Part shown: positions 1 to 31,902 of the stretch, one piece after another
Numbering within the stretch: position 1 is the stretch's first letter
Layout: every line of letters begins with the position of its first letter
Virus record (IMG/VR): IMGVR_UViG_3300009481_004094
Span: 1 to 31,902 of that record
Strand: one strand, 5' to 3'
Source of the DNA: a virus
Length of the DNA: 31,902 nt
Translations under genes and position numbers: made by a program
The notes under the pieces: model-generated
Told to the model about the DNA's origin: nothing
Seen by the model: only the letters and a program-made list of their open reading frames with translations
Databases searched by the model: none

Positions 1-19
1 CACTTGAGGTATAATCCAT
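1..19 (-). CDS. 5' end of a gene leaving the window (partial)
   Basis: An ATG at 19-17 opens a frame (M-D-Y-T-S-S...) that runs off the left edge. It is preceded by a clear AAGGAG Shine-Dalgarno at 30-25 and, about 48 bases upstream, by a TATAAATA late-promoter octamer. Six codons are too few to recognise the product. The promoter suggests a late gene, which is an inference. Confidence 0.6.
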
Positions 20-66
20 TAATTCTCCTTGTAGGGTTTTAATAGTAATATATTTATTCTTATCAA

Positions 67-74
67 TATTTATA
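67..74 (-). promoter_or_regulatory. T4-type late promoter TATAAATA
   Basis: The minus strand reads TATAAATA, the exact octamer recognised by the T4 gp55/gp33 late sigma system. It lies about 48 bases before the ATG of the gene at 19, overlapping the stop of the preceding gene. In such AT-rich DNA one octamer alone is weak evidence; its position just before a start codon is what supports it. Confidence 0.5.
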
Positions 75-663
75 ACTCTATAAATTCATCAATATTATGA
101 GTTTTGAATTGATTTGAACCGTTTAAACTTAAAAAATCAGTAATTTCGAAAGATTTTTCGTCTTTATTCAATGCAAATAAGAAATAATCCATATTCTTAT
201 ATTTCCAATCATTTTCACGTATATGTTGTAAATGTCCCCTTCTTCCTTCGTCTGAATCATATGTTTTACACTCTATAATAGAAAGAGTTGGAACATGAAA
301 TATATCATAGTACATGTATTCCCATTCTGTAACATTTTTTTCTTCATAATATGTTTCCCATGCACCATTATTTTTTCTCATCATTTCTTTTGATATTTTT
401 CTTTCTTTAGTCTTCAATAAGAATTCCCATGGCTTCATTTCCTCAAAATACTTCTTACAATTTATCATATTGATGGGTTTAAAATCGGGAAGTTGTTTAC
501 AAATAGATCGTTCAATTAATTCACCATCATAAATCTGTTGAGCATGTTGTAAAATTGTATGTATGTGAGGATTTCTGGGTTTTGGATACATGTATTGTGC
601 TTTTGCTAAAGCATCCTCAAATGCATACCCATTTGGATCATTATTATCTTTTTGTATTATCAT
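70..663 (-). CDS. Hypothetical protein, possible nuclease-like fold
   Basis: A 197-residue protein I do not recognise. I chose the ATG at 663 (M-I-I-Q-K-D-N). A TTG at 714 would overlap the phosphate permease stop by 4 bases, but it would put a GC-rich hairpin (681-698) inside the start of the coding region. There is no membrane segment or signal peptide. In the C-terminal half, an Asp (YYDIFH) is followed after a short gap by 'LSIIECKTY', an E-x-K in a predicted strand. This faintly resembles the PD-(D/E)xK nuclease core, but one short motif is not proof. It is the last gene of the transcription unit headed by the PiT-like permease. The gene is probably real; its function is unknown. Confidence 0.7.
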   Translation of the reverse strand: MIIQKDNNDPNGYAFEDALAKAQYMYPKPRNPHIHTILQHAQQIYDGELIERSICKQLPDFKPINMINCKKYFEEMKPWEFLLKTKERKISKEMMRKNNGAWETYYEEKNVTEWEYMYYDIFHVPTLSIIECKTYDSDEGRRGHLQHIRENDWKYKNMDYFLFALNKDEKSFEITDFLSLNGSNQFKTHNIDEFIEL

Positions 664-680
664 AATAAAAAATGGGAAGT

Positions 681-698
681 GGAGTGCCAAAGCACTCC
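681..698 (-). terminator. Intercistronic hairpin after the phosphate permease
   Basis: A perfect 7-bp stem GGAGTGC/GCACTCC with a TTTG loop lies 12 bases past the permease stop. The T-run (ATTTTTTATT) comes about 8 bases after the stem rather than directly, so it is a poor intrinsic terminator. It may be an attenuator or a transcript-stabilising hairpin. Confidence 0.35.
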
Positions 699-710
699 GA
701 TTATTTTTAA

Positions 711-1676
711 TCAATTGGTTTTCAAACCATCGAATGCAAATCCATGAATTAATAGTACAATGACAACTGACAAAGAAAGACCTATAATCATCTTGAAGAA
801 ATCTTTTCCTATCAATGGAAAAACAGTTTTAAATGTATGCTCACCAGTTATCGTTGCAAATGCAAGTTCTCTACCTGCAAGCAAACCAACAAACACCCAA
901 GTTGTACTCATTGGAATATCATTATATCCTTTGAAGTACCACAATATCAAACTATAAATCAAGTCAACTAATGTTGCAGACCTGACATATTTTGTGTTTG
1001 TCTTACTCAATACAACTTCTTGTATTCTACCACCTTTCTCATGGAACATATAACCTAGACCTGCGACAAATATAATGCTAATGATAATCATTACATTAAC
1101 AGGAACTTGTCTAGGTAGATATACTGCTATGTTTGCCATGTCATGCGACAACCAAGTGAACCATAACCAACCTGTTGTACACCATTGTGCCACTCTCCAA
1201 TACTTGTCATGCGACTCTGGAATATCTTTCTTTGACTCCCAAAACCTTGCAACAAGCAACCATATGAGATAAGCGGCCGAAGCGGCAACAATATATCCTA
1301 ATGCTGATTTGGTAAGAACCTTTTCTAGAACTACTGTACTAGCAAATGCAGATAGAACTAAAAATGTTGTGCTGACGGGAACACCGAATCTTGTGAGGGC
1401 TACAAGAATGAGTGGTGCTATGGCATGATACCATTCTATGGGGATGTATGGGATTTTGTTTAATCTGCCATACGATATATCACCTGCGTTGATAGACCAA
1501 CCATACCAAATTGTGAATAGCAAAACAAAACTAGCGGCGGCCCACATGTAATACCACTTGAACCGTGCTTGATTTGATGCCATCCATGTACCAAGGGTCT
1601 GGACTGAATCATTAGCTATAACTGAATAACTCGCTAGAGAAAATCCAACTATAGTATACAATGTTACTAAATCCAC
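711..1676 (-). CDS. PiT/PHO4-like phosphate permease
   Basis: A 321-residue, very hydrophobic protein with about 8-10 membrane segments. The two-fold repeat of the inorganic phosphate transporter (PiT, PF01384) family is visible: 'IANDSVQTLGT' at 20-30 pairs with 'SHDMANIAV' at 177-185 (the ND..N signatures), and 'PVSTT' at 100-104 pairs with 'PMSTT' at 255-259. Known members import phosphate with H+ or Na+. It is short and divergent for the family, so the substrate is not certain. The start is GTG at 1676 with AAGGAG just upstream; its first codons overlap the end of a 23-codon ORF. A late-promoter octamer lies about 70 bases upstream. Phosphate uptake during infection would fit other marine phage phosphate genes such as pstS. 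Confidence 0.65.
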   Translation of the reverse strand: MDLVTLYTIVGFSLASYSVIANDSVQTLGTWMASNQARFKWYYMWAAASFVLLFTIWYGWSINAGDISYGRLNKIPYIPIEWYHAIAPLILVALTRFGVPVSTTFLVLSAFASTVVLEKVLTKSALGYIVAASAAYLIWLLVARFWESKKDIPESHDKYWRVAQWCTTGWLWFTWLSHDMANIAVYLPRQVPVNVMIIISIIFVAGLGYMFHEKGGRIQEVVLSKTNTKYVRSATLVDLIYSLILWYFKGYNDIPMSTTWVFVGLLAGRELAFATITGEHTFKTVFPLIGKDFFKMIIGLSLSVVIVLLIHGFAFDGLKTN

Positions 1677-1738
1677 ATATCTCCTTTTTTATATTTCCAT
1701 TTATCGTAAAGTGTTCTGTGTTCCTTTTGCATATCCAT
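1667..1738 (-). CDS. Possible 23-residue leader ORF of the permease
   Basis: An ATG at 1738 opens a 23-codon frame (M-D-M-Q-K-E-H-R...) that ends at a TAG overlapping the first codons of the permease. The permease Shine-Dalgarno lies inside it, so translation could be coupled. It has no strong ribosome-binding site of its own and its composition is not distinctive. It may be chance. Confidence 0.25.
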   Translation of the reverse strand: MDMQKEHRTLYDKWKYKKGDMWI

Positions 1739-1744
1739 CCAAAA

Positions 1745-1752
1745 TATTTATA
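1745..1752 (-). promoter_or_regulatory. T4-type late promoter TATAAATA
   Basis: An exact TATAAATA octamer on the minus strand in the 114-base gap between guaC and the permease, about 70 bases before the permease start. The same gap contains TATTGTTAGAATATT at 1757-1771, which recurs inverted at 11814-11828 in the leader of another phage gene. Confidence 0.5.
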
Positions 1753-1790
1753 TTTCTATTGTTAGAATATTGTTAAGATATGATTAGAGT

Positions 1791-2774
1791 TCAATTAAAT
1801 ACCGTATTTAACTGTCGATTAACCTTAACAAATGTAGTACATTTGGGCAAGTCTTTAATTGATTTTGCACCAGCATATGTACATGAACTTCGTAATCCTC
1901 CTAAGATTTCTTGTACTGTATCTGCTACATTACCTCTGTAATCTATCATAACTGCTTTTCCTTCTGATGCTCTATGAGATTTTTTTCCACCATGATGTTT
2001 TATTTGTGCTTCAGTTGAAGACATTCCATAAAATATCATTTTGTCATCTTCTATTTCTCCTTCGCATTCTTTGTGCCCTGCTAACATACCACCAAGCATT
2101 ACAAAATCTGCACCACCTCCAAAACTTTTTGCAATATCTCCTACAACTGTGCATCCTCCGTCTGTAATTATGTGTCCTCCTAGACCATGGGCCGCATCTC
2201 CACATTCCATTGTAGCACTTAATTGTGGATATCCAACGCCTGTCATTTTGCGAGTTGTACACACCGATCCAGGACCTATTCCTATTTTTACGATATCGGC
2301 TCCTGCTAAAAGTATTTGTTCTGTTGCTTCTGGTGTACATACATTTCCTGCTATAATTATTCTATCTTTAGTTGCGGCATGTCTTCTCATTAATGCAACA
2401 TAATCATTAAAACGTTCTGTATATCCATTTGCTACATCAAGACAAATCCACATTGAATCATCAGTTAATTCATCTAAATTTTGATCTAGACCGATTGTTT
2501 TTATTATATTATTGTTCCATCCCCATTCTGTAGACTCAACAAACTTACACAATGCTGTAAGCATGGGAAATTCCATAAGAACATGAGCCATAGCAATAGT
2601 TCCCGTATGATCCATATTGGATGCAATTATAGGAATTCCTGTCCATCGATGGTGTGAATGTTTGAACTTAAATGTTCTTTCTAGATTTGCTTTTTTACGT
2701 GAAACTAGGGTGGATCTTTTAGGCTTGATTAAAACATCATCAAAATCAAGTTTTATATCATCTTGTATTCTCAT
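1791..2774 (-). CDS. guaC: GMP reductase
   Basis: A 327-residue TIM-barrel enzyme of the IMPDH/GMP reductase family. It converts GMP + NADPH to IMP + NH3, returning guanine nucleotides to the purine branch point. It resembles bacterial GuaC along its full length: the N-terminus 'MRIQDDIKLDFDDVLIKPKR', the catalytic loop 'IGPGSVCTTR' (166-175, nucleophile C172), 'DGGCTVVGDIAKSFGGGADF' (205-224) and 'YGMSS' (249-253). The CBS domains of most IMP dehydrogenases are absent, and the active-site flap matches GuaC. Its ATG overlaps the stop of the preceding gene by four bases (ATGA), so the two are probably translationally coupled. With the Gpt-like phosphoribosyltransferase at 11882-12331 it suggests a phage purine-salvage function. 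Confidence 0.93.
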   Translation of the reverse strand: MRIQDDIKLDFDDVLIKPKRSTLVSRKKANLERTFKFKHSHHRWTGIPIIASNMDHTGTIAMAHVLMEFPMLTALCKFVESTEWGWNNNIIKTIGLDQNLDELTDDSMWICLDVANGYTERFNDYVALMRRHAATKDRIIIAGNVCTPEATEQILLAGADIVKIGIGPGSVCTTRKMTGVGYPQLSATMECGDAAHGLGGHIITDGGCTVVGDIAKSFGGGADFVMLGGMLAGHKECEGEIEDDKMIFYGMSSTEAQIKHHGGKKSHRASEGKAVMIDYRGNVADTVQEILGGLRSSCTYAGAKSIKDLPKCTTFVKVNRQLNTVFN

Positions 2775-3283
2775 ATCTCATCTTTAATTATTACAATTCC
2801 AGGATAATTCTTATTTTTTAATACTAACACATATTTTAACATATCTAGCACTTCATGGCAAGCTATTTCTGGACTAAATTTACAAATAATAGTCATATTT
2901 TTTAACTGTAACAGTTGTTTAAAATCTGTAAATAGCTTATTCACATCCATTGTTAGAGGAAAAATATCAAATTGAACTTCTTTAAAATGTTTAAATTCTT
3001 CAGAAACAAATAAATCTTCTGACTCATTAAATTTCAATGTCGTTTCATTTTTTGATTCAATGAGATCAAATAATTCAATTAACTTTTCTTTGTTTTTACT
3101 TGTTGCAACAATAGACTTTGATTTTCTAGGAAAATTATAAATGTCAATTACTGTTGATGGTATTTCTGTATTAAAAGTTGATGTTGCTAAAACTTTTTCA
3201 TCAGCCGTAGCGGCTGTGTGTGATGTTGTTGTAGTTTGATCTTTCCATTGTTCACTAATACTTTTATTAAAATCTATTATCAT
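2771..3283 (-). CDS. Hypothetical protein
   Basis: A 170-residue soluble protein I do not recognise. The N-terminal 45 residues are Thr/Ser-rich and probably disordered. The rest alternates Lys/Glu-rich helices with hydrophobic strands, ending in 'VIIKDEI'. It sits between the 301-residue protein and guaC with only short spacings (7 bases upstream, a 4-base overlap downstream), so it is part of a tight operon. No catalytic motif is visible. Confidence 0.7.
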   Translation of the reverse strand: MIIDFNKSISEQWKDQTTTTSHTAATADEKVLATSTFNTEIPSTVIDIYNFPRKSKSIVATSKNKEKLIELFDLIESKNETTLKFNESEDLFVSEEFKHFKEVQFDIFPLTMDVNKLFTDFKQLLQLKNMTIICKFSPEIACHEVLDMLKYVLVLKNKNYPGIVIIKDEI

Positions 3284-3290
3284 TATATTT

Positions 3291-4196
3291 TCATTTTCTT
3301 TTTTTAAGATCCTTTTTTACTTTTTGTGCAATATACTTTGTTAAATCACCAGTATCATCCCAGCCCTTAAATGGAAATCCATCTATATCATCATCTTCTT
3401 CAAAATCTGGTGCAAATTCTGGTCCTACATGAATCTTTATAATCTTAATATTATTAACTACTAATTCATCCCATTCTTCATAGTCTCCACTATCTGGATC
3501 TGGCCTCATATGCCTATCTCCAACATAATTAGTAAAGACAAAGTGTAACTCTTTTCCATGTTTTCGTATAACTTGCTCTATACCATCAAAATAATCTTTG
3601 ATAATATCATACAATATTCTTTTTTCATTCTTATATTCTTTACCAAGAGCAATCCAAGATTTCTTAACATCTGGCATAAATTTTGGATCATCTGCATATT
3701 GCATAATAAGTTCTATCAAGAATTCATTCAGATCATCTTCCATTCTTTTAAGATATTTTTTCTGTCCCATTTGAGAAAAAATTGTATTCCAAGTAATCCA
3801 TCTTGTTCCCCCCTTATCGGGCATACTTGAAATATCATCTGGTGCCGCAACGAGAACATCTGCATCTAATTCAACAACATAACCCCCATCTGTTCTGATA
3901 CCATCTTCAATAGTCCATCTTGCAATATTATAAAATGCAGAAATTGATTTCTTTCTTCCTTGCAATCTTGCTAAATTTTCGACTCCCATATAATCAGTTA
4001 CATGAAATACTCTTGAACGGGTGGGTTTTGGCCAAAGTCTTGAAAAAATAGAGGGAGATAGGGGAATTGGTAAATCGTTTATGCCCGAGTTACGTAAATC
4101 AAATAACATGGTAGACAGACCTTCTGTCCATGCGGGCTTATTGGGTTTTTTCCACTCTTGAAAGCGTTCTGTTAGATATCCTTTAAATGTTCTCAT
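3291..4196 (-). CDS. Hypothetical protein with virion-type N-terminus
   Basis: 301 residues. It begins 'MRTFKGYLTERFQEW', the F-K-x-Y-L-x-E opening found on many T4-like marine phage proteins thought to be packaged or processed in the head; that role is an inference. A segment near residues 60-130 ('SRVFHVTDY' ... 'SISAFYNI' ... 'GGYVVELDADV') loosely recalls the strand-loop order of ADP-ribosyltransferase folds, but I cannot confirm the catalytic triad. The C-terminal third is acidic ('DFEEDDDIDGF') and ends in a Lys/Arg tail. It is followed two bases after the previous gene's stop in the same operon. Confident as a gene, not in function. Confidence 0.72.
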   Translation of the reverse strand: MRTFKGYLTERFQEWKKPNKPAWTEGLSTMLFDLRNSGINDLPIPLSPSIFSRLWPKPTRSRVFHVTDYMGVENLARLQGRKKSISAFYNIARWTIEDGIRTDGGYVVELDADVLVAAPDDISSMPDKGGTRWITWNTIFSQMGQKKYLKRMEDDLNEFLIELIMQYADDPKFMPDVKKSWIALGKEYKNEKRILYDIIKDYFDGIEQVIRKHGKELHFVFTNYVGDRHMRPDPDSGDYEEWDELVVNNIKIIKIHVGPEFAPDFEEDDDIDGFPFKGWDDTGDLTKYIAQKVKKDLKKRK

Positions 4197-4197
4197 A

Positions 4198-4551
4198 TTA
4201 GTATTTAGTTTTTATATTAGTGATAACAATTTCTTTACTTTCTTCTACTATACCAAAATCAATTTCCATAGTAGTTTTTAATAAATCAAAACAAGGCATC
4301 ACTAATGAATTTTTAATATAATATAAAGTCAAAGAATCTACTACAGGTCTTATAGCTTTCAAAGGAAGAGTTGGAGGAATCAAACTCGTTTTATGTTTAG
4401 GGACCTTTGAAGAATAAAGTAACCAAGAATCATCTTGAAATTCTATTAATGGATCTATATGTTCTTCATCTTGAATAACAAGTGTATGTTTATAAAAATA
4501 TTCAATCAATGAAGATTTATGTATAATACATCTAATATTTAAATCTTGCAT
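4198..4551 (-). CDS. Hypothetical protein
   Basis: A 117-residue soluble protein with no motif I recognise. It has a slightly hydrophobic, strand-rich composition with two cysteines (C8 and C88). It starts at an ATG 3 bases after the stop of the Lys-tailed protein and ends one base before the start of the 301-residue gene, which supports its reality in a compact phage operon. Confidence 0.65.
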   Translation of the reverse strand: MQDLNIRCIIHKSSLIEYFYKHTLVIQDEEHIDPLIEFQDDSWLLYSSKVPKHKTSLIPPTLPLKAIRPVVDSLTLYYIKNSLVMPCFDLLKTTMEIDFGIVEESKEIVITNIKTKY

Positions 4552-4554
4552 TCT

Positions 4555-5637
4555 TCATTTTTTCTTCTTTTTCTTTTTCGTACTAAATGCTTTTGTTATT
4601 TTTTTTGTTGTTTTCTTTGTTGTCTTTTTCGCCTTTTTAGCCGTATTCTCCGCGGCTTTTTTAGCTTCTTCAGCTTTCTTTGCGGCCGCTCTTTCTGCGG
4701 CCTCTTTTGCTTGTCTAGCTTTTTCCGCCGCTTGTCTAGCTTTTTCTTCTGCTTCTGCTTTTGCTTTTCGTGCCTTCTCTTCGGCGTATTCTTTATCTTT
4801 CAGAATTTTCTCTTGAGCGGCTTTTGCTACTTCTTTAGCATGTTCTTCTGCTAATCTTTTTGCTTCAGCAACTTCTTTATCATGTGCTAAAGCCGCTTTT
4901 TTTGCTTCATCCGCCAGTTTTTGTGCTTCTTGGGCCGCATCTTTTGCTTCTCTCAATGCTTCTTTAGTATCAATATCTACTTCTAAATCAAGATCCACAC
5001 CAGCAAGTAACGCAATATGTCCATCAACTCCCATACTAATCGTTCCCTCATCAAAAGTTGCGCCTCCACCGACTTCTGCACCAGCTTGCACTCCAATACT
5101 TACTCCTGCACTTCCAGTTGCTTCTGCCGCACCAACTTGAACAGATGATTCTGATTCTACACCAACACTTGCACCAACTTCTGCTCCTGCATGTCCTTCT
5201 ACTCCATGAAGTCCAGCAGTTGCTTCTGCTTCTGCTCCTACATGTGCTTCTGCAGTTGCTCCTACTGAAGTTTCTGCTCCTACATCAATACCTGTATCAC
5301 CTATTGTAGTATCTGATCCTGCACTTGCTTCCACACTGGCTTCTACACTTGCACCAACTTCTGCTCCTGCACTCACATCTGTATCTGTAATTTCTGCACC
5401 TGCCGTTGCATGTGCTTCTGCTTCTACTGATGCCTCTGCTTCTAAATCAACTCCACCTACTGTAGTACCTGCATGTGCTTCTGCACTTGCGCCAACTTCT
5501 GCTTCTGCACTTACACTAGAATCGGTTACTTCTACACCTGCTTCTGCATGGGCTTCTGCACTTGCGCCAACATCTTCATTTCCAACACTTGTTTCTTTTG
5601 ATACATCTACACCTGTTGCCACATCTCCACTTTTCAT
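4555..5637 (-). CDS. Low-complexity Ala/Glu/Gly/Val + Lys-rich protein
   Basis: A 360-residue protein; the ATG at 5637 is chosen because an AAGGAG lies just before it, whereas the in-frame codon at 5685 lies inside the isocitrate lyase gene. Residues ~1-210 consist of imperfect repeats around 'AEVGASAEAHA' and 'EVTDTDVSAGAEV', which would favour extended beta or disordered structure. Residues ~225-320 form a long Ala/Lys/Glu heptad-like helix resembling the TolA stalk. The C-terminus is histone H1-like ('KKTTKKTTKK') and ends in seven lysines. The highly basic tail could bind DNA, RNA or a membrane. No family is recognised. It follows isocitrate lyase by 10 bases, so it is the next gene of that transcription unit. 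Confidence 0.8.
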   Translation of the reverse strand: MKSGDVATGVDVSKETSVGNEDVGASAEAHAEAGVEVTDSSVSAEAEVGASAEAHAGTTVGGVDLEAEASVEAEAHATAGAEITDTDVSAGAEVGASVEASVEASAGSDTTIGDTGIDVGAETSVGATAEAHVGAEAEATAGLHGVEGHAGAEVGASVGVESESSVQVGAAEATGSAGVSIGVQAGAEVGGGATFDEGTISMGVDGHIALLAGVDLDLEVDIDTKEALREAKDAAQEAQKLADEAKKAALAHDKEVAEAKRLAEEHAKEVAKAAQEKILKDKEYAEEKARKAKAEAEEKARQAAEKARQAKEAAERAAAKKAEEAKKAAENTAKKAKKTTKKTTKKITKAFSTKKKKKKK

Positions 5638-5647
5638 TTTACTCCTT

Positions 5648-6925
5648 CTAAAATTGCTCTTGTTCAGTTGATCCTTCAACTGCACTCAAAGTATTGCTAT
5701 TTGTACAAATTTGCCCAACTGCATCAAAATAACCCGCCCCAACTTCACGTTGATGCTTTACTGCAGTAAAACCCTTATCCTGTGCTTCAAATTCTTTTTG
5801 TTGTAAGTCTACAAATCCAGTCATTCCTGTTTTTTTATATTTTCTTGCTAAATCAAACATACTATAATTTAAACTATGAAAACCAGCAAGAGTTATAAAC
5901 TGATATTTACATCCCAATTCACCCAAATTATCTTGAAAATCACGTATTTCTGTATCATTTAATTTTGCTTTCCAATTAAATGATGGAGAACAATTATATG
6001 CAAACATTTTTTCAGGAAACTCTTTACGAATCTCTTGTATAAATTCTTTACATTCTCCCAGGTCTGGTAAAGATGTTTCCATCCAAATTAAATCACAATA
6101 TGGTGCATATGCAAGTCCTCTAGAAACTGCTTGTTCCATTCCTGCTTTTACTCTAAAAAGACCTTCTTCAGTTCTATCTTCTTTCGGTGGAAGCATGTGG
6201 TTCCACTGTTTTTTTTCAATAAATTTATGATCATAAGGATCAGAATCAGAAGACAATAATGCTCCTGCTAATGAATCTGTTCTTGCAATTATTACTGTAT
6301 CAACGCCCATTATGTCTGCCGCAAATCTTGCTGAAATAAGTTTAGAAATCATTTCCCGAGTAGGTACTAAAACTTTTCCTCCCATATGTCCACATTTTTT
6401 AGCAGAAGATAATTGATCTTCTAAATGTACACCTGCGGCACCTGCTTCAATCATGTCTTTCATTAATTCATGTGTATTAAGTACTCCACCAAATCCCGAT
6501 TCCATATCAGCAACAATAGGAAGAAAATAATCTATATCTCCTGTTCCTTCCATTGTTTGAATTTGATCTGCACGAATAAATGTATTATTGATTTTTTTAA
6601 TTACTGTGGGTACACTACTTGTTGCATATAGTGATTGATCTGGATACATTTCTAAACTATCATTTGCATCTCCTGCTACTTGCCAACCACTGAGATAAAC
6701 AGATTTTAATCCTGCTTTTGCTTGTTGCAATGCTTGATTTCCTGTTAATGCTCCTAATGCATTTACATAATTTCGATTTTTAGAATGTAGTCTGTTCCAT
6801 AATTTATCTGCTCCTGTTTTTGCTAGAGTATATTCTATTTTGAGAGACCCCCCTAACCGGTCTACATCTTCTTCTGTATAAGGACGTGTTATATTGTCCC
6901 ATCGATTCTTTTTGAATCCGATCAT
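5648..6925 (-). CDS. aceA: Isocitrate lyase
   Basis: A 425-residue, apparently intact isocitrate lyase (E. coli AceA is 434). It cleaves isocitrate to glyoxylate + succinate, the first step of the glyoxylate shunt. Visible signatures are '[14 protein letters not shown]' (75-88), 'MYPDQSLY' (93-100), '[14 protein letters not shown]' (134-147), the catalytic loop '[13 protein letters not shown]' (176-188, with C178 and H180), '[10 protein letters not shown]', 'ITLAGFHS' and the conserved C-terminus 'GSTEQEQF'. The start ATG at 6925 follows an AGGAGGGTG that overlaps the ASST stop; the spacing is longer than usual. No malate synthase is in the window, so glyoxylate would have to be used by the host enzyme. 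This gene is highly unusual for a phage. Confidence 0.95.
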
Positions 6926-6940
6926 TTTTTATTCACCCTC

Positions 6941-7996
6941 CTAGAGAATATTCGTTATCGTATTTGATTCGTAACGATGTGCTTTAAAACAACTATTATG
7001 TGATCCTGTTATATAGTTATTTAGTGGTGAGGGGTATTCTGCGAATTCTGGTATAACATATTCCCACATTAATTCGCCTTCTGAAGTTACTTCGAATATT
7101 CTTCCAAATGCACTTTCACAAATAGAATAACTTCCATTCCAAAGTTTTTGAACACTTCCCATATACGGAGAAAAAAATGCAGAAGGCATCGGGTCTTTAT
7201 ATTCCCATACAAGTTCTTTTGATACTGTATCATACTCTACAATACGAGAATGATGAATTGAACTAGGACGAATATTTCCATTATCAAAACACAATAAATT
7301 TCCCTGTTCTGTTATTGATGGATCATGCTGTTGTGCTACAAAAGGATACTTCAATTCCCAAATTACTTCTTTTGTATTTTTATTTACTGCAATAATACCC
7401 GATGTTGTTCGTAAACTCAAATAAAGTAGAAACCCATCTTGATAAACACCATTAATCATTGGCCAATGATCATCATTAAAACATTCATGTATAGACCACT
7501 CTTTTCTAGTAAGATGTTCCCATGCTCTCCATTCCCAAACTACTTCACCTTTTGGATTTACTTCTTTTACAATATCTGATTGTTTACCATTCCATTCAGC
7601 CGCAACTGTATAGATTAAATTTCCATTTGGCAACCATTGAGCATCATGGTGATGATAGATATCTTCATGTTCCCATACAATATCTCCGTTTGGTGCAACT
7701 TCCATGAAATGTCCACCATGCCAAATATCCCATGATGGATAAAGATTTGCTGACTTTGCATGACTACCATTGTAACCAAGATTTCCAGATTTACGACCTT
7801 GTACATAATCTAGTATTACTGCATCTCGACCGGGTCTTACTGGAAGTTTCCATTCGTGAACAGTATCGCCATCAATAGCAATTAATTTTACTAAACCATT
7901 ACCAGTTTGTGGTGCATACAAAGTATAACATCCAGAAGACCAATCCATATCCCAATAAATTAATCCCGTTTTTCTGCGTTCTATTGTTGATTTCAT
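6941..7996 (-). CDS. Arylsulfotransferase (ASST)-family beta-propeller protein
   Basis: 351 residues with repeated W-E-[YWH] blades ('GDIVWEHED', 'GEVVWEWRAW', 'ELVWEYKDP', 'GELMWEYVIP'), a pattern typical of PQQ-like and ASST propellers. The motif 'HHHDAQWLPNGNLIYT' (115-130) and later histidines ('QQHDP', 'IHHSR', 'GSHNS') match the family in which a His forms the sulfo-enzyme intermediate. Unlike periplasmic AssT it has no signal peptide, so it is probably cytoplasmic. Its start overlaps the ABC permease stop by four bases, tying it to the importer. The substrate is unknown, and many ASST-like proteins may not be sulfotransferases. Confidence 0.75.
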   Translation of the reverse strand: MKSTIERRKTGLIYWDMDWSSGCYTLYAPQTGNGLVKLIAIDGDTVHEWKLPVRPGRDAVILDYVQGRKSGNLGYNGSHAKSANLYPSWDIWHGGHFMEVAPNGDIVWEHEDIYHHHDAQWLPNGNLIYTVAAEWNGKQSDIVKEVNPKGEVVWEWRAWEHLTRKEWSIHECFNDDHWPMINGVYQDGFLLYLSLRTTSGIIAVNKNTKEVIWELKYPFVAQQHDPSITEQGNLLCFDNGNIRPSSIHHSRIVEYDTVSKELVWEYKDPMPSAFFSPYMGSVQKLWNGSYSICESAFGRIFEVTSEGELMWEYVIPEFAEYPSPLNNYITGSHNSCFKAHRYESNTITNIL

Positions 7997-8754
7997 GCTA
8001 ACTCTGATTCGTGCCAGTTATGTAAAAGATAGTGTCCCAATGTTGATACTGTCATAAAGAAAGCAAACCCCAAACCAGTAGCAGTAAAAATAAGTGCTAT
8101 TACTAATGCAGTTGCTAAATCTGCTTGTGCATACATTATCATTACACCTAATCCGCCACCTTCACTTCCAGAGCCAATAATAAACTCTCCTACGATTGCA
8201 CCGATAACAGATAATCCTGCTGATATTCTCAATCCTGCAATAACATTAGGAGTAGCGGCTGGTAAACGAAGTTTGAAAAAATTAACAAAACGTGATTGAT
8301 TATGCATTTGAAAAAGTTCAACTAAACTAATAGATGTTGATTTTAATCCTAACAAAGTATTATTAATGATTGGAAATAATGAAATAATTAAACTTATAAT
8401 AACAACTGATCTCATTTCAAATCCAAACCAAAGAACAATCAATGGAGCTACTGCAACTGCAGGAAGTGTTTGTAATAATATTGCATAGGGATAGAAACTG
8501 CGTTCTAATATTTTTGATTGACTCATAATTGCCGCAGAAGTAATACCAATACCGATTGCTAAAAGATAACCATATAATGCTTCTTGAAAAGTAATCCAAA
8601 GTCCACCGATAACCATATCAAAATCTGTTATAAATGCTTGTAAAACTTCTAGGGGATTTGGTAAAAGAAAAGACATATTATAAAGATGGGCCGCTAGTGT
8701 CCACACAAATAGAAATATTATTAAGACTAGAATTGGTGGAATTATATTTTTCAT
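7993..8754 (-). CDS. ABC importer permease, ThiX/SsuC/TauC type
   Basis: 253 residues with about six membrane segments (BPD_transp_1 family). The EAA-type cytoplasmic loop that docks the ATPase is visible around residues 145-185 ('LVELFQMHNQSRFVNFFKLR' followed by LPAATPNVIAGLR). It would form the inner-membrane channel for the substrate delivered by the binding protein at 9469-10410. It overlaps both its neighbours (ATPase upstream, ASST downstream) by four bases, indicating coupled translation. The nearest functional types are the pyrimidine-precursor (ThiXYZ), taurine and alkylsulfonate importers; the permease sequence cannot decide between them. Confidence 0.9.
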   Translation of the reverse strand: MKNIIPPILVLIIFLFVWTLAAHLYNMSFLLPNPLEVLQAFITDFDMVIGGLWITFQEALYGYLLAIGIGITSAAIMSQSKILERSFYPYAILLQTLPAVAVAPLIVLWFGFEMRSVVIISLIISLFPIINNTLLGLKSTSISLVELFQMHNQSRFVNFFKLRLPAATPNVIAGLRISAGLSVIGAIVGEFIIGSGSEGGGLGVMIMYAQADLATALVIALIFTATGLGFAFFMTVSTLGHYLLHNWHESELA

Positions 8755-9455
8755 GATCTTAATTTTCCAGAAATATTATTAATAAGTTTATGATATTTAT
8801 TTGATGATCTCAATTTTTGATTTCTGTTCTTAAAAGGAACATCAACAATATGTGTAATACTTCCAGGTCTTGGAGACATAATAACTACTCTATTAGAAAG
8901 ATAAACTGCTTCTGGAACATTATGTGTCACAAGTATAGCAGTAAATTTATCTTTTTTCCATAATGCATATATCTCTTCTTGTAAAACTTCACGGGTTAAT
9001 TCATCTACCGCAGATAATGGTTCATCCATAAGAAGATAATCAGGGTTTAATACTAATGATCTTGCTAGAGACAATCTCATTTTCATGCCACCAGATAATT
9101 GATGAGGATAATTTTTTTCAAATCCAGTTAGTCCGACTTGAGAGAGGGCAGAACGAGCCTTTTCGACTCGTTCTGCTTTAGGGATAAGTTCTAATTCCAT
9201 TAAAAGTTCTATGTTTTTCTGCACATTCCTCCATGGAAGTAATGCAGAATCTTGGAACACAAAAGCACCTTTATCAGGTTTTAATACTCTTCCATGAGTA
9301 GAAACTAAACCCGCAATAATTCTTAATAAGGTAGACTTTCCGCAACCAGAGGGTCCAACTATAGAAACAAACTCTCCTGTGCTAATGTCTAAATTTATTT
9401 CTGCTAATGCATGGACATCATCAAAATGTTTAGTAACACCTGAAATGTCAATCAT
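8751..9455 (-). CDS. ABC importer ATPase, ThiZ/SsuB/TauB type
   Basis: A 234-residue complete nucleotide-binding domain: Walker A 'GPSGCGKST' (34-42), Q-loop Q68 ('VFQDSALLPW'), signature 'LSGGM' (120-124), Walker B 'LLMDEP' (141-146) and H-loop H178 ('VTHN'). It hydrolyses ATP to drive the permease encoded immediately downstream. The 'GAFVFQDSALLPWRNV' stretch is typical of the nitrate/taurine/sulfonate/thiamine-precursor importer subfamily. All catalytic residues look intact, so nothing suggests decay. It starts 14 bases after the binding-protein stop. Confidence 0.93.
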   Translation of the reverse strand: MIDISGVTKHFDDVHALAEINLDISTGEFVSIVGPSGCGKSTLLRIIAGLVSTHGRVLKPDKGAFVFQDSALLPWRNVQKNIELLMELELIPKAERVEKARSALSQVGLTGFEKNYPHQLSGGMKMRLSLARSLVLNPDYLLMDEPLSAVDELTREVLQEEIYALWKKDKFTAILVTHNVPEAVYLSNRVVIMSPRPGSITHIVDVPFKNRNQKLRSSNKYHKLINNISGKLRS

Positions 9456-9468
9456 AATAAACTCTCAA

Positions 9469-10410
9469 TTAATTAAAACATCCCTTTTTAAATGAAGTAT
9501 CATATGACGAATGTGGATCGAAATCCGCAGGTAATACGTTAACTTCTTTCAATTGACTTGCTAATTCAACCCATCGTTGAGGATCTTGACATCCAATCTT
9601 GCTCCAATCATCGGGAAGAAAATCTGCCTTCATAAGTTCAAGAGCATTGTTATGAATTTCAGCATTTACTTTTTTACTCTTTGAAAGAATAAAATCTCTA
9701 GTTGGTTTTGGATCAACTAAAGACTTGTGAAAAGAAATACTAAGACGATCAACAACTTTCTGCACTAATGCACGATTTTCTTTGATCAACTTATCGCTTG
9801 TGAACAAAACACTATATGGTCTATAACCCAAAGACTCAACTGTAATTTGCTCATTATCAACTCCCTTAGCATCCAGTCTTGCTGGTAAGAAAAGAGAATA
9901 TCCTTGTTGAAATTGTTGTGGAGTTCTTGCAAACAATCCAAGATCACCAGTCAATGGAAATTCTTTTACTTTATTTAAATTATAAGTATGTTTTACCCAT
10001 TTCCAATATGTAATACCCATCACAACTGCAAAGGGTCTACCATCTAAATCTTGAACACTATTTACACCAGTATTTGGATGATAAACTAACGTGTATGGAA
10101 CATGACCAAGACTAACGAAAATAGCTTTAAGTCCTGCACCTTTTGCATTAGCCATCATTACACTATCTGATCCATTAAGACCAAATTCTACTTGACCAGA
10201 TGCTACTGCAGTAGTAGTTCTAACTTTTGGTCCGCCCGATTTAATTGTAATTTCAAGGTCTGGATTATGTGCATTATCAAATTGAGCCTGCCAGAATCCA
10301 CTTTGATTGCCCTGTGGAAACCAATCCATTAACAGGGTCACTTTTTCTTTGGCATAAGTAACACTCATCATCATAAAGAATGCTACAATAATTGCTAAAA
10401 TATTTTTCAT
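9469..10410 (-). CDS. Periplasmic binding protein, NMT1/THI5 (ThiY-like)
   Basis: 313 residues with an N-terminal Sec signal peptide (MKNILAII... with a predicted cut after residue A20, 'VTYA'), so it acts in the periplasm. The mature start 'KVTLLMDWFPQGNQSGFW' matches the NMT1/THI5-like family, whose best-known bacterial member ThiY binds a formylated aminopyrimidine thiamine precursor. No lipobox Cys is present. It heads a complete importer: binding protein, ATPase, permease. A pyrimidine-precursor role would be attractive if the host is a SAR11 bacterium needing thiamine precursors, but the family also binds other small aromatics and sulfonates, so the substrate is inferred. A GGAGAG ribosome site precedes the ATG. 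Confidence 0.85.
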   Translation of the reverse strand: MKNILAIIVAFFMMMSVTYAKEKVTLLMDWFPQGNQSGFWQAQFDNAHNPDLEITIKSGGPKVRTTTAVASGQVEFGLNGSDSVMMANAKGAGLKAIFVSLGHVPYTLVYHPNTGVNSVQDLDGRPFAVVMGITYWKWVKHTYNLNKVKEFPLTGDLGLFARTPQQFQQGYSLFLPARLDAKGVDNEQITVESLGYRPYSVLFTSDKLIKENRALVQKVVDRLSISFHKSLVDPKPTRDFILSKSKKVNAEIHNNALELMKADFLPDDWSKIGCQDPQRWVELASQLKEVNVLPADFDPHSSYDTSFKKGCFN

Positions 10411-10423
10411 TTTTTACTCTCCA

Positions 10424-11509
10424 TTAATTAGTAGGGAATTTATTAACAACACCTTTTACAAAGTATTGCATTGTTTCTAATTCTGGTCTTTTAAGAGTAC
10501 CAGCGGGAATTGTTGAACCATCCTGTTTCGTAATTCCTTGAGAGAATGGATACCATTCATCCAAATCATCATTAATCCAGTTCATTTTAACTGTTTCAAC
10601 TTTATTAACAACAGAGCCAGGAACATTTGCTCCCCATGGTGATAGTCCTACACAATTTTCTTTCAAACCCCAATTCCACCTTTGATTCATTTTGAGTTTT
10701 CCATGTGCAAGTTGATCTACTATATGTTTGTAAAGAACATTCCAGTTGAACATCATACCCGTGATGTATCGATCTGGTCCGTTACTTCCCATAGGCGCAT
10801 CATTTCCCATACTCCATACTTCTTTACCATCAGTTTTCCACGCTTGTTGTGCAAGAGTTACTACACTAGGTGAATCTGTTGTTGTAAAGAGAATATCATT
10901 TCCATCATCAAGAAGTGCTTTAGCCGCATCCATATCTTTAGGTGGATCGAACCATGAGTTAATCCATACAATATTAACTTCAATGTCTGGATTTACTGTT
11001 TGGGCTCCAATAGTTAGAGCATTAATATTACGAATAATTTCAGGTATCGGATGTGAACCAACTACACCAATCTTATTTGTTTTTGACAACATTCCAGCCG
11101 CAATTCCTGTAAGATATCGTGCTTGGAATGAATGACAAACGTAGTTGTCCATATTTGTATCGTTACCTTTGTAACCCGTGGCATGCATGAAAATTGTATC
11201 AGGATTTTTCTTTGCGGCTTTCACCATTCCATCCATATAACCGAATGAAGTTGCAAAGACAATATCGTGTTTTCTTGCGAGTTTACGGAATACTTTTTGG
11301 GATTCTGACTCTGGTACCATTTCTACCATTGAGACTTCATACCCATGTTTTGTTAAGGATTGAAATCCTTGATGATGTCGCATTGACCATCCGCCATCAT
11401 TTTTTGGTCCCACTAGAACATAACCAACTGATACTTGCTTTTTTGCGTTAGCAATACCAATTAATGCTATACTCAAAATGAGTACAGCAAGGATTTTTAA
11501 CTTATTCAT
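10424..11509 (-). CDS. BMP-family substrate-binding protein
   Basis: 361 residues with a signal peptide (predicted cut after A22, 'GIANA'). The mature protein begins 'KKQVSVGYVLVGPKNDGGW', the start expected of BMP/PnrA/Med-type binding proteins (PF02608), with 'HDIVFATSFGYMD' and 'GVVGSHPIPEIIRN' further in. Characterised members bind purine nucleosides, though many are uncharacterised. The two permeases and ATPase that normally accompany this family are absent from the window, so it would have to feed a host transporter, much as phage PstS does. AAGGAG precedes the ATG. It begins just downstream of a strong terminator at 11529-11561, so its expression depends on read-through or on a promoter I cannot identify. 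Confidence 0.88.
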   Translation of the reverse strand: MNKLKILAVLILSIALIGIANAKKQVSVGYVLVGPKNDGGWSMRHHQGFQSLTKHGYEVSMVEMVPESESQKVFRKLARKHDIVFATSFGYMDGMVKAAKKNPDTIFMHATGYKGNDTNMDNYVCHSFQARYLTGIAAGMLSKTNKIGVVGSHPIPEIIRNINALTIGAQTVNPDIEVNIVWINSWFDPPKDMDAAKALLDDGNDILFTTTDSPSVVTLAQQAWKTDGKEVWSMGNDAPMGSNGPDRYITGMMFNWNVLYKHIVDQLAHGKLKMNQRWNWGLKENCVGLSPWGANVPGSVVNKVETVKMNWINDDLDEWYPFSQGITKQDGSTIPAGTLKRPELETMQYFVKGVVNKFPTN

Positions 11510-11528
11510 TTTTCTCCTTCCGAGAAAA

Positions 11529-11561
11529 CAAAAAAAGCGGTAAATCTTCCAATCTACCGCT
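11529..11561 (-). terminator. Rho-independent terminator after the 72-residue gene
   Basis: On the minus strand AGCGGTAGAT and ATTTACCGCT form a 10-bp stem (one G-T pair) with a 6-base loop, followed directly by seven Ts. It starts 11 bases past the stop of the small membrane protein gene and lies 20 bases before the BMP-protein start. This is the clearest intrinsic terminator in the window. Confidence 0.88.
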
Positions 11562-11571
11562 ATTTATTAAC

Positions 11572-11790
11572 TTACTTTGAGTATATTCCCCAAAGTACCC
11601 ATATAGCAACTAGACCAACGAGTCCTTCGCTTCCTAGTTCCTTAACGACCGCTAATACAGAACCAATTACGTCCAAACCAAGAAATGGAACTGCGGCTCC
11701 GAATAGGATCTGAAGCACTACTCCGAGTGCTATAAAAGCTAGACCAATTTCGGTGAGAGATTTAACCCAACCGAGAATTTTTTCTACCAT
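11572..11790 (-). CDS. 72-residue membrane protein, independently transcribed
   Basis: A small protein with two hydrophobic segments (about residues 15-37 and 50-70), separated by a short hydrophilic turn, plus a charged N-terminus 'MVEKILGWVKS'. No enzyme motif is seen. It has its own transcription unit: a TATAAT with extended TG at 11871-11879, an inverted repeat in the leader (11808-11827), AAGGAG before the ATG, and a strong terminator just after the stop. That arrangement suggests high, separately controlled expression. A small virion membrane or holin-like role is possible, but I cannot assign it from sequence. Confidence 0.85.
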   Translation of the reverse strand: MVEKILGWVKSLTEIGLAFIALGVVLQILFGAAVPFLGLDVIGSVLAVVKELGSEGLVGLVAIWVLWGIYSK

Positions 11791-11807
11791 TTATATTCTC
11801 CTTAAAG

Positions 11808-11827
11808 ATTGTTAATATTCTAACAAT
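11808..11827 (-). promoter_or_regulatory. 20-bp inverted repeat in a 5' leader
   Basis: ATTGTTA-6-TAACAAT is a perfect 7-bp inverted repeat between the promoter at 11871-11879 and the ribosome site of the 72-residue gene. Fifteen bases of it (TATTGTTAGAATATT) recur in the opposite orientation at 1757-1771, in the gap before the phosphate permease. It could be an operator or an RNA hairpin. Confidence 0.45.
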
Positions 11828-11870
11828 AATACTTCAAATCCTTCCATGGTGATTCGTTAGAATAGATTGA

Positions 11871-11879
11871 ATTATATCA
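11871..11879 (-). promoter_or_regulatory. Extended -10 promoter
   Basis: The minus strand reads TGATATAAT, a perfect -10 with an extended TG, inside the longer string TCTGATATAAT that also occurs in the strong promoter before the primase (22196-22224). No good -35 is seen. It lies about 80 bases before the 72-residue gene and overlaps the end of the phosphoribosyltransferase gene. Confidence 0.6.
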
Positions 11880-11881
11880 GA

Positions 11882-12331
11882 TTAAGCATCCCACCATTTT
11901 TCCCAAGGAAAATTAATCCAGGTATTCGTGGAATCTTTAGCAATTTCTCTGACATAATATTTCGGTTCAAAATTACATTCATTATTCCACCAAAGAGTAG
12001 CAAATCGAACATCTACTCCATTGGCTTTTTTAATAATATGTTCTTTCATCCTATGAAAGGTTTCACCAGAATCACAGATATCATCAACTATCAAAACTCT
12101 CTTATCAGTAGGTCTTGGTAAATAGTCTTCCCACTCAGGAAAGTCTCTTAAAGCTGATTTCACAGATTTAAATGGTTTTTTGAACCAATGTGATAACATC
12201 ACACCAGGAGTTAATCCTCCTCGTGATAATCCAACAATCACTACTGGGTCGAAATTATCAAGAACGATATCTCTTACAAGAACGTTACAATCGTTACGCA
12301 TTTCTTCCCAACTATACCATAGTTTGTTCAT
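11882..12331 (-). CDS. Gpt-like purine phosphoribosyltransferase
   Basis: 149 residues, close to the 152 of E. coli Gpt. The PRPP-binding signature is 'VLIVDDICDSGET' (79-91). Upstream is the 'IVGLSRGGLTPG' loop (32-43), and near the C-terminus 'NTWINFPWEKWW' resembles the xanthine/guanine enzyme segment 'DTWIEQPW'. It would join a free purine base to PRPP to make the nucleotide. Xanthine, guanine or hypoxanthine is likely, but specificity is not provable here. GuaC in the same genome would interconvert the product toward IMP. It overlaps the previous gene by four bases (ATGA). Confidence 0.85.
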   Translation of the reverse strand: MNKLWYSWEEMRNDCNVLVRDIVLDNFDPVVIVGLSRGGLTPGVMLSHWFKKPFKSVKSALRDFPEWEDYLPRPTDKRVLIVDDICDSGETFHRMKEHIIKKANGVDVRFATLWWNNECNFEPKYYVREIAKDSTNTWINFPWEKWWDA

Positions 12332-12576
12332 GATGAATCTCTTAAATCAATTAACGATTCTTTCCAATTTCCTAATTGAGAATCAATTTCTCCATCTGGT
12401 ACGGAAATTGAATCAGTAATTTGTAAAATTTCTCCCTCTTCTACATCCCATGTATCACAATCAACATCAGATGTTAGTTCAGGTTTGTTTTGAAAAACAA
12501 AAGTTTTTCCATCTTTGTCTCTAGCAAGATAGTCAAAATGTATTGGTACTAAAGTATCAATAGTTAATTTTTTCAT
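12328..12576 (-). CDS. Small acidic hypothetical protein
   Basis: 82 residues, strongly acidic ('DVDCDTWDVEEGEI'), soluble, with beta-rich character and no recognised domain. It overlaps its neighbours on both sides by four bases, so it is translationally coupled between a membrane protein and the phosphoribosyltransferase. I infer it is a real gene from that context only. Confidence 0.65.
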   Translation of the reverse strand: MKKLTIDTLVPIHFDYLARDKDGKTFVFQNKPELTSDVDCDTWDVEEGEILQITDSISVPDGEIDSQLGNWKESLIDLRDSS

Positions 12577-12881
12577 CTATTTTCTGGTCGAAATCCTGAT
12601 TTAGATGGATGACCTGGAGAAACTGAACCTTCTATTTCTGCCATTTTAATTCTCATATCCATCATTTGTTTTTCCAATTCTTCTATTTTTTTATATCCAA
12701 GTGCAATATCTTTATTAATTTGTGGTATTTCCGAATCTTCAATTTTATGTATTACTTTGTCTATATCCATGACTGTAACAAATATCCATGTTATACTGCC
12801 TACCACGAATACAAAGAGAAGGGGCAAAGTCGCCTTGAATAATTGATGCTCTGCTATACTTTGCATGGTTTGTACTGGCAT
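12573..12881 (-). CDS. Membrane-anchored coiled-coil protein
   Basis: 102 residues: a short N-terminus, one membrane segment at about 18-38 ('LPLLFVFVVGSITWIFVTVM'), then a Lys/Glu/Met heptad-like helix (about 45-88) and a Pro/Gly-rich tail. The layout resembles an i-spanin or a tail-anchored accessory protein, but there is no sequence proof. It has its own late-promoter octamer 63 bases upstream, in the 72-base gap after bS21. Lysis or envelope function is inferred from the nearby holin candidate. Confidence 0.7.
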   Translation of the reverse strand: MPVQTMQSIAEHQLFKATLPLLFVFVVGSITWIFVTVMDIDKVIHKIEDSEIPQINKDIALGYKKIEELEKQMMDMRIKMAEIEGSVSPGHPSKSGFRPENR

Positions 12882-12943
12882 GTTTAACTCTTTCGATATT
12901 CATTTTTCTTTCTTTTTGTTAGGGGTTCCCAACATTACACGAA

Positions 12944-12951
12944 TATTTATA
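12944..12951 (-). promoter_or_regulatory. T4-type late promoter TATAAATA
   Basis: An exact TATAAATA on the minus strand in the non-coding gap between bS21 and the membrane coiled-coil gene, 63 bases before the latter's ATG. Its non-coding position makes it one of the better-supported late promoters in the window. Confidence 0.6.
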
Positions 12952-12953
12952 TA

Positions 12954-13199
12954 TTAAGAGAACAGATCATTTTGACTTTTTAAAGCATTTTTAATGTCTT
13001 TATTTAAATCTTTTGTTCTCTGTTTTTCTGCGTTTTCTCTTTTTAATCTTTTACGCATTGAGGGCTTTACATAATATTCTTTCTTTTTTAAATCTTGTAT
13101 AATTCCCTCATCATTAACTTTATTTTTAAAAATTTGCAGAGTTCTAAAGTTATTATTATTTTTATTTTTTACACTAATTCTCACTACACTTTTTGACAT
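12954..13199 (-). CDS. rpsU: Ribosomal protein bS21 (phage copy)
   Basis: 81 residues. The core 'NDEGIIQDLKKKEYYVKPSM' plus RKRLKRENAEKQR (29-62) matches bS21 ('GI...L+K+E+Y.KPS.+RK+K...'). bS21 is the small-subunit protein near the mRNA exit and anti-Shine-Dalgarno region. The N-terminal strand ('VVRISVKNKNNNNFRTLQIF') is in the expected place, and the basic C-terminal helix is complete and slightly extended. Phage bS21 genes are known, including in pelagiphages, and are thought to bias host ribosomes toward phage messages. The start follows the previous stop closely and lacks a strong ribosome site. A permuted tmRNA in the same window is a second translation-related factor. Confidence 0.88.
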   Translation of the reverse strand: MSKSVVRISVKNKNNNNFRTLQIFKNKVNDEGIIQDLKKKEYYVKPSMRKRLKRENAEKQRTKDLNKDIKNALKSQNDLFS

Positions 13200-13201
13200 A
13201 A

Positions 13202-13504
13202 TTAACCATTTAATTGTTGTTTTTTGTTATGAATCTCTTTATCAATAAGAAGAATTCTTTGATTAATATCCGCTCTTTCAGAATATGCTTCTTCTGTATT
13301 TCTTGAATCTAAAAGATATTCTTTTAAATGTTCTAAATCTTCTAAACTCATTGTATGAAAATTTAATTGGTCCATTTGAATCGATGGGTTTTCTAGTTTA
13401 TAATAAACAATTAACGTTGAATCTTCATTTTTAATTATTCTTTTAACGTGTTTGGCCTGTGAAGTCTTTTCCTCACAGGCTAATACTCTCTCCAGAAAGA
13501 TCAA
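13202..13504 (-). CDS. Hypothetical protein with unclear start (possible +1 frameshift)
   Basis: An open frame of up to 100 residues ending 'HNKKQQLNG'. The convincing protein-like part runs from 'EEKTSQAKHVKRIIKNED' through 'LENPSIQMDQLNFHTMSLED' to the end: soluble, charged, helical. The first codon here is a TTG with no good ribosome site. A 20-codon ORF in another frame (13535-13473) has a strong AAGGAG and an ATG, and stops at CTG-TGA exactly where a +1 slip would enter this frame. Either this gene starts weakly or the two frames are joined. The protein family is not recognised. Confidence 0.55.
   Translation of the reverse strand: MIFLERVLACEEKTSQAKHVKRIIKNEDSTLIVYYKLENPSIQMDQLNFHTMSLEDLEHLKEYLLDSRNTEEAYSERADINQRILLIDKEIHNKKQQLNG
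13455..13480 (-). promoter_or_regulatory. Hairpin at the end of the leader ORF
   Basis: GCCTGTGA/TCACAGGC form a perfect 8-bp stem with a 10-base loop; the TGA of the 20-codon ORF is in the 5' arm. No T-run follows, so it is not an intrinsic terminator. It could control translation or frameshifting of the 100-residue frame. Confidence 0.5.
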
Positions 13505-13535
13505 AAGATCCGATTATTCTCCGAAATAAGTTCAT
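13473..13535 (-). CDS. 20-codon ORF upstream in another frame
   Basis: Starts at ATG 13535 with an ideal AAAGGAG-AAAGT-ATG context, reads M-N-L-F-R-R-I-I-G-S-F-D-L-S-G-E-S-I-S-L and stops at TGA (13475-13473). The stop lies inside an 8-bp hairpin (13455-13480). A GGAG sits about 11 bases upstream of the CTG TGA. It is either a leader peptide or the N-terminus of the following protein reached by +1 slippage. Confidence 0.45.
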   Translation of the reverse strand: MNLFRRIIGSFDLSGESISL

Positions 13536-13553
13536 ACTTTCTCCTTTTTTTAA

Positions 13554-13575
13554 GTTATCCAATTATTTAGATAAC
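13554..13575 (-). promoter_or_regulatory. Short hairpin before the leader ORF
   Basis: GTTATC/GATAAC form a 6-bp stem with a 10-base loop in the gap between the holin candidate's stop and the ribosome site of the 20-codon ORF. An A-run follows on the minus strand, so termination is unlikely. It may be a processing or stability element. Confidence 0.3.
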
Positions 13576-13582
13576 GGAGATA

Positions 13583-14038
13583 TCACTTTTTTCTAACTGG
13601 CATTGCACGGGAACCAAACCAAAAACTTATAATAGCGGCAAATAGAGCCTCAGTTTCATCATCCCATACTATATTAATAGTTTGATTTAAATCTGCATCC
13701 ATTTGTATTGCTTGCCATACAAGTACTATTTTAATACCTATAAATGTCAACACAAACACATACGTTATAAAAGGTCTTACAAATGCTCTTAACGAGTTTA
13801 TAAAACCCCCTTGTTGACCTAATGCAGTATCATGTTCAAGAAGCATTTTCTGTTCATCAAAATCTTTTTTTGCTTGAAACAGTTTAATGTCTAAATCTAC
13901 ACCTGCTTTTTTTGCTTCTATCTGTAGTTTAAATTCTTCTTGTTTTGCTTTCTTCTCTTCTTTATCTTTAAAGAAGTCCATTATGGTGGGTACAGTAGAA
14001 GTAGCAAATCCCAATACACTTCCTAATATTGTCAGCAT
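13583..14038 (-). CDS. Holin candidate, 3-TM GTA type
   Basis: 151 residues: an N-terminal hydrophobic/amphipathic start ('MLTILGSVLGFATSTVPTIM'), a Lys/Glu/Gln-rich helix (about 22-75), then 'FINSLRAFVRPFITYVFVLT' leading into a membrane segment, and a last one at 'AIISFWFGSRAM'. This order, with the R-x-x-x-R-P-F and F-W-F-G-x-R motifs, fits the 'Holin of 3TMs, for gene-transfer release' family (PF11351). Holins form the inner-membrane lesions that time lysis. No endolysin is recognised nearby. AAAGGA precedes the ATG. Confidence 0.7.
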   Translation of the reverse strand: MLTILGSVLGFATSTVPTIMDFFKDKEEKKAKQEEFKLQIEAKKAGVDLDIKLFQAKKDFDEQKMLLEHDTALGQQGGFINSLRAFVRPFITYVFVLTFIGIKIVLVWQAIQMDADLNQTINIVWDDETEALFAAIISFWFGSRAMPVRKK

Positions 14039-14047
14039 AATATTCCT

Positions 14048-14365
14048 TTATACATCACTTCCATCATTTTTAAAACTATCAGTTAAATTTTTTAATTTGC
14101 TGTATGCTTGTTTAATTCTATTTTCTTCATCACTAATTTTTGCATCAAAGGCGGAAGTATCCGGCTCAAATTTATAGTAGATATTTGATGCGAGGGGGTT
14201 GTCTGGATTTTTTTGTCTTTGATATTCATTAGCCCAAACCCAGACTTGTGCTTGATATGTATTTTCGGAATTTTCTATATCCCAAGGTGTGAGTTGATGC
14301 ACTTTATAATATGCCTTATCTACAATTATTCCATTAGTAGTTAAATAAGACTTTTCAATGGCCAT
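14048..14365 (-). CDS. Hypothetical protein
   Basis: 105 residues, soluble, Asn/Tyr/Lys-rich, with a C-terminal charged helix ('ISDEENRIKQAYSKLKNLTD'). No family is recognised. Its ATG lies inside the end of the preceding membrane protein gene (11-base overlap), and the holin candidate follows after 9 bases, so it belongs to the same operon. Confidence 0.65.
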   Translation of the reverse strand: MAIEKSYLTTNGIIVDKAYYKVHQLTPWDIENSENTYQAQVWVWANEYQRQKNPDNPLASNIYYKFEPDTSAFDAKISDEENRIKQAYSKLKNLTDSFKNDGSDV

Positions 14366-14642
14366 TTGTTAAGTCCTGTGATTCCTTATGTTCTGGATCG
14401 TCTTTCTCCTTGAACCAGTAATCCGTACTTTTTGCTAAAACTGCGACATAGGCACCAACCAGGATGTTTATCAATTGCATATGATTATCATCTGTGGATT
14501 CTGTAAAGAATAAAAGGTAAATCAAAATTAAAAATGTTCCAACAATAGCCCAAGATAAAGTAATCCTGGCCCACCAATTCTTCACTTTTCTTCGTTCTAT
14601 AGCCGACATTTCTGCGCCGTTTTGCTTCTTATCTAATGACAT
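14355..14642 (-). CDS. Small two-TM membrane protein
   Basis: 95 residues: a cytoplasmic-looking basic N-terminus, one clear membrane segment (about 28-47, 'LSWAIVGTFLILIYLLFF'), a short loop and a second weaker one (about 55-72, 'LINILVGAYVAVLAKS'), then a charged tail. The topology would suit an antiholin or holin partner of the neighbouring 3-TM protein, but this is inference. GAGGA precedes the ATG. Confidence 0.65.
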   Translation of the reverse strand: MSLDKKQNGAEMSAIERRKVKNWWARITLSWAIVGTFLILIYLLFFTESTDDNHMQLINILVGAYVAVLAKSTDYWFKEKDDPEHKESQDLTNGH

Positions 14643-14679
14643 TATATTTCCTCATAATGTTTCAGTTTAAAAAATGATA

Positions 14680-15108
14680 TTATCCTTCTGTAGGCATTCC
14701 TGGCATTGCAGTAATAGTTTCTCCACCTGCTTCTGCATCTCTAATTTTTAAAGCACTACCGTATGCTTGATCCAAAATATCAGTATTCATATATTTTACG
14801 TTAGTAGGATCATATCCAAACTTAACTAAAAATTCCTGTTTTTCTGAAACTGTAAGGTCTGTTTCTCCTTCAGGAGTTTGGGTTTCTACTTCTGCTTCTG
14901 CTTCTGCTTCATTTACTATTTGGTCTAATTGATCACCAATAGTAACTTCTTCATTTTGTTGAAGAGGATCTATTATTTCTACATTGGCAAAAATGTCTTC
15001 TTTAGGACTTTGCACTTTAACATCATCTGTATGATGAAGAAGAAGTTTTCTAAGTTCTTCTTTTTCTGCATCAGACAAACTTTCAAATAACTCTTTTACA
15101 TTTAACAT
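14680..15108 (-). CDS. Acidic hypothetical protein
   Basis: 142 residues, very acidic. The N-terminal helix 'MLNVKELFESLSDAEKEELRKL' precedes a disordered Glu/Ala stretch ('NEAEAEAEVETQTPEGE') and a C-terminal Gly/Pro/Met tail. No catalytic motif. AAAGGA precedes the ATG, ten bases past the Cys-rich gene's stop. It may act as an adaptor or scaffold; nothing in the sequence decides. Confidence 0.65.
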   Translation of the reverse strand: MLNVKELFESLSDAEKEELRKLLLHHTDDVKVQSPKEDIFANVEIIDPLQQNEEVTIGDQLDQIVNEAEAEAEVETQTPEGETDLTVSEKQEFLVKFGYDPTNVKYMNTDILDQAYGSALKIRDAEAGGETITAMPGMPTEG

Positions 15109-15117
15109 TTTTTTCCT

Positions 15118-15231
15118 TTAAACTGGTGCTACTTGTTCATCATCAAATTCACATCCACAAGGACTCTCAGACGAACATTCACATGGATCACAGGTGCAAT
15201 CTGTACATTTGCATTCTGGATTATTACACAT
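15118..15231 (-). CDS. 37-residue Cys-rich, metallothionein-like protein
   Basis: An ATG at 15231 with an excellent AAAGGAG. The protein has nine cysteines in 37 residues (positions 2, 7, 9, 12, 14, 17, 19, 25, 27), mostly in C-x-C and C-x-x-C spacing: 'CKCTDCTCDPCECSSESPC'. The tail is acidic ('EFDDEQVAPV'). The pattern is that of a small thiolate metal binder (Zn, Cu or Cd), though it does not clearly match a named metallothionein family. It lies directly downstream of iscU, so it could buffer metal for, or protect, the Fe-S module. That link is inferred from position. Confidence 0.75.
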   Translation of the reverse strand: MCNNPECKCTDCTCDPCECSSESPCGCEFDDEQVAPV

Positions 15232-15245
15232 TGTTAACTCCTTTA

Positions 15246-15253
15246 TATTTATG
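15246..15253 (-). promoter_or_regulatory. Near-consensus late promoter CATAAATA
   Basis: One mismatch to the late octamer TATAAATA, in the 45-base gap between iscU and the Cys-rich gene and 15 bases before the latter's ATG. That spacing is very short for a promoter, so it is weak. Confidence 0.25.
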
Positions 15254-15276
15254 TTTATACGGGATTCTGTTGCTTT

Positions 15277-15666
15277 TTAAGTATTTATTTCATGTTTATT
15301 CTTATAATCTGCTATTGCTCCTTTAATCGCATCTTCTGCAAGAACAGAACAATGAATTTTTACTGGAGGCAATGATAATTCTTCTACGATTTCGGTGTTT
15401 TCTACCGCCCATGCTTCATCTAAAGTTCTTCCCTTTACCCATTCAGTTGCAAGTGAAGAACTTGCTATTGCACTTCCACAACCAAATGTTTTAAACTTAG
15501 CATCTTCAATTGTTCCATTATCACCCACTTTTATCTGTAATTTCATTACATCGCCACACTCTGGAGCGCCTACAAGAGCAGTTCCAATAGTTGGATCATT
15601 TTTATCAAAACTTCCGATGTTTTTTGGATTTTGAAAATGATCTATAACTTTTTCTGAATATGCCAT
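15277..15666 (-). CDS. iscU: Fe-S cluster scaffold IscU
   Basis: 129 residues, full length and strongly conserved: 'MAYSEKVIDHFQNPKNIGSF', the three cluster cysteines C37 ('ECGDVM'), C63 ('TFGCGSAIASSS') and C106 ('IHCSVLAED'), the assisting D39 and H105, and the HscA-binding 'LPPVK' (99-103). IscU builds [2Fe-2S] clusters from sulfur supplied by IscS. All catalytic residues are present, so it is probably functional. It follows the A-type carrier gene by one base. No iscS, hscA, hscB or fdx gene is in the window, so it would rely on host partners. Confidence 0.96.
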   Translation of the reverse strand: MAYSEKVIDHFQNPKNIGSFDKNDPTIGTALVGAPECGDVMKLQIKVGDNGTIEDAKFKTFGCGSAIASSSLATEWVKGRTLDEAWAVENTEIVEELSLPPVKIHCSVLAEDAIKGAIADYKNKHEINT

Positions 15667-15667
15667 A

Positions 15668-16063
15668 TTAATTCCATCCTAATTTTTGTTTACCGTCTGC
15701 AGGGATATCTTTTACTGGTGTAAAACTCTCTCCACATCCACAGACATGCTCAAATTTGAGCCGTTTAAATATAAATCCTTGTTCTACTAAATTTCCTACT
15801 TTATAATCTACTTCTACATCACCAATTATATCATTAAGAATGTATTCGTCTACTACTAATTTAACACCATGCTGTTCGAAAATTAAATCTGTAGACTCTA
15901 CTGTATCTTCATAATCTAAACTATACTTCCAACCAGAACATCCGCCTGAATTTGCTCCTATTCTTAAATATGCATCCGCCCAATGTTTATCTTCACCAAT
16001 ACACATTTGTTTAAATTCTACTGCGGCCTTTTCTGTTATTTTTAATTCACAAGTAGTCTGCAT
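15668..16063 (-). CDS. A-type Fe-S carrier (IscA/ErpA/HesB family), copy 2
   Basis: 131 residues. The family's three metal-binding cysteines are present: C42 in 'NSGGCSGWKYSL', and C108 and C110 in 'HVCGCGESF'. A-type carriers accept clusters from IscU and pass them to target enzymes. The C-terminus is extended past the usual CGCG(E/S)SF end ('TPVKDIPADGKQKLGWN'). Its ATG overlaps the end of copy 1 by 17 bases and iscU follows by one base, forming a three-gene Fe-S operon. It is clearly diverged from copy 1, so they are not a recent duplication. Confidence 0.92.
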   Translation of the reverse strand: MQTTCELKITEKAAVEFKQMCIGEDKHWADAYLRIGANSGGCSGWKYSLDYEDTVESTDLIFEQHGVKLVVDEYILNDIIGDVEVDYKVGNLVEQGFIFKRLKFEHVCGCGESFTPVKDIPADGKQKLGWN

Positions 16064-16439
16064 TGTTCATTCCCATCCAATTAGGTGTTGTTTCAGTTTT
16101 AGTCTCCGTATGTTCGTACATAAAAGAAGTCCTACAGCCACAAGAACCTTTAGCTGAAGGATTGTTAAATTTTAATCCTCTATCATTTAAATCATCTGAC
16201 CAATCAATTTCCGTGCCTTTAATATATAGATGACTCTTTTTGTCACATAAAATTCCTAAACCATATGATTCAAACTCTAAATCAAACTTTCCTTTTCTAG
16301 TATCAAAGTCTACTGTATAAGTAAATCCTGAACATCCTCCGCCCTTAACTCCAACCCGTAATACTGTCTCACCAGATACTTTTTGGTCTTTCATAATGCT
16401 TAATATTTTACTAGCGGCTTTTTCTGTTAAGCTGATCAT
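16047..16439 (-). CDS. A-type Fe-S carrier (IscA/ErpA/HesB family), copy 1
   Basis: 130 residues from the ATG at 16439, chosen because CAGGAG lies 4 bases before it. An earlier in-frame codon at 16505 would overlap the upstream gene and lacks such a site. Signatures: 'MISLTEKAASKI' opening, C36 in 'KGGGCSGFTYTVDF', and C100 and C102 in 'KGSCGCRTSFMY'. An extra C-terminal tail of about 20 residues (Thr/Glu-rich, 'WMGMNNADYL') is unusual for the family. A strong hairpin at 16453-16475 sits just upstream of its ribosome site. Confidence 0.92.
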   Translation of the reverse strand: MISLTEKAASKILSIMKDQKVSGETVLRVGVKGGGCSGFTYTVDFDTRKGKFDLEFESYGLGILCDKKSHLYIKGTEIDWSDDLNDRGLKFNNPSAKGSCGCRTSFMYEHTETKTETTPNWMGMNNADYL

Positions 16440-16452
16440 TTTCTCCTGAAGA

Positions 16453-16475
16453 ACCCCATCCATTACAGATGGGGT
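16453..16475 (-). promoter_or_regulatory. Strong hairpin before the Fe-S operon
   Basis: ACCCCATC/GATGGGGT form a perfect 8-bp stem with a 7-base loop, right after the 75-residue gene's stop and 8 bases before the CAGGAG of the first A-type carrier. No T-run follows on the minus strand. It may insulate or control translation of the Fe-S genes. Confidence 0.5.
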
Positions 16476-16482
16476 GCGCCAA

Positions 16483-16710
16483 TTATTTTTTTTCAACAAA
16501 TTCATAAAGTTCAGTAGCTTTATTCTTTATGTCTTCAATAGTATAATTTTTGGGTTGGAGGTCTTTAAACAACTCCATATTTGCTGTACCTTCTTCTTTT
16601 GCAAATTCCCATGCATCAATAGCGAATTGTGTTTGTTTTTGCTGTTGATCATAAAGATAACCAGAAGCCATCTCTAAAAGTCTAAATCTTAATTCATATG
16701 GATTAGACAT
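16483..16710 (-). CDS. Small conserved phage-type protein
   Basis: A 75-residue soluble helical protein beginning 'MSNPYELRFRLLEMASGYL'. It has the look of a small protein common in marine T4-like phages, but I cannot name its function. AAGGAG precedes the ATG. It is the first protein gene after the tmRNA coding piece, whose 3' region ends about 28 bases upstream, so both may come from one transcript. Confidence 0.75.
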   Translation of the reverse strand: MSNPYELRFRLLEMASGYLYDQQQKQTQFAIDAWEFAKEEGTANMELFKDLQPKNYTIEDIKNKATELYEFVEKK

Positions 16711-16737
16711 ATTTTCTCCTTATGTGTGTGTTGTGTG

Positions 16738-16913
16738 TGTCTGATTGTTTCTGTTCCAAGGCACAATCATAAGCCCGCCAGCGATTAAGCGGCTAATGCC
16801 ACTTGTGCTGAATAATAATCGTTATTATTTGCGATTAATTTAAATGACATTTTACATCTGTCAAGATGATCTCCTCTGTATAATCACATCCAATCGAATT
16901 CTATTACAGCCCC
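16738..16913 (-). ncRNA. ssrA: tmRNA coding piece (permuted two-piece tmRNA)
   Basis: The 5' end GGGGCTG (16913-16907) pairs exactly with CAGCTCC of the acceptor piece (17031-17025), including the G3-U70 wobble that marks alanine tRNA-like domains. Next comes GAATTCGATTGG (16901-16890), matching the D-loop region of tmRNA (E. coli GGATTCGACGGG). Helix-2 arms TACAG (16880-16876) and ATCATC (16870-16865) pair with CTGTA and GATGAT of the acceptor piece. The tag frame is at 16832-16785. Past it, TGATTGT/ACAATCA (16769-16763, 16748-16742) close a 3' hairpin that probably marks the end. tmRNA rescues stalled ribosomes and tags the nascent protein for proteolysis. The exact 3' end is estimated. Confidence 0.9.
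16785..16832 (-). other. tmRNA proteolysis-tag reading frame
   Basis: From the resume codon GCA (16832-16830) the frame reads ANNNDYYSAQVALAA and stops at TAA (16787-16785). It begins with Ala and ends with the hydrophobic ALAA degron expected of ssrA tags recognised by ClpXP. The upstream TTAATC before GCA is where the resume-codon determinants lie in known tmRNAs. The last Ala pair is GCC-GCT, in line with the window-wide avoidance of GCWGC. Confidence 0.92.
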
Positions 16914-16922
16914 TCCAAAGAA

Positions 16923-17009
16923 TCACCCACCAAAATAAAAATAAGTTCCCGTCATAATTATGCCAATTACAATTAATACTACTAATATGGCCATATCTGC
17001 ACTACTCAT
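16923..17009 (-). CDS. 28-residue membrane peptide inside the tmRNA spacer
   Basis: An ATG at 17009 with AAGGA six bases upstream opens a 28-codon frame ending in TGA. It reads M-S-S-A-D-M, then a membrane segment 'AILVVLIVIGIIMTGTYFYF', then G-G. The whole ORF lies between the CCA end of the acceptor piece (17021) and the GGGG start of the coding piece (16913), the segment that RNA processing removes in two-piece tmRNAs. The Shine-Dalgarno directly abuts the CCA. Single-pass peptides of this size are common in phages, but I do not recognise this one. It is supported by the ribosome site and composition only. Confidence 0.65.
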   Translation of the reverse strand: MSSADMAILVVLIVIGIIMTGTYFYFGG

Positions 17010-17020
17010 TGATGTTCCTT

Positions 17021-17083
17021 TGGTGGAGCTGATCGGAATCGCACCGATGTCTTAAATGCTACTCTACAGTATCATCGATAAAA
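17021..17083 (-). ncRNA. ssrA: tmRNA acceptor piece (permuted two-piece tmRNA)
   Basis: Ends in the T-arm ATCGG-TGCGATT-CCGAT (17048-17032), acceptor strand CAGCTCC (17031-17025), discriminator A and an encoded CCA (17023-17021). Upstream GATGAT (17076-17071) and CTGTA (17069-17065) pair with the coding piece to form helix 2. The 5' half of the tRNA-like domain is not upstream but 108 bases downstream, so the gene is circularly permuted, with acceptor piece first and coding piece second. The T-loop has G at the usual position 55 (TGCGATT rather than TTCRANN), an oddity. The 5' boundary is estimated and may reach into the preceding gene. Confidence 0.88.
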
Positions 17084-17449
17084 CTATTTAGATAAATCTT
17101 GAGTCACATCTTTAATTTTTTCTATTTGTTTAGTAATAATTTCTTCACGATTCGGCCAATAAATATAATCCTTATCTGGATTTTTCATAAGATTATATAA
17201 AAGAGGTAAAATTAATTGTTCAATTTTGCTCATATCTTCTACATATTTTTCTTCTAAATAATCTTTTTTATAACCGATTTCTTTAATAGCAGAATCTATT
17301 TTCTTTTCTAATGCCGAAAAATCTTTTGATTTTGCTTCTACTTGTTCAATCTTTTTTTCTACTTCTGTAGTTTTTGCTTTATATTCTTCATCATCTACTG
17401 CGGAAAAACCGAAGTCAAAACTAGCATATTCATCAGGTATTTGTGCCAT
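17084..17449 (-). CDS. Conserved hypothetical protein of T4-like phages
   Basis: 121 residues from the ATG at 17449 ('MAQIPDEYASFDFGFSAVDD'); a TTG at 17485 would overlap the RuvC-like gene much further. A central coiled-coil (about 25-75) is followed by 'LILPLLYNLMKNPDKDYIYW' and PNREEIITKQ, which resembles a short conserved protein found next to RuvC-like genes in marine T4-like phages. The function is unknown. Its stop is immediately followed by the tmRNA acceptor piece. Confidence 0.75.
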   Translation of the reverse strand: MAQIPDEYASFDFGFSAVDDEEYKAKTTEVEKKIEQVEAKSKDFSALEKKIDSAIKEIGYKKDYLEEKYVEDMSKIEQLILPLLYNLMKNPDKDYIYWPNREEIITKQIEKIKDVTQDLSK

Positions 17450-18014
17450 TTTCGTATCCGTATTTGCAAATCCAATAAGAGTCAACTATATCTGAAATGG
17501 GATTTTTATCACACTTTGTCTGAAATTCTTTTGTAAGTTCTCTCTGTGTGTCAGACACAAAAGAATCATACATTAATTCTTTATTTGCGTTTCCCTTATC
17601 GGATGCGTATTTTTTAATTACTGTAGGAGGTATCATTTCATACCTCAGTTTATAATTGAGTAAAGTATGTTTTAAAATTGCCATATTTTCCGCAATTTGT
17701 AAAACTCTTTGTCCGCTTGCGGCATAGGCATAATCTTCAATATAGACTATTTTGGGTCTTTTAGCATATTTTACAATACATTCTATTACCCAAGAAGATA
17801 GTCCTAAATATCTTTCCATCTCTGTGTTATATTTAGGATATTCCGTGATTTGAATATTATGTAAAGAACCCCATCTATCAAGTTGTCTACCGTTTTTCGC
17901 TAAACAATAATGTTTAATGTTTTCATATTTCCATTCACCATCACATTCTGTTACTGCTGGACTGGTTAGTGAATAATCAATTCCCACATGCAAATCATGT
18001 ATCCCAGTTATCAT
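17433..18014 (-). CDS. RuvC-like Holliday-junction nuclease
   Basis: 193 residues with an RNase H-like fold signature: 'HVGIDYSLTSPAV' (first catalytic D13), 'IVYIEDYAYAASG' (E93) and 'ISDIVDSYWICKYG' (D175/D178). This acidic set and the 'GIDYS' strand place it among phage RuvC-like resolvases, which process branched recombination and replication DNA before packaging, the job done by gp49 in T4. It overlaps its upstream (20 bases) and downstream (17 bases) neighbours in the replication operon. Confidence 0.85.
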   Translation of the reverse strand: MITGIHDLHVGIDYSLTSPAVTECDGEWKYENIKHYCLAKNGRQLDRWGSLHNIQITEYPKYNTEMERYLGLSSWVIECIVKYAKRPKIVYIEDYAYAASGQRVLQIAENMAILKHTLLNYKLRYEMIPPTVIKKYASDKGNANKELMYDSFVSDTQRELTKEFQTKCDKNPISDIVDSYWICKYGYENGTNT

Positions 18015-18147
18015 CGTCCTCTTCTTGTAGTTCTATCATCTCTCCACAATAAGAACAAAATTGTACTTTTTCTTCGTCTTCTTCATGAATAATAACTTCG
18101 TACATTTTTGAACAAAATGTACATTCAATTTTTTCAGATATCTCCAT
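17995..18147 (-). CDS. 50-residue zinc-ribbon protein
   Basis: An ATG at 18147 opens 50 codons with two C-x-x-C knuckles, 'CTFC' (9-12) and 'CSYC' (31-34), 18 residues apart, separated by an acidic linker 'HEEDEEK' and followed by a very acidic tail ('QEEDDDNWDT'). This is a classical zinc ribbon, able to bind one Zn and contact nucleic acid or protein. It overlaps glutaredoxin by 14 bases upstream and the RuvC-like gene by 20 bases downstream, so it is in frame with the operon's tight layout. A transcription or replication adaptor role is only inferred. Confidence 0.8.
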   Translation of the reverse strand: MEISEKIECTFCSKMYEVIIHEEDEEKVQFCSYCGEMIELQEEDDDNWDT

Positions 18148-18400
18148 TTTTGTCTAATGCTTCCTCTAATTCTCCTACAGTCAGATAAACCTTACCTTCC
18201 AAAAAAATCTGAGGAACCTTTTTACTTCCTGTAACTGACAATATTTTACCAAACAGTTTCTTATCTGCTTGAATGAACATGTATTGTTTTTTATGTTTAT
18301 CTAATAAAGACTTTGCTTTATCGCACATTGCACATTCTCTGAAAGTAAAATGTCCAACAACATAATTTCCTTTATTAAAATCTATTTCGTATTTTAACAT
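18134..18400 (-). CDS. Glutaredoxin
   Basis: 88 residues with a thioredoxin fold: active site 'RECAMCDKAK' (C23-x-x-C26), followed by the cis-proline motif 'VPQIFLEGK' (62-70) and a C-terminal helix. It probably reduces the ribonucleotide reductase encoded just upstream; their genes overlap by one base (stop/start TAATG-type). Phage NrdC-type glutaredoxins do this in T4. All catalytic residues are present. Confidence 0.9.
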   Translation of the reverse strand: MLKYEIDFNKGNYVVGHFTFRECAMCDKAKSLLDKHKKQYMFIQADKKLFGKILSVTGSKKVPQIFLEGKVYLTVGELEEALDKNGDI

Positions 18401-20331
18401 TATAAATCCACTACTTCACAGCCTTCATCTGCGGCACAAGCCAATTCCTGTGATCCTACAGTAAAATCTTTTTCTTCATATGAAGACAATAATGACCAAT
18501 CAACATTTTTAGGCATTGCTTTTAATGCTATTGTATATTCTTCTTCTGTACAATCTTGATACGGTGCTTGTCTGTATGTATGCTCCGAAAAAGGTAGAAA
18601 AGATATTCCACTAATATCATCAAAATTGCTCCAAACCCAATTTCCCATTTCTGGCCATTCTTGTTCTTTAACAGAAATAGTAACAGAAGGTTTATGTTCA
18701 CACCAATGTTTTTGATATGTAGACCAAATCTTTAACTGTTCAATTCCTGTTATATCTGTTCTACATATTGCATTTTTTGGACTCTTCGTAGGAAATGAAA
18801 ATACAGTTGTATGTTTAGGTCTCAGTACATCTGGTTCATTTGGAAATTCTGCATCTTTCATGAATTTACAAAGGGGGTCTTTATTATCCGCACGAACCGT
18901 TCTAATATAGTATGGATTATGACGAGCATGTATACCACTAGCAGAGTTGACAAGCTGGCTAACCGTACCAGAAGGCTTGACACAGGTGATAGAGGCTGAT
19001 TGTGATATTCCGAGTTTTTCTGAGAATTCTTTGTTTGTTTTAATTGCGACATTTTTTAAATTCTCCAATAAATCTTCTAAATTACCTTTTTTACCATTTG
19101 TCAAAGAATTATCCATTATTCCTGTGAGGGAGACCCCCAAAAGCCGCTCTTCTTCACAATTCTTTTTCCATTCCCGTGAGAGATATTTGAAACTGGTGAG
19201 GGTTGATTGAAATGTTCCAAGGATAGTTGCAGTTCGAACTTTTTCTTCCAAAGATTTGGAATCGTCCCCTCCTCTGACCACGACTTCTGAAAGATTGCAG
19301 AATTCTCTGCTTCTAAGAATAATCTCGCTACACGGATTGGTACCAAAATCTTCTTTTGGTTCTCTTCTGGTTTTTTCTTCACTATTCAACCTTTCTACTT
19401 GATGTTTAGCCGCTTGGCTGTTATAAATTCCTCGTTCTCCAGATTTAGAATCATAGAGAGATAACCATTCTCTCATAAAAGTACCAACATCTGGTTTTTC
19501 TTTATAATTTACAGAATTATTTGCAAGGGCTCTTTGTGGATTTGTTTCCCACCATTTTCCTGATTTTGCATGTCTCATTGATTCATCATTAAGATTAGAT
19601 AAACTAATAAGAGCGGATCTACGAACACCTCCTACAACAACTATTTCTGCAATCTTACATACAATATCATGAGCTTCAACTGATTTTAATTTTCTTCCAA
19701 AAGCACTCTGAAATGTATTTATAGTAAACATAAAAAGGTCTTCCAATGGCTCTGGACCCGATGCTCTTCCTCCAAATGTTTTGAGAGGAGATCCTGCAGG
19801 TCTTACATTAGATAAATCCCATTTTGGAATTTGTCCTTGCCATAACAATGACAGTAATTCTTTATATGCTTTAGCCCAACCAAGTTTAGAATCTGCAACT
19901 ATAATTGTCGTATCTGTTTCATAAAATTCTTCTGGTAATTCTGGAAGCTGATTAACATATTCTTCTTCAACTGAAAATCCTACACCTGTTCCATTCATCA
20001 AAACATAAAGAATTTCATCAAATGAACGTGGACAGTCTACTTTAACATAAGAACAATTATATCCTGCAATATTTTCTTTTTTAAGGGCTTCTCCTGCAGT
20101 CATTAAACATCTCATAGAAGGCATTACATCAAGATTTGTAATTCCTTTTCGTAAATCTGCCTCTAATCCATTATCAAGATCAAAATTATGTTTGTCTTTT
20201 AAGTGTTCTTTAAAAAAATTTAAATATCTATCAACCGTTTCTTCCCAAGTTTCCCGTCTTTTAAGATCATAATTCCATCTTGCATATCTTGATAAATGTA
20301 TAAAAGATTGATATTCGGTGGGTAGAGGCAT
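18400..20331 (-). CDS. Class II (adenosylcobalamin) ribonucleotide reductase, monomeric type
   Basis: 643 residues. It reduces ribonucleotides to deoxyribonucleotides using adenosylcobalamin for the thiyl radical, with no second subunit. It matches the monomeric Lactobacillus leichmannii type: radical site 'GTNPCSEI' (N332, C334, E336), redox cysteines C93 ('YNCSYV') and C345 ('EFCNL', 11 residues after C334 as in the model enzyme), 'FGGRASGPEPLE' (186-197), 'KPSGTVSQL' (452-460) and a C-terminal swinging pair C632/C638. It needs host-supplied or scavenged B12. It overlaps thyX and glutaredoxin by single bases. A complete enzyme, no truncation. Confidence 0.93.
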   Translation of the reverse strand: MPLPTEYQSFIHLSRYARWNYDLKRRETWEETVDRYLNFFKEHLKDKHNFDLDNGLEADLRKGITNLDVMPSMRCLMTAGEALKKENIAGYNCSYVKVDCPRSFDEILYVLMNGTGVGFSVEEEYVNQLPELPEEFYETDTTIIVADSKLGWAKAYKELLSLLWQGQIPKWDLSNVRPAGSPLKTFGGRASGPEPLEDLFMFTINTFQSAFGRKLKSVEAHDIVCKIAEIVVVGGVRRSALISLSNLNDESMRHAKSGKWWETNPQRALANNSVNYKEKPDVGTFMREWLSLYDSKSGERGIYNSQAAKHQVERLNSEEKTRREPKEDFGTNPCSEIILRSREFCNLSEVVVRGGDDSKSLEEKVRTATILGTFQSTLTSFKYLSREWKKNCEEERLLGVSLTGIMDNSLTNGKKGNLEDLLENLKNVAIKTNKEFSEKLGISQSASITCVKPSGTVSQLVNSASGIHARHNPYYIRTVRADNKDPLCKFMKDAEFPNEPDVLRPKHTTVFSFPTKSPKNAICRTDITGIEQLKIWSTYQKHWCEHKPSVTISVKEQEWPEMGNWVWSNFDDISGISFLPFSEHTYRQAPYQDCTEEEYTIALKAMPKNVDWSLLSSYEEKDFTVGSQELACAADEGCEVVDL

Positions 20332-21167
20332 TATTCAACTCCTTTCAGTTTTTCTAAAAATTCTTTTGATTCTCGTTCAGACAATCCATACTTAGACATA
20401 ACCCAACTACCGTTTAAATTGTCTTTTATAATTTTCATTTCTTTCTGCGAAAAAGTTACAGAATTAAACATATAATCTTCAAATGCTTCACAGCATATGG
20501 AAAACTTTGGTTCTACTAATTCATACATTGCTTCTGCATAATCTCTTGTTTCTTGTTGTGTATGAGAATCCATTCTCAAATTACAAAATTTAAAGAAATT
20601 ATTTAAATCTATTTTCCAGATACATTCTGTATAATTCGAAACTGGTAAAATTACTCTTGCTAATTCCCTAGCAATTCCTTTAAATCCTTCATAAAATCCA
20701 TCTAAATCATTAGGCTGTGAAATTTGTCTGTAACAACCTTTTGCATGTTCATTAACATCATACATCCGTCCAAGGACAAGCTGTTTGTTGTCTTCATCTA
20801 ATTCTGTTCCTCGACCTTGATTATTTTGTTTTGATTGTTCGTGTACATCTTTTTCCGCAGGCAAATAAAATTCGTCACTCATAATAGAATAACGACCTGA
20901 ATATTCATTTATATTAGCAGTTCTATGTCTAACAATTTGTCTCATTACAAATATCGGTAGCTTCAAATGAAACTTCACTTCACACATCTCAAATGGTGAT
21001 GTGTGTTGATGGCGCATTAAATATCGAATTAGATTTCTTGTTTGACTTGTTTTTCGTGTGCCAGTTCCGTAACTAATTCTTGCGGCATTTTCAACTTCTT
21101 CATCACTACCCATCACTTCTAACAATTTCACAAAACCGTGCTTATGCACTTGTTTTTCACTTATCAT
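20331..21167 (-). CDS. thyX: Flavin-dependent thymidylate synthase
   Basis: 278 residues. It makes dTMP from dUMP with methylene-tetrahydrofolate and FAD/NADPH. The ThyX motif RHRx7S is clear: 'RHRTANINEYSGRYS' (80-94). It also has 'NAARISYGTGTRK' near 28-40 and the C-terminal 'NNFFKFCNLRMDSHTQQETR' helix that binds nucleotide and flavin. It overlaps the primase stop by four bases and the reductase start by one base, giving a coupled nucleotide-synthesis operon. Confidence 0.95.
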   Translation of the reverse strand: MISEKQVHKHGFVKLLEVMGSDEEVENAARISYGTGTRKTSQTRNLIRYLMRHQHTSPFEMCEVKFHLKLPIFVMRQIVRHRTANINEYSGRYSIMSDEFYLPAEKDVHEQSKQNNQGRGTELDEDNKQLVLGRMYDVNEHAKGCYRQISQPNDLDGFYEGFKGIARELARVILPVSNYTECIWKIDLNNFFKFCNLRMDSHTQQETRDYAEAMYELVEPKFSICCEAFEDYMFNSVTFSQKEMKIIKDNLNGSWVMSKYGLSERESKEFLEKLKGVE

Positions 21168-22165
21168 AATTTAAATTCCAATAATTTTGTTTTTGCAGTT
21201 AATCCTTGATAGGTATTATGTTCAATAATATTCATAACATCTACATTATTTAAAATCATATCATTAATGTCTTTTTGTATCACATGTCTTGGCCAAATAA
21301 CTATTTTCTGGTTATTTGCAATTATTCTGTCCATCTTTTTAACAATTTCTTTATTTCTTTTCTCATTATCATAAATGAATACTACATCAATATTATCAAA
21401 CATTTTTCTATATGCAGATAAATCAGCACCGGCCATAGCAAGAGAATTTTCTACAAATAAAGAATCTATCGGACCTTCGACTATATATGTCGTTTTATTT
21501 TCGTCCCATGTATTCAACCCAAAAATTTTGGGAGCATTTTCTTTAATTTTTATTGTAACATATCTTAATTTAGATTTTCCTCTCAATGATCTTCCTTGAG
21601 CGGCAATCAAATTATAATCTTTATCAAAAAAAGGTATGACTAATCTAGGATCATCTTCTATTAATTCATAATTTATATCAAGATTTAAACTTTCAACCCA
21701 CTTTTTAAAATCTTGTGCGAAATAAAGATACTTGTATTTAGTGACTTCAATATTTCTAGATTTCACATACTGTTTACAAAAATGTTCATCCTCTAAATCT
21801 TTCACACAAGGAATATTTAAATCAATTTTTTGAAATTTTGGAGTTTCAAATTTAAATTCGGGCTCTTGATAATTACTAAATTTATTCTCCCCCGTCTTAT
21901 ATCTTTCCATAATATATTCAGAGTGCAGTCTTACATCTAACTCTTTCAAAAAATTTGAAAAAGATTTTCCTACTCCACAATTATGACATTTATAAAAAAG
22001 ATCATTATCTTTTCTATGAATATATCCTCTAGCTTTTGTTGATTTTTTTTGAGAATCACCACAAATAGGACATCGAAAATTCCAAAGAAATTCTCTTTTT
22101 TGCTTAAATATCGGAAGACGATTAGATAACAGATTCAAATATTTTACATCAATATAAATGGACAT
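21164..22165 (-). CDS. T4 gp61-like DNA primase
   Basis: 333 residues, close to the 342 of T4 gp61. An N-terminal zinc finger 'CPIC' (32-35) ... 'CHNC' (60-63), then a TOPRIM core with 'YIVEGPIDSLF' (catalytic E230), 'VVFIYDNEKR' (D266) and 'KDINDM' (298-303). It makes RNA primers for lagging-strand synthesis together with a gp41-type helicase (not in this window). It is the first gene behind the sigma-70 promoter at 22196-22224, consistent with early expression. Confidence 0.9.
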   Translation of the reverse strand: MSIYIDVKYLNLLSNRLPIFKQKREFLWNFRCPICGDSQKKSTKARGYIHRKDNDLFYKCHNCGVGKSFSNFLKELDVRLHSEYIMERYKTGENKFSNYQEPEFKFETPKFQKIDLNIPCVKDLEDEHFCKQYVKSRNIEVTKYKYLYFAQDFKKWVESLNLDINYELIEDDPRLVIPFFDKDYNLIAAQGRSLRGKSKLRYVTIKIKENAPKIFGLNTWDENKTTYIVEGPIDSLFVENSLAMAGADLSAYRKMFDNIDVVFIYDNEKRNKEIVKKMDRIIANNQKIVIWPRHVIQKDINDMILNNVDVMNIIEHNTYQGLTAKTKLLEFKL

Positions 22166-22195
22166 AATACCCGAAGGAATTAAAGTTTTATTAAA

Positions 22196-22224
22196 ATTAT
22201 ATCAGATTTAATTAGGAAAGTCAA
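22196..22224 (-). promoter_or_regulatory. Strong sigma-70 promoter for the replication operon
   Basis: TTGACT (22224-22219), a 17-base spacer and TATAAT (22201-22196), with an extended TG before the -10. The predicted start is about 25 bases before the primase ATG. It is close to the host vegetative consensus, as expected for an early phage promoter. Its TCTGATATAAT core is shared with the promoter at 11871-11879. Confidence 0.88.
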
Positions 22225-22386
22225 TCACCAAGAGGCTAATGATAATATTTTTTGGATTGATTCATCGGATACATTCAATTGATAAGCATAATTATAAATT
22301 GGAGATAAGTCTTTAACTTTATTTTTATTTTTTATAGATGTAACTAATTTATAAACTTTTTGTTCATTTTCACTCAGTTGACTCAT
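22225..22386 (-). CDS. Small helical hypothetical protein
   Basis: 53 residues from the ATG at 22386 ('MSQLSENEQKVYKLVTSIKN'), preferred over an in-frame codon at 22410 because GGGGA lies just before it. It has helix-turn-helix-like helical content but no convincing motif. It overlaps the end of the preceding membrane protein gene and ends at the promoter of the replication operon. Confidence 0.6.
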   Translation of the reverse strand: MSQLSENEQKVYKLVTSIKNKNKVKDLSPIYNYAYQLNVSDESIQKILSLASW

Positions 22387-22687
22387 TTGATCCCCAATCT
22401 CTATTTTCAAGTGTAGCTGGACTTACATCTTTATTTAAAGCTAAAGTATCTGCAATATCAAAAGAATCATCATGATAGGTTGGGGAGGAATAAGCTATTT
22501 GATCAGATAATCTAGTTAATGCTTGTGTATTTTTATCAACCGCTTTTACTAGATGTTTTATATCAGTTTTTAGTATAGCAGTATCTTCTTTTAATTCTAT
22601 AATATTAATGAGACTCCAACCAACTATAGCTATAGTAGCGGCACTTATTGGACCTACGAAATATTTTTCGAATTTATTGTTTACCAT
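22370..22687 (-). CDS. Membrane-anchored coiled-coil protein
   Basis: 105 residues: one membrane segment (about 13-30, 'ISAATIAIVGWSLINIIEL'), a Lys/Asp/Thr-rich coiled-coil (about 32-65) and an acidic, probably disordered tail. The layout is like the 102-residue protein at 12573-12881, but no sequence relation is evident. Its function is unknown. An AAAAGG-type site precedes the ATG. Confidence 0.65.
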   Translation of the reverse strand: MVNNKFEKYFVGPISAATIAIVGWSLINIIELKEDTAILKTDIKHLVKAVDKNTQALTRLSDQIAYSSPTYHDDSFDIADTLALNKDVSPATLENRDWGSNESTE

Positions 22688-22688
22688 T

Positions 22689-22754
22689 TTACCTTTTTAA
22701 ACTTTGAATGATCATCGCAATAAATTCAGTGGTAGAAATATTTAGTTTTTTCAT
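22689..22754 (-). CDS. Possible 21-residue ORF
   Basis: ATG at 22754, four bases past the stop of the beta-rich protein, reading MKKLNISTTEFIAMIIQSLK-R and ending in TAA one base before the next gene's ATG. The tight fit between two genes suggests translational coupling, but it has no clear ribosome site and no recognised family. Confidence 0.35.
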   Translation of the reverse strand: MKKLNISTTEFIAMIIQSLKR

Positions 22755-22758
22755 TATT

Positions 22759-23391
22759 TCATGTATTAACAATCGTTCCGCTAGTGTCTCTAATTGTTAT
22801 CAAACCATGTGCCCCATCAGAATTATAACATTTTGCAGAAAAAGTTGCATCGCCATTAGAGTGATAAGTTTGAATTGTATTTACTCCTGATCCATTATTT
22901 GTTTTTACAACCAACTCTCCTTTATCATCAGCAGAAGTTCCTTCATGATCAACAACTATTTCGCCCAATTTATGCATAGCAGTTGTTGTTATAATTGTAG
23001 TAATCTCCCAATATTCATTTAATGTATGACCAGTTGTTGCGGCAAATGTAACAGTTATTCCTTTATTTAATTCTTGTGCAGATCCTGTCATTGCAACACC
23101 AGTCGCTTCCCATGTTGATCCTCCGTCTTCTGACCAAGTATATGTGTCAGTAGCGGCCGCCGCATCAATTTTCACTCGATAAGTTCTGACAGCAGTTGAA
23201 TTATAAGCTCCACCATATGTAAGATCATCTAAACCACTTCCAGTAAATGTAGTTGAACCAAACCCCTTAAAATAATCATTAGCAGAATCTTCTCCATCAG
23301 ACCATCCTTGAAACGCAATATTAGTTAATCTGGCGGCAGTTCCATCTCCTTCTGTATGATTCTGTATTGTAAGTGTGTCTCTTGCTATCAT
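22759..23391 (-). CDS. Probable fibre/virion protein
   Basis: 210 residues, rich in Thr, Gly, Ser and Asp with alternating hydrophobics, typical of beta-structured fibre and decoration proteins ('TYTWSEDGGSTWEATG'). The C-terminal part ('HKLGEIVVDHEGTSADDKGE', 'NTIQTYHSNGDATFSAKCYN') resembles the shaft repeats of phage fibres that carry host-binding or chaperone ends. No enzyme motif. It overlaps the previous gene by four bases. A virion role is inferred from composition and neighbours. Confidence 0.7.
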   Translation of the reverse strand: MIARDTLTIQNHTEGDGTAARLTNIAFQGWSDGEDSANDYFKGFGSTTFTGSGLDDLTYGGAYNSTAVRTYRVKIDAAAATDTYTWSEDGGSTWEATGVAMTGSAQELNKGITVTFAATTGHTLNEYWEITTIITTTAMHKLGEIVVDHEGTSADDKGELVVKTNNGSGVNTIQTYHSNGDATFSAKCYNSDGAHGLITIRDTSGTIVNT

Positions 23392-23714
23392 TTTACTCCC
23401 ACAAAAATTGATTTGAATTTATCATTAATATCTTGTTTTTTTGTCTTATCATCTTTGAATTGATTTAAAAGATAATCCAAATTTCCCCGTTTTTCTTCTG
23501 CTCGTAATTGTTTTTTACTTTTTGGTTCTTCTCTCAACTTAAACATTCTAATAATAGAAGAAATAGTTTCAGTATCACTAATATTTATATTTCTCTTAAC
23601 CAATTCTTCTTTTACTTTACTTGCAATTTTATGATTAATATCATATTTTTCTGCAAGAGCATCTATTTCTTCATGATAAGATGTTTGTTCTCTAAATGTT
23701 GTGAAATCTAGCAT
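23388..23714 (-). CDS. Hypothetical helical protein
   Basis: 108 residues, Lys/Glu-rich and mostly helical ('HKIASKVKEELVKRNINISD', 'SKKQLRAEEKRGNLDYLLNQ'). It could be a small DNA-binding, scaffold or accessory protein; no family is recognised. It overlaps its upstream gene by 23 bases and its downstream gene by 4 bases. A TATAAATA occurs inside it (23582-23589) and could be a late promoter for the fibre-type gene, but this may be chance. Confidence 0.65.
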   Translation of the reverse strand: MLDFTTFREQTSYHEEIDALAEKYDINHKIASKVKEELVKRNINISDTETISSIIRMFKLREEPKSKKQLRAEEKRGNLDYLLNQFKDDKTKKQDINDKFKSIFVGVK

Positions 23715-24465
23715 TTTTACGCCCGTATTTAAGATAAATCATAGAACCCGTTAACTCATCTTGTAAAATAATAGGTTTACCTGGATTGGCTCTTCCATAT
23801 TGTCTAATTGCTTCTCCAACTTCATCATTGCCTACATACTGTTCATATTTAGCATAACGGCGCTTACCATATCTTGCTCTCATAAAAGTTTCTGGTTTAA
23901 CCATAAAAACTTCTGAACCAGCAAACTTACTTCCTTTTTTTATTTTCTTCTTCCTCTTAACTCCTGGTTCTGCTTGTCCTGGAATAGAAGGATTTTCTAC
24001 ACCAAGTCCTGCAATAGCACCACCGCCAGCGGCCAATCCATCTTCATTTAATTCCTCTTCTCTACGTTCAACTTCTTCTATTAATTGATTCATTTCTTTT
24101 TTATTATATTTACATTCTTGTAAAAATAATGTATATTCTTTTTCTAAAAATGTTTGATCATAGTATAATTTTGCATTTTTATTTTCTTCTTTCATTAGAA
24201 ATAAAGCCGCCGCAAAAGAAGCAAATTTTGTTGATCCACCAGGAACTTTCGCTAAAACTTTTTTTAAATTAAAAACCAATGTATCTGACAATGTATATGC
24301 TTCTTTTTCTTCTTTGGTTTTTAATTTACTTCTTTTTTTAAGAATTTTTCCATTTTCATCTATTATTCCCAACTCAAAGGCTTTTGTATTCTTAAAAGGA
24401 GTTGCAAGTCTTTTAATAAATGAATAAACAAAATATATGTTACCTGCCGCTGATGCTAGTCCCAT
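23692..24465 (-). CDS. Conserved marine T4-like structural-type protein
   Basis: 257 residues. The start 'MGLASAAGNIYFVYSFIKRL' followed by an ATPFKNTKAFELGI-like segment, and the end 'YGRANPGKPIILQDELTGSM' followed by IYLKYGRKNA, resemble a conserved uncharacterised protein in T4-like cyanophages and pelagiphages. Between them are a Lys/Glu helix (about 120-142), a Gly/Ala linker and a basic patch ('KRKKKIKKGSK'). A virion role is likely by context but unproven. It overlaps both neighbours (26 bases upstream, 23 downstream). Confidence 0.75.
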   Translation of the reverse strand: MGLASAAGNIYFVYSFIKRLATPFKNTKAFELGIIDENGKILKKRSKLKTKEEKEAYTLSDTLVFNLKKVLAKVPGGSTKFASFAAALFLMKEENKNAKLYYDQTFLEKEYTLFLQECKYNKKEMNQLIEEVERREEELNEDGLAAGGGAIAGLGVENPSIPGQAEPGVKRKKKIKKGSKFAGSEVFMVKPETFMRARYGKRRYAKYEQYVGNDEVGEAIRQYGRANPGKPIILQDELTGSMIYLKYGRKNARFHNI

Positions 24466-24859
24466 CTGGTATTATCTCTCTTAATCTATCTGCTATTTCT
24501 AAATTTACTGTTATATTACTACTAATAATTTTTTCACCATTTATACTAGATATTTGATCTGGCATATAATCTAAAAATATTAAAAAAGTTTTTAAATAGG
24601 TCCAATATTTTTGAGATATTTTTAAAAATAATATTCTCGTTAAAACTTCAATAGGAAAAACATTTCCTAATGTTATTAAATGGTTTAAGATTAATCTTTC
24701 TTTTAATTCACCACCCAAATGATATCTATTTAATAATCTTTTTAAATACTTTATAATTTTTAAATCATCATGAAAATCTTGTTCACTTAAACATTGAGGA
24801 TTCTCATAATATTTCATTGCATATAAGATAAAATTATCTTTATTCAAGTCTTCAAACAC
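24440..24859 (-). CDS. Conserved T4-superfamily hypothetical protein
   Basis: 139 residues. Helical, with 'NFILYAMKYYENPQCLSEQD' near the start, 'YLKRLLNRYHLGGELKERLI' followed by LNHLITLGNVF, and 'FLIFLDYMPDQI'. This matches my recollection of a short conserved protein encoded near neck and structural genes in marine T4-like phages. The function is unknown. It overlaps the downstream gene by 26 bases. Confidence 0.72.
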   Translation of the reverse strand: MFEDLNKDNFILYAMKYYENPQCLSEQDFHDDLKIIKYLKRLLNRYHLGGELKERLILNHLITLGNVFPIEVLTRILFLKISQKYWTYLKTFLIFLDYMPDQISSINGEKIISSNITVNLEIADRLREIIPDGTSISGR

Positions 24860-24869
24860 TATCTCTCTT

Positions 24870-25154
24870 TCAATTAGATACTACTTCTTCATTTTCACTT
24901 TTTTCTTTACCTGTTAAAAAATAAGTACATGTTTGAATAGCTCCACTGATCATACTAAGATGATTTTTTAAATTTACTAATTCTGATTCAAACTGATTTA
25001 TTTTCTGTATTGTCATAGTTCTATCATTGTTTAATTTTTCAAGTTCAGCTTCGATTTTTTCAATCATAACAATATCACTCCTTTTTTTATTATCTTCATA
25101 CAATGATGTATATTCTTTTTCTAAAACTGTTTCATTTTTTTTAATTTTTTTCAT
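24870..25154 (-). CDS. Coiled-coil hypothetical protein
   Basis: 94 residues, a nearly continuous helix with heptad character (about 10-75) and a short acidic tail. Two cysteine-free halves are separated by 'NNDRTMTIQKINQF'. It may be a fibre-assembly or accessory chaperone because it lies directly after the large fibre gene (7 bases), but nothing in the sequence proves it. Confidence 0.6.
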   Translation of the reverse strand: MKKIKKNETVLEKEYTSLYEDNKKRSDIVMIEKIEAELEKLNNDRTMTIQKINQFESELVNLKNHLSMISGAIQTCTYFLTGKEKSENEEVVSN

Positions 25155-25161
25155 AATATTA

Positions 25162-27474
25162 TCAATTTTCTTCTATAAAATTTTCTCCTGTAAATTCTTC
25201 TAATTTCTTTATCATGCGTTCCATATTAACACGCATAACTTTTCCCGTTTTAACATTTCTGGAATAAAATTCCCATTCTCCATCTTCATTATGAGGACCC
25301 AGTTTTGTTTCGTTTCCACCCTCATCCATTGTATATATGTGTGATTCTGATGCATCATCTTTTGCATACAAATATGCTTGATCTGCTCCTTGAACAGTTG
25401 GTGCAGTTCCATTTTTTACTGCAAAAACACCTGCGGCATCTCCAACTGTAGCAGAAGTGAGAGTTGCACCATAGAGAGCAATTGATTTATCGGTTCTTAA
25501 ATTATCATTAAAAATAAATCCAGCAGATGTATTATGAGTTAATGTATGACTTGCTTCTAAATCAAGTCTTCCACCTTCAGTTCCACTTCCTGCCGCAGTT
25601 CCGTCTTCTTGTAAAAGAAAACCAGTTGTACTTGCAGTATCCATAATTTTAAATTGACTACCAAATACAAGAGAACAATCGTTTGCTACAAAAACATCAC
25701 CATCAGACCGAATTTTTTCACTACTTTCAATTTGTGTATTTGCAATAAATTGATCTGAATCTGCTTTTAACTGAATTTTTTGTCCAGAAGTATTAGCCCA
25801 AACTGTAAAGTTTTTACCTGAACCATCTACTCCCAGAGTTGTAATTCCTGACATAACAACATTAGACTTAACATTCATTAATGTACCATCTATAGTTGCT
25901 CCAGCTCCAGTAAGATTTACATTTGCACTAGCAATAACTGTATTTGCACCATTTATCGTAACATTCGAACCAATAACTGTATTTGTGCCTCCTACAGTTG
26001 TATTCGATGTGACATTTAAGACTGCTGAATCTATTTCCACATTTGCAGTTGCAGTAAGTGTAATAAGATCATCTGCAGTAATTTCTATTTCTCCATCATT
26101 TGGAGAATTAATTTCTAAAGTAGCATCTCTAAATGTTAATGATTTATCGGTTCCAATTGATACATTATCAGAAAATATTCCAAATGCTCCACTTACATTT
26201 CCTGTAGATGTTACTGTACCACCCACATCAAGATTCCCTGTTAATACTACATCATCAATATAAGCATTTGCAAATCTATGTGTGGTATTTCCTAAATCAG
26301 AAGATGAGTCCACATTTGGAATAATATCAGAACCAATATCAGCATTAAATGTTACTGTATCATCCGCAGAATCACCGAGAGTGATTGTTCCGCCATCTGC
26401 CGTAATATTTCCGTTTGCATGTATATTTCCATGACATCTTAAATTTCCACCAATAACTGCACTTTTAAGAATACCCACACCACCTGATACTACTAAAGCA
26501 CCAGATGTATTACTTGTAGAATCTACCGCTGAAGTCAATGCTACATTTGAAGTCATAGTAACATTGGATGTAATATCTGTATTTGTTCCTTTTAATGTTG
26601 TGTTTGAAGAAACAAACGTATTTGATCCTTGAATATGAACATTTGAACCGCTCATATGAATATTTGCTGTAACCCTTACATCCGTTCCTTGAAAATAAGC
26701 ATTGGTTGTAAATTGAGTATTAGAACCCATAAAACGATTTAGATCAGAAATCCAAAGTGTATTAGATGTAAAATCTGTATTCGTTCCTGCTATAGTAGTA
26801 TTTGATGTTATATGTGCATTTGTACCATCAATAACTACATTAGCACCAGAAAAAAGTGCATTGGCTGTAATTACAGTATTTGCTCCTGCTATTGTAGAAT
26901 TCGATGCAATATGAGTATTTGGTCCAGAAGCAATTACATTTCCTGTAAATGATGCATTTGATGTAATTGTAGTATCTTGACCAGCAATTGTAGAATTGCT
27001 TTTTATATGAACTAATCCGCCTGTAAATGTAATATTTGCTGAAGCATTAGTATTTGCGGCGAGTAACAGATTGGATTCAGTATCACCAGAAATTATTCCT
27101 ACATATGCATTTTTCCAACCTATAGTTGTATTACCTAAATCATGAGTAGCATTTGTTCCTGGTTGTACATTGGAATGTATGGCGGTCATTGTAACAACAT
27201 TTATAGTTGCATTAGCATTTACTGTCAAATCTGTATCAACTTTAACACTATCATTAACAGCAACACCGCCTTTGAAAATAACAGAAGCATTAGTCGAACT
27301 ACCTAATGCTTTAGTGTTAGCAAACACTATTTCAGGTTCAACATTTGAAAAAAATTGTGTTAATGTTACTTTTTTATTTGAGGGAGTCCCCGCTGGATCA
27401 TCTACGACCAATAATAAGTCTTCTCTGGCCGCAGATGATAGTGAAGGCAGTCCCGAAATGCGTTTGTCTGCCAT
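25162..27474 (-). CDS. Long repeat-containing tail fibre protein
   Basis: 770 residues. The N-terminus 'MADKRISGLPSLSSAAREDL' + LLVVDDPAGTPSNKKV is shared with the next fibre gene upstream and probably anchors both to the same virion site. Residues ~158-310 and ~485-560 are imperfect 14-16-residue repeats of the form S-N-T-T-I-x-G-x-N-T-x-I-T, rich in Asn, Thr and small residues, which suggests a beta-helical shaft. Asn-rich low complexity continues to ~600. The C-terminal end ('AYLYAKDDASESHIYTMDEG', 'WEFYSRN') resembles the ends of other marine T4-like structural proteins. Likely an adhesin or long fibre for host recognition. Confidence 0.82.
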   Translation of the reverse strand: MADKRISGLPSLSSAAREDLLLVVDDPAGTPSNKKVTLTQFFSNVEPEIVFANTKALGSSTNASVIFKGGVAVNDSVKVDTDLTVNANATINVVTMTAIHSNVQPGTNATHDLGNTTIGWKNAYVGIISGDTESNLLLAANTNASANITFTGGLVHIKSNSTIAGQDTTITSNASFTGNVIASGPNTHIASNSTIAGANTVITANALFSGANVVIDGTNAHITSNTTIAGTNTDFTSNTLWISDLNRFMGSNTQFTTNAYFQGTDVRVTANIHMSGSNVHIQGSNTFVSSNTTLKGTNTDITSNVTMTSNVALTSAVDSTSNTSGALVVSGGVGILKSAVIGGNLRCHGNIHANGNITADGGTITLGDSADDTVTFNADIGSDIIPNVDSSSDLGNTTHRFANAYIDDVVLTGNLDVGGTVTSTGNVSGAFGIFSDNVSIGTDKSLTFRDATLEINSPNDGEIEITADDLITLTATANVEIDSAVLNVTSNTTVGGTNTVIGSNVTINGANTVIASANVNLTGAGATIDGTLMNVKSNVVMSGITTLGVDGSGKNFTVWANTSGQKIQLKADSDQFIANTQIESSEKIRSDGDVFVANDCSLVFGSQFKIMDTASTTGFLLQEDGTAAGSGTEGGRLDLEASHTLTHNTSAGFIFNDNLRTDKSIALYGATLTSATVGDAAGVFAVKNGTAPTVQGADQAYLYAKDDASESHIYTMDEGGNETKLGPHNEDGEWEFYSRNVKTGKVMRVNMERMIKKLEEFTGENFIEEN
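26545..27003 (-). repeat. Degenerate in-gene repeats in the fibre shaft
   Basis: The part of the fibre gene encoding residues ~158-310 repeats a 14-16-codon unit (SNTTIAGTNT-like, then I-T-S-N). In DNA the repeats share tracts such as ATTTGATGT and GTATTTG but are diverged. They are the result of in-gene expansion rather than a mobile element. Confidence 0.7.
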
Positions 27475-27489
27475 TTATTTAACCTTTTA

Positions 27490-28278
27490 TCAGCTAAGAT
27501 GTCCATTAGCGGTTGCTAACAACCAGTATTCAGTTCCATTTACTTTCATTCGCAATCTAGCATTAGATGTAATATCAGCAGTAGCAGTTGCAAACATAAT
27601 AAGATTTGAATCTCTTGCTGTTGTATTAGCGGCGGCCGAAGCGGCAACATGTCCATGTTGATTACCTGCGGCACCAAGCTCTGAACCCAGTTCAACAAAA
27701 TAGTGTACTGCTTGTGCAGATGGATCATTAGCATTAGTTGATGCCATACCACCTCCAAGGTCTCTTAAACTAATAAATGCATCTGGTTTTGTTGCTCTAT
27801 CACCAGCATCATCATTAACATCAATCATCATACCATATGTTCTTGTAACACCGCCAGTATATGAAGTATTCACGTTATCTTTGTGAAGACCATTTGTCAT
27901 ATTAAGAGTGATTTTTGCACCTGCGGCGGCAGTAGTGACTATTGAATTAGAACCCGAAAGATTTGCATCTATTTTAGCTCCATAGACATTAACTACTGAA
28001 TTAGCATCACCTGTTCTATGATCATGTGTTGTTTGTGCATTAAATGATGCAATATCTCCTGCAGTTGTACCAAGTGAAGTTGAAATAGATGTAGAAACGA
28101 ATGATCTGCCAGTGGCATCACCCGTATTTGTAGAATGATTTAAGTTTCCAAAAAGATTGAAAACGTTAACTTTTTTATTGACAGGACTACCTGATGGATC
28201 ATCTACTATATGAATAATATCATCGGATGCTACTCCAGTAGTAAGATCGGTCAGATCCGTCATCTTTTTGTCAGCCAT
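27490..28278 (-). CDS. Fibre/structural protein with shared N-terminal anchor
   Basis: 262 residues. It opens 'MADKKMTDLTDLTTGVASDD' + IIHIVDDPSGSPVNKKV, paralogous to the N-terminus of the 770-residue fibre protein. The rest is beta-rich with Thr, Asn and Ala ('NAQTTHDHRTGDANSVVNVY', 'NVNTSYTGGVTRTYGMMIDV') and ends in 'YWLLATANGHLS'. The shared anchor suggests two fibres or a fibre and an adaptor attached to the same structure. AAGGAG precedes the ATG, 55 bases after the coiled-coil gene. Confidence 0.8.
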   Translation of the reverse strand: MADKKMTDLTDLTTGVASDDIIHIVDDPSGSPVNKKVNVFNLFGNLNHSTNTGDATGRSFVSTSISTSLGTTAGDIASFNAQTTHDHRTGDANSVVNVYGAKIDANLSGSNSIVTTAAAGAKITLNMTNGLHKDNVNTSYTGGVTRTYGMMIDVNDDAGDRATKPDAFISLRDLGGGMASTNANDPSAQAVHYFVELGSELGAAGNQHGHVAASAAANTTARDSNLIMFATATADITSNARLRMKVNGTEYWLLATANGHLS

Positions 28279-28333
28279 TGCTTTAACTCCTTAATAATAG
28301 CGGTGAAGTTGCTGGGACTCAGCCAAGACCGGT

Positions 28334-28633
28334 TTATGAATCTTTTGCTTCTTCAATTAATTGTTGTAAAACTACTTTAGCGCCATGTAATCCGCTTAAT
28401 TCGTATTTCACGGCTTCTTCTCTATTATTTAGCTCTTCTTTCTCAATTGCAAGAGCTTTTAATTCTTCTTCTTGACCTTCAAACATATCTTCAATTTCAA
28501 GCAATTTCTTTTCAAGAATAGAAGTATGAGACTCCATTGCAGTAGTACTTATACTTCCTACAAAAGGAGTCTCTTCTTCAATGTTAAGATCAGGAACATT
28601 ATTACCAAATTCTTCATTATATTCTTCTTCCAT
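28334..28633 (-). CDS. Acidic coiled-coil protein
   Basis: 99 residues: an acidic disordered start ('MEEEYNEEFGNNVPDLNIEE') followed by a long Glu/Lys/Leu helix (about 38-95). No family is recognised. It lies between two structural genes, so a virion assembly or chaperone role is possible but unproven. The 55-base gap downstream of it holds a weak hairpin and the ribosome site of the next fibre gene. Confidence 0.65.
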   Translation of the reverse strand: MEEEYNEEFGNNVPDLNIEEETPFVGSISTTAMESHTSILEKKLLEIEDMFEGQEEELKALAIEKEELNNREEAVKYELSGLHGAKVVLQQLIEEAKDS

Positions 28634-28661
28634 TATAACCTTTTTTCAAAAATCAATTATA

Positions 28662-29273
28662 TTATGCAATTGTTATTACTGAAACACCTATTGCAGTCTT
28701 AACTGCAGAACTAAGTAGTCCTGATGCCGCTTCTAAGGCAGTTCCAGAAATATTATCAGATAAATCTGTTCGATTTCCCATTGCTACATCATCCGCAAGA
28801 GTAAAAGTTCCTGCGGCACCACTGGTTGCAGTAAATCTCAATCTATTTCCTACTCCACCAGTTGCTAATGCTGTTCCATTTAGGTGTGTAAGTGTTGCAG
28901 TTACGTTTCCGCCTGCTGATGCAGTCAAAAGAAAAGTGGCCGCAGATCCAGCAGTATACTTTATTCGTTCATCATAGATGATTTCAAATACAATATTACT
29001 TCCAGTACCATGAGCGGCCGAAGTAAGTACTCTGAAATTTGTCATAGTTGGATGTTTTAGTCCAGTTGCGGCCGTGGCTCCAGCGAGACCACGAATTGCT
29101 ACAAGAACTTCTGGAGTAGCATCTGCATTTCCATTACCAGTTGCGGCGCCTGTTACTGCCCAGCCTGATTGATTTGCAAAAACCATAGTCTTATCATAAG
29201 GACTATTTGTATCATCGGGCAAAAATTTAGGCTTATTGGTTGCAACATCACCATCTGTTCCCCATAAAGGCAT
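28662..29273 (-). CDS. Structural-type protein
   Basis: 203 residues, low in charge, very rich in Ala, Thr, Gly and Asn and predicted mainly beta ('TFLLTASAGGNVTATLTHLN'). It starts 'MPLWGTDGDVATNKPKFLPD', an opening I associate with marine T4-like structural proteins. There is no enzyme motif or membrane segment. Head decoration, collar or short-fibre roles are all possible. AGGAG precedes the ATG. Confidence 0.75.
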   Translation of the reverse strand: MPLWGTDGDVATNKPKFLPDDTNSPYDKTMVFANQSGWAVTGAATGNGNADATPEVLVAIRGLAGATAATGLKHPTMTNFRVLTSAAHGTGSNIVFEIIYDERIKYTAGSAATFLLTASAGGNVTATLTHLNGTALATGGVGNRLRFTATSGAAGTFTLADDVAMGNRTDLSDNISGTALEAASGLLSSAVKTAIGVSVITIA

Positions 29274-29309
29274 TGTTTTCTCCTAATTAAAATTGTTTAT
29301 TCTCATTAT

Positions 29310-31902
29310 TTAGCTTACAACGAAACCTTTTTTTAGCCGCTGTTCATTTGATTGAATATATTTTGAATATACATCTATATTTTCAAAAGTTTTGGGTGGA
29401 TCAGTAGTATAGATACCTTGCCCCATTTTGTCTTTTCCAATAGCAGGAGTACCTTCGTCTCCTATAATACTATTTTCTTTTTCTGTCAATTCTTTAACAC
29501 CAAATCCTACTATCATTTCAACAAATTCATCCATACCCATATCTTGATCATCGTAAAAAGATTGAACATCAGCTAAAGTAATTGTTGCTAAAGCTCCTTC
29601 TTTATTTTCTAATCTCAATTTATCAGGTGTTTCTTCAATTTTATAAAATGAATAATCTTCTACATTTTTAATAGAAGTACCCATTAAATAATGAACCATG
29701 TGTTCAAACACCCTATAAGGATCTCTGTCATTGACAATGACATTTCCTTCTTTTACATCTTGACCAGGAGTGGCTTCCTTATAATTGTCAGACAACTTAT
29801 CAGTTCCCCATTCTCCTGCTCTTTCACTCTCCTTAGGCTCTACAATCTTTTTTCTATTTTCTAGAACCTTTTCAAGTTTTAGTCTTGTTTTAGTAGCCAT
29901 ATCTCCCTTTTCTTGTGGTATAGAGGATTCATACATACCTTGATGTTCACCAAACTCTTCATAATCTCGTCTGTCGAATCCCATTTTTTTAGCTAAATCT
30001 TCCCAAGCAGAAATTTTATGTTCTTTATCGGGACCTGCTTTTTCTTTTGCAATAGCCTTTGCTTGATTCATCAAGTAAAGTTTATTTATTAGTGGGTTGT
30101 TAGAAATTCTTCCTTTAAAATCTTCATCAAATTGAACACCTTCAATATACATGTTCAATTCGTATGCTTTGTTGTCTAAATTTGCAACTTGAATTTGTAC
30201 TGTTTTTCTTCCTGCACCTAATGAATAACGATTTGTCTTACCGCTTGATGGTTTTCTTGGGCCAGTTGCAACTTTATCATCTATTTCTTTAGGATCTACA
30301 ATAGCACCTTTTGTTTTTGCATGATCAACTGCATGTTGCATTGCATCTGAAAAGGTTTTATGATAAAGTATATAACCACTTGCAGATTTTTTTCCTGGAG
30401 CAACTAATTCATCAAGTTCTACCTCTTCAAATTTACGTCCCTTTAAAGCGGCATCTCTTTTTCTTGACAAAGCCCGCATTGCATCACGATCTTTTCCAGT
30501 AAGATACTTCATATGTTTGGTTCGACTATGAAGTTTATCAATTTCTTTTTCAATTGCTTTTAAATCTTCTGTCATATCACCTTCATGTTCGACTTCTTCA
30601 CCATGTCGAGCATAATAAAGTCCACTACCTTTTGACAAAGAACGATCAAGAGCAGGAGAAACTCCTTTAAAACTTTTCATTACTCCTGAAGGAAAAGATT
30701 TAGCCATCATACCTAAAACAACATCTCGTGGCTCTGTATCAGTATCAATATCTTTAGCAGAAGGTATTTTTCCTGCCGCGGCTATTTGTGCGATTTTTTC
30801 ATAATATTGTTTATCAATACTGCTTCTATGTTTTCTTGCATAAGCGGCTAACTCCTGAGAAAAATCACGCAATTGAGATTTTGTTGCTTCATCAAGTGTG
30901 TCCTCTCCCACAACATCAGGAGTTTTTCCTTTATAATAGACATTTCCTTTTAGGGCTTTGTGTGCTTTTTTCATATGTTTTTTATGAACACTAACTTTTC
31001 CATCTTTGAATTTCCCCTTTAATCCTGCATCATCTAAAGCCATTTTTACTTGTAATCCAGTACCCTCTTCCACATCTTCTGTTTCTTCAGCTTGTCGTGG
31101 GGGTCTTTTTGGTCCCTTTTGTTTAAAAAGACTTCCAAATTTTTTGCCAGGCTTTAATTTTTTAACTTTTCCGCCACCAGCTTTAAATTTTTTAATTTCA
31201 TCTTCGTAGTTTGATGGAGCTTCATCTAATTCTCCTTCGTTCACCGCTGATACTTCAAGTCTCTTATGATCTCCTTTTTGCATCATATCTTGTTGTGCTT
31301 TTTCAGCTTGACGACCAGAATTAAATACACCATGTATTTTTCCTTTATCATCAGTAATTTTATATTTTCCTTTTTTCCATCCCTCTAATAATTTTGTAAT
31401 ATCACTTCCATCAACATAATCGGGAAATAATTTTTCTAAATCATTTCTAGTAACTGTTCTCATTTTTGCAACATCTTTTGCAAATCCTTTTAAATAATTA
31501 TGACCACCTCTACCTTTATAATTTAGCATTCTTTGAGCAACTTCTTTACCAGACAATGCTCTTTCTTCAATTTCAGTATCTTCTGTTTTATATTTGTTAA
31601 TAGAATCTTTTGTTTTTTGTAATTTTTTATTATATTTTTTAACCTTGTCTGCAAATGAAAATCCGAGTGTTCTCTTTATATTTGCTTTTTCTTTACCCGA
31701 GAAAACTGGTTTTACATATTCTGCTTCTTTAAGTTCGGCTTCTTCTTTTATACCTTTTATAGGAGGTTTAATTCCTTCCCCCGCCATTCTTCGTGCAACT
31801 TTTCCTCTAAATCCTTTTGCTACATGAAGTGCGCCTTGTTTAAAATGATAGTCTACTCCTTGAAATGCTTTGTCCATAAAATTAGCAATTTCTTTTTCGT
31901 GA
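29310..31902 (-). CDS. Large modular virion-type protein (5' partial)
   Basis: At least 855 residues. The ATG at 31877 has no ribosome site, and the frame stays open to the window edge (codons for H-E-K-E-I-A-N-F before it), so the true start is probably outside. The sequence is basic, helical and modular: an N-terminal basic block, 'YKGRGGHNYLKGFAKDVAKM', a Lys/Arg-rich stretch with 'GGGKVKKLKPGKKFG', a 'VKMALDDAGLKGKFKDGKVS' unit, and repeated acidic junctions (GELDEA, DTLDEA, VELDEL). These L-x-E junctions resemble T4-type prohead protease sites, so it may be an internal head or co-packaged polyprotein-like protein. This is inferred; no enzyme domain is recognised. Confidence 0.75.
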   Translation of the reverse strand, partial: HEKEIANFMDKAFQGVDYHFKQGALHVAKGFRGKVARRMAGEGIKPPIKGIKEEAELKEAEYVKPVFSGKEKANIKRTLGFSFADKVKKYNKKLQKTKDSINKYKTEDTEIEERALSGKEVAQRMLNYKGRGGHNYLKGFAKDVAKMRTVTRNDLEKLFPDYVDGSDITKLLEGWKKGKYKITDDKGKIHGVFNSGRQAEKAQQDMMQKGDHKRLEVSAVNEGELDEAPSNYEDEIKKFKAGGGKVKKLKPGKKFGSLFKQKGPKRPPRQAEETEDVEEGTGLQVKMALDDAGLKGKFKDGKVSVHKKHMKKAHKALKGNVYYKGKTPDVVGEDTLDEATKSQLRDFSQELAAYARKHRSSIDKQYYEKIAQIAAAGKIPSAKDIDTDTEPRDVVLGMMAKSFPSGVMKSFKGVSPALDRSLSKGSGLYYARHGEEVEHEGDMTEDLKAIEKEIDKLHSRTKHMKYLTGKDRDAMRALSRKRDAALKGRKFEEVELDELVAPGKKSASGYILYHKTFSDAMQHAVDHAKTKGAIVDPKEIDDKVATGPRKPSSGKTNRYSLGAGRKTVQIQVANLDNKAYELNMYIEGVQFDEDFKGRISNNPLINKLYLMNQAKAIAKEKAGPDKEHKISAWEDLAKKMGFDRRDYEEFGEHQGMYESSIPQEKGDMATKTRLKLEKVLENRKKIVEPKESERAGEWGTDKLSDNYKEATPGQDVKEGNVIVNDRDPYRVFEHMVHYLMGTSIKNVEDYSFYKIEETPDKLRLENKEGALATITLADVQSFYDDQDMGMDEFVEMIVGFGVKELTEKENSIIGDEGTPAIGKDKMGQGIYTTDPPKTFENIDVYSKYIQSNEQRLKKGFVVS

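Follow-up and report, generated by a model that had tools for sequence, protein, structure and literature searches.

A putative membrane microprotein gene in the intervening spacer of a phage permuted tmRNA, probably carried as an exchangeable coding cassette

The spacer between the two halves of a permuted tmRNA, found here in a virus record of 31,902 bases (the window, that is, the whole stretch of DNA analyzed), very probably serves as an exchangeable coding cassette: it would encode a single-pass membrane microprotein of 28 residues, translated from the unprocessed precursor or from an operon transcript. The intervening sequence is absent from the mature molecule, and loss of the spacer is established for permuted tmRNAs generally, according to the available part of a recent database paper (PMC11915505). 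By all features tested, the RNA of the window is a typical permuted tmRNA; what is new is its putatively coding spacer.

Results

ARAGORN detected one permuted tmRNA in the window, at 16694-17113 on the minus strand (type tmRNA*, tag ANNNDYYSAQVALAA). Independently, the Rfam model of permuted tmRNA, RF04321, matched 17076-16785 of the same strand with 94.3 bits, compared to a gathering threshold of 47 (E = 2.8e-17). All features described below for this locus lie on the minus strand. The acceptor (tRNA-like 3') half occupies 17021..17076 (RF04321 and ARAGORN), its encoded CCA ends at 17021, and it lies upstream of the mRNA-like half. The latter runs from GGGG (16913-16910) to the end of the tag frame (16785..16913; RF04321 and ARAGORN), with the molecule continuing 3', and RNase P would be expected to cut just before 16913, where it starts. 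The tag reading frame, ANNNDYYSAQVALAA closed by a stop codon, was placed by ARAGORN at 16785..16832 (coding part 282-329 of the gene). Between CCA and GGGG, the Rfam alignment leaves a spacer of 107 nt (16914..17020), which is presumably excised at tmRNA maturation.

The tmRNA stands among genes of the same orientation. An upstream gene of 133 amino acids (17084..17485), for which Pfam gave a weak sub-threshold match only, has its stop codon 7 nt before the tmRNA; since it ends so close and on the same strand, the tmRNA precursor is probably transcribed within an operon. Downstream, a co-directional gene of 75 amino acids (16483..16710) has its own AAGGAG site. We also observed an iron-sulfur cluster assembly set adjoining the tmRNA (15277-16505, minus strand), with a NifU/IscU-like protein and two A-type (Fe-S_biosyn) proteins. 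Elsewhere in the window, at 18134-20331 (minus strand), glutaredoxin lies beside a ribonucleotide reductase that weakly matches the B12-dependent (class II) insertion domain.

The spacer begins with AAGGAACATCA, followed by an ATG. Directly after the CCA, 6 nt before this ATG, stands a Shine-Dalgarno-like AAGGA (17016..17020). The open reading frame (ORF) that starts here, 11 nt after the CCA, comprises 28 codons and a TGA (17009-16923, i.e., 16923..17009), ends 9 nt before GGGG and translates to MSSADMAILVVLIVIGIIMTGTYFYFGG, whose hydrophobic stretch reaches a best 18-residue Kyte-Doolittle mean of 2.5. A sequence-only reading of this DNA had described such a 28-codon ORF with AAGGA, hydrophobic segment and TGA between CCA and GGGG, and translation, ARAGORN, RF04321 and the Kyte-Doolittle profile reproduced this description exactly. 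In dinucleotide shuffles of the window's spacer, 8% gave an ORF of at least 20 codons with its ATG 4-24 nt after the CCA, and about 1% gave a hydrophobic ORF at that position. Given these rates, a single spacer is weak evidence, and we turned to relatives.

A first set of relatives was collected from loci with the neighboring RuvC-like gene. It comprised 24 tmRNAs, including that of the window, and every spacer carried an ORF of 27-30 codons in the same place, with unrelated-looking sequences. For a second set, viral contigs (IMG/VR) were searched with a pattern of the mRNA-like half, GGGGCTGNNATNGANTTCGATT, which is blind to spacer content. Together with the loci already in hand, this gave at least 72 distinct spacers among the matches listed. 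The ORF was called as the first ATG after the CCA; in families D and E, the longest ORF is a GTG frame that enters the tmRNA. Among the matches listed, all 61 spacers of at least 75 nt (each in fact at least 96 nt long) carried an ORF, in an enriched sample, since the pool includes loci found earlier via the microprotein itself; the pattern search on its own met no long spacer without an ORF among the matches listed. The ORF started 7-15 nt after the CCA in all 61, and its product was strongly hydrophobic in 52 of them (again among the matches listed). It usually ended 1-16 nt before GGGG in these relatives, and its stop codon varied between families (TGA, TAA or TAG) while keeping the same position. 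Most relatives had ribosome-binding sites of the AGGA/GGAG type, and the sites were weak in family F (AGAGATT) and in some members of family B (AAGAAAG). Such recurrence in 61 of 61 relatives indicates that the spacer ORF is not due to chance.

The other spacers among the matches listed were either empty (10 of 72, 13-33 nt), which indicates that the ORF is dispensable, or, in one case of 72, a deletion remnant of 42 nt shared by two loci (L430 and L521). This remnant derives from a family B cassette of which both ends and the closing stem were kept and the middle was deleted. As a control, we used the permuted tmRNAs of other phages, obtained with the pattern CTCCACCA, which returned mostly unrelated tRNAs and tmRNAs; only 2 of 25 control spacers of at least 75 nt had an ORF at this place. 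One of these two, the 95-nt spacer of L289, belongs to a divergent tmRNA and encodes the hydrophobic MDGQDILLSFVIFGIAGFIIWALGFVLF, and another divergent tmRNA, L347 (G017), likewise has a hydrophobic spacer ORF, MNDTSRLALWTLFIVAVVILLELLEMFTV.

Thus, the conservation across related phages on which the sequence-only reading had made its claim depend was found on alignment, frameshifts being absent save for the one remnant. Its interpretation, in which the discarded spacer could double as a short mRNA and tie tmRNA maturation to a membrane peptide, is supported in part. Its description of the product holds for most of the group, and the phenomenon is broader than it proposed: a membrane microprotein gene is predicted in most relatives, and others hold a basic protein of 50-60 amino acids or nothing. 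In this group of marine phages, the predicted peptide is mostly a membrane microprotein, usually of 26-30 amino acids. One family A tmRNA came from a contig in a Chloroflexi MAG (L344, PAAV01000031.1); its spacer is identical to that of the phage contig L002, and the contig is probably a mis-binned phage contig.

We then investigated whether the spacer ORFs evolve as protein-coding sequences. Family B (MEKKLMWLAI...YDFR) provided 41 distinct coding sequences of equal length, with no stop and no indel. The last codons were omitted, because coding and RNA constraints meet at the spacer ends. Over codons 2-25, pN/pS was 0.51 in frame, compared to 0.92 and 1.29 in the shifted frames, and parsimony changes by codon position were 54:24:73. 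In neutral simulations on the family B tree with no codon constraint, none of 200 runs gave a value as low as 0.51 and none of 200 was free of stops. In-frame pN/pS was 0.32 for family D, 0.40 for family G and 0.52 for family F (one pair), each time with higher values in the shifted frames. Substitution patterns thus show purifying selection at the protein level in several cassette families (B, D and G). A test of synonymous-site conservation had been proposed together with the original claim, and in the group of spacer ORFs only the true frame gave a pN/pS clearly below 1.

Family A, to which the window belongs, is represented by three distinct variants, and the ORF is intact in all (L001, L002, L003 and L344). 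With so few variants, the aggregate pN/pS of 0.86 does not separate selection from neutrality: one close pair differs by two synonymous and two nonsynonymous changes, and the third variant is too diverged. As these numbers are uninformative on selection, the coding claim for the window rests on the group, for which the data support a conserved, putatively protein-coding unit.

Comparison of closely related loci showed that the predicted cassettes are swapped, lost or reduced while the tmRNA stays. L001 and L009 have acceptor halves that are 100% identical, 5' pieces that are 95.7% identical and upstream DNA at 95%, with unrelated spacers. Similarly, L403, which carries an ORF, and L459, which has an empty spacer, have identical backbones. 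On the backbone tree we counted 23 changes of spacer type; this is an approximate count, because the tree is short (about 220 columns) and many of its branches are weak, and the pairwise cases stand without it. A reading of the spacer as an integration site was dropped; spacer ends keep a fixed stem register and are not repeats.

Folding of the ORF-bearing spacers from the main group paired their first dozen bases with the last ones in one register. In the window, the 5' strand of this predicted closing stem (17011..17022) includes the Shine-Dalgarno-like site, and the 3' strand (16916..16927) coincides in part with the ORF's last codon and stop codon; in the group, the end of the ORF overlaps or adjoins the 3' strand. 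This stem would lengthen the acceptor stem and leave a small internal loop where RNase P is expected to cut. Across 32 distinct stems, 95.7% of cells were paired in the same register. Moreover, we counted 57 double-change cells, compared to a mean of 22.4 in shuffled stems (0 of 500 reached the observed count) and to at most 10 when the strands were slid against each other. In the family B member L384, the leader and a synonymous third position have changed together. Covariation thus shows the predicted closing stem to be conserved. Empty spacers had a short stem or none. It was reported previously that pairing of a 5' leader with the 3' RCCA slows bacterial RNase P (PMC9433436). The pairing of the Shine-Dalgarno-like site within the predicted stem counts against the explanation that we favor, as do the weak sites of some relatives and the existence of empty spacers.

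Alignments of families B and D were also searched on their own against viral contigs, which yielded 58 and 8 loci, respectively. All 66 start 8-10 nt after a tmRNA CCA, and 65 end 0-9 nt before GGGG, the remaining one being cut by the contig end. In this search of viral contigs, no hydrophobic family was met outside a tmRNA spacer, and all 58 family B loci were inside one. The basic protein of 50-60 amino acids (family F) is found in some spacers and also as an ordinary gene in two large phage contigs (G026 and G029). At L510 (2834 region, minus strand), the mRNA-like half is present, the acceptor half is missing directly upstream, and the family F ORF follows another gene, with an AAAGGAG site. 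Two spacers, L431 (366 nt) and L465 (267 nt), contain a family F ORF followed by what seems to be another frame, this one hydrophobic (GVDFLALFIWNYGLYILLSYALLE...), which reaches into the mRNA-like half, where the TAA of GGGGCTGTAA closes it.

The spacer proteins had no match above cut-off in PHROGs, Pfam or NCBIfam; CcoS stayed sub-threshold (9.8 bits against a cut-off of 28.35). Isolate phages gave no useful match for the 75-amino-acid downstream gene, the family B microprotein or family F, and a DNA similarity search of the tmRNA against phage isolates gave only matches of 37 nt, which were of no use.

An unrelated group of phage permuted tmRNAs (L123, L212, L219 and L312) has a different hydrophobic spacer ORF, MFENWHWxYxWGI.... 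In these four sequences, pN/pS was 0.38 in frame, compared to 0.96 and 1.08 in the other frames. There is no stop before GGGG, so that RNase P processing would turn this ORF into a nonstop message. Four sequences are few, and we regard a second lineage with its own coding spacer as a lead.

Discussion

We propose that a ribosome could initiate on the precursor, at the spacer ATG, while the 3' strand of the closing stem is still to be made, and would produce the peptide. Where the stem closes instead, the acceptor stem would form and RNase P would cut before GGGG, committing the molecule to tmRNA and discarding the spacer. A ribosome on the start codon would sit over the CCA end, as one on the stop codon would over the RNase P site, and for this reason the two fates should compete; peptide and tmRNA would be alternative outputs for each molecule. 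The placement of ORF and stem makes such a competition between peptide synthesis and tmRNA maturation plausible. The predicted peptide, a single hydrophobic helix flanked by short polar ends, most likely sits in the host membrane. Our guess is that it could be a small accessory effector there, such as one that modulates the membrane or contributes to superinfection exclusion.

An ORF arising by chance in an AT-rich spacer, hydrophobic in appearance through its T-rich codons and yielding no protein, appears extremely improbable. Shuffles do give a single hydrophobic ORF here at the rate of about 1%, and family A alone is uninformative on selection. For the group, however, the alignments already contradict this reading through the 61/61 recurrence among the matches listed, the 66/66 placement, the frame-specific pN/pS, the codon-position bias and the lack of any frameshift in 41 variants. 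It is also very improbable that the conserved element is RNA structure only, such as a processing hairpin with the open frame as its by-product. The covarying stem does account for some of the constraint that the last five family B codons show, but it covers the ends only; codons 2-25, outside the 3' strand, keep their pN/pS of 0.51, and do so in frame only. Nor is the length of the spacer needed for structure, since empty spacers keep a short stem or none.

The ORF could instead work mainly in cis, with ribosomes opening the closing stem, in which the RNase P leader is paired to the tail of the acceptor half, and so tuning the amount of tmRNA that matures, the peptide itself mattering little. 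Consistent with this, the stem is formed by the encoded CCA end and the tail of the spacer, and start and stop are placed so that ribosomes would cover both processing sites. A purely cis role would nevertheless need no conserved amino acids, and several families are under protein-level selection; cassettes for a soluble basic protein, or no ORF at all, also work with the same tmRNA, and the two nucleotides adjoining the cut are mostly left unpaired by the stem. We thus regard this possibility as unlikely. A selfish or captured gene in a permissive site, whose microprotein is a phage accessory protein of the ordinary kind, functionally unconnected with the tmRNA, has a substantial chance of being the right answer, if a less than even one. 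The exchange and loss of cassettes, the remnant and the free-standing copies of family F all fit such a gene, while the restriction of the commonest family, B, to tmRNA spacers (58/58) and the stem register kept by all cassettes speak against it. This alternative overlaps with the exchangeable coding cassette that we favor and differs from it only in denying the coupling.

A bolder form of the cassette model, which we consider rather doubtful, is a precursor with two mutually exclusive products: if translated, it would yield the microprotein with the acceptor stem held open, and if untranslated, the stem would close and tmRNA would be made, in a swappable coding slot of independent origin in at least two phage lineages. 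If true, each molecule would trade microprotein output against ribosome-rescue capacity, and the ORF of the second lineage, processed to a nonstop message, would become the very substrate of tmRNA. L403 and L459, with and without an ORF on an identical backbone, offer a clean natural comparison for the competition between translation and maturation.

The spacers of processed RNAs count as waste, and annotation easily passes over ORFs that lie under RNA genes. In this group, the spacer is a conserved and exchangeable slot, apparently coding, with at least 61 distinct versions, which brings in a further class of phage microproteins, one probably overlooked in annotation. A single locus may thus be able to carry both a ribosome-rescue RNA and an mRNA.

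We found no described case of a coding tmRNA spacer in the literature, in agreement with the sequence-only reading, which knew of none; key older tmRNA papers lay outside the coverage, and priority is uncertain. In the 2025 database paper, which holds 11,946 permuted sequences, a term search of the available part did not come upon open reading frames, and the elements reported within intervening sequences were only one tRNA-Ala and one repeat (PMC11915505). Compared to the permuted tmRNAs of RF04321, the RNA of the window has the same order of halves, encoded CCA, GGGG start and tag frame, but here the spacer is putatively protein coding. The phages Mosig and Melnitz, marine phages of SAR11 and OM43, carry a two-piece tmRNA, and the likeness to our group lies in a marine, phage-borne permuted tmRNA; for Melnitz, the available part of the report describes no spacer ORF (PMC9004378). 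Mosig is the nearest isolate by the RuvC-like protein of the window (39% identity), and its spacer forms a short hairpin and lacks an ORF of the kind seen in the window's group. With type I toxins and holin-like peptides, the spacer microprotein shares size and hydrophobicity only.

Homing endonuclease ORFs nest in self-splicing introns of tRNA, rRNA or tmRNA genes and likewise place a protein gene within a removed stretch of a structural RNA. Here, in contrast, there is no intron or ribozyme, the predicted product is a membrane peptide of 26-30 amino acids or a small basic protein, and tRNA-processing enzymes would remove the spacer. The bacterial RNA SgrS/SgrT is a dual-function RNA, in which one transcript has an RNA function and encodes a small protein; in the phage tmRNAs described here, the presumed coding part is instead the removable spacer of a processed RNA and forms an exchangeable cassette.
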